Positions 1 through 64,000 of a stretch of 64,000 bases of DNA are shown here, in pieces. Under the pieces are notes generated by a model that was not told the DNA's origin, made no database searches, and worked only from the letters and a program-made list of their open reading frames with translations. Origin of the DNA: Craspedostauros australis (Eukaryota; Bacillariophyta; Bacillariophyceae; Mastogloiales; Achnanthaceae); NCBI GenBank assembly GCA_026770025.1, contig JAMXDE010000008.1, positions 186,001-250,000 of the forward strand. The letters run 5' to 3'. How positions within the stretch are numbered: position 1 is the stretch's first letter; the number at the start of each line of letters is the position of its first letter. Made by a program: the position numbers and the translations under genes.

Positions 1-555
1 TCCATCTGCATGTTGCTGGCGGCGCACGGCATCAGCTTCGCCATCACGCACAGCCTCAAGATCTTCGTGGGGCGCTTCCGACCCAACTTCTACGCCATGT
101 GCGAATTCAGCTCCACGACGCTGCAGTGCGAAGCCGAATCTCAAGGTTACATCATGAACGCCCAGCACTCCTTCCCCAGCGGTCATTCGTCGGAGAGCTT
201 CACGGGCATGACGATCCTCGCCTTCTTCTTCCTCGGCAAGGCCATGCGTCTACGATCTTCCAACACGTTCCGATTGTCCATGCTGCTGTCGCTATCGCCG
301 TTCCTCGTCTCGATCGCCATCGCGGCCAGCCGGTTGCACGACTTCATGCATCATCCATCCGACGTCCTGGCGGGCAGCTGGATTGGGATCGGATGCGGTA
401 TCCTCGCCTATCACATGTGGTACCCATGTCCCATGATATCGAATCCAAGTGTCGGAGTGCCGTTGGAGGAGGAGACTCAAATGACTGATACTCAATTGAC
501 AGGCGGCGGCAGTAGGAAGTACAACCTCCTGCGCCGACAAGAGAGCGAAGTCTGA
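1..555 (+). CDS. PAP2-family lipid phosphate phosphatase, 5' partial
   Basis: The reading frame is open from base 1, so the N-terminus lies outside the window; the stop is TGA at 553-555. All three parts of the PAP2 phosphatase signature are visible in order: KIFVGRFRP (K-x6-RP), PSGHS, and SRLHDFMHHPSD (SR-x5-H-x3-D with the catalytic His). Hydrophobic stretches between the motifs fit the membrane helices of the family. Enzymes of this type remove phosphate from phosphatidate or related lipid phosphates at ER or plasma membranes. The roughly 45-residue tail after the last helix is polar and probably cytosolic. Family assignment is firm; substrate is not determinable from sequence. Confidence 0.9.
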   Translation, partial: SICMLLAAHGISFAITHSLKIFVGRFRPNFYAMCEFSSTTLQCEAESQGYIMNAQHSFPSGHSSESFTGMTILAFFFLGKAMRLRSSNTFRLSMLLSLSPFLVSIAIAASRLHDFMHHPSDVLAGSWIGIGCGILAYHMWYPCPMISNPSVGVPLEEETQMTDTQLTGGGSRKYNLLRRQESEV

Positions 556-960
556 GCGAAAGTGGAGCGCCAAGCGCCACTCATTCGGCACGCTTGAGTT
601 TTTGGTTTGAATGTGAATGGTTCGTCATCTATTGCACGAGTACGTCCGTATGGTATTATATATTCTATGACACAAAGATTGAGAAAGATGCGATACTCTG
701 CATGGTATTATTATATATTCTACATAATCGCGAAGTTAATGATAGAGCAGTACTCAACAACGACAACGGCGAGTACAGGGATACAGCAAGCACAGCATAG
801 GTATATAGAGTAGAGTTGAGTACTCTCTCCCAACAGAGAGAGAGAGCAGAGCCACCTGTCGACGGCTCCAGCTTCTTCACGATTGCACGCTTCAAGAGAG
901 GCATCGACACCAACGTCTTTGTTGACAACGCCACAGACACGCAAACGACAAAACGCGACA
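556..960. other. Intergenic, no gene seen
   Basis: AT-richer stretch between the PAP2 stop and the small Cys-rich ORF. Short overlapping ORFs on both strands look like chance. A GAGAGAGAG run lies near 837-846. No RNA gene or strong repeat was recognised. Confidence 0.5.
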
Positions 961-1152
961 ATGGCGATCTGCGCAACACCCAACTGCGGCACTCCGGGAC
1001 GGCCCTTCCCAGCCTGCGACCTTTGCGGACGGCGACGATACTGCGGCAGCCATTGCTTGCAACCTCTCGTCACATCCACGAGCACGCTCATCGTCTGTCC
1101 CGAGTGCTTCACGTCGCAACAGCAAGGCACAACGAAGGCGTGCGATACATGA
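961..1152 (+). CDS. Small Cys-rich (zinc-finger-like) protein, 63 aa
   Basis: Starting at ATG 961 (preceded by GCGACA) the frame encodes 63 residues with cysteines at 4, 9, 19, 22, 28, 32, 46, 49 and 61, plus His31. The pairs CDLC, CGSHC and CPEC are spaced like zinc-binding knuckles of AN1/MYND/ZZ-type modules, but I cannot place it in a named family. An upstream in-frame ATG at 883 would add 26 polar, low-complexity residues; I prefer 961 because the Cys-rich module begins right there. It stands alone between PAP2 and the TEX264-like gene. Role unknown; a short zinc-binding adaptor is an inference. A chance ORF remains possible. Confidence 0.45.
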   Translation: MAICATPNCGTPGRPFPACDLCGRRRYCGSHCLQPLVTSTSTLIVCPECFTSQQQGTTKACDT

Positions 1153-1653
1153 TAGATCGTACATGTCACGCACAACGCGTCCATAGGTATCTCTAGACTA
1201 ATGTACGTAGCATTCTCCATTTCAACAGACAAGAAATGACACGTTTCATTCTTTCCACGCTTTCAGGTGTGGAAGTGTCATTTCTGAGGAGGCGTCCAAA
1301 GTTCCCGAAGCACAAACAAGAAAGTGCCCAAATCACGCAGGTCGCTTTTGCGACCAGATCGCAACGTGATTGGGTCAAAAAATCCGAACACGATCGATCA
1401 TCGATGATGTCCCTGCGACGCAGCGCACTTTTGCATCCGCCTCTTCTGCTCATTCGTTCGTGTCAACAACAACGACAACGACAACAACGACGACACACAA
1501 ATAGAATTCTCACCCGCATCTTTCATTCACCATCGCACACAATCCAAGAGAGGATAGCAATACACACACTCACGCCCACGCAGACGCAGACGCCCAAGCT
1601 CATAATCTACATAGCATACCTACACACCATACTAACGTCACACAACCGCCAAG
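1153..1653. other. Upstream region of TEX264-like gene
   Basis: No supportable ORF. The last 200 bases before the next ATG are rich in CAACAACGACAACGA and CACACA runs, typical of the pyrimidine-poor 5' leaders seen upstream of other genes in this window. Confidence 0.4.
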
Positions 1654-2841
1654 ATGTTGATGAACTACCATGAAATGACGATGAACGAGCCGCGCCACTC
1701 GCCGCAGAAGCGCAAGCAGTTCCTCGTCATCTGCACCATCATGGCCGCCGTCTTTTTCTACACCTGCATGACGTCGGGCATGTTCCTGGCCATCGAGCCC
1801 ACCGTCGGCACCTTCGAGGGCGGCGAGTACATGTACAAGATGGCCTCGCGTGATTACGCCGCCAGCCAGGGCCTCGGCAAGCACATCCGCAAGGCGGTGC
1901 TGGGCCTCAAATCGGAGTACGCGGTCGATGATGCGCTGTACCACGTCTACCTTGACAATCCACCCCGCATGGGCGGTCGTCGTCAGCGCTGGATGTCGGG
2001 GTTGCTGTCGCGCACGACGCCGCCGGAGTACACGCAGACGCTGAAGGACAAGGCGCAGGAATTCGCGGACTCGGGCAAGTCCCCCATCCTGCCCGAAGAT
2101 ACATTCGACGTTCCCGCCAGCGAGGTGTGGGATCAGCTGCCGTTCCAGCGCGCTGAGTTGCCGGAATCCGTCAAGGCGCTCGTGCTGCCCTTCGCCTTCA
2201 CCAACGGGTTCGTGTCCGCGTTGATCCATTCCTACAAGATCATTCCGGCCCTGCGGCAGCTGGGCGTGGAGCATGGCGAGGAGGGCAACGTGCCCGTCGT
2301 CATCACGAACTGCAGCATCAAGCAGAAGATGTGCATTCATTATGTCGTGAGTCATTGTTTCAATACTGTGCATGCTTGTAGAGTATATTATGATTATGAT
2401 TATTACTGCAGTGGTTGTGCTCATGCAGTGTTTTGCACATGCGCTCTTGACCTGGCTTGTGTGTGGAGTGCAGAGCAAATCGCAATGCAACACAATGACG
2501 ATTCATTCCTTTCTCACGCATTTCCTCACTCAATATCTCATTTTCTTTCGTTCTTTCTTTGTCACTCACAACCACAATGGCAACAACAACAACACTTTGG
2601 ATGGACAACACTGCAGCCACTGGAAAGGGGCAAAGAATTCTTGCTCGGCCACCCCGACACGCTAACACACAATGAAGCCTTGGGCGAGGAGCACTTTCTG
2701 GATGCCAAAGGTATGAAGCAGGGTCTCAAGAAGGTCCTGCCATGGATCCACGACTTCTTCTTCCCAGAGCCAAAGGTCAAGGAAGCAACAACCGAAAAGC
2801 CGCCTGTCTCAGCAACCACCGAGGCAGGAGAGGAGCTGTAA
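1654..2841 (+). CDS. TEX264-like GyrI-domain ER membrane protein (2 exons)
   Basis: Exons 1654-2346 and 2617-2841 join in phase 0 across a 270-nt intron (GTGAGT...CTGCAG), giving 305 aa; human TEX264 has 313. An N-terminal hydrophobic anchor lies at about residues 23-45 (FLVICTIMAAVFFYT). A GyrI-like fold follows: AVDDALYHVYLDNP, then a second half ending IIPALRQLGVE and PVVITNC, matching the layout of TEX264 family proteins. A charged Glu/Lys-rich tail ends the protein. In animals TEX264 is an ER-phagy receptor and p97 cofactor; I do not see an unmistakable LC3-interacting motif here, so that role is only inferred. Because the intron is a multiple of three with no stop, unspliced translation would yield a misleading 395-aa protein. 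Confidence 0.75.
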   Translation: MLMNYHEMTMNEPRHSPQKRKQFLVICTIMAAVFFYTCMTSGMFLAIEPTVGTFEGGEYMYKMASRDYAASQGLGKHIRKAVLGLKSEYAVDDALYHVYLDNPPRMGGRRQRWMSGLLSRTTPPEYTQTLKDKAQEFADSGKSPILPEDTFDVPASEVWDQLPFQRAELPESVKALVLPFAFTNGFVSALIHSYKIIPALRQLGVEHGEEGNVPVVITNCSIKQKMCIHYVVSHCFNTVHACRVYYDYDYYCSGCAHAVFCTCALDLACVWSAEQIAMQHNDDSFLSHAFPHSISHFLSFFLCHSQPQWQQQQHFGWTTLQPLERGKEFLLGHPDTLTHNEALGEEHFLDAKGMKQGLKKVLPWIHDFFFPEPKVKEATTEKPPVSATTEAGEEL

Positions 2842-3861
2842 CGTGTTTGGATGGATGCTCTCCAGCACCGTACTCGACTATGCTCTGAGCGCACCTCCCT
2901 CCGGCTACTCCTATGTGTCCATTCAGCTCTAATCTGAGTCTTCCATTCCTTTCTTCACGAGAGCCAGCGGGTGTGTGGAGATGCGGCGGTTGTGGTTGCA
3001 TCAATGATACACATCACATCTGCGGTGGGGACAAGGGTGGTTCACGACCACCAACGGTAACGGCAAATTGGAGCTTGAATAAATCATTTTTTTTGTTGTA
3101 CAAACGATAGTGTGTTTCTCGTCCATCCTTCCGACTTCATCAATTGACTCAAGTCGTTGGCATCACACCGTCGCAACGTTCGTGAGAGCACCAGTATAAA
3201 ATCAGCACCGTGGAACCACCACCACCAACGAACGTCAAAGAACCCGGAAGATCAACGACCACAACTTGTGTTAAATGGCGCGAAGCGCCTGCAAGCAAAC
3301 AGCCAATCTATTGAATTCAAATCAACAAACAGACATACAAACAATGCTGCATGTATTCAGTCTGTCATACACCCTCGTTTCAAATTCTGCCCACGACTCA
3401 GACGACACAACCAACGGAGTTCCGCTCAATCCGGACTGACACACACGGGAAAACAAGGCAACAAACACCACGACCCAGCGCAACACGATGCAACACGGTG
3501 GTTGAATCGTCGTGTTCGCCGTTTCATTTCCACGCAAACACACCGCACCACCGCGACGAAGCACAACGCAGCAACCACGACAAAGACAAGGAAAGCGGAA
3601 GAAGCACAAAATTGCCTCTTTTCTTGCCTCCTCTCAAAATACGAGCGCATCGAGGCGAAGCGACATCAGAGGCGTTCGGCAGAGCGGTCCATCGCAGCAT
3701 TAATCAAGACAGGAGCAGAGAGGCAAAGGACAACATCGCATCGCATCAGATTAGATCATAGCAACAGCATAGCAGGACCATCCATTGTCAGGCGCTTGCG
3801 AACAAGAAGGACGACGGAACAAGCAAAGCTCCGCGAGCTTTGAACAAACAAAACACAAACC
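2842..3861. other. Intergenic region between TEX264-like and VPS37-like genes
   Basis: Holds the 3' end of the upstream gene and the leader of the next one. A 228-codon ORF (3157-3843) is Arg/Thr/His-rich without recognisable domains and looks like a chance reading of a CAA/ACA-rich leader. Confidence 0.5.
3077..3083 (+). terminator. Candidate poly(A) signal of TEX264-like gene
   Basis: AATAAA sits in the context GAATAAATCATTTT about 240 nt after the stop codon and is followed by a T-rich stretch. This is the only canonical hexamer noted close to this gene end. Confidence 0.4.
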
Positions 3862-5709
3862 ATGTTTTCGTGGAGCCAGCAAAGTTCGACGACCACCAAG
3901 CGAGCGTCCAGGGGGGGCTCCTATCCTGGCAGACGATCCAGCTCGGGAGCGTCCGTCGCGACGGCCCAGGACGTGATGGGCACCGTCCATCCCAGCATCA
4001 CCAGGGCGCAGCACATCGAGTCCTACCTTCAGGACCGCGCCCTTGCGCGTTCCACACGCAGAATCGGCTCAGGTACGTTTTGTACGCGAGGGACTATTCA
4101 AGCTCCATTCATGGTGCGCAATAAACCGTGGGACCAAAATCGAATCTGAACGGCATCGTCATCATGAGTGTCATGTCTGTCATGATCATGGCTATGGTCT
4201 CTGCTGTGGCATGGAGCAACGCCTTGTCAAAAGCATACGACCGAATGATCAAGCAACAGCGGTGTTTGCTCTTGTTGCAACAAAGAAGAGACAAGCGCAG
4301 TGACATGACACGATGCGTTTCCTTTTCGTTCTTGGAATTCTGAGAGCATTTCTGGCGGCGATCAAGGGCATGAGAGACTGCGACCCACCTGCGTACTGGC
4401 ATGGAACAGACATGGTGGATGCGTTGCGCATACACCGTGGGCTTGTCTACTCGACAATATGCCACTCTGGCACCACAACAAGCGAGAGCACACCACCCTA
4501 TACCTGCATCAGCTTTGTTCGCACAAGAAGAACAAATACCACCATCACGAATGAGCGCATTAACTCACCTCTCTCCCTCCGACTTTCTTTCCTTACTCTG
4601 CTCTGTCCAACCGCAATCCCTTCACCAATACCTACCGTCTTCACTGTACACAACCCATAACATATCACATCGCGTCACTGCCGCCAACAGATGACGCAAC
4701 GCATGACACTGTCTTTCAGACAACGCAAGGCCAGAACCTCATGCTGCGTGTTCACATGCCACAATCCTCGTCCGCGCATGTGTTCCCTGCCATGTCCTTG
4801 GCTGGAGTGCGCGGTCGGCATGCCTGGTGCGACAGCTCGATGCGGATCACTGGCTACGCACCGATCCAGAATGCTGCAACCTGGAGGAACTCTGGCTTGA
4901 AGCTGGGTGCGGCCGTGCACGCCGTCGTCAAGCAGCTGCAAGTGTATCCACCGGAGATCACGGAGATTACGGATCCAGCCCTTCGTTCCATCCAGAAAAA
5001 AATGGCCCCCTCCGCCAACAACGGGCAGGCGCGTCACTCACAGCAGCACTCACCCCACCGTTCATCCAATCACAGCGCATCCAGCAACGGAAGTGCCAAC
5101 GCCCCACCACCGAACTACTCCGCCTGGGTCCAAACACAGAGCCAGCCCAAGCCTCCGAAGCGATTTTCCAAGGCGGATGCAAAACCTCTGCCACCAATTA
5201 ACATGCCCACCGTCCCCATGGCGTACGATGAAGTTGTGGGCCTCGAGAAGGCGCAGCTGGAGAAGTACGTCAAGAACGACCTGGATTTCCTCACCTTTGC
5301 GGGCAAAATGGAAACGAACAAGGAGATCCTAACACTGCGGGCATCCGTCATGAGGGAGAATTTTAAGCTGGCCAACACCACGCTCACCGACGAAGCGCGG
5401 ATCAAGGAGCTTTCGGCATCCTGCGATGACTTGAAGAAATCGATTCAGGACAAGCTTGCCAAGTTCCAGGAACTTGAATCGGAACAATCCCAGATCGCCG
5501 CGCCGCCCGATGTCCGATCCACCCTCAAGCAGCTGTCCAAGGCCGTCGATGAATCCATGGAGGAGTCGGAAGCCTTGGCGGAGGAGTGGGTGGAGAACGG
5601 CGACAAGAGCGTCGATGAATTCTGCAAGGAGTTCCTCGCAATCCGCACCTTGCACCATCGCAGGGCCGCCACCATGGAACGATTATCGCGACAGGATCCA
5701 TCGCGATGA
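3862..5709 (+). CDS. VPS37: VPS37A-like ESCRT-I subunit (2 exons)
   Basis: Exon 1 is 3862-4072 and exon 2 is 4691-5709, joined in phase 1 over a 618-nt intron (GTACGT...AACAG), giving 409 aa. The first 80 residues are Ser/Arg-rich. Residues about 80-165 resemble the UEV-like lobe of VPS37A, ending SGLKLGAAVHAVVKQ and QVYPPEI. A disordered Ser/His/Pro linker follows, then a Mod(r) domain of about 170 residues: YDEVVGLEKAQLEKYV, a long coiled coil, and DEFCKEFLAIRTLHHRRA at the end. VPS37 is the fourth core subunit of ESCRT-I with VPS23 and VPS28, and sorts ubiquitinated cargo into multivesicular bodies. The alternative acceptor at 4719 would break the frame, which fixes the exon 2 start. Confidence 0.82.
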
Positions 5710-6017
5710 TCGCGATTGCATGATAGGATATGCGCATAGAATCTAGTAACCATATTAACAACAACAAGCCAACTCAAGCATTAATCCGCACTATTGAAGC
5801 AATGCAGTGCGGATGTTGACGCTGCTGCGCTCGCGCCGTGTGATTAGAGAGACAGTGCAAATAGCATTCGGCAATCTCATTTTCGGGAAATCAAGCCGCA
5901 GCGCCGAGCACAATGAAAGTGCGAAGAAACAGGTGTCGATTGACGTTTTGCTTTGTTTTGTTTAAAGTATGGCACTATCTTTTGCAATATGCATTCCTTG
6001 CAGGAGTATATTCCTGC
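5710..6017. other. Convergent 3' ends, VPS37-like and GST
   Basis: About 300 bases shared by the ends of two convergent genes. No further gene seen. Confidence 0.4.
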
Positions 6018-7058
6018 CTACTCTTCCACTGCGCCGGCCAACTTGGCACCGCCTCCGTAAAAGTCGCCGTAGCACGTGATGAGGCGATCTGGACACACGA
6101 TGGTGTTCTTGACCGATGGGCGTTCCTGCACCGCGGCCCACCACTTCTCCAAACGGGCGAACTCCGGTTCGTCGTTTGGAAGCTTGAGGCCCATGTAGCG
6201 CCCGCCGAGCACCAGGCTGCGCTGCCAGAACGGCACCAGGGCGACGTCCACGATGGAGAAGGTCGATCCCAAGAAGTAGGAACCGGCCGAACCACCTCCG
6301 TCCTTCTCAATAATGGCGTCATTCTCGAGCATGGCGCGGCCCAGCGCGCGGGATTCCTTGAGGAACTTCTCCATGGCACCGTTGAAGTCGTCCGCGGTCT
6401 TGGCCATCAACGAACCGTAAAAGTTCTTGGCGATGTACTCGGTAGTATGCGCGGCCCAGATCTGGAGCTTGGCGCGGTTCAGCGGGGAGACGACGCCCGA
6501 CGCAGCGTGGCTGTTGGCCAGCAGGGTGAGCTTGCCGGAGTTGAACTCCGCATCGATGTATTCTGCCACCGGCATGCTCTCCCACAGATCCTGTCCGTCG
6601 ATGGTGGTGATGGCGGGCACGGTTCCGCGCGGGGAGGCGCGGATGAAGTCGGGGAACAGGGCGCGCTTCTCGTCCAAGGCCATGGACTTCAAGGTGTATC
6701 CGCCTGGGCGTGTCTCATCAACCTGGTACGGGTTGATCTCGAGCCAGCGGTAGTTGGTGCCAGACTCTTCCGCAACAATCCACGCGCGTTGCGCAAACGG
6801 GCAATACCAGGCTCCGTAGATGTCCAAGCGGCCAGCCGCGTCCTCCGCCTTGTCCATGTGCTTGCGCAAAGTCTTTTCGCCAAGACCTTCCTTCCAGGTG
6901 GAAACCCAAAGCTTGTCGGTGTCGAAGAGGGCGGATGTCATTTTGGCTACTGTGGTTGTGCTGCAAGTATTCCGGGAAGTTGTCGCGGCTGATGTCAGTT
7001 GTGTGGATGCAGATGTGGATGACGATACAAACCAAAACAGTGCACCAGGAAACCTCAT
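6018..7058 (-). CDS. Glutathione S-transferase, omega-like (copy 1)
   Basis: Intronless, 346 aa. A hydrophobic leader (MRFPGALFWFVSSSTS) precedes a two-domain GST. The N-terminal thioredoxin fold carries YCPFAQRAW with Cys86 at the position used by Cys-type (omega/lambda, ECM4-like) enzymes; further marks are GTVPAI and LWESMPVAEYID (glutathione-binding Glu-Ser region). The all-helical C-terminal domain contains STFSIVDVALVPFW. Cys-type GSTs do thiol transfer and dehydroascorbate or glutathionyl-conjugate reduction rather than classic conjugation. A second Met at residue 40 would give a leaderless protein, but the leader is conserved in the neighbouring copy, so I start at 7058. It forms a tandem pair with the gene at 8191-9234. 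Confidence 0.9.
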   Translation of the reverse strand: MRFPGALFWFVSSSTSASTQLTSAATTSRNTCSTTTVAKMTSALFDTDKLWVSTWKEGLGEKTLRKHMDKAEDAAGRLDIYGAWYCPFAQRAWIVAEESGTNYRWLEINPYQVDETRPGGYTLKSMALDEKRALFPDFIRASPRGTVPAITTIDGQDLWESMPVAEYIDAEFNSGKLTLLANSHAASGVVSPLNRAKLQIWAAHTTEYIAKNFYGSLMAKTADDFNGAMEKFLKESRALGRAMLENDAIIEKDGGGSAGSYFLGSTFSIVDVALVPFWQRSLVLGGRYMGLKLPNDEPEFARLEKWWAAVQERPSVKNTIVCPDRLITCYGDFYGGGAKLAGAVEE

Positions 7059-8190
7059 CTTCCTTGTTGTTGCTGCGGCACGATCACTTACGATATGAGT
7101 GATTGATTGATTGATCGATTGATTGATTGATGGGTTGAGACAGAGTTGCAGTGTTGTGCAGCGTATTTGTTCCTTGGTTTTGGTTTTGGTTGTTGTGGCT
7201 GATGTGAGTTGCGAGGATCTTTGCGATTGTGCTTCGTTTGCATTTTATGAGAATCAACCATCCTCTTCTTCCTCTTCCTGCTCTTGCATTTCTTGCATCT
7301 CTTGCACCTCTTCGGCCGCTTTGGGGGCCAGCAGACCGACCAACAGTTGCCCGAGTGTGGATGTTCCCGACTTTGCACTTGGCCATGCTGTGTAGGAATG
7401 GTGTACGTCACACAAGGACGTGATTATGATTCAGGCATCTTACGAGCAGGCACGAGTACGGCCAGTTGTATGGGTCCGAACGGAGGAGAGCACAAGACGC
7501 GGTAGTATCATGATGTCTCCTTTTCCTGTTCGGAGAGAAGCTTTTTCCAAGATCATCGCTCCAAAATGTGACGATGCCTTCTGTGCGATGTTCATGTCAC
7601 CTTCTGGAGTGAACAAGAGAGAACTCCATCAGCGGTCTGGAAGTCATCGCCGACTTGGCAATTCGATTCATGCGACTAAATTCCGCTTTCATGCTGAATT
7701 GGTCTGCTCTAATCTTCTCACGCTATGGCACAATGTTGTTTCGCGAGTTGCCTTCGAATTGATTTGATTTGATTCATGGTCGTGTTCTGGTGGCAGCACG
7801 ACGCGAAGGGTAGCATACGAGTATGACAGGATCTGAAGTCGCGTTGAAGCAACGGTTGTCCAACCGTCGTGGCGTGAGTTGGTACTCTCAACGAGCACTC
7901 TGCCGCAACTTCGATGCCTTTCCGTGTGCAGACATGAATAGTCTACGAATATTATAGTTAAAATGCCATGCATGTTTAGTTTATTGCTCCACTCTATGCT
8001 CAATTGGAATGTGTTCATTTGCTCGCATCTTGTCGAGTTGCTTTTGTGTTCGGTTGTTTGTTTGGCAGGGACAACGATTTCCTCTGCCATGAGCCTGTAC
8101 GGTCATGACAGACACTTTCACGCCGTCCTTGCAAGACCATTGGCACCGAAGGTGTCTCTTCTCATTCAATTTTTATACGTATGCTACGCC
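7059..8190. other. Spacer between the two GST genes
   Basis: About 1.1 kb. A GATT tetranucleotide run lies at about 7097-7136 just upstream of GST copy 1. TCTTCCTCTTCC runs follow at about 7263-7300. ORFs of about 115-133 codons on both strands show no domain. Promoter of copy 1 and 3' end of copy 2 should lie here. Confidence 0.45.
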
Positions 8191-9234
8191 TTATTCGTCC
8201 ACGACACCTGCCAACTTGGCACCGCCGCCATAGTAGTCGAGGTAGCACGAAATGAGACGATCAGGAGACACGATGGTGTTCTTGACGGATGGACGTTCCT
8301 GCACCGCGGCCCACCATTTCTCCAAACGGACGAACTCTGGCTCATCCTTTGGCAAGTTCAGGCCCATGTATCGCCCACCGAGCACCGTAATGCGTTGCCA
8401 GAATGGCATCAAGGCAACGTCCACGATGGAGAATTCCGATCCCAAGAAGTATGGACCCACGGAACCGCCCCCGGTCTTCTCGTTGATGGCGTCGTTTTCC
8501 AGCATGGCACGACCTATGGTACGGGATTCGATGATCAACTTCTCCAGGTTGGTGGTATAGGCCTCGGCGGTCTTGGCCATGAAGGAGCGGTAGAAGTTCA
8601 TGGCAATATGGTCGGTCGAATGCGCTGTCCAGATCTGGAGCTTGGCACGGTTGAGTGGGGTGGCCATCGCCGGTGCGGCATCTCCGTTGGCCAGGAAAGT
8701 GAGCTTGCCGGAGTTGAATTCAGCATCGATGTACTCTGACACTGGCATGCTCTCCCACAGATCCTGCCCGTCGATGGTGGTAATGGCAGGGACGGCGCCA
8801 CGCGGGGAAGCACGAATGAATTCGGGGTAGCGGGCGCGCTTCTCCTCCAACGGCAAAGACTTCAAGGTGTATCCACCGGGACGCTTTTCATCAATCTCGC
8901 ATGGGGTGATCTCGATCCAGCGGTAGTTCATTCTGGACTCCTCTGCCGCGATCCAAGCGCGCTGAGCGAAGGGACAGTACCATGCTCCGTAGATATCCAG
9001 ACGACCGGCCGCGTTTTCCGTCTTGTCCATGTGCTTGCGCAGGGTCTTTTCACCAAGGCCTTCCTTCCAGCTGGAAACCCAGAGTGGATCGGTATCGAAG
9101 AGAGCAACTGACATTTTGACTGCGGCGTTTGTACTGTGGAGGTTGCGAGTGAAGGGTGTGGATGTTGTGGCCGATGTCAGTTGTCTGGATGTGGATGGCG
9201 ATGCAAACCAAAACAGTGTACTGGGAAATCGCAT
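8191..9234 (-). CDS. Glutathione S-transferase, omega-like (copy 2)
   Basis: 347 aa from ATG 9234. It is collinear with the gene at 6018-7058 through its whole length, including the leader (MRFPSTLFWFASPSTS) and the catalytic YCPFAQRAW, and ends in the same GGGAKLAG-V tail. Identity is high by eye but with many scattered replacements, so the duplication is not recent. The frame stays open 48 codons further upstream, beginning with an Arg run from a GTC/GTT repeat. I reject that extension because copy 1 begins at the equivalent Met. Same orientation and about 1.1 kb spacing indicate tandem duplication. Confidence 0.9.
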   Translation of the reverse strand: MRFPSTLFWFASPSTSRQLTSATTSTPFTRNLHSTNAAVKMSVALFDTDPLWVSSWKEGLGEKTLRKHMDKTENAAGRLDIYGAWYCPFAQRAWIAAEESRMNYRWIEITPCEIDEKRPGGYTLKSLPLEEKRARYPEFIRASPRGAVPAITTIDGQDLWESMPVSEYIDAEFNSGKLTFLANGDAAPAMATPLNRAKLQIWTAHSTDHIAMNFYRSFMAKTAEAYTTNLEKLIIESRTIGRAMLENDAINEKTGGGSVGPYFLGSEFSIVDVALMPFWQRITVLGGRYMGLNLPKDEPEFVRLEKWWAAVQERPSVKNTIVSPDRLISCYLDYYGGGAKLAGVVDE

Positions 9235-9499
9235 CTTTCTTGTTAGCGAATGGGGCAAGTGATCGGCAGGCGTTGACAATGAATCTGTCAGTTGCAGCTG
9301 TGGGTCGATCAATGACTCGACTTCGAATTGAACCTGGAAATGGCGTCGTCTTCGTCGTCGTCGTTGTTGTGCTCGCACGATAACTTACGATTACGTGATG
9401 AGTAGAGTACGTGATTGAGAGTGACTGATTGAGAAAGAGATACGGTGATGTACAAAGTTGGGGAGTTCTTTGCTTTGGTTGTGGTTTTGGCTGTTGTGA

Positions 9500-9555
9500 T
9501 ATGAGTTGTGAGTTGTGAGGTGTGAGTTGTGATGTGAGTTGTGATGTGAGTTGCG
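9500..9555. repeat. GTGAGTTGTGAT tandem repeat
   Basis: Degenerate copies of a 10-12 bp unit (GTGAGTTGTGAT) follow each other upstream of GST copy 2. A single related GTGAGTTGCGA occurs upstream of copy 1 near 7204. Confidence 0.6.
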
Positions 9556-10316
9556 ATTTTGTTGCGATTTGTTTTTGTGAGGATGCGATGTCTTCATGTT
9601 CCTCCTCTTCTTCAATCGTTCTGGAGACCAGCGACGTAGCCCTCCATACGACTACTCCCCGCACCCATCAGCACATACTGCGAGGATGCAGATACCCGTC
9701 GTATCCGTATCCGCATCGCATCCAACTTGGTGCATCTTTCACCGCCATGGTCGTTCCAAGAACATAGCGGTTGCGCACAACCAAGAGGCGCTACCTGTGA
9801 TGCCACTTCGTTGCTGTTCACGGAAACATTTTTGTGTCACCATCCCGCTCAACCACCACCGCACTCTTCCTGTGCATTTTTTGTGAGAACTTGTCACCTC
9901 CAAGAAGAGCGAAGAACTTCGTGGAAGAACTTTGAATCGCACCAGTCGACTGTCTGTGTCGATGCTATGACGTCACGCAACTTATTGTGTTGAATTCTAA
10001 CCTCGCGAAGGAAAGCCTAAAATGTCGCTTCGAGACTCATACGTGAATAAATAGTCCACGACCAAAACCAAGGTTCAGTCATTGAAACATTGACACTTTG
10101 TTCGTGTTTCGTGTTCGCGTTGACACAACTTGAACACAAATCCAAGTCAAGCTTCGCCTCTTTCCGAAAGGGTGTTAGAGGGCAGGGTAGACCATAGCAG
10201 GCCACCGCAGCGCGCAATAGATCGCAGGTCGCTAACTTCTCTCTGGCCAGCATAGGAGCCCCATTCAGTCTGCTTCCAGAAATGAGCAAAGAGCAACGTA
10301 CACTCCTCGCATATCT

Positions 10317-10318
<2 letters not shown>

Positions 10319-10350
<32 letters not shown>
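10319..10350. repeat. (GA)n microsatellite
   Basis: About 16 uninterrupted GA dinucleotides read directly from the sequence. Confidence 0.8.
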
Positions 10351-10352
<2 letters not shown>

Positions 10353-11109
10353 CGCGCCCAACCAATGTTCGTCGTATCAATGTTGCGCCACATTGTGCCT
10401 CTCTTTGCCATCGCGCGCATCATCGCACGCTGTATCTAATCCACATATGTGCTTCCATTTTGCGCCTTGCTTCCTTCGTCACATTCTTCTTCCCGCAGGT
10501 CCGATGCTTCGTTTTATAGCACTCGTGTGGCGCCCAGCCAGGCACCATGCGTACCACCAAGAGTGTGTCCGTCGACTATGGACTTGGTTGACAGATGCCG
10601 TGGTTGTTCCTGGGGTGTAAATTCCGGAAGATCGCAACGACAGACCGAATCCTGGACGAGGGTTCACGAAGCGCGGAAAGCAAAACCGAACCCTGAAACG
10701 TTTGCCAATGAGAACCCCAAAGACCAAGACGTCACAAGATACCCATTTGGCGCATCACAAAGCGAGGAACAAAAGCTGCCCTCTCTGTTGATGCTCCTTT
10801 CGCCCTCCTTCGTTGTGGAGGCGTCTGCTGATGTCTGTTGATGTCTGCTGATGCCTCCTGCGTTGCTCCTCACTGTTCCTTTCAGTTGGTTGCTGGTGGT
10901 TGGCTGTAGTGTGTTCCTTCCTTGTGACACACCATCCACAGCGACACGCCATCCACATGTCATCGACACACACGCACACACAGCCCTCAGCGACCACATG
11001 CCAGGTCGCGAAATACAGCTCATGTCTGCAGACCTACATTGCACATAAATACACACACACATACCAATACCCGTACACAAAGCAAAAAACGACTTTGGAC
11101 GCAGTCACC

Positions 11110-14100
11110 ATGCTATTCCAAGCCGCAACGATCCGTGCCCTGAGCACGGCAAGATCAGCCTCGGCAGCCTCTGCCCGGCGATTGGGCGCACGATCTCTGT
11201 CAACCGCGAACAAGGCTGTCGCCGCCAGCGCATTTCGTGATGGCTCGTCCTCCGGCGACAACGGCCACTGGTTTGCCGCCGCCAGCATCTTCGGTCTCGC
11301 GGCTGCAACCGCGGCAACGGCCAGCGACATCCATTCAACCAGCATGGAGGCAGCTGCCAAGGCCAAGGCAGCAGAGGCCATCAAGATCGACCCCAACTGT
11401 GGTACCCCGAAGGAGCGCGGCGAGCATTTGCAGCCTGAGTTCAACCACCCACCGCCACGCCCAGACCTCCCCACCTTCTCGATGGAAGAGGTGTCCGAGC
11501 ATTCTGAAGAAGGTGACATGTGGTACACATTCCGTGGCGGCGTCTACGATCTCAGCTTCTTCCTCAATGGTCACCCAGGTGGTGCTCCAGTAAGTGACGC
11601 GCAACGTTGGCGGGACGTCGAGGACACGCCCGAATTCATTTGTTTCGCTTTTGGCTTTTTAATGATGCAGAATGCGCGGTCTCTCCAAGGGTGCCAGGAT
11701 CTTCGGAGGATCGCAAAGAAGGCTCGTCTCCGTTTGTGGACTGTCACACTCCGGACAGAATGGTTGCAGCGACTACGCTCACACGTACGCACATCCATAC
11801 ATTCAGATGCACATCTCACATATTCTCCACATTTCACACTCAACTCCCAATTGATATAAATGCCTCGTGTCCTTCTTCCATGAAACATCACGGAACTATC
11901 GCTGACCACAGCGTCTCATGATGGCTGCAGGACAAGATTTGGAGCCATACTGGGAGGTCTACCGCCAGGTAAGAATGCCTACTGGTTCGCCTTTGATGCT
12001 CTGCTGTTCTCCGTCACATCGTCGTGTTGACACATCAACACGTCGGCAAGTCAGCATCACGTTCGTTCGTTTTGCTCACACCATCCGTTTGCATTCGTAC
12101 CTTCCCTTCTCTTCTTGGCTTTCTCTGCTGCTGGTTCGGTGGTCAAAACCGTTCGGGATCCATTCTGTGCATGCTCGCCGGGCAATCGAATCCAATTCAA
12201 CATTGCCATACTTTACTCTGCAGCATTTCCGAGGCCATGTGATCGATTGGATGGAGAAGGTAAGTTCAACATAGCCTGTTGCTGCAGAATGACAAATGCG
12301 GCATGGCTACATCCACGCCGAAGAGGAGCAACGGAGACGGATCAAATGCACGACCACAAAAGCGACAGGTATCAAACTGGCACACGACATCTCCCAATCA
12401 ACCCAACTCACATCACTCCGGCTGTGCCTCTCTTCCGTTCCTACATGTACGCTCATTGATTGCCATACAACTCCACCTCCCGGGTGCAGTACCGCATTGG
12501 TAACCTTCCTCAGGAGGAAGTGAAGAAGGCAGCCGACTTCGACTTCGGAGGTACGTGAATCATCTTTTGAACCTGCGAGTGTGTGTGCGTTTTTGTTTTC
12601 GTGACAAACGCGAGGCACCTGGCTCCACCATACTCGTATCATGCTTGGCGCTAACATGCTCCGCTTTCCGAAATATTCACCTCTTGCCTACTACTGCAGA
12701 CATGTTCGAGGACGATCCGGTTCGACACCCCGATTTGCTGGCTGCACAGCTCAAGCCCTTCAACGGCGAGCCACGCATCGACTTGCTGACGGACGACTAT
12801 ATCACGCCAAACGAGCTCTTCTACACTCGGTGCCACTTGGCAGTCCCCGACATCTGCCCGGAGGAGTACCGCTTGATCATCTCTGGAAAGGGAATCAAGA
12901 AACGCAAGTTCAAGCTGGAGGACCTGAAGAAGATGCCAAAGCATGAAGTCATCACCACCCTCCAGTGCGCTGGTAACCGTCGTGAGGACTTGCATGACCG
13001 CAACCACAAGATCTTCATCAGCCCGCATTGGGTGATCGGTGCCATGAGTACTGCAAAATGGGGCGGCGTCAAGCTCCGCGATGTGCTCAAGGAATGCGGC
13101 ATCGATGTCGACTCCATCGCACTTGGCGAGACGGAATTCCCACGAGGTGTGAAGCATATCCAGCTCGAAGGATACGATCAGGACGAGACTGGCTACACCT
13201 ACGGTGGTTCATTCCCCGTCGAGAAGGCCGTCGATCCGCTCGGAGAGGTCATCCTGGCGTATGAAATGAACGGCGACGATCTCCCTCGTGATCATGGATT
13301 CCCTGTTCGCATGATCATTCCAGGCCACGTCGGTGCACGACAGGTACGCATTCATCGATGTTGGTGGTGGAAGGTCTCTTGGTTCTGATTGTTCTTATTG
13401 CGAGACCTGATTGCAGAACGTACTGCGGGAGTGTACCGCTTCAATCGAACACACCAGCTCTGACAATTCACTCCGGTTTAATACTTCCCTTCTCCGTTTC
13501 TCTCGTTCATTTCTATTGCTCTCAACAACACAAACACAACACAACACAACATGCGAATCCACTTCGCCGATGATCACGACACCAACAGGTCAAGTGGCTG
13601 CACAAGATCCGATTGAGCAACGAACCATCCAAGAAGAGCTACCAATGCAAGAGCTACCTTGGCTTTGCACCCAATATCACGTTCGAGAAGGATCTCGCCG
13701 AGTGGCCACCGAAGCGCTTGGATCAGGGACCAATCATCCACGAGCAGCCCGTCACATCCTTCGTTTGCAACCCTCCACAGGTAAGTCCTTCGTTGTCGAC
13801 TGCAACTCAAACATGCGACCCTCTGTGCGCTCTTCGAACGGCCGAATCGAATCGAATGCCACGCATTGCTGCATCCTTTGCAACTCATCATTTGTTGTTT
13901 GTTGCCTTCCTCCTCAATCACGACCGTGGACAACACCATGATTGCGCTAACATTTTATCATACCATGCCATTCTATACCATGTCCTGTGGCTGCACGTAT
14001 AGAACGCGACCGTTGGAGCCAAGGACATGAAGGAGGTGTCCTTCAAGGGCGTGGCATGGTCAGGCGGTGGTCGCAAGATCGAACGTGTCGACGTTTCTAT

Positions 14101-14699
14101 CGACGGAGGCAAGAACTGGATTGCCGCCGAGCTGTTCAAACCAATCGACCAGAGATACAATCACCACTGGGCGTGGACTCAGTTCCACCAAACCGTGCCA
14201 TTGCCAAAGGAGATGCAGGAGAAGCTGCAGCGCGGCGAGAAGGTCGAGCTCGACATCGTTTCGAAGGCTCTGGATTCCGCATTCAATGTCCAGCCAGAGA
14301 GGATGGACCCATACTGGAATCCCCGTGGCATTGCCATCAACCACTGGTATCATGTGAAGGTACGTCGTCCATGTGCTGCATTCTTTATTGTCCGGTGTCA
14401 TGTCATTGGATACCTCGTATGTGTCTTTTCACATCGTCTCCGGCCAACCGAAAAACAAATTACTAACCCTTCCTCACTCTGCGTTCACATCGACCTTCAT
14501 CTTGCAGACCGAGCTGGATCCAAGTCTCAACAAGGGCGAAATTAAGCGCCACGTGCTCGAGAAGAACTTCCCCAACACACCATCGGGCGGGAAGTTCGAG
14601 CGTGCATGGGGCATGGCAGGGTGGTACCTTGATCCTGAACACCAGAATGACCCAAAGATGGCGAAGGGCATGCAGAAGACAAATTGGAAAGAGGTTTAG
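11110..14699 (+). CDS. SUOX: Sulfite oxidase, cytochrome b5 plus molybdopterin type (8 exons)
   Basis: Exons 11110-11589, 11912-11968, 12224-12259, 12490-12550, 12700-13343, 13589-13780, 14003-14359 and 14508-14699 join without frame breaks into 672 aa; all seven introns are GT-AG. The Arg/Ser/Ala-rich N-terminus followed by a hydrophobic stretch (WFAAASIFGLAAATAATA) looks like a bipartite mitochondrial intermembrane-space signal. A cytochrome b5 domain carries both heme histidines, in HPGG (about 155) and YRQHF (about 180). The molybdopterin domain has LQCAGNRR with the Mo-ligand Cys near 301, then the dimerisation domain (GVAWSGGGRKIERVDVSIDG). The enzyme oxidises sulfite to sulfate and passes electrons to cytochrome c. 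Animal-like architecture; the plant peroxisomal enzyme lacks the b5 domain. Exons 2 and 3 are only 57 and 36 nt. Confidence 0.93.
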
Positions 14700-15747
14700 A
14701 GTAGTGAACAATCCGTAACCATGAACATTGCCCGATGCTTCACGTTTGGCGACGCTCAATACTCAAACGATACGAACATGTAGAAGTAAACTAAAGTGAA
14801 ATTCCCTATGGAGCAACAATCAGACATATTCTTCAAATCTGTGCCAGTGCCGCTGCTGTTGGAGCGTTGCACATGGCCCATGCGGTGAGCCAGAGGCAAC
14901 AGCCCCGCCGTTGCCGACGGAAACCTGCTCATTCCAAATTCAGCAAGTTCTAACGTTGCAGGCTAGCGTCGCAAGTGCATCCGTTGCGACGTGCGACAAG
15001 TCTCGGTGCACGTCGATAAAAGCTCCACCGAGATCTCCTGACTCGCAACAACAGAGCCGACAGTTGTGATGGTGCACTAACAGAATTGAAGCAAGAGCCG
15101 ATCAGATAATCGAAGTAGTCAAAAACGTGAACCGAAAGAAGGAAACAGGATTATCGTCTGTCCGCCATACGTGCTAAGATTCGAATTGCTCTGATATTTG
15201 GTTTCTCACAGATTCTGTCGTATTCTTGCGCGACTCTGATCATGGTCACAGGCATTCGCGTGCTTGAGTTTCCAGCTTGTCAAGTACATGTAGTTGTAGT
15301 CGTACTGGTGGTTGAACTCCTTGCTCGTATTCCAACTTACGAGCTACGAGTACCCCCGCTTGCTCCAACCTTCCCTCTTAACTCATTTCAACGTTCAGCT
15401 TGCCTCGCATCTGAATTAGAGCAGCACAAACACTGCATGATTTACTGCAAAGCGTGAGTCGAAGAGAGAGAGAGAGAGAGGTTGAGTCGAACCACCATGC
15501 CAATGGGAGAACAGAATGGGGTGAAGTAGAGTGTAATATTATAATAGTAATAAAAAGACAAGAGTGCCGCGAAGATGCAGCCATATATGCTCATGCCTCG
15601 CATGCATGCATACTTTTCCACTCATATGGCACTACTAATACTCTACTCGTATATGCAACTCGTTTGGAGGGCTGCGTGTGTTCAAAAGACATGGTCCATC
15701 AGCGGACATGCCATGGAATCATTGTCTGCCAAAATGCGATCAAAGTC
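14700..15747. other. Intergenic, no gene seen
   Basis: About 1 kb between convergent genes. A (GA)n run of nine units lies at about 15464-15481. ORFs around 15454-15900 are mostly antisense or chance. No RNA gene recognised. Confidence 0.45.
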
Positions 15748-16569
15748 TTAACCTGTGTACTGGCTTGGTGGTTGATCAAAGGCATTGGTCTTCTGTCTCC
15801 AAATCATCATCTTCCGCAAGAAGCTCGACTTCAAGGATCTTGCAGCATCTTCCTGGCGTTGATGCAAGCGAAACGAAGAAGGAAACGAGGATGTGAATGA
15901 GGAAGTTCTGAGTTGCTTCTCCTCCATCGTCTCGGATACCTGCCTTGCCGAGACTAGCATCGCGGCAGAGGCACCTCCCAACGGAGGCTGGTGGCAGGTT
16001 GGCGTGGCAGCACTCTCGGAACTTTCGAATTCATCGGAGGCAAGTCGGACCTCGTCCATGGTGGGACAAGGAAATCGACACAGCTGAACGTCCTCCGCTG
16101 GGAGCGATGGGCACGGCGACGGGTGGCAGGGGTTGCAACCTGCTGCCGAGGGCATCAGCTCATCGAGTTGATGGGCACCGATACGGGTGAACTTCTTGAT
16201 TCTGCGCACCTGCATGCGAATCTTCGTGCTTGATCGGTATCGTTCCGAGAGAGCGTCTCGCATCATAGTGCCGATCTTTATCCTTGCTGCACGCTCTTCC
16301 ATTTCGTACCAAGTACCTTCGTCGAACTTAACGAAAGCTGCCACGCCCACGTTGGATGCCTTCACGATCTCAACGATCTCAGAAACGACGTTGCTCTTTT
16401 GCGTCTTGTCTGCGGCTGCCATGTAAGCATTGCGCTTCATCTCGACGATGCAAGCAAGCCTCTTGTTCCCAGTAGACGATGAACACTTGAATCCTCTGCC
16501 AATGAGCACTGTGTGCGGACTGGGGCTGTACGTGTTGGGGAGAATCGATTTTGCATTCGCGACCATCAT
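15748..16569 (-). CDS. DUF6824-domain protein, 273 aa
   Basis: Residues about 15-115 match the DUF6824 pattern found in large numbers in diatoms: HTVLIGRG, then GNKRL, a Lys-rich IVEIVKAS segment, FVKFDEGTWYE and RIKIGTMMRDAL. The remaining 150 residues are disordered and rich in Ser, Pro and Cys (CNPCHPSPCPSLP). Function of the domain is unknown; its basic, helical character suggests nucleic-acid binding, which is inference. The frame starts with two adjacent Met codons at 16569. It lies upstream of, and on the same strand as, the transposase at 17.7 kb but appears unrelated to it. Family membership is a strong marker that the DNA is from a diatom or near relative. Confidence 0.8.
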   Translation of the reverse strand: MMVANAKSILPNTYSPSPHTVLIGRGFKCSSSTGNKRLACIVEMKRNAYMAAADKTQKSNVVSEIVEIVKASNVGVAAFVKFDEGTWYEMEERAARIKIGTMMRDALSERYRSSTKIRMQVRRIKKFTRIGAHQLDELMPSAAGCNPCHPSPCPSLPAEDVQLCRFPCPTMDEVRLASDEFESSESAATPTCHQPPLGGASAAMLVSARQVSETMEEKQLRTSSFTSSFPSSFRLHQRQEDAARSLKSSFLRKMMIWRQKTNAFDQPPSQYTG

Positions 16570-17709
16570 GTGCTTGCCGCTGCTTCGTGTGTGTTTTCTC
16601 TTTCTTGTCGATGATGGTCGTGCCGATGCTGTTGGTAGTCTGGTGTTGATGTTGATGCTGGTGAAGAGTGATTGAGCTGAGGTTTTTGGCTTGATTTTCT
16701 TTTTTGAGATGATCTGCTTGTTTAGACCAATTGGTGTGCTTCCTTCGAAGCATTGTCCATGTCTTGTCCTGTGCTGTGCATGGTGGTCTGCACTCGTAGA
16801 GAGGTAGGTAGAGTTTCGTGATGTCCCCTTGCGAAGATGTGTGTTTCGATGTGCATTTCCCTTGCTTCATGCAGCGAGCTGTCATCATGATCTTGGAGCA
16901 AAATGTTCGTGTCATGTTCCCATCGCGCAGCACCACCTTCGCGTAGCAGTTTGGCTGATCGCAAGCACTTTCCGCGATTTTATCATCGCGGAATGGCAAT
17001 CGGAATTCGTTGAAGGTGGATACCTTTGACTTCCAACATCGTTGATCACGAAACACACGCAACAGGCGAACCCAAGCGTTCGTCACAAACGGCAGAACAG
17101 AAACACAATGTCCAACTCAACTACTCTACTCTACTCTACTCTACTCTACTCTACTCTACGACGCAGAAACAACTGGCCATACCCATGCATAGAGCAGCCA
17201 TGGGCATAGGACGCATCGTGTTATCCTTCTCTCCCTTGTTTCCTCCTTGAAACTTTTTGCTCTCGCGAAAAGCGTAGGAGTGTCCGGCAGAGATGTCCTA
17301 GCTGAGCATCTCACTTCTTCTTCCTTGTCTTCTTGCTCTGCCGGTTGAATACACTTCGCATCAGAGGTATTGTGCGACAATGCATTCTCGTCGTACCTCA
17401 CGATAGGAGAAAACTTGCTGTCGGATGATGCATGCACCGATGCTTCATGTCTCGATAGTGACCGTCCATCGTTTCGTGAACAATTTCACCGGCCAAGTTG
17501 GTGGGAATGTGGGTTCACAGGGAGCCATGGTAATATATATAATTTCCCTCAGGTCTAAAAACAAAGACCCAACGGGATTCATTCGAATTGGCAACCACAC
17601 AAACAAAAAATGACAACAACGACAGGCAAAATGGGCCTCCTGCGCGATGCATTGTTCCTGCGTGTACAACCAATTACTCTGCTCTGCTCTACTTGCTTAG
17701 TCTGTCTCT
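16570..17709. other. Intergenic with pentanucleotide microsatellite
   Basis: About 1.1 kb. A long minus-strand ORF (16379-17086) overlaps the DUF6824 gene out of frame and has no domain. A CTACT pentanucleotide microsatellite lies at 17121-17159. The left end of the DNA transposon at 17.7 kb should lie in the right part but no terminal repeat was identified by eye. Confidence 0.45.
17121..17159. repeat. (CTACT)n microsatellite
   Basis: About eight perfect pentanucleotide units read directly. Confidence 0.85.
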
Positions 17710-18693
17710 CTAGTAACTGACTTGGAAAGGCTGGAAGAAGCCCTCATCAATGGACAGCTGTGTGATCATGGCAACCACCTTGAACACTGTCTTGTGAAGC
17801 TTCATGTTGTGGCGAAATGGTTCATACAAGATCTTCCATTTCTTGAAGAGACGATTGATGGTTTCGTGTCTTGCTCTTGCTTGCTTCTTGCCGTCCCTGT
17901 CTGCGTGAGTAACGTAGTCCCTTGGTTTGCGTACGAGAGGGCCGCCGTACCCTCCGTCCGCTTCCACCATTTCGCCAGGAGCAAGTTTCCCCGCGAGCGA
18001 ACGGTTGAAGATCTTTTGGTCAGGCCATTCACCACAAGGGAATGGACCATGGCACCAAACGATGTCACCAGTTTGAATGCAAATCGCCACCTCGTACTGC
18101 AGACCAGCGCCCTTGTATTTGTGACTGTACCACTTCTTCGAAAAGGGCTGAGGTTCGAGGATGCGAAAGTCAGTCCCATCCACCGTGACTTTGCACGTTC
18201 GCTGTTTGTCATTCTTCAAGCGATTCCTCCATTTAATCTGTTGTACAAATTAGCGACAGCATAAGTATTCAAAAAGGTGATGTGAGTTGTCGTTATGTAA
18301 GTGTTATCATGAGATGTATCAATCGGAAGGGTGTTCTGCACTTACCACGCCTTTGTATCCCTTCTGAACTTCATCCATCAGAAGCCAAATCCACTTCTTT
18401 AGCGTTTTGGGGTCTGCAGACATCTTCGATGACAGCGCAAGAACACAATCGTAGTGTTGCAAGAAGTACAAGGTCCAATACAAATGCTTGGGATGACATT
18501 TTGGTACACCACGAGCATAGCTCCACATAACTAGGCACATGCGCGGAGAAAGCCCATACAGAGAGATAAATTTCGTTTGTGTTGCTGGTTTCGCTGGGTC
18601 ATATGATGCATTATGCCCCACAATGTCCAATCCGATTCTGGTATTGTCTTTCAAGTCGTAGCGCTTTGATTGATTGTTCCGCAAGTGCGCCAT
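17710..18693 (-). CDS. DDE-superfamily (PIF/Harbinger-like, DDE_Tnp_4) transposase, 2 exons
   Basis: Exon 1 is 18346-18693 and exon 2 is 17710-18237, joined in phase 0 across a 108-nt intron (GTAAGT...CAACAG), giving 291 aa. The N-terminal 116 residues are helical (FISLYGLSPRMCLVMWSY; SADPKTLKKWIWLLMDEV). The catalytic half shows the triad in order: Asp in TVDGTDFRI, Asp in VEADGGYGG, Glu in ARHETINRLFKKWKIL. No stop or frameshift is seen, so the gene could be functional. It catalyses cut-and-paste transposition of its element. The plus-strand gene at 29.6-31.3 kb may be its divergent partner, with the Copia element inserted between them. Harbinger transposases are usually longer, so part of the N-terminus could be missing. 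Confidence 0.85.
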
Positions 18694-19022
18694 GTCACAG
18701 CCAAAAGCAGCAGAGTGTGGCGTTGTGTGGCAAACAACAAAGGGTTCGTGTGAGGTTGTGTTTCAGGTCGCTGCGCTTTGTCTCGGTCCGTCAAGCTCTG
18801 CGCACCACAACATGTCACCACACAAACAAACATCCATCACAAAACTCACCATGATGCTTGTTGCAAGCGATGTTGCTTTTCGTTTGTTCGATCAGTTGGT
18901 CTGCAGCTCGTTGCTGCAACTGCACTGCTGTTGCCTCCTCCTTTTACTGTTGTTGTTGTTTATACTGATGCTACTGATGGAGTTGATATCACTGCGGACG
19001 GTACTGTGATGTTGTTGTTATC
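18694..19022. other. Left flank of Copia insertion, upstream of transposase
   Basis: About 330 bases between the transposase ATG and the Copia LTR. Short TTG/GTT runs near 18900-19020. Ends in the target-site copy TTATC at 19018-19022. Confidence 0.5.
19018..19022. repeat. Target-site duplication, left copy (TTATC)
   Basis: TTATC directly precedes the left LTR and is repeated directly after the right LTR at 28173-28177. Confidence 0.85.
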
Positions 19023-19709
19023 AGTTAGGATTCGTGCGTAGGCGTCGCGAATCGGTGGAGAATGCCTCGTGAATCTGCCGGCTTCGGGATAGCCGTGTGA
19101 TGCAGTTCAAGAGAGGTGTGCTGTTTGAATAGTTATAACTTGTAACGATGAGAAGTAGAGTGCTTTGTAGCTAATCCTAGTCCGTTATTATGAGTTAGCT
19201 TATTGGTGTTAGTAGGGTGAAGAAACGATGCCACACAACTTGGCGAGACCCTGCACTGATGCACTTGATTCAGTGCAACAGAGTAGACAGTCAATACAGT
19301 ACCTTGCTCTCCGCACATGTAGTTACACTGCAGTGTAGGTCATGACAATCAGTGGTGACGGTCATGAAGCAGTGGCTGTGGCTGAAGCTGACACTCGGAT
19401 TCCATTGCTTGAGTTGAAGCAAGTTGGATACGCATGCTGAGACCACGGTGGTAGTGTGGTGGTCATCAGCAATGAAGGAATCGAGATAAGTTTTAGTAAG
19501 GAGGATCTGAAGAGCATATAGTTCCCAGGTGGGGTGTGAGTCAGGTCGGTCAGGTTTGAGTCATGATGGATTCGTGAATGGAGGAGAGAAAGGAGGAGAA
19601 AAAGGTTTGGTGGTCAATCAAGTCGGAAGATTTCGCGCCAAAACAGGAATTTCTCCCATCGGGTTGATACCGTGTTCGGTACTAGTCTGTCCCTCATTGA
19701 ATCTCAACT
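19023..19709 (-). repeat. Copia 3' LTR (left copy)
   Basis: 687 bp, beginning AGTTAGGATTC and ending ATCTCAACT on the plus strand. Bounded outside by TTATC and inside by the polypurine tract. Small ORFs within it (61 and 65 codons in the right copy) are chance. Confidence 0.93.
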
Positions 19710-19718
19710 CTCCCTCTC
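19710..19718 (-). other. Polypurine tract of Copia element
   Basis: On the minus strand GAGAGGGAG lies immediately before the 3' LTR, where plus-strand DNA synthesis is primed. Confidence 0.65.
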
Positions 19719-19792
19719 AGTGTTGGGTCGTGATTGGAGTTGTGGTATCGATGAAAACTTCATCCTTCGTTGTTGTTTGTTGTTGTTGGTTA

Positions 19793-22700
19793 TTACCAAC
19801 CCATGATCTTGAATCGCAGGTATTCGAAGACTGCGATGGACAGTCCTTTGGTGAAGATGTCGGCCAGTTGCTCCGGTGTTGCGATGTGCTGGATGTAGAT
19901 GAACCCTGCCTTGACCCAGTACCAAAAGAAGTGCCACTTAGTCAGGAAGTGCTTGGTGCGCGCGGTTGGTTGATGATTGGTAGCAAGGGAAATGCAGGCT
20001 TGGTTGTCCTCAAACACCGTGCACTGGAGGTTGGTGTGCAGTGGCATGGTGGTGCCGGCATTGTTGATGACTTGGCGGATGAGCTGTTGAATGGGAATCA
20101 GCGTGCGCATTGCGAGAGAGAGAGCGGCGTACTCGGACTCCATCGTAGATAGAGCAATCTCAGTTTGGAGTTTGGACTTCCAAATGAGGGGGCACCCTCC
20201 CAGCGTAATGAGGTAGCCAGTGCGCGACTTGACTGAGACGGGGTCCTTGCTGTCTTCTCGTCCGTAGAGTCCTGCGAAGTCTGCATCCACGTAGCACTTG
20301 AGATCAAGCTGCCCGGTGGGACGCACGATGGTACCCTTGTCCTCAGTGTGCTTGAGATAGCGCATGATGCGCTTGACGGCCTTGGCGTGTGAGCGGCGAG
20401 GGTCACTTCCGAAGCGAGCGACTTGGGAGACTGCGAATGCCAGGTCGGGGCGAGTGTTGGTCGTGAGATACAACAGCATGCCGACGACGGAGCGGTAGTT
20501 CCATGGTTCGTTCATGGGAGGCTCATGCTTGCATTGTCCCAGTGCGAGCTGCGTAGTTGGTACGGGGCACGGACTGCAGTTCGTCATCTTCGTAGTGGCG
20601 AGGATCTTCTTGATTAGTCCTGGTTGGCGGAGATGGACCGTGTCTGCTTTTGGATCACGGCTGAGCTCGATTCCCAGGAACTCGGTGAAGCTTCCTTCTT
20701 GGGTGAGCTCAAAGCCGAGGTCGCGCATTGATTTGATGAAGTCGTCGGCGGCTTGCTTGGTCTTGGAGGCGATGCCCGCATCGTCAACGTAGAGGACGAT
20801 CATGATGTCCTTCTTGATGAACAAGCACTGCTCTTGGTCGCAGGCCTTGAAGCCGATCGTAGTGAGGGCTCGGATGAGGTGTTCATACCAGAGGCGAGGA
20901 GCAATCGTCAAGCCGTACAGGCTCTTGCGGAGCTTGAGGCAGGTGTCGGGACCCTTCGTTGATTTGAATCCACGAGGGAGATGAAGGTAGACTGGCTTGT
21001 GGATGGATGCTTGCACGAAAGCGTTCGTGAAGTCGATGGACGTTGTTGTCCAACCCATGACGATGGAAGTGCTGAGGAAGATGCGGACGGATGACCATGC
21101 GACGACTGGTGCGTAGGTGGAGGAGTCCTCTTGCATGAGGTCTCCACGGCAACACCAGCGTCCCTTGTATTTCTTGATGGTTCCGTCGGGGAGGCGCTTG
21201 CGGCGAAAGACCCAGGTTCCTGGAAAGATGCGATCGTTCTTGATGTCGATCTTCTTCACTTCCTCCCACGTGCCCTTTTTCGTGAGATCTCGAATCTCCT
21301 TTTCGGCGGCTTGCATCCACTCGTCTTTGTTGTCGTCGCGAATGGCTTCGTCGAAGGAGAGAGTATCCGGGTCGGTGTTGGATGCCTTGTACACCGAGGT
21401 GCGTTCGGCGATCTCCAAGTCGCCACCTGCGGCAAAGTAGCTGATCATGCGATTATCGACGTAGGTGGGGTAGTTTGTTGCATCCTTCTGTGGCTCGATG
21501 ATTGCGACAGAGTAGGCATGCTGTTCGATGTTCGCCCATGTAGTTGGTGGAATGCACTTCGCTGTGTCGAGGATGAACGACGGGTTGATGTCGAGCGTGG
21601 ATGACGAGTCGATGTCGAGCATGGATCCTTTGTTGGCGGAGCGAGTCGCTGGGGCCGAAGTGAGTGGCGCCGTGTTCGACTCAATCATGCCTTGGACGAA
21701 TTGCTCAATCTCGTATTCGCTTGGAAGTGGCCACGGTCCTGGTCGGATCGTCGTCACTTGGCGACGGAGTAGCTCGAATGCGAGACGGTAATGATGATTT
21801 TCGATCATCGCATTCCACACGGAGCGAGTCCTTTGGACGAACGCTTCTGCGTTGTACGCAGATTTGGGTGGAAGGTACCCTTGGTTCATCAAATGTTCGG
21901 GGTCTTGGTAGTACCATGGCCCTGATTTGGCCTTGGACATGAAGTCGAGAGCGTCGAAGTGGGGTTCCATCGTGCCAGTACTGATGAAGGTGCTCAGCTT
22001 CTCCACGAATTGCTCGACGGCGTGGTCAGTGGCCAGTCGGAGGAGGTCTTCGTTGAGAAAGACGCTGTTGAGGTCTTTCTCGAAATGGTCCTCCATGTCC
22101 GAGTGAAAGTTGTTGTACGTCTCCTGAAATGGAGTCGCTCCTTCCTCGGTCATGTTGTCGGGGTCCGGTTGCCACCAGTCAGCCATGTTGATGCTTGCTT
22201 CTTCTACTTCAGCCGCCTTTGGAGCGAACGTTGGGAGGACGACGTTGGTTGGCTGTGGATTCAAGGTGTTGAATCGACCTCGGAGTCTGCGCAACAAGTA
22301 GTGAGCGTCCACCTTGAATTGGTGTAGATCGATGGAGAGAGAGTCGCTACCTTTGCGTTGGAGAGGTTCGATTGTATGTAAGCAATCGACGATAGCTTGT
22401 GAGAATGTGATGATCGATGATGAGTCGGGGTGCAGTTCCCTGGGTGTTGCGGCCTGTTCGATCTCTTCCAAGGTAGCTACTGCAGGGCAGAAGTAGTAAT
22501 CATCGGTGTCTTCGTCGTCCAGCCAGGCTGCTTTGCCTCCCATACGTGCGTACGTGAATCGCTTTGGTTGTTTGCGAATTCTCGTGCTTTGAGGTCTTTC
22601 TGGCGTTGGCTCAGACTTAGGTATCATGGGTGGCGTGGAGCTCGTCTGAATTGGCGTCGGAGCTGGAAGTGGTAATGGAGTTGCTAATTCCAATGTTGGT

Positions 22701-25700
22701 GATTCTCGGAGAGGTGAGCTCAATTGCGGTTGAAGTGTTCGCTGATCCGGTGACTCTATAGTAGAGTCAGGTACCGGGGACTCATCGGGAGCTCCCTCTG
22801 TCGAGGACATTTGCCTGTTGGCTCCCTCTGAAACTGGCATCGGAGGGGCGAGAGCTTCACTCATGAGATCGGGGATCTGTTGTGTCATTGGTTGCGACCC
22901 TTTCGCCAATACCTGTGGCGTTCTTTCACGGATGGTTTGTTGGTTTCGCGTATCAAAACTCGGTGGTGGAGTGTTATCGTCGTTGCGTTGTAACCGGTTG
23001 TGGTCTCGCGTGTCTGATGCGAAGATGTCGTCCTGCTCCATTGATTCCACATCGTCGTCATCGAATGGATATTGGAAGGTGGTGTCACCAAACATGCGAG
23101 TCCATTCTTCCGATTGATAGCTTGGAAGTTGCTTCAAGTCGGTAGCAATCGTTGCGAACCAGTCATCGAACACGACGTGGAACTGAGGGGTGATTGAACC
23201 TGTCCGTGGTGATAGGACTAGAGGTACGGTTGAAGCATGCTTCGTAGAGAGACCCATGTTCACGTATCTCTCTCCTCTTGGTTCCCATCGGGGTATCTTG
23301 CGTCCATCGGCCAGCGCTTTGTTAAGGACATAGACTGGACTGCCCCATACGTGCAGGTTATGAAGTTGCTTGAGGGGAAGACGGATGCGTGATAGAACAT
23401 CGTAGGGTGTGAGACCGGTGGCGGGATTAGGCACGCGATTGTAGATGTACGCGGCGTGTACGACGGCCATTGGCCATAGTTGAGCATCAAACATCGTTGG
23501 CCAGTGGATGCTTTGATGCATCATCATGGTTCGGGCCATTGAGACAATTGTTCGAATGCTTCGCTCGGCTATTCCGTTGTGGTGATGTGCGCCGACACCT
23601 GCGAATCGATGGACTTGATGGAAGATTTCAAGGTGTTTGGAGTATTCGGGTGAGGTGAAGGTGGTGGCGTTGTCTGATAGATACGATCGTACGGGGACTC
23701 CAACATCACGACACATCAGTTCGAACCGTTCCTTGGCTTCGAGGGTGGCGTGCGTGGTTAGCGCTGCCACAGGTTCCACGTGAATGTATCCTGATGCGTG
23801 ATCGACAAAGATGGCTCCGCCTTTGTACATTTCGTTTGGATCGCCTTTGCCTCGTCCTGAGAAGAGGCGTCCTGGCGTTCGACCGACGAAGTGGTCCACT
23901 GATACTTGTTGTCCAGGGAACAAGTGATCGGTGCGCAAAACTCCTTGTTTGTCACGGACGACATGTTGAGTTATTCCTGGGGAAGGGCGACGGTGCAGCT
24001 TTCCGAATTGGCATGCAGCGCAAAGCGGGAGGCTTGTGACCCTTGCCGCAGCTGTGTGCATCTTTCTAGACGATTCTGACCCGGTGAGAGTACCCGAACG
24101 CAGCAGGAACTTCACTCGACTGAAGGATAAATGTCCGAGACGATAGTGCCACCGAAGAAGTTCCTTTTGCGGTTGGGTGAGGTTCACGTTGTGGTCCGAC
24201 ACGGTGGAGACGATGGAAGTTAGTGCAGCTGGCACGTCATGGATGTTGTCGGCACTGTAGCCGACTGATGTTGGTAGCCTTGTGGACTTCTTGTAATTCG
24301 CTACGATTGCGTTGCGATCGTCGTTTCCCAGGATTCCGCTGAGTTTGCAGGAGGATTTGTTGAAAACGATCGTTTCGCCCTGATACTCTTCAAGGAGACT
24401 GGAAGTGCTGATTAGCTTGACCTTTGATTCGGGAACATGGAAAGCAGGCAGTCGCAATTTGCGAGGGCTTCCAGTTACATCAAGGACATACCATTCGACG
24501 GTTCCCAACGCATTCACTTGGATTTTCTTGAGGAATCCGTTGAGAAAGGTCGGTCTTGGTGGAGGACTTGGAGTAGAACTGAAATCGTTGAGGTCATTTG
24601 TCACAGAAATTGATGCTCCGCTGTCCCAAACGAGTTCGAATGGAGCATCGGGTGAGAGATAACTCTCAGCTTTAGCTGGAGATGCGAAAGCATTGCGATT
24701 GGAGAAGAAGGAGGCTAGACCTTGCAGAGTGAGTAGTGCGGGCATGTCATTGTCACATTGTTGCTTTTGACTTCGATCATACATCAAGTCAATTCCGCGA
24801 GTTGGGTACAGGCTCCAGAGATTTCGTGAGATGGATGAGGTGCGACCTTCTTGGCGGGGCAATTTTGCTGTCGTGGGTGTTTGGTTTTTACCATAAGTGG
24901 AATTTTTCGATTGGTTCCAGTGACGACGTTTTGATCTGTGATTGCGAGTTTTGGTCCGAGCCTGGGGACGCCACACACGTTTTGTTCGTGGGGAGTTTCC
25001 TTTCGACACGTTCACGGGTTTGGGTCCATCTGGGTCGAGACTTTCCATTACGAGATCGTAGAGACTGCGTTTCACGGCTCCATTGAAGTGTGTTGGACGT
25101 TTATGCACTTGCTTGTACCGTTCTTTGACTCGTGCCTTGTTGTAGACTAGATCAGCAGAGTTGATTGAGTCAGGTCTTCGTGGTACGTTCGTGTGGAGGA
25201 GTAGTAGAGTTACGGCAATTAGCATCCAGGCATTTGCTGCCGCGATGTACCACCCATACTCTACTCCGATAGTGATGACTTGGAGTGAGGCGAAGAGGAG
25301 AACCATTCCAACGATGCTACCGAAGTAGTTGAAGGAGGTGAAGAGGTTCCAGACGAGAGACCACCAGGTGTCTTCGTCTTGACTGGAGGCGGCTGTGAAG
25401 CATGTCCACGCAGCCATGTCAATGGAGAGGTTGTCCTGTTTGGGAGCTTGCTTGCCCTTTGCCTTCGCCTTGAACTTGAAGTTGTCCTGATGACTCTCAG
25501 TGTTGTGCGAGAGACGCCAGCGGCGGCACTTGGCGCACCACATGAAAGTCTTGTCGTTGACAAGCTTGCGCTGTGGTTCACCGGGCTTGGGAGCTTTGGA
25601 CGACCAGCCCTGGCTGGCGTTGCGTTTGGCGTCGCGTTCCTTGGGCTTCTTGAAGTTGTTTCTCCTTCCGTCGTTCTTGGAGAAACCCTTGTGTTGCTCG

Positions 25701-27058
25701 AGAACGTTGGCGCTTGGATTCTGGACGGCGTTGTTGGCGTACGAGTACCTGGGCACGTTGCTGTCTCTGGTACGCCTGATGGCATGCCAGCGATTTCCGC
25801 GCACTTCGTTTTCGTACGACGCCTCGGCCTTGTTGCAGATTGCCATCCATGTGAGATCTTTTGCGGCAAGCTGGGGGCGAGCGTACTCGTACGTGAAGAC
25901 GGGGAGACGCATGAGGATTTCCTCAAGGTTATCCTTCATCACATAGAGAGGACGTCGGTACTGTTCACCAGACCGGATCTGTCCTCCAGCCTGCAGGAAG
26001 GCGTCGAGGATCGTTCGGAGGAGACGAAGGTCGAAGCGACCGGCGTCGTCGAGGCGCTTGCAAAGAGCACGGAGGTGGACTGCCATGAGACCAACGTTCT
26101 CGTTTGGAAAACGTCTGCAGTTGACTTCGCGGATCTTGGCTGCGAGGGCGTCTTGTTCATCCAAGGAGTTGGCCGAGTTGCTGTTCATGAACTCAACGAA
26201 GAGAGTGATGAAGTTATCGTGGAACTTCGGCTCGATTCGGTTCATGAGTTGGTCTTCGAGGGCTGGATCAAGACTGTCACGGAAGAACGCTGAGGCTGTC
26301 TCGTTGTTCTGGACGTCGTAGTGATCCCACTTCAGATGGAACTCGTCGAAGTGCTTGGTGGCATCTTCAAGAGTGAAGGCGGCTGGTGAGTCCAAGACGC
26401 AAGTCATTCCTGACTCTGCGTTGGCGTCAGCGATGTACGCCATGGTGAGGAGTCCGGTTCTTGCCATGTGGTTTCGCACCAGGCGAATGAACTGCTGGAT
26501 GTTCCCTCCTTTCTTGAACTTGTCGGTGAGTCCTTGCTCTCGCTTGGACTGGTTGGTTGAGTCAGCACCGTTATGGAGGATTCTCTGTTGTTGAGAGTTG
26601 GTCCACCTGGTGTGTGACTCGTCTTGGAGGCCCGTCCAATGCCCGTTCGGCGCGCCTGCGGTCCAGGGCACCCAGTTGCGTCCTTGCTTGAGGATACCTC
26701 CCATGATGGGAACGGTTGGTTTCCCAGAGAGGTCGTGGTCGTCGTCTTCGCTGTCCTCTTCTGACTTTCTGCTCTTCTTGGGCATGGGGGTTTCCATGTC
26801 GAAGATGCTGTCGCCGAGGAAGGACTGTTCCGTTCGAGGTCTTGTGTCGCCAGCGGAGCGGCTGCGCTCGAGACCGGGACGGCTTGGGGTCGTGGTGGCT
26901 GTCGCCGCTGCTTGGGCAGTGGCTATGGCCGCGTTTGCTGCTTCTGCAGCGGCTTCGGCCGCCAACGTCGCCTGTGTGAGGCGAGCGTTCTCGACCGTGA
27001 TCGCTTCGAGCTGCGCTTGCAGCTCTTCCAGCGTGGCAGGAGTTGTCTCTTCCGCCAT
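19793..27058 (-). CDS. gag-pol: Copia Gag-Pol polyprotein, 2,421 aa
   Basis: One uninterrupted frame. An Ala-rich coiled coil opens the protein. Gag-like helical region at about 180-410. A CxxC...H-x4-H knuckle (WCAKCRRWRLSHNTESH) at about 505-520. Two or three strongly hydrophobic helices at about 563-626, unusual for Gag. Aspartic protease DSGAS near 808. Gag-pre-integrase zinc region (WHYRLGHLSF...CAAC) near 970-1015. Integrase D, D, E in SVDHFVG, YLSDNATTF and NGIAERS at about 1055-1165, followed by a disordered Pro/Ser/Thr-rich linker. Reverse transcriptase from about 1945 with YVDDAG near 2088. RNase H with CYVDADFAG and STMESEYAAL near 2256-2305. The 5' leader is 27059-27485. No frameshift separates gag and pol. 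Confidence 0.95.
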   Translation of the reverse strand: MAEETTPATLEELQAQLEAITVENARLTQATLAAEAAAEAANAAIATAQAAATATTTPSRPGLERSRSAGDTRPRTEQSFLGDSIFDMETPMPKKSRKSEEDSEDDDHDLSGKPTVPIMGGILKQGRNWVPWTAGAPNGHWTGLQDESHTRWTNSQQQRILHNGADSTNQSKREQGLTDKFKKGGNIQQFIRLVRNHMARTGLLTMAYIADANAESGMTCVLDSPAAFTLEDATKHFDEFHLKWDHYDVQNNETASAFFRDSLDPALEDQLMNRIEPKFHDNFITLFVEFMNSNSANSLDEQDALAAKIREVNCRRFPNENVGLMAVHLRALCKRLDDAGRFDLRLLRTILDAFLQAGGQIRSGEQYRRPLYVMKDNLEEILMRLPVFTYEYARPQLAAKDLTWMAICNKAEASYENEVRGNRWHAIRRTRDSNVPRYSYANNAVQNPSANVLEQHKGFSKNDGRRNNFKKPKERDAKRNASQGWSSKAPKPGEPQRKLVNDKTFMWCAKCRRWRLSHNTESHQDNFKFKAKAKGKQAPKQDNLSIDMAAWTCFTAASSQDEDTWWSLVWNLFTSFNYFGSIVGMVLLFASLQVITIGVEYGWYIAAANAWMLIAVTLLLLHTNVPRRPDSINSADLVYNKARVKERYKQVHKRPTHFNGAVKRSLYDLVMESLDPDGPKPVNVSKGNSPRTKRVWRPQARTKTRNHRSKRRHWNQSKNSTYGKNQTPTTAKLPRQEGRTSSISRNLWSLYPTRGIDLMYDRSQKQQCDNDMPALLTLQGLASFFSNRNAFASPAKAESYLSPDAPFELVWDSGASISVTNDLNDFSSTPSPPPRPTFLNGFLKKIQVNALGTVEWYVLDVTGSPRKLRLPAFHVPESKVKLISTSSLLEEYQGETIVFNKSSCKLSGILGNDDRNAIVANYKKSTRLPTSVGYSADNIHDVPAALTSIVSTVSDHNVNLTQPQKELLRWHYRLGHLSFSRVKFLLRSGTLTGSESSRKMHTAAARVTSLPLCAACQFGKLHRRPSPGITQHVVRDKQGVLRTDHLFPGQQVSVDHFVGRTPGRLFSGRGKGDPNEMYKGGAIFVDHASGYIHVEPVAALTTHATLEAKERFELMCRDVGVPVRSYLSDNATTFTSPEYSKHLEIFHQVHRFAGVGAHHHNGIAERSIRTIVSMARTMMMHQSIHWPTMFDAQLWPMAVVHAAYIYNRVPNPATGLTPYDVLSRIRLPLKQLHNLHVWGSPVYVLNKALADGRKIPRWEPRGERYVNMGLSTKHASTVPLVLSPRTGSITPQFHVVFDDWFATIATDLKQLPSYQSEEWTRMFGDTTFQYPFDDDDVESMEQDDIFASDTRDHNRLQRNDDNTPPPSFDTRNQQTIRERTPQVLAKGSQPMTQQIPDLMSEALAPPMPVSEGANRQMSSTEGAPDESPVPDSTIESPDQRTLQPQLSSPLRESPTLELATPLPLPAPTPIQTSSTPPMIPKSEPTPERPQSTRIRKQPKRFTYARMGGKAAWLDDEDTDDYYFCPAVATLEEIEQAATPRELHPDSSSIITFSQAIVDCLHTIEPLQRKGSDSLSIDLHQFKVDAHYLLRRLRGRFNTLNPQPTNVVLPTFAPKAAEVEEASINMADWWQPDPDNMTEEGATPFQETYNNFHSDMEDHFEKDLNSVFLNEDLLRLATDHAVEQFVEKLSTFISTGTMEPHFDALDFMSKAKSGPWYYQDPEHLMNQGYLPPKSAYNAEAFVQRTRSVWNAMIENHHYRLAFELLRRQVTTIRPGPWPLPSEYEIEQFVQGMIESNTAPLTSAPATRSANKGSMLDIDSSSTLDINPSFILDTAKCIPPTTWANIEQHAYSVAIIEPQKDATNYPTYVDNRMISYFAAGGDLEIAERTSVYKASNTDPDTLSFDEAIRDDNKDEWMQAAEKEIRDLTKKGTWEEVKKIDIKNDRIFPGTWVFRRKRLPDGTIKKYKGRWCCRGDLMQEDSSTYAPVVAWSSVRIFLSTSIVMGWTTTSIDFTNAFVQASIHKPVYLHLPRGFKSTKGPDTCLKLRKSLYGLTIAPRLWYEHLIRALTTIGFKACDQEQCLFIKKDIMIVLYVDDAGIASKTKQAADDFIKSMRDLGFELTQEGSFTEFLGIELSRDPKADTVHLRQPGLIKKILATTKMTNCSPCPVPTTQLALGQCKHEPPMNEPWNYRSVVGMLLYLTTNTRPDLAFAVSQVARFGSDPRRSHAKAVKRIMRYLKHTEDKGTIVRPTGQLDLKCYVDADFAGLYGREDSKDPVSVKSRTGYLITLGGCPLIWKSKLQTEIALSTMESEYAALSLAMRTLIPIQQLIRQVINNAGTTMPLHTNLQCTVFEDNQACISLATNHQPTARTKHFLTKWHFFWYWVKAGFIYIQHIATPEQLADIFTKGLSIAVFEYLRFKIMGW

Positions 27059-27473
27059 GATGGATGACGGGGACTTCTCGAATAGTCTTCGGACTTCGAG
27101 GGGATCGATCTGTTTGCCTTCTCTTGCTCTTGCTCGACTTCACTTCGTTGGGAAGGTGTGCACTGAAGTTCGATGCAGGCTTGGAGGGGCTCGCACTCGG
27201 TCGGCGAGTGCGGTTATTGCTTGCTTTGGCAGAGGCTACTGAAGTTCGACCTTGGGTCGCTTACCTTCAGCTGGGACTTTTGTCCTCTTGAGTGGCTCGG
27301 TTTTCGAGCGGTGGGGATCTGATTTCAGATCAGATGCATGCGGTGAGGACGTGGTCCTTGTTGGAAGCTCGGTCTTCGAGCTGTGCCTTTTGGCTTCGTC
27401 TCAGAGAGACTCTTGCGATCGGTTGGCAGAGGAAGATGCTCGGTGGAGTTGATAAGAGAGTATTTGGCAACCA

Positions 27474-27486
27474 CTCGCAGCTACCA
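27474..27486 (-). other. Primer-binding site of Copia element
   Basis: Reading the minus strand, TGGTAGCTGCGAG starts at the last base of the 5' LTR. TGGTAGC is the complement expected for the 3' end of an initiator tRNA-Met as used by Ty1-type elements. The tRNA itself is not in this window. Confidence 0.65.
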
Positions 27487-28172
27487 GTTAGGATTCGTGC
27501 GTAGGCGTCGCGAATCGGTGGAGAATGCCTCGTGAATCTGCCGGCTTCGGGATAGCCGTGTGATGCAGTTCAAGAGAGGTGTGCTGTTTGAATAGTTATA
27601 ACTTGTAACGATGAGAAGTAGAGTGCTTTGTAGCTAATCCTAGTCCGTTATTATGAGTTAGCTTATTGGTGTTAGTAGGGTGAAGAAACGATGCCACACA
27701 ACTTGGCGAGACCCTGCACTGATGCACTTGATTCAGTGCAACAGAGTAGACAGTCAATACAGTACCTTGCTCTCCGCACATGTAGTTACACTGCAGTGTA
27801 GGTCATGACAATCAGTGGTGACGGTCATGAAGCAGTGGCTGTGGCTGAAGCTGACACTCGGATTCCATTGCTTGAGTTGAAGCAAGTTGGATACGCATGC
27901 TGAGACCACGGTGGTAGTGTGGTGGTCATCAGCAATGAAGGAATCGAGATAAGTTTTAGTAAGGAGGATCTGAAGAGCATATAGTTCCCAGGTGGGGTGT
28001 GAGTCAGGTCGGTCAGGTTTGAGTCATGATGGATTCGTGAATGGAGGAGAGAAAGGAGGAGAAAAAGGTTTGGTGGTCAATCAAGTCGGAAGATTTCGCG
28101 CCAAAACAGGAATTTCTCCCATCGGGTTGATACCGTGTTCGGTACTAGTCTGTCCCTCATTGAATCTCAACT
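27486..28172 (-). repeat. Copia 5' LTR (right copy)
   Basis: 687 bp, base for base the same as the left copy by eye. Should contain the element promoter; transcription would run leftwards. Confidence 0.93.
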
Positions 28173-28177
28173 TTATC
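28173..28177. repeat. Target-site duplication, right copy (TTATC)
   Basis: Matches 19018-19022 exactly. Confidence 0.85.
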
Positions 28178-29630
28178 CAACTGTTGTGACAATGATGCAA
28201 TGAGCACGGTCAACACCGATGCTGCTGTTGGAGTGTGCTTGTGATTGATGTTGTTGCAAGCTTGCCTGGTGACCCACTGTGCTTGTACGTATTGTGGATC
28301 TGGCTGCTGCTGACGTGATACAGTTGCAAACGATGGTTGCCGCGTTGTCATCGCTTTCGCTCTGTTGGCTCAGATCAGTTGATTGGCCGAGTAGCTCACG
28401 ATCATCACATGTGACTACGAGTACTCGCTGTATTCTACTCTGATCTGCGATACCGTATTGGCGAGCCAACATCGCTGGGCTAGAGCACAGCATACATTCA
28501 GGGATAACTACCATGTCGCCACATGCGGCAGCACACAACAACGAACAGCTGCGACTGTACCGAACAAGCACTCTCCTCTTGCCATGCCTGTCCACACGAA
28601 TTCGCAGCCTCCCACGGACAGTTGCAACTACTATTATTCAAATTGAAACATAATACAACATACATACATGCAGAAGAGCATTCGTACAAGTTATGTTGTT
28701 GCAAGCATGCTTGTGTGCCATGTCTCGCGGTGTGTGGGATGTCCCGCATTGTGCTGTACTGATGGTTCAGCTGGATTGTGCTTTGCGCAGCATCGGGTGT
28801 TGCGAGCAGTGGGTTTTCGGGTGGGCCACATCAAAATGTGGCGTGGATTTGTTGTTGTTTGTGATTTGATGGATTTGTCTCACATGGACAACTGAGAGGA
28901 GGCATGCGAAGGAATCGAGTCATCCACATGGGAAAACGAGCCAGCCGCGTGGGAAAACGAGCCAGCCGCATGGGAAAACGGGCTTGCTCCATGGGAAAAC
29001 GAATCGATTCCATGGGAAATCGAGGCTGTCGCATGGGAAATCGAGGCTGTCGCGTGGGAATTTTGATGCATTGTTTCCCACGGAGTCCAAGACAATCGAT
29101 CGTATAAACTGTACTGCCAGCTACGTACGTCTCAAACACATGGGAAAACGGAACGCTGCGCTCCCATGGGAACACAGAAATATCACATGCATGAAGACAA
29201 ATTTCCCATGGAACGTTATTTTTTCCCATGGAACGTTATTTTTTCCCATGCGACACTTCTCATTTGGCATGCGTGTCCACATTTTCCCAAACTCACATTT
29301 TGCTTCCCACAGCCCACCCATCCGTCGGCGCGCGAGGAAAACTGCCGATGGACGCATCGATGAATGCCAATCTTGGCCTTGAATAGTGTGTGTAGATGTA
29401 CCAACTGAATTGTTGATCGTGTTGCTCACTCGTAGTCTGCCTGGTATCCAAAGTAGGCATCCTGCAGTTTGTATCTGGAAGTGACAGTTGCTGTTGATCG
29501 CTGTTTTGAATTAGTTGACAGGACTGCGGTTTGAAACGAATGAGCAGCAATGACAGCAGCTGATGTGGAGCGCGGCTGATTCGGCCAGCACTGCCGTCTG
29601 AGGATTGTCTTGTGTTGCCACTGCGTGTGA
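28178..29630. other. Spacer between Copia insertion and rightward gene
   Basis: About 1.45 kb without a convincing gene. The left part is plain. From 28910 to 29260 the octamer CATGGGAA and its complement TTCCCATG recur many times, including a regular 21-bp array. May be the central promoter region of a DNA transposon. Confidence 0.45.
28928..29066. repeat. 21-bp minisatellite with CATGGGAAAACGA core, 7 units
   Basis: The core (A/G)TGGGAA starts at 28928, 28949, 28970, 28991, 29012, 29033 and 29054, an exact 21-base period. Related isolated copies follow to about 29250, several inverted (TTTCCCATGGAACGTTATTT twice in tandem). The period of seven codons leaves all frames open, which explains the repetitive ORFs on both strands. 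Confidence 0.85.
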
Positions 29631-31304
29631 GCAGAGCAAAGGTGTAGGCAAGTTGCAAGCCTCACATTTCGAGATCATGGCTCCCACAACACCAGCAGCT
29701 ATAATCCATCACAGAAACCATACACCGAGTGGAAAGGTACCAGCGACGACGCAGCGTACATCATCGGTGGACTCTTCCGCAACGAAATCGCCCCCAACTT
29801 CAAACAGTTCATCACCAACCATCCTGACTGGATCCAGGCACCACCAGGCAAGAACTACAACCGCAACAACCTGCGTGGCAACTTCCGAAGCTGCATCAAT
29901 CGTCTCAAGCTACACAGGGAAGGGAAGAATCAACGTAAGTACACGAGTTGGATTGCTGTGTCACGAGCATGCCTGATCAAACTCACATGCTGCTGCTGCT
30001 GCTACTACTGTTTCCATTCTCGTTCAGGCCTGCCAACTGACTTCAAACGCCGAGCTGGCCTCCCTGCTACACCAGACAGGAACAAGGACATCACAGCAAC
30101 AGAGCGCAGTGGCTTGGCCATTCAACCAGGCGACGCATTTGGAGAGAGCGACGACGACGACGAGAGCTTCGTTGACAACGATCACGAAAGTGATATCAGC
30201 TTGGAGAGCATCGATCTCGATAGTGGCAACACCACCACCACCAACAACAACAGCAACAATAACACTAACAACAACGCAGACCTCACTCCAGGGCATCTCA
30301 CAACTCTTGGAAGTCCCATCTCTGAGGCATCCTTTGAACCAGATCCTCAAGCCAGCACACAGATCGCAGCAGCCAGATCCGTTCATTCTCCTGTTGTTCG
30401 TTTTTCTGAGACGCTCGTTGACACCCCTTTGGTGACAGCGCCACCACAAGCCAATCCATCCAACAAGCGCGCGCGTTTCGAGGAGGACCATCGCGACACA
30501 ACCACCACCACCAACACCAGCCCACCAGCGAACACCAACGAACACGAATTGGGACCAAGGAAGATCGATTTTGGCGAAGTCGGCGAATTGACACAAAATA
30601 TGAAGAAGATGACCGTCAACCCGTTGGGCCAGGAATTCAAGGCCCTTGTCTTGGGGGGCCTGCATCTCATCCCCATCAGTGTGGACGAACCAACCAAAAC
30701 TGCGAATCAAGCTGATCAGCGTCGTGGCTTTTCAATCCACTACCACTGCCTGTACCTCATGCACTGGGAGAATGTGGCATTCCAAATTGTGGAGGAGAGT
30801 GCACAGCAATTCTTGGAGCTCTCCCTCAAGGTCGATGTGCGATTTTTCGATGCAGCAACTTACTTGCCACAGACAGATGAGAACACACAGGACAGCAAGC
30901 ATGAAGTGGCCAAGATGTTCTCCAAGGAGCAGGCTGGAGTGCAGCTGTACTATGACAAATTGTTTGAGGCAGCAAGCATGGACTTCCCTGTGTCTGATGG
31001 CTTCATGTTTGTCAAGGTGCGCAAACTTTTCCCATCCAAGGTGGTACCGAACTTCGTTGATCGCTTCGAGCAATACAAAGATGTTGCGCATGACGAAGAT
31101 CCGCTCGAGTGCACTGAGATCAACACAAACTTTGGCCACAACGTGAAGAACGAAGGCGACGATACTGATCCAGTGTCTTTTGTCATGAACACTGCAACTG
31201 TGTTGTGCCCCAAACAACAGAACTCTGCCACCTCTGCGACTCCGAAGAGAAACACCAAACGCTCACTCAGACGCCCAAAGGCAACAACCCCAATGGCACC
31301 TTAA
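29631..31304 (+). CDS. Unrecognised gene beside transposase, possible transposon partner (2 exons, start unresolved)
   Basis: The coding frame of exon 1 is open from 29631 (after TGA 29628-29630) to 29934 and joins exon 2 (30028-31304) over a 93-nt GTAAGT...TTCAG intron in phase 1. Protein-like text begins YNPSQKPYTEWKG and continues with RNEIAPNFKQFI, NNLRGNFRSCINRLKLH, then GLPATPDRNKDI, an acidic and Asn/Thr-rich linker, and a conserved-looking 200-residue C-terminal half (EFKALVLGGLHLIPISV; YYDKLFEAASMDFP). The basic, aromatic N-terminal part could bind DNA. No ATG occurs in this frame before the domain; the nearest ATG (29677) is in the +1 frame. So either an upstream exon, or a frameshift, is involved. 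Function unknown. Confidence 0.5.
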   Translation, partial: AEQRCRQVASLTFRDHGSHNTSSYNPSQKPYTEWKGTSDDAAYIIGGLFRNEIAPNFKQFITNHPDWIQAPPGKNYNRNNLRGNFRSCINRLKLHREGKNQRKYTSWIAVSRACLIKLTCCCCCYYCFHSRSGLPTDFKRRAGLPATPDRNKDITATERSGLAIQPGDAFGESDDDDESFVDNDHESDISLESIDLDSGNTTTTNNNSNNNTNNNADLTPGHLTTLGSPISEASFEPDPQASTQIAAARSVHSPVVRFSETLVDTPLVTAPPQANPSNKRARFEEDHRDTTTTTNTSPPANTNEHELGPRKIDFGEVGELTQNMKKMTVNPLGQEFKALVLGGLHLIPISVDEPTKTANQADQRRGFSIHYHCLYLMHWENVAFQIVEESAQQFLELSLKVDVRFFDAATYLPQTDENTQDSKHEVAKMFSKEQAGVQLYYDKLFEAASMDFPVSDGFMFVKVRKLFPSKVVPNFVDRFEQYKDVAHDEDPLECTEINTNFGHNVKNEGDDTDPVSFVMNTATVLCPKQQNSATSATPKRNTKRSLRRPKATTPMAP

Positions 31305-32723
31305 TTACTCCACACATCAATAGTCCCACACAAGTCAATCAACCACAACACGAACAAATGCACGCTTAATCAGCAAAACCAGCACAGTTGCCAACAACAC
31401 AGGAGTGGTGCTTCTCGGGTTTGTGAGTTGCTTCGCTCTCCGCACTCCAACACTGGTTGCCCCGGTCATGCTATTCAGTCCAAGCCGCTGTAGCGTACGT
31501 GTTTCATTTCAGCTTATTTTCTGACCTATGGTAATTTTCATTTTTTACCGTTGCTCCCAGTCGCAACACAGAATATGTCGCAACACAGCATATGTCGCAA
31601 CACAGCATATGTCGCGACACAAATTCACACAGTTGCAGCCGAGAGACCCGTCCCACCAATGGCGATAGATAAAATTGTGAGCATGTGCGTGCACATCCGC
31701 ATTCGTTGCACGGCATGGAAAGCAGCGTTGGGGTGGACGAAGAAGATAAATTGGAATACACTCCAATAACCCAGAGTATTCTACCCCACTATCATACACT
31801 CAACTATCCGCGCTATTCACGCAATTCTTGTCTTCAATGAATCACTAACTCGCCCAGCGTGTAGTTGCCTAAAAATATTACATCGCACCAACGTTGCTTG
31901 CTCCTCACTGGACGAGGTTGCCTTGCCGCCTTTGCGGGTTTCGAGAGGGGGCTTTAGAACAACTGAATGAAACGCAGCACATTGCGATGCAGCGTGCCAT
32001 GCTTCTTCAGTCCTTGCACGGACTCATCTCAGGCACTGAACGTCAAGCGAAGATGAGCTCAGTCTTATCACGACCAGGAAGCAACGAGTAAGGTACAGCT
32101 TGCTCGTATGGCACGTGGAACATTGGATACGAGCAACAGACTCATTCTTGCGCGCGCGGAATCTGGGGTACTCGCACAATACAGCATGCTGAAGTTATTT
32201 GTCCGAATTTTGATGATCGTGTAGGGTTCACACCTTGAGATCCCCAAAACTGCATCGTAGCTCGTCCGAGCGTAGCCACGCAGCCCGACATAGTCACGGG
32301 TTAGAGCAATTTGATGGATGGGGTAGTCATGCTTGCAAGGTTTACGGAGAGCTCTTCCTGCTTTGCTGCTCTTCATTTACGCTCATGTCGTATGGGCGGA
32401 CGATGGTTCAGCGATATCATGATTGGGTATCTGTCAAGGAATGGCCAAGGCTGACTCTCTCAGCATATCAACGTGGTTGTCGAATTCTGTACATCGAGCA
32501 ATGCTTGCTTTGCACCTTCGTCTCCAGTGCTTTGCGCGCGTCGTGATGCAATGCAATGCAAGGTCCCGATCACTCGCGGCACGAACTCTCAGCTTGCAGC
32601 GTTCATAGCCTGAAGTGATGAGATGCTATGGATACCTCCCTGCTCTACGAGTATCTGCCCCATTAGCACCGAACTCCCTCGTCCCACAACACGAAATATA
32701 CGTTCATGCATTCACCCTCCGAT
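31305..32723. other. Intergenic with 17-bp tandem repeat
   Basis: About 1.4 kb, no gene supported. The right end of the DNA transposon may lie in the first few hundred bases. A short tandem repeat is at 31561-31621. Confidence 0.45.
31561..31621. repeat. 17-bp tandem repeat, 3.6 units
   Basis: Unit TCGCAACACAGCATATG at 31561, 31578 and 31595, with a partial fourth unit TCGCGACACA at 31612. Confidence 0.85.
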
Positions 32724-34004
32724 TCACCGCAGCCCCGATTGGTAGCTCTCGCAGTCCGTTTCGATCCCGCCAGTGCCCGTGAGGATCAAGGCGAGGATAA
32801 GGCCCCACACCGACGATACCGATACCGACAGGGCCTTGAAAAGGATAGCAACCGCACGTTGCGAGGGCTTGAAATGGAAGAATCCCATCCACAGCGATGA
32901 CGCGATCATGGAGGACAGCACCGCGGACAGCTTCCATTTCCGAACCGGTCGATGCTGCAGCAATGGCAAGAACCGCCGCGCTCCGTCATCGTCGGGTGCG
33001 CATTTGCGAAAGACGAAGCGCGTACCGGAGGTGCCACCCATGCCGATGCGAACTCGATGGTCAATGTAGGTCGTGTCCAGGACGACGGCGGATGTAGGGC
33101 CGAGGCGGAGGTTGAGAACGTTGCCCTGGTTCTTTGTGCGCGTGATGATGATGCGGGGCGAATCGAAGTACGCCTTGACAGCGCGCGGGGACAACGGCAG
33201 GAGCTTCGGCTTCTTCCTCGCCTTCTTGGATTTCTTGTCGCTGACAGCGGCGCTGCTCAAGTCCGTGCTATCGTCATCGCCGTCGTTGGATATGGGAACC
33301 GCGTCTCCGCGCAAAATGACGTTGATGGTGAACCAACTGAACAATGCACGCAGCGTGATGACATTGACCGCTTCTGCAACGCCGGTTGGGTCGCTGCTGC
33401 AGAGTCCAGTGGTGTTGTAGGGCAGGATGTGCTGGAGCGTGCGTTCTGTCGACAGCAACTTCTGCGCGAATCCATTCGAACGCGTCCATTTGCCACCCAC
33501 CGGGTTGTCATTCTCCTTCGTGGTCAGGGTGAACGCAACATCGTAGTAACCGAACAGCGGTGAAAACACGCTATCTCCCGAGGCTGTTTGGTTGTTGCTA
33601 CCTTGCTCAGTAGTCGTATTGAACACCTCCAATTCCTCAAGTTGCTTCACGATGCTCTCGACGGCCACTGATGTCGATGTTCCATTCGAAGAGCTTGATT
33701 TGTTCACGATCGCGCCCTCTCCGTTCTCGTTGCTGCCATCGACACCCCCGTCACCATCTTCTTCATTCCTATTGTTAGCATCCACCGTCTGCAACAGAAC
33801 GTCCACCAGAGCATCAGGTGTCAACGTCTCATCTCCACCACTTTTGCTGCTGGAAACGAAGAGTGGTTGCTGACGGGATGCGAATGGCAACGCCAGCGTT
33901 GCTGAAGATCGGCCAGAGCCACGAGCGAGCAGAGGCTGTTGGAATCCGGCGACGAAGCCAACTGTGGTCGAAACGATCAACGAGATCCACATAATGAGCC
34001 GCAT
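32724..34004 (-). CDS. Plastid lipid-associated protein (PAP/fibrillin)-like, plastid-targeted, 426 aa
   Basis: The chosen Met at 34004 opens a signal peptide (MRLIMWISLIVSTTVGFVAG) followed directly by FQQP, fitting the bipartite plastid signal of secondary plastids where cleavage leaves an N-terminal Phe. After a Ser/Asn/Asp-rich linker comes a fibrillin-like region: LFGYYDVAFTLTT, a Lys-rich loop, AVKAYFDSPRIII, then LGPTSAVVLDTTYIDHRVRI and GGTSGTRFVFRK. Two hydrophobic segments end the protein (MIASSLWMGFFHF and ALSVSVSSVWGLILALILTG), so it is probably membrane-anchored. Fibrillins shape plastoglobules and thylakoid lipids. The frame extends 86 codons further upstream, into the MITE-like repeat; I reject that extension because it would hide the signal peptide. 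Family call moderate. Confidence 0.7.
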   Translation of the reverse strand: MRLIMWISLIVSTTVGFVAGFQQPLLARGSGRSSATLALPFASRQQPLFVSSSKSGGDETLTPDALVDVLLQTVDANNRNEEDGDGGVDGSNENGEGAIVNKSSSSNGTSTSVAVESIVKQLEELEVFNTTTEQGSNNQTASGDSVFSPLFGYYDVAFTLTTKENDNPVGGKWTRSNGFAQKLLSTERTLQHILPYNTTGLCSSDPTGVAEAVNVITLRALFSWFTINVILRGDAVPISNDGDDDSTDLSSAAVSDKKSKKARKKPKLLPLSPRAVKAYFDSPRIIITRTKNQGNVLNLRLGPTSAVVLDTTYIDHRVRIGMGGTSGTRFVFRKCAPDDDGARRFLPLLQHRPVRKWKLSAVLSSMIASSLWMGFFHFKPSQRAVAILFKALSVSVSSVWGLILALILTGTGGIETDCESYQSGLR

Positions 34005-34105
34005 CGTACTGATCTGAATTGCGAAGGTACGAGTATCGTCGACACTGTGCATCACGAGTATGATAGGTATGGTGCGTGTGCGTGTATGAGACAGCTCTGT
34101 GAAGA

Positions 34106-34731
34106 ATATCCCTAATGAGTTTTTTGCTGACAAATTTGGCACATGTGCCAAATTTGTCACTTCTTTTGGGTTCGCATCAACAGCGCTCGTTGGCCTCCAC
34201 GTGTAGGTGGCAAGATCGCATGCCAGACCAACATGGTCCTCCAGTGTGGTGGCTTCTCTCATTGTTTAACTGGAACCTTCTGGCGCAGGCAATTTCCGCT
34301 GCAAACAAGGCCACATAAGGAATTCAGAACCCTAAGGACATACCCCATATATGAATTATTTATCAACAAGCCGGAACGCTTCGTGCATAGACACTGTTGA
34401 AAGACAATGATTGGATGAAAATCACAGACTTCGCTTGGAAATAGCACTGAAACAAGTTCCGTGAAGCATCGAATAGTCTCACCGTCGTCGGAAACCAACC
34501 GAAGCACAAACGCCAATCCTGGAGAAACAAAAATCAAAAGTTTTGAGGACACAAAAGCGCCTCTGCACGATAACGCTGTGTGGAAGTCGAAAAAACATTA
34601 TCATTACCACCTCAGCTGGCCGATGCGAACACACAGAATGTGACAAATGTGGCACATCGATCCAAATTTGTCACATCAATGTGAAGTGCCAAATTTGTCA
34701 CATCGGGGGCCCAAAATCTCATTAGGGATAT
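34106..34731. mobile_element. MITE-like element with inverted ends
   Basis: ATATCCCTAATGAG at 34106-34119 is exactly inverted at 34718-34731. Inside each end lies GACAAATTTGGCAC. The left end continues into a perfect 32-bp palindrome (34128-34159); the right end holds three related copies between 34636 and 34705. The 626-bp body has no gene. If the repeat proper starts at CCCTAA, the flanking ATAT on both sides could be the target duplication. Position is about 100 bases upstream of the fibrillin-like start codon. Confidence 0.65.
34128..34159. repeat. Perfect 32-bp palindrome
   Basis: Each arm reads TGACAAATTTGGCACA; the two arms meet at CATG with no spacer. Sub-part of the MITE-like element. 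Confidence 0.9.
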
Positions 34732-35151
34732 GGTATGCGCAGCTCGTATGATGAACTGACACGCCTCGTGTGGACTGATTGACCAAACGAAGGCGCTCCT
34801 GTTTGTACGAGTGTTGTGCACGTCGCAGGCGTTGTCGTCGCTACCGCCACCCCGAAACGTCAAGATCACGACCCATCGCTCGCGATTCCACAAGATTTGA
34901 GCATTCTCTTCTTTTCAACATGGCCGACCAACGCGATCAGTCCCAAAACGGTCTTTTGATTGGTTGAATGGATCACGCAAAACACATGCAACACGATTAG
35001 AGTGAAGTCGTACGAGTCCATAGTGTGTTGATGTGTGTTTGTTTGATGTTAGCGTTCACACATCAATCGAGTGCTCCCGCAGCACAAACATGCTGTTCTT
35101 CGGTCTCTCGATCACTCCTCATTCCTTGCTCTTCCCTCCGACACCCCAAGG
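34732..35151. other. Upstream region of MsrB gene
   Basis: About 420 bases without a gene; presumably the promoter of the selenoprotein MsrB. A TTG-rich stretch near 35025-35045. Confidence 0.4.
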
Positions 35152-35907
35152 ATGGACGACGATACTGGCGAAGTCGGCCTCGCAAGCCTCGCGGACCATG
35201 CTGCAGAATCGAGTGACGTGATGGAGAAGATGACGTACCCATTCCGCCAATCCGAAGACGAATGGCGCAAGCAACTGACGGAGGAAGAGTTCCACGTTCT
35301 TCGGCAGGGCGGAACAGAGGATTGGGGCAAAGGCGAATTCTGTTCCTTCTTCCCCAAGTCTGGATACTTCGTCTGCAAGGCATGCGGTCACCCGCTGTAC
35401 TCGGCAGCATCCAAGTTCGCGGATGAAGGTTGGGATGCATACTCCAAGTGCTACTACAACAGCGGCCCTCATGTTGGCGTTCGAGAAGACAGCGAGGTCA
35501 GTGCCGACGTCACTCATGCTCGTACTCTATTGCTCTTCGCATGTCCGCGATTGTGACTATAATTGTGGCTGTGCTCGCTTCAGTCTGTGCTTTGTTGTCC
35601 ACACTGTGCTGTTCTACGCATGAATTCTTACCGGTGCTGTAACCTATTTACGCTGCTACTCACATCTCCCCTTCCCTTTCACATTATTCGACACACGAGT
35701 ATGGTGGCACAGGTCTGCTGCAACAACTGCGGATCACATCTGGGACACATCTTCCCAACGCACGAGGTTGAAAGTCGGCAACGGCACTGAATCAACAGCA
35801 TCTGTGTTGTCTACAAGGCATGCACAGATGATCTGCCCAAAGATATCACCAAGGAGGATCGGCTGCCAAATGCAACCAGCGATCACAGCTATCGGACGTA
35901 CTACTAG
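35152..35907 (+). CDS. MSRB: Methionine-R-sulfoxide reductase B, selenoprotein (UGA = Sec at 35788-35790; 2 exons)
   Basis: Exon 1 is 35152-35496 and exon 2 is 35713-35907, phase 0, intron GTCAGT...GCACAG. Read through one in-frame TGA, the product is 179 aa. Marks of MsrB are [20 protein letters not shown] (first zinc CxxC) and [15 protein letters not shown] (second CxxC and GHIF). The TGA falls in RQRH-U-INS, precisely where MsrB enzymes have RYCINS and vertebrate MSRB1 has RFUIFS, the residue that attacks the sulfoxide. Coding continues 38 residues to TAG at 35905-35907. A SECIS-like hairpin lies at 36063-36127. The start could instead be the Met at 35221. The enzyme repairs oxidised methionine in proteins. 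A standard gene call would truncate it at His before the UGA. Confidence 0.85.
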
Positions 35908-36062
35908 GTGTGGACAGCAGCATTGATGCCGTGGTTGCTCGAGCAAGCCGACCTCGACACCTTCCCAACATAATTGGGGCAGGGGCAGAGTACATGGACT
36001 GGACTCGACACTACCCTACTCTACTCCGTGACGTCATGCATTCAATGGTCATGATGCATTTG

Positions 36063-36127
36063 CTTCTCTCGAATGACGAAGGTGTGGACAAGGCTCGTCG
36101 CATGTGCACATCGGCTGAAGAGAGGAG
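36063..36127 (+). promoter_or_regulatory. Candidate SECIS element in the MsrB 3' UTR
   Basis: About 155 nt after the MsrB stop. Helix I pairs 36063-36070 (CTTCTCTC) with 36120-36127 (GAGAGGAG), eight pairs including one G-U. The quartet is TGAC at 36074-36077 opposite TGAA at 36116-36119, giving the tandem G-A pairs of the UGAN/NGAN core, preceded by an A at 36073. Helix II pairs GGTGTG (36081-36086) with CACATC (36107-36112) plus G78-C115, with two purine mismatches. The unpaired AA at 36090-36091 is 12 nt after the quartet, the expected distance. Folded by hand only. Confidence 0.7.
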
Positions 36128-37067
36128 AGGCATCAGAAAACAAGTGCATTTCCATTGGATGACCCATGATACCTTGGATTACTGTACCAACGCTCGAACC
36201 GCAAGCAACTTCGAAATCAGGCGGCGTTGATCATCCACCAAACACAGACAGGATGGCATCACACAAGGGACGCGATCTATCGTTGGCAAAGTAACGTTCC
36301 ACGTGAGAACATGCATCTCTACTGACGCAATGCGCTTCACACCCCGTCATGATTCAGAATCAACAGGCAAACCACGAGATTGTTTCAAATGCTGCAAGTT
36401 GATGCGGTGTGGAAGACGCTGTATGCCTTGCAAGCGGCGTTCGACAATGCGCAGGGGAAAGCATCAGCGGTCCCGCCCACAGCTCTTGTTTTCGTACGGC
36501 GCAATGCGCCCGCTTGGGCGCGATACCAGCATCAGTGGATAGGATCGTGCTGGATCGGTGCTAATCTCATGGATGTCATTTCAATATTCTGCCGCCATTC
36601 CGTTGGGACGACGGCGTTGCCGAGGACCAGCGTGCCCCAGTCATTGTCTTGTTGCGAACACAATAGACTTCGAGTAGTGTCACAAGTCTTCAATCGCATG
36701 AACCCCAACGGTAGATGAGAGGAGGTAGCTCCTTCAGTTTCCTTCGATCCATGTACATACGCATGATAAGAATGCGAGTGGCATCCCGATGCGGATTTGG
36801 TCTCGCCTTGTTGTTCCCACTTCCCATTGATTCTGTCACGATCCATTCGTGATTCACTGCACGACAGATCCATTCTGGTTTCGCGCCAACTTGTTTCTCT
36901 GCAAGACACGGGAATTTCGACGAAACGATCGAAGAAACGTCCAAGAATGTCAATGCTGACGTGGCATTTGTGCACCAATGTATTATTCTGATTAGTCAAA
37001 CTCCGTTGACACCATTGAGGACGTTAAATAATAGGTAATAACCGTTATTTCGGTTATTCATCGAAAC
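36128..37067. other. Intergenic, left border of repeat island
   Basis: No gene supported; a 155-codon minus-strand ORF (36532-36999) shows no domain. Near the right end AATAACCG and CGGTTATT form an inverted repeat (about 37037-37058) next to the 20-bp array. Confidence 0.4.
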
Positions 37068-37240
37068 AGTACTTTCACCTAATCCTGAGTACTTTCGTCG
37101 AGTCTGGAGTACTTTCACCTAATCCTAATTACTTTCGTCGAGTCTGGAGTACTTTCACCTACTCTCGAGTACTTTCGTCGAGTCTGGAGTACTTTCACCT
37201 AGTCCTGAGTACTTTCGTCGAGTCTGGAGTACTTTCACCT
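37068..37240. repeat. 20-bp tandem array, left copy
   Basis: About nine units alternate between GAGTACTTTCGTCGAGTCTG and GAGTACTTTCACCTANTCCT, so the higher-order period is 40 bp. Nearly the same array occurs in the same orientation at 41091-41256. Confidence 0.9.
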
Positions 37241-39377
37241 TTTTCTCTGCTCGTCTCGGCCGGTTGTGCGACATGTGTTGAGACCACAATTATCGGTACA
37301 GGGACTAAGTGGGAGCCGCGGTAAACCATGTAACTGATATTTCCACTACTTCTTCCCGAGTGCTGTCGGCTCACAAACGCGTCATCATCAGACTTGTTTT
37401 TGTCTTCATGGTGTCGCAAGAATACGTCACCATATGACGTCATTTCTCCAATTTGGTCGATGACATACCTCCGTCTCGGTATCAGGCCTTCGTTCAATTT
37501 GCCTCGTTTCTGTTCGGGTAGATGCGGGCTTCGTTAGTCGACTACAGGCTTGCTTGTCGCGATCTACGAGTCGTCATTTTGAGACTGCCCTGCTGCACAT
37601 TATGATCGCAATACAGCATAATACTCCATTCTGAATTAGACTACATGACTACCTACCGCCACTATCAAGGTGCTCGATGTTACAGGGCTTGCCGCATTCT
37701 ACTTGCGTTCATTCACCGCTCTTGTATGCATCAAATTAGTGAATGCTGTGCATTGTCTGATGGAACTTGCTTGTTTTGTTCCAACTTGTTGTCATCAACA
37801 GTCTTCATGATTCACCTTACCAATTCCTCACTGTGCAGCTTCAGACAAGAGCTTTTTGTGTACTTCTTGTTACAAGTCTCATCTAGAGATTGGAATCGAT
37901 GGTACACAAGAAGAGGAAAGACTTCTGTGCAGACAAAAGGATTCAGATCATGGTGACGGTCTTGCTGCCGCAAGTTGATGGTTGTTGCAAGGACAGGGTA
38001 CTCAATCTTCTGGCAGCGCGATAAAATGTCCATTGCACCACAGTCCAGATCATGATGATGGATGTGAGAAAAGCGGTGGCCCTACTTCCAATTGTCTTGG
38101 AGGTTGCTGCCTCATGCTGATGCTTGTGGTTGATCCCAGAAGTGGGGCCAAGAGGACCTGAAAGAGAGCCAATGGCACCTTAATGGCAACAATGCTGCAA
38201 CTCCTTTGTACAGCTGCTGCTGCCTTTGGTGTGCCGCCAACTATGCTATTCCACTTGCAAATTGCAACAACGCATTGTATTGGAAGCATAATTGGACTCA
38301 CAGAGAAGCACAAGGCAGATTGTGTACAATTCTGTATCAATCACATCGAAGATGTTGGGTTGTTTCAGAGTTTGGATGATGTTGTCCATGTATATCTGCA
38401 TTGTGCTTTATTCCGCACAGCTCTCTCCCTCGTGTTCTAGCGTAGTTGTGTGTTTCAATCATATCCTGAGCCAACTCGAACAATGAAATTGGTGTGTGTT
38501 ACAAGTGAATAGCTCAACGAGAAACGAAATTGAGGATGCATGAAAGCATAGTACCATAGACAAAGTATGACGCAAGAACAACAGTACTGTGAGATGGCTA
38601 CTTGCCTGAGTCAGGTGAACCTAAAGATGCAACGATCCTATCCAATGCATGCAGAACACAGGAATGCAGGAGCAACAGCATGGACATGAACACAGGTCAG
38701 AGTGTAAGCTCACAACTCTTAAGTTTGTAATAGCATTCAAGTTCCAACAGAGTTTACAGTGGATGCCTCCTTCTTGATCTGATCAATTGCTGAAGGATGT
38801 GTTCTTCCTACGATACTGCCAATTCTCAAGTCTAACAACGTAGATGAGAAGTGGTTCTTCATTCACTTGACCGAATGTAGGCCATGGTGTGTCATGGGTG
38901 AGGACCCTCAAATCCGATATGGAAACACAGCCATGACCACAATCCAAATGATGGTCTATCTTGCAGGAGTGCTGAAGTTGCAGCATGCAAGGACAAGATG
39001 ATTGCATTGAATCCCAGGAGTGCCATGCAGAACCATGCTAGGTACAATAGCGGCTTGCAGGAAAGCAATGGCAAATGCTCAAAGAGGGTGATGAGTGGAG
39101 CTTCCACCAGAACACAGGGATGTGCACATGGTACATTCCAAGACAAGGCGTTTGCAGGTCAAGTATCATGTATGCCAGTGTCGTCAGAGATGTGGTGGAG
39201 GTGAACATGGCAAGGGTCTGGCTCTAGCAAGGCATGGAGGCGATCGGTGGCGACGCCGACAAAACCACGCAACGAAGGGCGGCAGGCGAGCTCACTGACG
39301 CGCAGAGGGTGCTCGCCATGAAGCTCACGATGCAGGAGGCGGCTGTGGGAACACAGATGGCTCAGTAGAAGGCAAGG
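37241..39377. other. Repeat-island interior, no intact gene
   Basis: About 2.1 kb. Only short ORFs with no recognisable domain. Just before 39378 the frame upstream of the retroelement fragment shows protein-like text broken by stops (ELTDAQRVLAMKLTMQEA, then a stop at about 39367), so the fragment probably began further left. Confidence 0.4.
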
Positions 39378-40046
39378 ATGAGTGATAGCTGCCCCAGGCA
39401 TGGCAAGACGGAAACTCCTGGCCACCTCTGGGTCTGCTGCTCGCTGGAATCAATGGTGCTATGGAAATTGCAGCGGAAATGGCTGAAGATCACAATGCAG
39501 AAGATGTCGACTCATCCTGTCATTGCAAAAATACTGTTGAGCAATGTCAAGCAAGTGTCAAGAGGGCTGGGACCTGTTGGACACATACACGCAAACCTGA
39601 TTGAGGCAAAGCTGATGGATGATCAACAAGAGGGAGGATGGGATTGGCTGGTTGAGGGCATGGTCAAGGTGTCATGGACAGAACTACAGGAGCAGTACCA
39701 TGCGCAAATTGGTTGTAGGTTGTCCACAGAAAAGTGGGTGGCACGGATCATACACAAGCTCTGGAAGGTGGTGTGGGACCATTGGTACCAATGCAATCAA
39801 GCAATGCATTGCATTGATGAGGAGCCGGAGGCTCACATGAGGCAGGTGGTGCAGGACTATGACTTGGCCCTGGAAGACTTGGCGCGACTACGAGGGGCAA
39901 GCACAGCCGTGTGGGCCCAACTACAGCTGTCAGGCAAAGGAGCTACAGACATGGGAATGGTCGCAATATGGATCAGACAAGTGCACCAAGTGCTACAGAT
40001 ACCAGATGATCAAGTTCCCATTGAAGTCCAAACCTGGCTCCGCTGA
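39378..40046 (+). pseudogene. C-terminal fragment of a retroelement polyprotein (decayed)
   Basis: A 222-codon open stretch begins with a zinc-like CPRHGKTETPGHLWVCC and runs through W-rich segments (WDWLVEGMVKVSWTELQEQY; KLWKVVWDHWYQCNQAMHC). This order, zinc motif then Trp-rich helices ending in LW...W..W...N...H, is what follows the reverse-transcriptase domain in repeated retroelement proteins of diatoms, as I recall that family. The reverse-transcriptase domain itself is absent and upstream sequence in this frame has stops, so it is a relic. Confidence in the family is moderate. Confidence 0.5.
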
Positions 40047-41090
40047 AGCCGGTAGCTGGCCATTGTGAATGAGGCTGTCCCTGGATTTCCTTTCATGAGT
40101 ACACAAACATATACAACTTACATACTACTGGAGAGCCGCGAAGAATGGAGATCAGGATAGGTGGAGGCCGTTGTGATCCCCTGGTCATGCATACATATTG
40201 ACTTGATAGCCGTTCTGCCTCATGCCCTACATGAAATCAAAGCAGGCGATGTAAAAATGCCTATGGCACAGGCTGGGCACACACTAATCAGCTTCATCCA
40301 TGAGTTACATATAAATGAGAGGTACAATAGGCAGCAGTACAATGAGATACAGCAGTCAAGACAATTCACACATGGATTTCAGATGAATTGGATGGAGACT
40401 ATGAAGTAAGATGAATTGTGACAGAATACAGACCAGCGCTAGGCCATGAACTTTGTCACTGACATTGGCGCAACCGTGAGTACGAATGTGTGGAGAGACA
40501 GGAGGGAGAGCAGAGAGGAGAGCAAGGGAGCAACAACTAGCAGGCTCTCCATGATGAAGCACGATGAAATGACAAGGATGGCACGAGCAGGAAGCAAACA
40601 CCCTCATATACACCTTTGACGATTCTGGTATGTTGCAGCATGGTGCATTGTCGTTCAGTCGAGCCTGACAAAACATGGAATGTGCAACGAGCAGTGCGTT
40701 GTGTCAATCAATGCGCCTATGTAATTTAATGTCCTTTGCCACAGTGGGTAGGCATCGGAAAATAGTGCAGAATCCGACTCACTATCGAATATAGAAAGGC
40801 TGTGTGGGATGAGTTGGATGCTCTATGTGCATGGTATCACATTGGATATGCTGTACCATATCAAGGTACTTTGGAAATGGTTTGCGCGCAAGAGGTCAAA
40901 GAGAAGCCAGAGCACGCGCACATTTCAGCCGACGTCATCATGTCCAAGAATGTGACAACCAATCAGACTTGAGGTGGACACCATTATTTTAGCATATATT
41001 AAACTACCGCGCCTCCCAATACACGGAACAGAATTCCAACGAACCGTGAGGAATCAAGGCGCAGCAACCTCAACGAACGGGAGTACTTTC
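40047..41090. other. Repeat-island interior, no gene
   Basis: About 1 kb, only short ORFs (the longest 106 codons on the minus strand). No terminal repeat recognised. Confidence 0.4.
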
Positions 41091-41256
41091 GTCGAGTTTT
41101 GAGTACCTTCACCTACTCTGGAGTACTTTCGTCGAGTCTGGAGTACTTTCACCTATTCCTAATTACTTTCGTCGAGTCTGGAGTACTTTCACCTAGTCCT
41201 AATTACTTTCGTCGAGTCTGGGGTACTTTCACCTACTCTCGAGTACTTTCACCTAT
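41091..41256. repeat. 20-bp tandem array, right copy
   Basis: About eight units of the same GAGTACTTTC-based 20-mers as at 37068-37240 and in direct orientation. Followed by a perfect ACGTTAATTAACGT palindrome at about 41299-41312. Confidence 0.9.
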
Positions 41257-41531
41257 TTTGTTTTTGAACCAAGATTTGTCTTGATTTGAATTTACAGACG
41301 TTAATTAACGTTATAGGTACTGCATGCAAGTATTCGGTTTAGTCAAACAGGCAATCCGAACAGAACAATTGGCAGAGAAGTCGTACCGACTCACGACTCA
41401 GCCTGATCGTGTTTCGTCGGTTTTCCCGTGTCTTGCTGTGCAGTTCTGTGGCGCCACAGATGATGTCCATCAGCAACGACAGCGATACTGACCGGCAGAT
41501 GACAAAGAGAGCACGGAACATTCCTTGATTG

Positions 41532-42716
41532 ATGTGGCAAGCAGCGTGGGTGTACGTGAGCACATTCCTTTTCATAATTGGATGCACAACAATCACATCT
41601 ACGACAACAATGGCATCAGCATTCACCACAAAGCCAAAGATCTTTGGAAAGGTCAAGAAGCCGAACACAAGCAGCAGCAATGACGGGGATGAGGTGCTCT
41701 GTTGCACGCTCAAGAACGAGCTGGGCATGCAAGTGGACATCATGACGTTGGGTGCGACGATCACTGCGCTTCGCGTGCCCGATCGTGACGGCAAGGTCGA
41801 CGATGTCGTGTTGGGATTTGAGGCACCGCAACAGTACCTGGATGAGAGCCCTTACTTTGGTGCGATCGTTGGCCGGTACGGCAATCGTATTGCCAATGGC
41901 AGATTCCAGATCGATGATGCAACCTACACGTTGGCAACGAACAACGGGAAGCACCATCTGCATGGTGGCGATGTGGGCTTTGACAAGCGGCTATGGCATG
42001 TGGCGAGCGATCTGCCCTGCAACGACAGCGTTGTGACGCTTCGGATCGTCAGTCCGGATGGGGAGGAAGGATATCCCGGCACACTGACGGCCCAGGTGAC
42101 CTACCGAGTGCTGCCGTCCGAGAACACTCTCACCGTGGAGTACGAAGCAACGACTGAAGGCAAACCTACCGTCGTCAATCTCACGCAGCATTCGTATTTC
42201 AATCTATCCGGTCACAGTGCCGGATCCGCGATGCATCACGTACTGCAAATCGCGGCGGATCGGTACACGGCTTGCGATGAGGGCCTGATTCCGACTGGTG
42301 AGCTTGCGAGCGTAGATGGGACGCCCATGGATTTTCGCAAGCCCACCGTCGTTGGTGCGCGCATCGACGACGATTTTGAAGCTCTGCAGTTTGGGCAGGG
42401 ATATGATCACAACTATGTGCTCAAAGAGGATGCCGTTGGCACGCAGAAACCCGCGGCTGTGCTCGTAGATCCTAAATCCGGCCGCGTGCTGACAGTGTGC
42501 ACGGATGAACCGGGCATGCAGTTCTACACATCGAACTTTCTGGATGGGACGTTGACGGGGAAGAGCGGAGGCGTGTATGGACACCGCAACGCAATATGTT
42601 TGGAGACGCAGCACTTTCCAGATTCGCCGAATCAACCAGCGTTTCCTTCGACCCTTCTACAACCAGGCGAAGTCTACAAAACCAAGACGAGCTTCGCCTT
42701 CAGCCACACGGAATAA
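41532..42716 (+). CDS. Aldose 1-epimerase (galactose mutarotase), plastid-type leader, 394 aa
   Basis: The leader is hydrophobic (VYVSTFLFIIGCTTI) and ends MASAFTTKPK, matching the ASA-F motif that directs proteins to the diatom plastid. The mature part is a full-length mutarotase: GATITALRVPDRDG, FGAIVGRYGNRIANG, NGKHHLHGG, NLTQHSYFNLSG with the catalytic His, YDHNYVL, and ICLETQHFPDSPNQP with the catalytic Glu. The enzyme interconverts alpha and beta anomers of hexoses such as glucose and galactose. Intronless. The upstream in-frame TTG at 41529 is not needed since ATG follows at 41532. Plastid location is inferred from the motif. Neighbour on the left is the repeat island; on the right a convergent ZZ-finger gene. 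Confidence 0.92.
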   Translation: MWQAAWVYVSTFLFIIGCTTITSTTTMASAFTTKPKIFGKVKKPNTSSSNDGDEVLCCTLKNELGMQVDIMTLGATITALRVPDRDGKVDDVVLGFEAPQQYLDESPYFGAIVGRYGNRIANGRFQIDDATYTLATNNGKHHLHGGDVGFDKRLWHVASDLPCNDSVVTLRIVSPDGEEGYPGTLTAQVTYRVLPSENTLTVEYEATTEGKPTVVNLTQHSYFNLSGHSAGSAMHHVLQIAADRYTACDEGLIPTGELASVDGTPMDFRKPTVVGARIDDDFEALQFGQGYDHNYVLKEDAVGTQKPAAVLVDPKSGRVLTVCTDEPGMQFYTSNFLDGTLTGKSGGVYGHRNAICLETQHFPDSPNQPAFPSTLLQPGEVYKTKTSFAFSHTE

Positions 42717-42963
42717 CGAAACGGCGATGGTGAACCCACTGGTATCGATCAATGAACTTGGTTGAGTGGAAGGTATGCACGTAGAGAATTATTAAACTGT
42801 ATTTTGTTCTCCATGATTGCTTCTCTTTAACTTGGAGTAGAGAATGTAGCTTCGATCGTGCGCGTAGCATCTTGTGCTTCATCTCTTCGTTTGTCAATGT
42901 ATTGTCTCCATTGCTCCGCTGGCCAGAGCAATGCCACAGCCGGCATCACTACTTTCAGTGTTG

Positions 42964-44043
42964 TCACCATCCCATCGTGTTCTTTTCGTAGAAGTGCTTT
43001 TGCTGCAGCTTTCGCTTGACGAGCTCCAATTCGGCGCGGCACTTTGCCAGTTCCTCCGCCTCTAACGATGGCTGCAGGATCTTTGTGCGTGGATGCTGAA
43101 GATTGTGCAATCCCTTGGCCTCGCAGCTCTCGCAGAGCGTACAGTTCGGACACATCTGACACTTGTAAATATACCCCGACGGGTCCACTTCATTGCACTG
43201 AGTGCATTTCGTGCCCGTGTGCTTGAATCCGCTTCGGTTCATGACAATGGGGAGCGTGGAATGGTTTGGGTTCGGTTTTCCGATGCGATAGAAGAGGTGA
43301 TCAAGGCAGTGGACAGGATTCACTCCGCCGCCCACGCCTGCCTCAAACTTCTCCTTGCGCTCCATGCACCCCTGGCACAGGTCGTAATTGGCGCACACGC
43401 TGCATCGGTATCGAACGCCCTTGATAGACTTGATTTTACAACAGTCACAGCTAATACCAACGTGGGTGAAGCTCGACGTGTAGTCTGCGTCCTTGCTTGG
43501 ACTTCCGAAACCAAACACGGCCCTGGCGTTGTTGGCCGGAGCAGGTGCGGCGCTTTCACAAAACATGGACGTTTCTGCTTGCTGCGTTGTTGGTGCGCCA
43601 AATGTGAATGTTCCTGCTTGCTGCGTTTCTGGAACTCCAAATGATGAGAACGTGAAGGATCTCGAAAAGACGGACGGCTGAGATGGACTGGAGCCAAAGG
43701 GGCATTGCCCCTGACCAGGCGGCTTGTTTGTGTTTGCATTTGTGTTTGCGCTTGCGTTGGACTGCGTTTGAGAGGGCGACTGGCCAAAGGGGCTCCCAAA
43801 TGGTGACGTTGGTGTCTGCGTGGGAGCCACCCCCGTATTTGAAGCAAGAGCGGATGCAGGGGGTTGGCCTTTTGTCGCCGTGGGCGCAGGCGTTGCAGTT
43901 GCAAAAATGCTGGAAGATTGTGTTGCCGCAGGTGTTGTGTTGATACCTCCGGTCTCTGTTGTCTGCGAGAGACGAGTACCACCCCATCCGATGGGTGGTT
44001 TCGGTGCGGCGCTGCCTCTGCTGGCTCCAAATGCGAAGCTCAT
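42964..44043 (-). CDS. FG-repeat protein with two ZZ-type zinc fingers, 359 aa
   Basis: The first 185 residues are low-complexity, rich in Ser/Thr/Pro/Gln with many FG, FGSPFG and TFTFGAP motifs like nucleoporins. Two ZZ-like fingers follow: HVGISCDCCKIKSIKGVRYR with CSVCANYDLCQGC, and HTGTKCTQCNEVDPSGYIYK with CQMCPNCTLCESC. A helical, charged tail (EAEELAKCRAELELVKRKLQ) suggests a short coiled coil. ZZ fingers bind protein N-termini and occur in autophagy receptors such as NBR1 and in ubiquitin ligases; FG repeats bind transport receptors or phase-separate. The combined role is unknown. I start at MSFAFGASRG (44043); the frame is open about 116 codons further upstream but that part reads like a leader. 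Confidence 0.8.
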   Translation of the reverse strand: MSFAFGASRGSAAPKPPIGWGGTRLSQTTETGGINTTPAATQSSSIFATATPAPTATKGQPPASALASNTGVAPTQTPTSPFGSPFGQSPSQTQSNASANTNANTNKPPGQGQCPFGSSPSQPSVFSRSFTFSSFGVPETQQAGTFTFGAPTTQQAETSMFCESAAPAPANNARAVFGFGSPSKDADYTSSFTHVGISCDCCKIKSIKGVRYRCSVCANYDLCQGCMERKEKFEAGVGGGVNPVHCLDHLFYRIGKPNPNHSTLPIVMNRSGFKHTGTKCTQCNEVDPSGYIYKCQMCPNCTLCESCEAKGLHNLQHPRTKILQPSLEAEELAKCRAELELVKRKLQQKHFYEKNTMGW

Positions 44044-44713
44044 CGTGCTGACCCCTTTGGATATTTCGGACAGTCCTTGTTCAAAGTCTCTGTCTCCTTG
44101 CTCTCCTCGCCCTCCTTGCTCCTCGCTTGTGCTGGCACTGCTGCACGAACAGATGGTGTTGGTTGGAGATGGCAGGCCGTTCCTCTTGCGGTTCTTGTTG
44201 AGCATCGCGCGCACACGGCAGAAGGCAGAACAAGTAGAGCGATGTGCTCTGTTGTCGTCTCGCAACGGATTATGTGCACACCAACACAAGTCACCTCGTC
44301 TGTTTGTGCTGGTTGTGTTGGTTGCAACTTTCTTTGCTGCATTTCCAATCATCAAATTCTCATTCTGAAACGTGCGACAAGTTGACATCACGATTCAATG
44401 CAAAATTCGGGATCAGTTCCAAGTCATGGATAAATGAATCAGCAACGACTACTTCGACCTCATATAGAGTGTCCTTCCAACAATACCCCTGTACAACTCT
44501 TCTCGCATGACTCGCCAGCACTTGTGAGTTGGTAGACATTCAATACCGATCACCAAGAGCAGATCTGTCCCCATCACCACGCTTGCCAACATACCACAAT
44601 AGAGTACATACGTACTCCAACATGAAAGATAGTCGCGTTGACCAACAAACAAACATTAATAATAGCGTTATGAATTGACCTGAACTATTCTCTTCTTTTC
44701 TGCTGGGCCCACT
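44044..44713. other. Intergenic
   Basis: About 670 bases upstream of the ZZ-finger gene, up to the 3' end of the next minus-strand gene. No independent gene seen. Confidence 0.4.
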
Positions 44714-47137
44714 TCATTCGTGATGACGCTTGGATCGTCGGCGAAAGAGGCCGGCGAATATCCTCTTGCTCCGCGGCACGGTACGTCCGGGCTGGCTGTC
44801 GCCGCCCCAGTCCAGCAATTTCGTTCTGTCATTGTCGAGGTTTGGTTCTGAGAATCGCTGTCGTTTTGGTTCTGGGATGCGCGGGGTGTCGTTGTTGACG
44901 CGCTTCGCGTCTTTCTTGCCTTGGAACCATTTGCGCGGCAGGGTGCTGGATCGGTCAGGTGCGCTTTTGCAGGAGACCTCGGAGACGTCAGACTTCACCG
45001 ATTTCAGCGAAGGGCTGCGATGCGCGGAGGATAGTGACGACACGCGGCGCAGAAACTGTTTGACGGCCTGCCCCTTGACCTTCTTGGGTTCATCAGGGTT
45101 GATGCTGTCCTGACAGGACGTATCCATCAGTGACATCGCCCGCAAGGAATCTCGCGCGCTGTCGATGCCGCTGCGTTGAGGAGAGCTCTTGTCGCTCTTG
45201 TCGCAGCTCTTCGTCCTGGCCTGGTCCTCACCTGGGCTGGATTTCGTTGCCGTTGTTGCCGTTACTTCCACGGTGGTTGCCGTTGTGGAAGCATTCGGGG
45301 GCGATACCAGGTGTCCGGAACATGCATGCAGTGGCGACAACGCGCACAGCGTCATGTGTTCCGCATTGCAAAGTGAAGAACTCACTGGCGGTGGTACATG
45401 TGCCGGATCATGAATGTGATCTTTCTCCTTTTTCGCGTCACCACCGTCTTCGTCTTCCTCGAGATTTTCTGGGATGGTGGGGAAGGTGCATGCCTCCATC
45501 ATCGATCTGCGAGCATGTGTGGGAGCATGATCGCCGGTGAAGTGCATGCATTCTGGAGCATCATCAGTCCTGCTGGCTTCAACCTTGTCCTGGTTCGTGT
45601 CAGCTTGCAGATCTTCGTTGCTGACGTTGAGAGCCGCTGTTTCGAAACAGGTTGGAAACATGTGGCATTGATCCTCGGAATCGGTCTTGTCCTCGGCCGC
45701 TGTATTCTGCGATGTCGCTTGCGGATTCTCAGCAAACTCGTACGTGATCATCTCCTCGTCGTCCATCAATGTGTCCGGCACCGCGGCGCAATAACACTCC
45801 TTCTCCATATTCCCCTCCGTTGTTCGAGGCATGTCATCGGAAGTGCAATTGAGATACTCTTCCATCTCCGTGACGAGCGTCCGGTCCTCCCCAAAGTCGA
45901 TCAAACCCAATCCTTCGCGGTAGTCACCTTGGTCATCATCCTCGAGATCATCGGCGAGTGACGTGGAGGACTGTGTGGATGGTGTCTGCGTCGGTGGGGT
46001 GCGTTTGAGATTGTGCTTCTGATCCGTACCCGTCATCCATCGGAACATAAATTCCAGACTGGCCATGCTGCTTTCGTCAGCATCTAGACTTTTTGAATAT
46101 TGCTTTGCGATGGGCGAAGATTTGGTCGGTGTGCTGTAAATGGGCGTGTCCTTCTCGTGGCCTAATCTCGTTGCGCTATTCGCGCTGTTGGAAGTGTTGA
46201 TGGCACTGACTGCGTTGTTGTGGTCAGTGTTGATACCACTGACTGCGTTGTTGGTGTGATCGATATCATCAATATTCCTGCTGCTGTTTCTGTTGTTGAG
46301 TGTTTCGGCATCTTCGCTGACGATATTGTCATCAGCTTGTATCGGAGCATCCACTTTGTGGAACTCAATGACTTCCTCTTCATTCCTTTGCGACGCATCC
46401 GCCACCGCCGTGGCCTTCTTCCCTGTGGGCGCTTTTGCCGAAGCCACACGATTGTACTTGGCAAGCAGGGCCATGGAATCGGGGAATTCAAAGATGGGCT
46501 TGTTCTCGACGTTGCGACGTTTGCGATGCTTATGCCGTTGCGGAAACCGATGTGATGACACGCCGGATTTGTGCGGCACGGACGAACGGATGAAGTAGGA
46601 ATTCTTCATCTCCCTCCACGTTTGGTTGCTGACGCGCCTGTGGTACTGGTCGGGACAGTTCATGTCGATCGCAATCGGGGCATGGCGTTCCATGGTGATA
46701 TCGCTGATCTCCGTGTGATCATCGGCAATGATGTCGCCCATCATCATGGTGTCCGTGCCATGATAGTAGAGGTCCTGGCTGTGCGCTCTGTGTCCCGCGT
46801 AGACGGTGTTGTAGCGAGAATGAACGGGCGGTGGATCATCTCTGCCGCACAGGCCGCCGGTTCCGTCGTCGCTGGTGAAGAGATTCATCGGAAGGCTGTT
46901 GCAGGAGAAGAAGGTCGCAGTGTCGCTCCACAGGGTAGACTCTGGGGATTGACGCGCCGGTCGTTGCGGTCCGTTGGTGGCTTGTTCCGATGTGCCGTTC
47001 GACTCCATGGCTTCTTGGAGCGAGCAAAAGAAGCGTCCAGGCAGGCTCCTCGACGATGCACCTTTCTCGATGGGACCATCGGGATCCCACGCAACGAAGG
47101 TGGTGTCATCGTCTTCCTTTGGCTTGATGCGGATCAT
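44714..47137 (-). CDS. Large disordered protein of unknown function, 807 aa
   Basis: Intronless frame from ATG 47137. I do not recognise a family. Visible features: a basic His/Lys/Arg patch near residue 200 (HRFPQRHKHRKRRN), a strongly acidic Asp/Glu/Ser/Thr-rich middle, an Asn/Thr stretch with two near-identical copies of NAVSxINT, and a basic Ser/Lys/Arg C-terminus ending RSKRIFAGLFRRRSKRHHE. Low-complexity composition and basic clusters suggest a nuclear or scaffold protein regulated by phosphorylation, which is inference. No signal peptide or membrane segment. The length of the frame and absence of stops argue that it is real. Confidence 0.7.
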   Translation of the reverse strand: MIRIKPKEDDDTTFVAWDPDGPIEKGASSRSLPGRFFCSLQEAMESNGTSEQATNGPQRPARQSPESTLWSDTATFFSCNSLPMNLFTSDDGTGGLCGRDDPPPVHSRYNTVYAGHRAHSQDLYYHGTDTMMMGDIIADDHTEISDITMERHAPIAIDMNCPDQYHRRVSNQTWREMKNSYFIRSSVPHKSGVSSHRFPQRHKHRKRRNVENKPIFEFPDSMALLAKYNRVASAKAPTGKKATAVADASQRNEEEVIEFHKVDAPIQADDNIVSEDAETLNNRNSSRNIDDIDHTNNAVSGINTDHNNAVSAINTSNSANSATRLGHEKDTPIYSTPTKSSPIAKQYSKSLDADESSMASLEFMFRWMTGTDQKHNLKRTPPTQTPSTQSSTSLADDLEDDDQGDYREGLGLIDFGEDRTLVTEMEEYLNCTSDDMPRTTEGNMEKECYCAAVPDTLMDDEEMITYEFAENPQATSQNTAAEDKTDSEDQCHMFPTCFETAALNVSNEDLQADTNQDKVEASRTDDAPECMHFTGDHAPTHARRSMMEACTFPTIPENLEEDEDGGDAKKEKDHIHDPAHVPPPVSSSLCNAEHMTLCALSPLHACSGHLVSPPNASTTATTVEVTATTATKSSPGEDQARTKSCDKSDKSSPQRSGIDSARDSLRAMSLMDTSCQDSINPDEPKKVKGQAVKQFLRRVSSLSSAHRSPSLKSVKSDVSEVSCKSAPDRSSTLPRKWFQGKKDAKRVNNDTPRIPEPKRQRFSEPNLDNDRTKLLDWGGDSQPGRTVPRSKRIFAGLFRRRSKRHHE

Positions 47138-48541
47138 GGCGTTGGTCGGAAGTGCTGTGCGATGGCAGAGCTATTGGTGTGGTGTTCTATTATATGACTT
47201 TGCTGTTGGTCCAGTGATGAGTTGCGAACAACAATGCCCCCTCGTCTCTCCTTTTTTGTGTCTCTGTCTCTCTCTCCCTTTCTGTCCAGAGAGCAGAGTA
47301 CTTGTGCGGTACTTGAGCACAACCAGTTCCGCAAGCGTTCGTTTGCTCGCAGACACGGTCCAACAAGGTCAGTGGCGTCTGCGATTGCTGTGGGCTTCGC
47401 CTGTTTCAGTTGCAGTTTGCAATCGGATGATCCTCGTTCGTTTTCGCGAAGTGAAGTCAAGTGAAGCAGGGTTCAATTCGTGTGGCTGCGCGAAGGCAAC
47501 AAAGAACAAGCTGATGTGCGAAATGGTGACTGTAATCAGAGTATTGGTGGAGTGCGCTGCTCAATGGTGTTCTGCAACTATGGGAGACTTGCGGATTAGA
47601 GTTGTGTGGTGTGGTGTGGTGTGGTGTGGTGCGTACGTGATGACAATGATGATGATGCTCACGCGTGTGGTTGTCCTGCATCTCTCTCTCTGTCGTTCAG
47701 GTTCGTTTCGTTCTCCCCTTGTTTCGAAAATGGGATTTGGTGGCTTGTGCAGATGATGTCGTCCGACGGTGCAAGTTCATCATGTGCTTGGGAATGTGAA
47801 TGACTTCGTCGTGTGGGCGAAGTTTGAATGCGTCTCGTGCACAACATGTGAAGCATTGCAATGTGAGTCCTGTAGTTCTCTGTGGAAGACACAGTCTCTA
47901 CTTTTTCCAAAGTCCTCAACGTAAACAAGGTGTCATCTGGATAACGGCGCCGTTACTTCAAATAAGTCATTCAAATTAGGTGCGCCGAAACCATGCGCGC
48001 ACATGCCACAACAAATCCGATGGAACCAAGATCAAAACGAAGGGAGAAACAGGTCACGATTTCGCCAGTTCTTTCTTTGGTGGTCTCGTGACCCTTGTGT
48101 CTTCTGCCTCGGAGACATGTTTGTGGACGTCCGCGTGGATGGGAAAGGCATGATGGCAAATGCTTCCTCTTCTCTCCATCTCCATCCATCCCTCTCTCTC
48201 TCTCTCTTCAAGGTTGCTTCGGTTGCAGCTTCAAAGCAGATTCATTCAACCTGGTGAGGCTCTCTCTCTCTCTGTTGCAGAGAGAGAGAGAGAGATGTCT
48301 GTGGACTGGAGAGTTCAAGGAGGCAACGGAGCAGAACATGAACAGCACCCACAATTAGAGCAAGATTGCGTTTCTGCCCGTCCAATGTTTGCGTCCTGCA
48401 GAACTGTTCTCAACGATCGGCCTCCATCATTCGACGCCAACCAATTGTGTTATATTGTTCAACGAGAACACACGTATGGATGGTAAAATTTATAACTATA
48501 CTGCGTAGAATAGTTGATGTAGTGTGTAAATGTGACGCCTC
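47138..48541. other. Intergenic with simple repeats
   Basis: About 1.4 kb. A GTGTGGTGTG run lies at about 47608-47631 and (CT)n runs near 47260-47280, 47682-47692 and 48185-48208. A (CT)n/(AG)n inverted pair lies at 48260-48294. No gene supported. Confidence 0.45.
48260..48294. repeat. (CT)n / (AG)n inverted repeat
   Basis: CTCTCTCTCTCTCT, a five-base GTTGC loop, then AGAGAGAGAGAGAGAG: a perfect hairpin of about 14 pairs. Confidence 0.8.
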
Positions 48542-51007
48542 TCATTCGCGGAAGGAATTGGGCATTGGAATGCTGGGTCGAGGTCTCTCATCCCTGGTTG
48601 GATCTGGGCCGTCGTTGCTCCCATCATACCCATTGTTGTTGTTGTTGTTGTTGTTGTTGAGGAAGAAAGATCGTTGGCGGTTCTGACGATCCTCATCGTC
48701 ATCGTCGTCGTCGCTGTAAAAGTCATCCGTGCTCGACCGCCCGTTGGCGAAATCAGAAAAGAAGGCGTTTGGTTCCGCCGGCTTGTTGTTGGCGTCGTCG
48801 GACTGGTCGTTGCTTCTACCATTCACGTCTTTGGTAGAAGAAGACTTGCGTTGATTCACCTTGTTGCCTCGCTTTCGTTTACGATTGCTGGAACCGGTCT
48901 TGACGGTTTGGGCGGGCCTTCCCATCGTGCCGCTCCTTTGCACATTGTTGTTAGGGCTGGTGTTGCCGGTTTGGCTACGATCCGGTCCATCCACGACGGA
49001 AAGCGGTGGGCGTGGCCCCGCGTTGAACGCGTCATTCGGCCTATTGTTGTTGTTGTTGTTGTTCCTGGGTGGAACTGGCTTGCGTTGAAAGCTAGAGCTC
49101 TTCTCTCTTTGGGCGTTGACGCTGTTGCCCATCCCATTCGTGATGAGGAGGTTGGTTCCCTCCTTCTGGGGTGGCGCAGCGGGTTGGTTTCTGTTGCCGC
49201 TGGCTCTCTCCTGTTGGCGCTGCTGTCTCTGCTGCTCACGCTGTCTTCGTTCCATCTCACGCTGCTGACGATCCTGTTCACGCCTCTGGCGCTCCTGCTC
49301 ACGCATTTGGCGTTGCTGCTGCTGTCGTTGTTGTTGCTGCTCGCGCTGTTGACGTTGTTGTTCGCGTTGCAAGCGTTGCTGCTGCTTCTGTGCTGAGACA
49401 GCATTTGGTGGCTCAACTCCATTTGGTCGGCTATCCTGGTAATTCCTGTCATCCTGCTTGTTGCTGCCCATGAAAACATTTCCGAACGAAAATGGAGGCT
49501 TGGACTCGTTGGCCTTTGCCTCATTGCTTCTTACCTTGGCATTGTCATAGTCGTTGAATTTTGATTCTGTCTTGACGGCCTCAGGAGCAGTACTCGTACG
49601 GAACGGCGACCTGAACCCACCAAAGTTCCCGGCTGACTCTTCTTTCTTCTTGTTCTTGGCTGGCTCCACATCTTTGATTGCGCTCACAGCAGCCTCTTTC
49701 TTTGCGGCTTTCTTAAAGCTGAGCTTGGCAACGATGTCATCCAACTTGGCCTTGGATTCTGCTTGGAAATCTTCCACCTGCTTCAGAGTTGCATTCCATT
49801 CGCTCTCCACAGCATTGGCCAGCGAGTTCGACTTGTCCTTGATGCCATCCTTGATCTTGGTGGGCGTTGAAATGATGGTAGCGGCAGTGGACGTGACTGT
49901 GTTGTCGACCTTCTTGTGAGTGGATTCGATCGTATTGTCAATCGAACTCTTTGTGGAAGTGACGACTTCTTCCGTGATATCCTTAGCTTCGTCCACAATG
50001 TCTTCCGCAAGCATGATGGCCTCATCCGCGATGCTGGAAGGGATCTTGCGCAAGGCTTCTCCCGTCTCCTTGAGAGCCTCCTTCGTTTCCTTCGCCTTCC
50101 GCTGCGCGACTTCCATCAGCCGCTGCTGCGTCTCCTCCGCCTTCCTCGTCGCGGTCTCTGTAACATAACGCGGGAAGTCGATGATATCGTCCTTCAAATT
50201 CTCCAGCGACTCCATCGTGGTTTCCTTGGCGTCATCCAAGGACTCGCGGATGACACGCTTCGCGATCTTGGGCGAATTGACGATCTCCTGCTGCGCGCGG
50301 AATGCGCTCATCTCCGCGTTGACGGCAATGTCATCCGCCACACCGCGCGATGTGGCCTTGAAGGATCCCGTGATGGCGATCGTGGTGTCGCCAAAGATGG
50401 ACCGGGCGAGCTCGCCGAAGGCACCTCGTGGCGACGACAGGCCGTAGACCGTGAGACTCGTTACCGTCGTGAGGACGGGCACGAGAATGATGGGTTCGAT
50501 GAACTGCAGATCGACTTCCAGCACGAACGCCGCGTACATGCCCACCGAAAAGCCGGTCAAGGCACCGCCGAACGCTCCCGCATTGCGCCGACGTCTCTGA
50601 CTCGGCGACAGGCGCTTGGAGAGACGAGACAGCTCCTCCTTGACCTGCTTGCGCACAACGCGCACGTTGTCGATATCCTTCTGCAGCAGCTTGGATTCCA
50701 GCTCGAATTCCTCCGCGGATTTGTATTCGTAATACTTCTTATTGCGCGCGGAGCCGTCATCCTCGCCTTCGTTCGGATTCAGCAAGGAGTTGATGCTGGC
50801 ATCGATCTCATCGAGACTGCGGACTCGGTTCGGATCGTCATCGTCATTGCGCTTGCCGCGAGCTGCCAGCGCCGTTCTCGATTCTCGTTTGCCGCATTGC
50901 GATGTGGTCGTCGGAATTGCGGGCACCTTGCTCGAATGTGGTTGAAGGGCAGTTGCTGTCATGCAGACCAGCACCAGCAACGCACAGCGCAACCAAGGAG
51001 CTCTCAT
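48542..51007 (-). CDS. Signal-peptide membrane protein with amphipathic helices and Gln/Arg coil, 821 aa
   Basis: Intronless. A signal peptide (LRCALLVLVCMTATALQ) opens it. Around residues 143-190 are two hydrophobic segments (AFGGALTGFSVGMYAAFVL and EPIILVPVLTTVTSLTVYGL). Residues about 205-450 form long amphipathic repeats of 11-like spacing rich in Ala/Lys/Glu/Thr, reminiscent of LEA or apolipoprotein helices. A Gln/Arg coiled coil of about 75 residues follows (QQRQQREQQQQRQQQQRQ), then Asn runs and an Asp-rich tail. No enzymatic domain. An ATA-L leader end could target it to the plastid or endomembranes; this is uncertain. A structural membrane-associated protein is the best guess. Repeats of CAA/CAG and AAC codons make length polymorphism likely. 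Confidence 0.75.
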   Translation of the reverse strand: MRAPWLRCALLVLVCMTATALQPHSSKVPAIPTTTSQCGKRESRTALAARGKRNDDDDPNRVRSLDEIDASINSLLNPNEGEDDGSARNKKYYEYKSAEEFELESKLLQKDIDNVRVVRKQVKEELSRLSKRLSPSQRRRRNAGAFGGALTGFSVGMYAAFVLEVDLQFIEPIILVPVLTTVTSLTVYGLSSPRGAFGELARSIFGDTTIAITGSFKATSRGVADDIAVNAEMSAFRAQQEIVNSPKIAKRVIRESLDDAKETTMESLENLKDDIIDFPRYVTETATRKAEETQQRLMEVAQRKAKETKEALKETGEALRKIPSSIADEAIMLAEDIVDEAKDITEEVVTSTKSSIDNTIESTHKKVDNTVTSTAATIISTPTKIKDGIKDKSNSLANAVESEWNATLKQVEDFQAESKAKLDDIVAKLSFKKAAKKEAAVSAIKDVEPAKNKKKEESAGNFGGFRSPFRTSTAPEAVKTESKFNDYDNAKVRSNEAKANESKPPFSFGNVFMGSNKQDDRNYQDSRPNGVEPPNAVSAQKQQQRLQREQQRQQREQQQQRQQQQRQMREQERQRREQDRQQREMERRQREQQRQQRQQERASGNRNQPAAPPQKEGTNLLITNGMGNSVNAQREKSSSFQRKPVPPRNNNNNNNRPNDAFNAGPRPPLSVVDGPDRSQTGNTSPNNNVQRSGTMGRPAQTVKTGSSNRKRKRGNKVNQRKSSSTKDVNGRSNDQSDDANNKPAEPNAFFSDFANGRSSTDDFYSDDDDDDEDRQNRQRSFFLNNNNNNNNNGYDGSNDGPDPTRDERPRPSIPMPNSFRE

Positions 51008-54000
51008 GGTCGTCAGCTTCCGTCTGATGTTGTTTGTGCGAGTGTATGTATGAGATGAGTATGTATGGTATCGTACGGTATTGTATGCTGTGTGTGAATG
51101 TTTGTGAGTTCTCGTGCTTCTGCACTGGCTTTGCTCTGTTCTATTCCGCTGTGATTGCGCGATCAGTTCCTTCGATGCAGCAGATTCTTCTGTTTGGTTG
51201 CGGTGCTCAGTGTTGTGCGTGGTGACGTTGCGCTTGTTAGTCCCTTTGTGAGATGAAACGTATTTCGAGTTCTGGTCTTCTTTGCTCCTTTGTTCTCAGC
51301 TGCTGTCGCTGTTGTTGTTCCGGATGAGCGGGTCTTTCATCGTCTGCGATGTTGTGTGATGTTGTGTGGTGGGTTGTTGTTGTTGATTCTTGTATCAGCC
51401 ATCATCATCGCCGTCACAGTTGTTACCGTTGCCCACGTTGTTGACGTTGTTGTTCCTGTTCTCGTTCTGGTTGCTGTCCACAAAAAGGACAAACCGTGAT
51501 GGTTTGTGGGAGGTTGAACATCGACGTTTGTGACGTCACTCAGATGTGAAACAACTCCTCAACGATCGGAAAATAACGTACATTTTCTCTATTTAAATAG
51601 AGCAGATACAAAAGATGAGGTGATGCCTGTTTGGCAGCTGTTACGCATGACGTCACTCAAATTGTATCTCGCTACGATGAGGTCGAGTGTGTCCGATGGG
51701 GATACTTGTGCAACAAAACTAGAGAGTACAGAACAGTGGAATATGGAGGCCGGAAAGCGATTGGTTGTCTGTGACAATTGCAATACGACTGTACTCCATG
51801 GAGAAGTGCCTACACACAACAGATATCCATCCACCACACCCACCCACCAACCGTGATGAGGTTTTCAGCATTCGATCACGCGAGGAAGGTTTACGAAACA
51901 GCATCTGCAGCTGCTGGAGGTTTGTCTTCGTTTTCATCTTGTGCTCTCCTCTTCACGTGGAATCATATGCCAATCCAAGTCAAATTGTGAAGCAAGCGGC
52001 ATCACCCTCACCAACGCGCGCTCTCTCTCTCTCTCTCTCTCTGCGCGATGATGCTGGCCAAGGCAGCAGATGAATGATCACGTCACTGACGTTGTTCAAA
52101 CATGGCACAACGCAATCTTGCCACCATGTTTGCACGTGAGCACATTGCTCCAACTGAATACTGAAGAACTTTGGAGAGTAGAGCATTGTGTCCAAGTAAA
52201 CGCAAGCGTCCAACGTCACCACTACCTGCTCTGGAGTAAACGTATGTATGGTACATCACCTTCGCATTTGTACGGGTATATATGCATACCTGTCAAGAGT
52301 AACACAACTTCAAAAAAGAGAGCAAGAGAAAAGAGGAAGATGTATTTCTGACTCTCTTTCCCCAAAGAGATTGACAACACTCCTCATCGTTTTCAAAAAC
52401 TGGAGTAAATGTGCAATTACCGAAACGCTGTATCTTGTTTTTTCTCGGAGCCATTTCATTTTGTTTGAGAATCCTCTTTGTTCCAGCCACGAACATCGAA
52501 GTGTTCGACAGTTTGTCCACACTGAAGATGATGCGGTTGTCATTGATGTGAAGTCGGTTGAAGTGAGCCTCTGATGACATTGCGAGACTCTCATGGAGCA
52601 CAAGGCCAAGATCAAAGCAAGAGCGAAGGAACAGCCAAGGGGCATAGGCTGGGGCAAGCCAATGTTGTCATGGTCTGGCAAAGCCACTGCAATGCCATGG
52701 GCAACGTTCCACATGATCGAAAAATGATGCGAACATACCCATCCTGCATGCGGAGGATGGTTCACGGTTCCTGACTCTTCGTTTCCACCTTGAGCAGTGG
52801 CTTCATTCTGTGAGATATTCTACCAGCTCGCAATCACATTCATGTCAAGTTGAAGTTCAATAAGGGACAGACTACCTCCAAATTATGGTGTTTTACGCCG
52901 ATGCCTGAAATTCACTTTGGCATGAGACTTTCCAACTTCAACAGCTGCAACACCCTCCTTCTTCTCCTCCTCTTTCATTCATGAAACATTGCTGACTCAG
53001 TGTCATGATTGACCTGATTCCAGTTGTCCTGGGAACCATATGCTCCTCGCATCCTTTTGACTGCAACTCAACTTGATTCCCTCCCTGACTATGACAGCCA
53101 CCTTGTTGCCACAGTCATGGCATGGATATCCAACTTGCTTCAATCCAAGCAGGGAATCTGATGGTGAATCCCAACAACAACTGCGGCTGAAACTTCACTT
53201 CAACTTCAATCAAGTGCTGAGCTGCTATGCTCTACACTGCAATGCAACAGCACATGGAGAGATGAGCAAGAGCAAGGAGCAACATCCACCCTCAACACTT
53301 AACCATGCGGATCAGTGCAGAGCCGTTTCTACTGTGTGACATCGTTTCTTCATCCTACTACAACAACTGACTATCTCATAGTAACACAAGCTAAGATGAG
53401 TACAAACAACACCGCTCCATTCATTGCTACAGTAACAACTACTTCACCAAGCACTCACCCCTCACGAACTGCATCAAATGGTCTCCTTTGACTGGCAGTC
53501 CACAAGGCCTTCCCTCCAGATCGTGTCACCAACAGCACACGAATTCCAACTCACAAATTCTCGGTTTGCGTCCTGACACAAGAAATCGAAATTGTCTGCA
53601 ACTGTTGTGTCCTGACGCATCTTTTCGACTTTTGTGCGAGAAAATCCTTGTGGACATGCATCGTTGTGTATTCCTCTTTTTTTCCGTCTGTGCACGGTCC
53701 GTATATGAAGCTATTTAAGCCCAAAAATTTCCGGTCGTGGCAAACAGTCCCACAAAAACAAACTTCGTCACCTGGATCTCAAAATGCGCAATCGTTTTGT
53801 CGAGAACTTCGAGAAGTGTGCGCCAGTGCGACCATGACCCATCACATTGGAATTGTCAGTATCTGTACGGGAGGATGTGTGTGTGTGTGTGTGTGCTAAT
53901 GATGGATTTATGGGAGGAGACTGTCTCCGTTGTCACTCTTCAGAGGCGGAGGCTGCGGACGTCTGTCCTGCGTACGTATGCCAACAGGAATTTCTTGTTT

Positions 54001-54396
54001 GGGTGGACTGCTCCTCCCGGACTCTTGGGTCGCGAAGAACTCCTCGATCGTTGTGCAGAATGGCCTGGTCCTTGGTAGCGATCAAGGGGGGAGAGGTACC
54101 GCATTCGCAACCGCGGAGTCCACAAATGTTCTGGCGGCAAGCGCCAGCACCGTGCGGCCCTTTTTGTCGTTGCTGCCGCTGCTTTCTGTGCCATCAAACA
54201 ATACAGGACGTGGACATAATAGTATTCAAATGCAAGTGCTCTAGTGGAATACTATGGCGCGTTGTCGCGCGTCGCCGCGTCCTGCGACATGACATGCTGT
54301 GTTGCGTTGTCCCCAGTTCGCGGCAACCCTGGAACACTCCAACAATGATACGAGTGCAACTATCCTCGCTTCCCCCTCACCCATTCCATGCTCTTC
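51008..54396. other. Long intergenic region, no intact gene
   Basis: About 3.4 kb. A (CT)n run lies at about 52021-52042 and a (GT)n run near 53876-53896. Around 52590-52760 and 53070-53340 short protein-like stretches occur among stops, possibly old repeat remnants. A 110-bp segment near 53983-54098 resembles one near 60213-60320. Confidence 0.45.
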
Positions 54397-57300
54397 CTAC
54401 CATGATTCTCCGTCTTCATCGTCGTCAGTGGTCTCGAACTGATCGCTCAGCTTCCTCACCATCTCTTCCACGATTACATCGCCCTTCTCGGACCACTCCT
54501 GTCTGTTGCTCATGGCGTAGTTCAAGTACTCGTCGCCCGAAACGCCAAACACGCCACACTCCTTCAGCTTCTTTGCAAGCGGGATGATGTACAGATCAAA
54601 GAACGTCAACTCGCCCTTCGCCCAGAAGTCAGCCGGATTGCTCCGTGCGCGACCGTTGCGGTAGGCGGCATACAGCTCGTGGAACAGCCGTTCGTTCCAC
54701 TTGCGGTAGACGTGCCAGTGCTGCATGGTGTGGGCAACGTCCGAGGCCTGGATGAGATGCTCGATGACGATGGTCGCCTTGCGATTGATGCAATCGCGTG
54801 CTGTGTGAGCTGCTGCTGCTGTTGCTGCATCCTTCGATCTTCTGCCGTGGTTCTCCTTGTGCCCCTTGTGCTCCTTTCCTTCGAAAGCCTTGTTCCATCG
54901 TGCGTTGCGGAGGACCTTGAGTTCCTTGTCGACGATGTCTGTGGCCATGACAGCATTCACCACCAGCTCGCGGAAGCGGCACAGCTCGGCGTTGGTGGAG
55001 AAGATGGCGCTTCGGAGGTTCCCAAATCGCGGATCCATCAGCAGATCCCAGGACAGGCTCAGCGAGTTCTGCTCTGCAACGCTCCTGTTCTTGTAGATGG
55101 CGGCCAACCGTGGATTCTCGCCGATCAGCTGCTGGTTGGAGACGCCCGTGTGATCCACATCGTGGATCAGCGCGGCGAACGCGCATGCGAACTGAGTCAG
55201 AGGATCGGATGTGATCCCGTACGTGTGATCGTGCAGCGAAGATGCTTCCTTGCGGGATCTACCTGCATTTGCATCTACACCGTCCTCGATGGTCTCACGG
55301 ATGGGTGGATGGGCTGAGGCTGTGCCAAGATCGAGATCGGAGGGTGCCACGATGCGTGTCATGAGCTTGATGACGGACATGGTGACGTGGCTTGCGTGCT
55401 CGAAGCTGTGGAATGGGTTCTTCCTGTACAGGCTTGCGACCTCTGTCACATACTGTCGGAGCTCTTCGATGACATCCTGATGGATGTCGACTGGGCCCTG
55501 TGCATGCTCCTCGTGAGCGACGTTGGCATCAAACTCGGGCAGCTCGATGATCTCCTTCACTTCATCCAGGAATGTCTCACCTTCTCCGTGATCCACATCG
55601 ATGTTGACGCCCACAGGCTGGCTGCTGTTCTCGCCCTGGTTGCGGAATGTCCGCGAGGCACGACGCCTTGCGACGATGCGCTTCAGCAGCTGCATCAAGG
55701 TCTCGACGTTCCAATCGATCAGTCGAGAGGTTCTCGAGTCGAGATGATCGGTATCGTCGATCTCAATGGCATCCCCGAGCTCGAAGATGCGGCCACTCGT
55801 CTCTGTTTCGCTACCTGCATCGCCGTCTCCTTTTCCCTTGCCGGGCGAGAGCCAGTACGTCTCCATCTCGCCTTTGCCCTTGGCCCTGACGGTATCGGTT
55901 CGTTTCTGCAACCAGTGAGGCTTGCCTGCCTTCGCGACAAGCTCGGCCGTCTGCTTAGAGACTTGGATGCGTCCGCGCATACTTGTACTCTCGAGTCGCG
56001 CCGTTGTGTTCATGGTGTCCCCGAACAGCTGGAAGCGAGATCGCTCGCCACGCAATACTCCGGCGGTGACTGGCCCGCTGTGGATTCCGATTCGGATGCC
56101 CAGATCGGCGGTGTCGGGACCAAGAACGACCTCCAGCTGATGGACGATCGTGCTGAAGCTCCAGAGACAGTCCTGTGCGAACCTCGCCATGGAGATGGCA
56201 TGATCTGCTCTTGGTTCAGGCAGTCCCGTCACGGCGACGTAGCAGTCGCCGACCGTCTCCACCTTGAACACACGCCGGCGCTTCGCCAGCTGATCGAAGG
56301 AGCTGTAGACGGTCTCCAACAAGGTGAACACCTGGCTTGGCTCTCGGACGGATGCCCATGCCGTGAAGCCCGTGATGTCACCAAACATGATCGTGGTCTC
56401 CAGAAAGAACTCGGCCAAGGGACGTGACTCGAACTTGATGAAGTCGTTGTCCTCTCCGCGTGGGAATGAGAGGAAGGACTTCATCTCGGATGTCGTCCCT
56501 CTGCGCGAATCCTTTCTTTCCACTCGACTTTGATCCAGGATCTGATCGCGGAGCTTGCCTGGGAAGAGGGAGGTGACGATGGCATTGGATCGCGCCGCCT
56601 GTCCCACCAGCTTCCAGTTGCGTCTTTGCACGAATAGATCGTAGACGAAGAAGATGACGATGACCGCGGCGAAGGTGATGGCGACCACGACGGCGTAGAT
56701 GGCGGGTGTGTTCTTGATGTAATGATTGGCGAACTCTTCGGAGGGGAAGATGTCCTGTTCATGTTTGTGTTTGTGTCACATGGTACAAGTACAAGTACGA
56801 GCGCAGAGCAGAGCAAAAATGACGCAAGGGGCGCAACAGGTAGCCGATGTACTCATTAGATTGGGAGAATGAATCAGGGCAAGACAGAGCAACGCAAAGG
56901 AAGGCACCATCAAACACAAACAAATCAAACCAACTCCTTTTGATTTTCCCCCTGAGCACGTGTACTTACCAATGTGTACATACAATGTCCTGGTGTGTCC
57001 CGGAAATCCGAATGACTGTGGATGGCCAAATCGACGTGGTGTTTCATATGCGAATATTCACTCTCGTGTAGATCTCCCTCGCCAATGTACACTGCATCGG
57101 GACCAATGATCTCGTATGTGAAAGTCTGGCCGCAGTTGTTCTTCAGCACGGCGAAGATACCAGAGAGACCCTCTGGGAGAAGGAATCGCATGGCTGCATC
57201 CCATGCGACTGCTGTCCCGACCACCCCAACGATCTTGGATTCGTAGTCACCGGTCGTTTCGTGTATCGGGTTGAAGAAGAAGCTGTGTGGAAAGTCCTTG

Positions 57301-58403
57301 TCCGAGTCAAGAAGTTGGCTGTGCATCTGCTGATGCTCCTCTTCCGAGATCGAAAACCCGATGGTTGCGTATCCCCTCACTCGAGTTCCCAGGGTCTGGT
57401 TTTTCAGAGTGAGCAGTGCTCCGAAGACGCTTTCGTAGTCAGGTACAGATCTGAAATCCCAGTTCATCGCACCGTATGAGAAGTACGGTGGGGAGAACTC
57501 GAAGAGAGGCCAGTGATAGTCAAGCTCAATCTGAGGAGTAAATCTGGGAACTCCAGCTTTTGATATGTAGCTGTTGTAGTCGCTGACGTTGTCGACCAGT
57601 CGATCGAGATTGCCGTTTTCAAACATGTGACCTTCGACAACCATGTCGCGGTAGTGATCCGAGGCAAAGTCCAGCCACTTTTCTGTCTGGTTGTGTGTCA
57701 CCAGTCTGGCGATGGAGAAGAATTCGCTTCCCGAATGCTCTCTTGCCGTCCTGGCATGAGATTCGAAGTTGTTCTGGATGTAGAAAGGCCATTTGGCCTC
57801 CACAGCCTCGGCACCCGATGAAGCAGCACGGCTGAGCCCGTCCAGTGCTTGCCTGACATCCATTTGATTTTTTAGCATGGAATCCTTGATCGTGCGAGCG
57901 AATTGATCGTACTGGCGGATGAAAGGAGAAATGAGCAGCGACACGGAATTGGCAACAGAGAGATGGGGGCATCCGTGAGAGATAGCATTCGACGGTGGCC
58001 ACGGACAAACCAGGTGAGTGGGCCATCATGCTCGTGACGCGCATCAATCACAGCGACAGAGATGCGGAGCGACAGCGCTGCATGTCAAGCCAAAACAAAT
58101 CTCACAGACCAGATCTATCGCATCACAATACTCAAGATGATTATTGCACATTCGAAATCAGCCAATCTGCGAACTTACTGCCTGCTCGAAGTTGTCGTTC
58201 TCTTGTCGGCGGAGGAGTGTGTACGTTGTGATGGTGACAGACACACCTGCAATCGCAAGCGCGAGGCACAGAAACACACGCCACGTCCGGACTCTGTTCG
58301 TCTCCTTTTGGGACAGCTTCTGGATTTCTTTGATTTCATCGCGCCCTTCGTCGCCGCTGTGGCGGGTGCTGCCATCGGTAGATGAAAGTTGATCGGGCGC
58401 CAT
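54397..58403 (-). CDS. Receptor-type nucleotide cyclase fused to cyclic-nucleotide phosphodiesterase (3 exons)
   Basis: Exons 58179-58403, 56970-57911 and 54397-56754, all phase 0, introns 267 and 215 nt (GTAAGT...AG), give 1,174 aa. TM1 at about 43-63, an extracellular sensor region at 76-390 (WPFYIQNNFESHARTAREHS), TM2 at about 408-431. The class III cyclase domain has the metal Asp in MFGDITGFT (about 515) and in ETVGDCYVAVTG, plus FGDTMNTTARLES with the transition-state Asn/Arg. The PDEase domain follows with FHSFEHASHV, HDVDHTG near 919 and ASDVAHTMQHW near 1064, a complete HD-type metal site. One protein thus both makes and destroys cyclic nucleotide. Glu in KVETVGD hints at GTP, but the usual second guanine contact is Gln, so substrate is open. 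The three exons must be spliced; each alone looks like a separate gene. Confidence 0.9.
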
Positions 58404-60979
58404 GGTCGGATGATGCGATTCGATGGGACGTGATGCGATGCGATGGAATGGGATGAGTGCAATTCACTTGATGCCAGTGAGGGTTGCAGATGCTTGTTTT
58501 ATGTGAGCGTCGGAACTTGAAAAGTATGCTGGTAGTCGTAGGTAGTCGTGATGATGCACCCGATCGCGCAAGGTTGAGTGTGATCAGAGATGTTGTTGTT
58601 CGCCGTTGGTGTTGTTGTGGTGCTTGTGTGTGTGCCTGATTTCGACAAGGAAGCAGAAGATTTGTGAGGCAGCACAACACCACGTTGTGCGTTGGTATCC
58701 GGTCCCGGCGCCAGCCGCACGTGGTTGTGAAGGGACCATTTCTGGTTGAAGATTCGTGCTCGTGGAGTACCCAAGGGCGGAACTATCCAGGGTACGCCGT
58801 CACGATGTCATAGGTCATCGTCCAATACTCCAACGACAACTCGGCTCTCGCGCAAAGCCACATCGAACCCAAATCACCTACTCCTTGTGGGGTGACAGTG
58901 GCTGCAAATTCGTTCGTCAACAACAAGAGATCTTGTTTGCGTCCGCGTCATTGTGAAGCGCGGACAACAAGAGGGCTTGTGTGGCGCGTCTCACTCACCT
59001 TATCAGTGTTCTGATTGTCAGCACTTTTGTGCTCAGCTCACCGCAGCAGGGGAACTGCATGATGGCGCCACCCAATCGGATGCCGCGGAACGCAATTGGG
59101 CGGCTTCACCGACATGTTGTTTACAGTCGGACAATCGTTTCCTTGCCATCACGTTTGACAAAAAGCAGTTTGAGTTTGTTGTTCGATTGGCCGTACTTGT
59201 CTTGGTTTGCAATGACTGTTCGCGATTCTCTCTGGGCACAGTAGATGCGTTCGCGAATGTTGCGTTGTCGTTTGGCAAATTGACCACTTGAAGGCTCCTA
59301 CACAGGGCCTCCCCAGAAGATGGCACTGTGCCAAAATAGCGCGCTGCGGAATCGAACCACAGAGCCAGTCCACGCCTTCCATGAACACAAGAAATGAACG
59401 TTCATAACCCATGTCGCGACAACACTGCCTGTCTCCTTCACTCTTTGTGCGAGGATCAGAGATGTTTGTGTTTGTGTGAATCTGGCGTGTTTTGGGTGGG
59501 ATCACACCTTTTGCTTCAGACCAACAATACACACAATAGAAGTGATGCTTGAAAGCGAGAGTGCCACTCCTTGTCGTTCTTGACACATTCGAGTGTGCCA
59601 CAAAGGACGCACCGAATAGAGCTCCACAAGCCTCCCTTTCCCTCGGCACAAGTCTCAAGGAGCGCGAATGATTGCTCTGATTTCTCCTTCATGGCTTCCG
59701 GGTTGGCGTTTTTGGCGCCAAACGCGGAACAAACAACCAGTCGCAATCAATCAATCGTGACAGCTGCGACTCGTGGGCGACTGTGATTGGTCGTCGTATA
59801 CATGTCTGAATATTGTCCGTTTTGAAAACGGTCATTTCGTTCGTTAATGTCAAGTCATTTTGTTAGCCATTTAATACGTCTGTACGCGGACCGTAGTCGA
59901 AGCGGTAGGAGAAGCCAACGACCAGACGTGCTGGTGAACAAACCGGCCAAAGTCAACGCTTGTACTGGCACTTCACACGATACCACAACCACAACCACTT
60001 TCGCCTGAACCGAGAACACCTGCACACACGAGTACCAAGAAATGCCCCCACAAATTCTCCACTCCTGACTGAGCCCCAAACAGCACAGAGTAGTACAGAG
60101 TACTATTCTCCAAAGAGTGTGTACCTCGAAAACAGTGTGCATGTGGCAAGGAACTCAATGTTGCTGCCTGTTGCGTTTCTCAAAGTCACCAAGAGAGAGA
60201 GGGAGGCGCACACAGGAGTTTCTCGTTCGTGCTCGTCCTTGTGCTCGCGACCTGTGAAGGGTCTCTCAATCGTCGTGCAAAACAGCCTGGTCCTTCGCGG
60301 CGACGAAGGGGGAGAGATAGATCGTACGCGCTGTGCGCCCAATTGCCACTTGTTGTCCCACGTCGAGACAACTCGCACCAAGCCGCAAAAGGCAAAACAG
60401 GTCGTTACAAATCGATCGATGAACAAAGTGAGCTATGTCTCTCATCTTGGCACACACTCTCTGTCATTGCCCCACACTTTCCACTTGGTTCCAAGAAGTA
60501 CATGGACCGCTTGGCAATGGTATTACAGATACATGCCAGTGGAGCAGAGCCGAGACAGGAAGAGACAGGCAGAGCTGAGTGGAATCATTTAGCAGTACCC
60601 ACTATCTAGCATCCAGTCTGAACAGGATCGGGGTATCTTCAACGCAGATCAATCAAGCCAACACATGAGCAGGTCAAACACCAGCGCATTTGGTCGATTG
60701 CAGAAAGTACTCCTACTTCTACTCTAGCACGCTCCTTGAACTTCAAGGATCAGCAACAACAAGCACCACTCCATGTCATCCTGCACCATCCTATTCTAGT
60801 TGATCCATGCTGTGCTGTGGTACCAGTGCAAGCAATCATGATGGTGGTGATCGGGGATAGGTGATGGGCGGATTGTACATGGAGATGCGCAGATTCCATT
60901 CCCTCTCCCTTCCATCTCGCAAAATCAAATCGCATCCAATTCATCAAATAACAAAACCAATATACATCTAAACACACAC
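58404..60979. other. Intergenic, no gene supported
   Basis: About 2.6 kb. Several minus-strand ORFs of 60-170 codons lack domains. A tRNA-like T-arm was examined at 59342-59358 and rejected. A CCGTTTTGAAAACGG palindrome lies at about 59818-59832. Confidence 0.45.
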
Positions 60980-61579
60980 ATGCAACCAACTACCCACTTC
61001 CCACATGACAGGCTCTCAAACCAAACCGTCCCAGCCCTCACTATGCCAACCATCTCTGGTGGCGCATTCAACCTCCATGAAACCATCACAAAGAACGATG
61101 CCAAGGCCACACCCAACTTGGACACTGCAAAACACAGCTACATCCTCCTCATCTTCTCCCATGGCATCCACTGCCCCATCTGCATCACCCAACTCTATCA
61201 GATCAAGGCCTACTCCTCCAACCTCCTCAAGGCCAACATGACTATCCTCACCATCTCCAGGGACACAAAGGAGAAGGTCATCGCCATGAAGGACACAATC
61301 ATCAGCAAGAGCAGGGCAAAGCTGAAGCTTCCATCAGAATATAGTCTCACCATGGAGAAGGCTAAGGAATGGGGACTGTAGATGTTGGTTGGTTGTCCTG
61401 ATACTGCCAAGCCCAGCACATTTTTGGAACCGAGTCTGTTCATTGTGGATGGCAACAAGAATCTATTCTTTGGGGTGATTCAGCTGGTGCCGTTCAGCCA
61501 TCCGAACATCAAGGAGTTGGTTGGTGGTATCTTGTGGGCCCGTTCCAACTACTACCCTGCCTGCGGTCAGATGCACTAA
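60980..61579 (+). pseudogene. Peroxiredoxin-like (AhpC/TSA, thioredoxin-fold) gene with one in-frame TAG
   Basis: A 200-codon frame is interrupted only by TAG at 61379-61381 (codon 134). Before it: TVPALTMPTISGGAFNL, the strand SYILLIFS and HGIHCPICITQLYQIKAYS with the CxxC-like active site (Cys65, Cys68), then TILTISRDTKEKV and TMEKAKEWGL. After it in the same frame: EPSLFIVDGNKNLFFGVIQL, VPFSHPNIKELVGG and NYYPACGQMH. Relatives have a Tyr where the TAG stands (GLY), so a single TAC/TAT to TAG change explains it. Both halves look intact, so it is a very young pseudogene, a polymorphism, a sequencing error or a readthrough gene. The family reduces peroxides with thiols. Confidence 0.7.
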
Positions 61580-62681
61580 GCAGCATTGAATCAAAGGCAC
61601 AGGTGGACCGCAAGCATTGCATGTGAGTATTCAGGACCTTATTCCACACCAAATGGATTGAATAAGAAGTAGATGTGCACAGGGCAGTGAACGAAGTGCT
61701 CCTGCAAGTTCATGTGCATTCATGAAGGATGAAATGAACGATTGGATGAACGGACCACCTGACGAGGCAGCATATGAATGACGCAATGAAGTACCGAAGC
61801 AACAAATGAAACAACGAATAAGGTAACACATGAAGTAAAAAATGAAGTGTAATGAAAGATGTAGTGAGGATCACAGAGAATGGATGACCATACTCTCATG
61901 CCTGCGGAAAGTAGGACGATAGCCGCGAGGAGAGAGAGAAAAGAGCAAATACGCCGGTTTGACTAGATGGACTACAGTATTCATTTGATTCGACTAATTG
62001 AGAAGAATGTATAATCGCCGCAACTCTGTTATCTTGTTCTCCCACGATCACTTTGCCTCGTTTGAGAATCCCAAACTCCAAGAGCACAACAAGATCAAAT
62101 GATGTTGGCGTGACATGATCGTCAGAGATGATACAGCTCTGTGAGGAAACATGAGAAAGTGCGCAACTCACGAAACAAGATCAAAGAAAATGAAAGAACA
62201 GAAAGGGATGCGAGTGTGGGGAAGCAGAGGAGCATCCTCTCATGTGAAGTGGAATGTCTCTCTGTCAACTCTCTCTATCAACTCTCTACGAGCATCAACG
62301 CGCAAACTCGTAGATGTCGATCGTCCTCGTGGCTGACGTTGGCCATGCATTTCAAGACGTCGCAGAATGGATTCCACGATGAGTGGAGACACACAACTGA
62401 ACTCAACTGAACTCAAGCCAACCAGGTACGGCAAGGCGCACAGCACCAACAGCATGCGCCCCACAACTCCAACCTGCGGGGTCCCTTGGCTTTGGCATCG
62501 TTTGAAGGTGGGACGGGAGGAAGGAGCATCATCACCATCACCATCATCGCTCTCCTCACAAAATCAACAAGCCCCAATTCGAATTGGAAACGACAGCAGC
62601 AGCACCGCAGAAACAGCAACAGGAAGCACCAGCAAACTCCACCACTCAACCACTCAACGACAAATAATCCATCACTGCAAT
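61580..62681. other. Intergenic
   Basis: About 1.1 kb with GAATGAACGA/GATGAA-like low-complexity stretches at 61680-61860. No gene supported. Confidence 0.45.
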
Positions 62682-64000
62682 CATGATGATCAACACCAAG
62701 ACAATCGCAACCACTGCTACTCTCCTTGTCATCTTCATGGCAATGACCAAAGCTCGCCTCAATGGACGCAAGATCACAGATGCAGCTGATGAAATGCACC
62801 TGGCATTGCGAGCCACCCGCAAGCTCAGGACTGATCTCGACGTCGGCAACATCAAGACTGGGAAGAACAACAAGTTCAACCACGAGTCACCATCGGCTCA
62901 GCCGACTGACATAGAGTTGTCCGAACTAACCTCATCGCCGACTGGACCACCAACCGCCAGCCCGACCACCACCAGCTCCACGCGTCCCCCGACCTCGTCT
63001 CCCACAGATGAGGCGGGCGCGTCACCAACAGGCCCACCGACCACCTCGCCAACCGAGATGCCCTCGATGCCACCGGCCACCCAAACAGTCTCTTCTCCCA
63101 CCTCCCAGCCCACTCTCACGCCAACATCCAAGCCATCAGCTGCCCCAATCGCAATCACCTTCGACTCCACCATCGAAGTCTCTTGCCAACCAGATGGCGA
63201 CACCGCCCTCACGCCAGAAGAAGCCAGTACCAAGACCATCATCTGCAATCCCGCCAAGCCATCCTGCCGCGAGGCCGTCACCGCCGTCAAAGAGTCCGCA
63301 GATTTGCAGAACTTCTTCGGATGCGCAGGAGACCTCGGCGAAGGAGCGGCACGCAAGCTCTTCAACCAGTACGCATCCGATGACGTGCTCGCTGGTCAAT
63401 TGGCGTTGATCGCTGCCACCAACCCGACCCTCATCACCGAGAGACCGGACGCAATGGAGGCGACCTGCATGGCCATCGGGATGGCCCAGTCGCCACCCGC
63501 GATCGATCCATGCTGCCAAGGATCTTCGGGATGCACCTCTGCCACCGGTTCTACCTCCGACTCTCCTCCATTCATGACCATCGCAGTCACTGTATGTACT
63601 GGTGACAACGCTTGCAAGGACATGGGCCCCAATCCTCTCATTCTCGATTCCTCCTGCACTGGCATGAGTGCATGTGAGTTGATGAATGAGAACGAGATCA
63701 ATCCCTTCATCACAGGAGTCACCTTCGTTGGCGAGATGGCGTGCACCAGCCCTCGATCTTGCGAGGGAGTGGAACGTCGATCCCATGGCAATGTGACCAT
63801 CCAGACTGGCGCATGCATCGGATCCGAAGCATGTAACTCAGCTGGACGCCGTTTGGAACAATCAGGCCCGTCCTTCCGCTTCCGCAGCCACATCCACATT
63901 GGCTCGAATGGTTGTGTTGGCAGCAACGCCTGCAAGGATGCCCATTCAAGCGTGAATCACGGTACTGGTGGCAAGCTTACAGGTAGCTTGAACATCGGCG
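62682..64000 (+). CDS. Secreted Ser/Thr/Pro-linker protein with CxGxxAC repeats, 3' partial
   Basis: From ATG 62682 the frame stays open to the window end (439 codons so far). A signal peptide (TIATTATLLVIFMAMTKA) precedes a Lys/Asn-rich segment and a long Thr/Ser/Pro linker (SPTGPPTASPTTT; PTTSPTEMPSMPP), expected to be heavily O-glycosylated. A cysteine-containing globular part follows (CNPAKPSCREAVTAV; FFGCAGDLGEGAA; DPCCQGSSGC). The C-terminal part repeats a C-x-G-x3-C unit about every 25-35 residues: CTGDNAC, CTGMSAC, CTSPRSC, CIGSEAC, CVGSNAC. Such repeats, likely a beta-helix held by disulfides, are abundant in diatom secreted proteins. Probably cell-wall or surface-associated. A second Met follows directly at 62685. 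Where it ends is unknown. Confidence 0.82.

Follow-up and report, generated by a model that had tools for sequence, protein, structure and literature searches.

Structure of the gene

The window, that is, the whole 64-kb stretch of Craspedostauros australis DNA that was analysed, contains on its forward strand two exons that, judged by their domain matches, encode a methionine sulfoxide reductase B (MsrB) of the SelR family. Exon 1 (35152..35496) comprises 115 codons, and its translation gives the N-terminal part of the SelR domain (Pfam PF01641, 41.4 bits, E 1.6e-10). Exon 2 (35713..35907) encodes the second zinc-binding CxxC, an in-frame TGA, a tail and a terminal TAG; its SelR match (37.9 bits, E 1.9e-9; cut-off for the family, 24.9) was obtained with the TGA read as Cys and with a query that started 15 nt upstream of the exon. 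The predicted intron between them (35497..35712) is 216 nt long, is of the GT-AG type (GTCAGT...CACAG) and lies in phase 0, and joining the two exons restores the SelR domain. The joined exons encode 179 residues ahead of the TAG stop (35905-35907), with a possible inner start at M23 or M26. The first CxxC (C75/C78) is encoded by exon 1 and the second (C118/C121) by exon 2; a GSHLGH string is also present, and exon 1 encodes a further cysteine, Cys64, in the string GEFCSFF.

The TGA (35788..35790) is codon 141 of the joined protein. The initial annotation had placed it at the catalytic position of MsrB, followed by INS and 38 more open codons, and both its coordinates and this anatomy hold: the tail between TGA and TAG consists of 38 sense codons, starting INSICVVY, and, in the alignment with the MsrB structures 6tr8, 2l1u and 6q9v, the TGA falls opposite the catalytic Cys of their RYC/RFC-INS. 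Together with the homologue pattern described below, this alignment makes codon 141 a candidate selenocysteine (Sec) codon.

Other features lie in the neighbourhood. A 626-bp MITE-like element (34106-34731) ends 420 bp ahead of the MsrB start; its terminal inverted repeats of 14 nt (ATATCCCTAATGAG / CTCATTAGGGATAT) are perfect, and TGACAAATTTGGCACA repeats lie inside it. In a tandem array at 37068-37240, a 40-bp unit (AGTACTTTCACCTAATCCTG...) is repeated 4.3 times. On the minus strand, a long open frame (32724-34265) includes MRLIMWISLIVSTTVGFVAGFQQPLL, which resembles a diatom plastid-targeting leader.

Selenocysteine machinery and selenoprotein genes of the genome

The 74.8-Mb genome, in which the window belongs to contig C6, was searched for components of the selenocysteine system. 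A tRNA-Sec gene was found at C19:1132677-1132762 (76.6 bits), with the anticodon TCA according to ARAGORN; the four further tRNA-Sec matches are all under the family cut-off. SepSecS gave matches of 239.6 and 105.7 bits on C4, with a profile that also scores above the cut-off in Bacillus subtilis, which served as control, and the single KTI12-type locus in the genome is either PSTK or KTI12. The tRNA-Sec gene and a Cys-type MsrB gene (C19:1134010-1134711), on opposite strands, are separated by about 1.25 kb.

Besides MsrB, the genome has at least seven TGA-bearing selenoprotein genes, in which the TGA stands at the Sec site: SelT (CISU), two SelM (CRGU and CGGU), two GPx (CLUG and SKUG), MsrA (MGUFWG) and SelD, also called SPS2 (LKGUACK). 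Three MsrB paralogues, on C23, on C6 at 2.05 Mb and on C19, belong to the same family as the window gene but have Cys at the catalytic position and no FC Cys. A TGA reported in the paralogue at 2.05 Mb of C6 proved to be intronic, the next exon reading RFCVNG. PF13911 had seven matches in the genome, none of them with an internal stop.

The hairpin downstream of the gene

A hairpin at 36063-36127 on the forward strand begins 155 nt past the TAG stop. Its helix I is formed by 36063-36070 and 36120-36127 (strands CTTCTCTC/GAGAGGAG), its quartet by TGAC (36074-36077) and TGAA (36116-36119), and its apical AA lies at 36090-36091; helix II includes A.G and G.G mismatches. Every part that the initial annotation had claimed (the helix, the TGAC/TGAA quartet and the AA) is present, and the arrangement fits the plan of eukaryotic SECIS elements, which consists of helix I, an AUGA/GA quartet, helix II and an apical AA. 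In animal MSRB1, the SECIS is located in the 3' UTR.

The search for a stable SECIS fold gave a divided result: the plan is present, but the fold energy is ordinary, with a z of -1.41 (17 of 200 shuffles as low) for the hairpin and of -1.14 for 36066-36130. One fold listing missed the hairpin and contained instead an overlapping alternative at 36052, and a first home-made SECIS scanner did not find it either. In a scan for the SECIS plan, the hairpin scored -26.7. When the 500 nt that follow the stop were shuffled with dinucleotides preserved, 4 of 1000 sequences did as well; over the whole window and both strands, three of 46 matches reach this value, the MsrB hairpin among them. In a second scan, 60 of 2000 shuffles were as good, and three better matches lay elsewhere in the window. 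The loosest scanner matched 2/7 selenoprotein genes and 3/11 controls, two of those controls below the MsrB energy; the strict one matched 2/7 selenoprotein genes, 1/11 controls and 5/18 antisense stretches, the MsrB hairpin being the lowest of all. Note that these scanners were tuned after the candidate had been seen, and that they found few elements of the other selenoprotein genes.

The Rfam model SECIS_1 (RF00031) had no match in the whole window, in the 3' region or in the hairpin alone. Neither did it match at six other selenoprotein loci of the genome (the SPS2 locus was outside that search), nor among the 133 scored of 967 genome candidates. Since the six other loci were missed too, this model cannot decide the question. 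The scanner, energy and Rfam tests, taken alone, make a SECIS hairpin no more than plausible.

An alternative accepts that the UGA is recoded but places the true SECIS at another site in the 3' UTR, with 36063-36127 forming either a C/D-box-like k-turn RNA or a mere chance fold. This would agree with the ordinary fold energy, with the matching of controls by the scanners and with a looser scan, which gave other SECIS candidates downstream (the best at -20.5). It would also agree with the Rfam results for the hairpin, in which the only weak matches were to three C/D snoRNA families, with E above 3; SECIS elements and C/D snoRNAs look alike because both carry UGA/GA k-turns. Against it, the stricter scan of 35908-37400 found no second SECIS match, and the comparison of selenoprotein genes described below points to the hairpin itself.

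A core shared by the selenoprotein genes

Eight selenoprotein genes of the genome (MsrB, MsrA, SelT, two SelM, two GPx and SPS2) were compared by counting every 7-mer within 900 nt and within 600 nt downstream of the stop. A single 7-mer, GAATGAC, is shared by all eight 3' regions, and it is absent from those of the 11 control loci; when MsrB is left out, it is still the sole 7-mer common to the seven others. The longer string GAATGACG occurs 3' of six of the eight genes and again of none of the controls. As background, GAATGAC has 13 copies in the 64-kb window, counting both strands. The motif was first spotted by eye in MsrB, MsrA, one SelM and SPS2, with no formal hold-out, and was then found in SelT, the other SelM and both GPx genes as well. 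The controls were loci without an active-site TGA (three MsrB, one GPx and seven MsrA; four more MsrA matches were left out), and their 3' regions start at the first in-frame stop past the match (for L002, a stop chosen by eye), an assignment that is wrong if an intron follows. The 3' region of one SelM gene (L016) was set by hand, from locus position 2150.

SPS2 offers a closer comparison. Downstream of its stop, this gene has a SECIS-like hairpin of textbook form, caught by both scanners, whose 5' core, the 12-mer GAATGACGAAGG, is identical to 36071-36082 of the MsrB hairpin. The SPS2 hairpin (L029, about 475 nt past the SelD stop) is very stable and has an unpaired ACC replacing AA. The 12-mer has 26 copies in the genome, as against 13 for the reversed pattern. 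Of these 26 sites, 20 were examined with a broader set of permitted apical dinucleotides; exactly two folded as SECIS in both scanners, namely those of MsrB and SPS2, and none of the 18 others did. In the fold listing, a hairpin is present at the GAATGAC motif of MsrA and of one SelM, the latter lacking an apical AA or CC; no well-formed hairpin was recognised at this site in SelT, the second SelM and both GPx genes (four of the eight).

Because the scanners were tuned post hoc, found few selenoprotein genes and matched controls, the case for a SECIS rests on the shared core and on the control with the 12-mer. The core common to the selenoprotein genes of the same genome makes the identification of the hairpin as a putative SECIS convincing, and we consider it improbable that the hairpin is a chance fold or a snoRNA-like structure with the SECIS elsewhere. 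The comparison also suggests that this genome has a SECIS core of its own, GAATGAC(G).

Homologues and the residue at the TGA position

The search for homologues of the MsrB protein found 487, of which the best 120 were listed and all examined. Among these 120, the sequence ends exactly one residue ahead of the catalytic position in 67, as would be expected from the earlier claim that automatic annotation cuts the protein at the UGA. At the catalytic position itself, four have W and 40 have C; four end earlier (P0050, P0069, P0072 and P0073) and five fall outside these classes. In the last group, P0037, P0053, P0078 and P0083 depart from the family sequence upstream of the catalytic position, and P0081 has C at this position and then unrelated sequence. 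A WDA(Y/F) signature is found in 80 of the best 120, comprising 66 that end before the catalytic position, four with W, one with C, the four that end earlier and the five others; conversely, 39 of the 40 C-reading homologues are without it. The named sources of these 39 are bacterial except for the brown alga Choristocarpus (P0075), and many are nameless. Among the close homologues, those with names come from the diatoms Cylindrotheca, Seminavis and Trieres.

One pair of entries is informative about the codon. P0035 (118 residues, ending GERQ) is an exact prefix of P0010, which continues W-INSICVQY; the two entries are a single gene translated under different codes, so that the codon in that relative is TGA. 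The remaining W forms and the remaining ends probably reflect TGA as well. Furthermore, the conservation beyond the UGA that the initial annotation asked for was found: when the window tail was compared with those of P0004 and P0005, none of 20000 shuffles was as good in either case, and the corresponding numbers were 4 of 20000 for P0047, 31 for P0010 and, for the Cys forms, 11 for P0060 and 2 for P0075.

Separately, P0080 combines a glutaredoxin domain (PF00462) with PF01641 and likewise stops at the catalytic position (NGERH), which suggests a Sec-MsrB fused to a possible reductant; it has a Cys before GW but lacks the FC Cys.

If the UGA were a true stop, the gene would encode a truncated or decaying MsrB with a fossil tail. 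The 67 homologues catalogued as ending here are what real stops would give; however, if 67 proteins whose bodies are conserved all stopped at this one residue, an otherwise constrained enzyme would be without its catalytic residue. In addition, conservation of the tail extends to P0004 and P0005, P0035 and P0010 reveal a TGA in one relative, and the organism has both selenoprotein genes and Sec machinery, so that a true stop appears very improbable. Least probable of all is an unseen splice form that skips the TGA to give a normal protein, for example through a short intron (GTTGAAAGT...CAACAG) inside exon 2: GT and AG dinucleotides do flank the TGA within 32 nt, but this is very short for an intron, and the catalytic position and INS would be lost, yet the read-through relatives keep both.

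Kinship and the resolving cysteine

A quick tree was constructed from 86 rows (81 of the best 120 matches, the window protein, the three paralogues and human MSRB1). Seventy rows labelled as stop or W, together with the Cys forms C19, P0075 and P0060, fall on one side of a branch with an SH-aLRT of 99; of these 70, P0037 and P0050 do not end exactly at the catalytic position. Human MSRB1 is outside this algal clade, but its branch is very long (8.19 changes per column), and for this reason an origin separate from MSRB1 is only suggested. The proposed alignment to MSRB1 and algal MsrB agrees at the Sec/catalytic position; no closest kinship to animal MSRB1 emerges from the tree.

Animal MSRB1 (selenoprotein R) likewise has Sec at the catalytic position (Sec95), two zinc-binding CxxC, and an FCSFF string with Cys4 that is the same as in GEFCSFF of the window protein. 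The two differ in that INS follows Sec in the window protein and IFS in MSRB1, and the window protein scores 30.7 bits against the MSRB1 structure 3mao, compared with 66.9 bits against MSRB2. The Cys MsrB proteins of bacteria and others (C-GWPSF / RYCINS) have in common with it the SelR domain, the zinc sites and the RxCINS surroundings, with Cys in place of Sec. Their resolving Cys is usually located just before GWPSF. In contrast, most of the window's clade has a non-Cys residue at that point, followed by GWDAY, and carries GEFCxFF instead.

Among the best 120 of the 487 homologues, Cys64 is present in 62 of the 67 stop forms, in all four W forms and in none of the 40 Cys forms; it is also found in all four that end earlier and in four of the five others. 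Inside or next to the algal clade, the position is occupied by V in P0060, D in P0075 and N in the C19 paralogue. The association of Cys64 with Sec is partly a matter of shared descent, since most Cys forms fall beyond the algal clade. P0060, the one Cys form within the algal Sec-MsrB clade, has no GEFCxFF Cys and has a Cys before GW. A swap of the resolving Cys is not strict, because seven stop forms (P0038, P0057, P0059, P0064, P0068, P0077 and P0080) have a Cys before GW like 2-Cys MsrB. C100 (57 of the 67 stop forms) and C117 (52 of 67) are other candidates for the resolving Cys. In the MSRB1 literature, Cys4 is described as the resolving Cys of SelR in the part of PMC3689823 consulted, and PMC11591284 gives Cys41, not Cys4. 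By analogy with the former, Cys64 may have the resolving role.

These data raise the possibility that the algal Sec-MsrB proteins form a clade apart from MSRB1, which would have gained Sec independently and moved its resolving thiol to the GEFCxFF Cys, converging on the FCSFF/Sec arrangement of MSRB1, and that this genome has GAATGAC(G) as its own SECIS core. We hold this reading only tentatively and think it rather unlikely, the seven stop forms with a Cys before GW having lowered our estimate slightly.

Proposed reading and relation to earlier reports

The gene is very probably a selenoprotein methionine-R-sulfoxide reductase whose UGA is read as Sec under the direction of the hairpin at 36063-36127. 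The reading of UGA as Sec, already proposed in the initial annotation, is supported by the catalytic position of the codon, the Sec machinery of the genome, TGA in at least one relative, the conserved downstream frame and the shared SECIS core. The anatomy, the codon position, the conservation, parts of the machinery, the hairpin and the shared core are evident from the sequences; the splice, Sec insertion at the UGA, MsrB activity and the role of Cys64 are predicted from them. After splicing, ribosomes would read UGA codon 141 as Sec using the tRNA-Sec of the genome, with the SECIS hairpin directing the insertion. Sec141 would then attack methionine-R-sulfoxide, the oxidised selenium would probably be resolved by Cys64 to a selenenylsulfide, and thioredoxin would reduce the Sec141-Cys64 bond. 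The source of this analogy is the mechanism of MSRB1, in which Sec attack, a selenenylsulfide with a resolving Cys and reduction by thioredoxin are described in the portions of PMC10298544, PMC7278666 and PMC3689823 consulted.

In 2007, MsrB selenoproteins seemed to be animal-specific, according to the excerpt of PMC2375036 used here. MSRB selenoproteins in algae were, however, already reported in 2020: the main text of PMC7539508 lists 42 selenoprotein families for algae, of which MSRB is one and 19 are also present in animals, gives 20 to 44 selenoprotein genes for diatoms and states that nearly 90% of algal genomes have MsrB in the form of a Cys or other homologue. That text, to which our comparison was confined, mentions neither an MSRB gene from a diatom nor a Cys64 motif. 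The algal list with MSRB is repeated in PMC9404770, as far as the consulted part of that paper goes, and no further paper describing a diatom MsrB selenoprotein was found among open-licence PMC papers. The gene described here thus adds a member to a reported family, and the added point is that the GEFCxFF Cys appears to track the Sec form and resembles the resolving Cys4 of MSRB1.

As catalogued, 67 of the best 120 homologues of this redox-repair enzyme lack the catalytic residue, and the GAATGAC core may be of use in the search for more selenoprotein genes in this genome. If the UGA is read as proposed, protein repair in the diatom would be tied to the supply of selenium, and the gene would provide a testable case of an MsrB that rewires its resolving Cys when it carries Sec.
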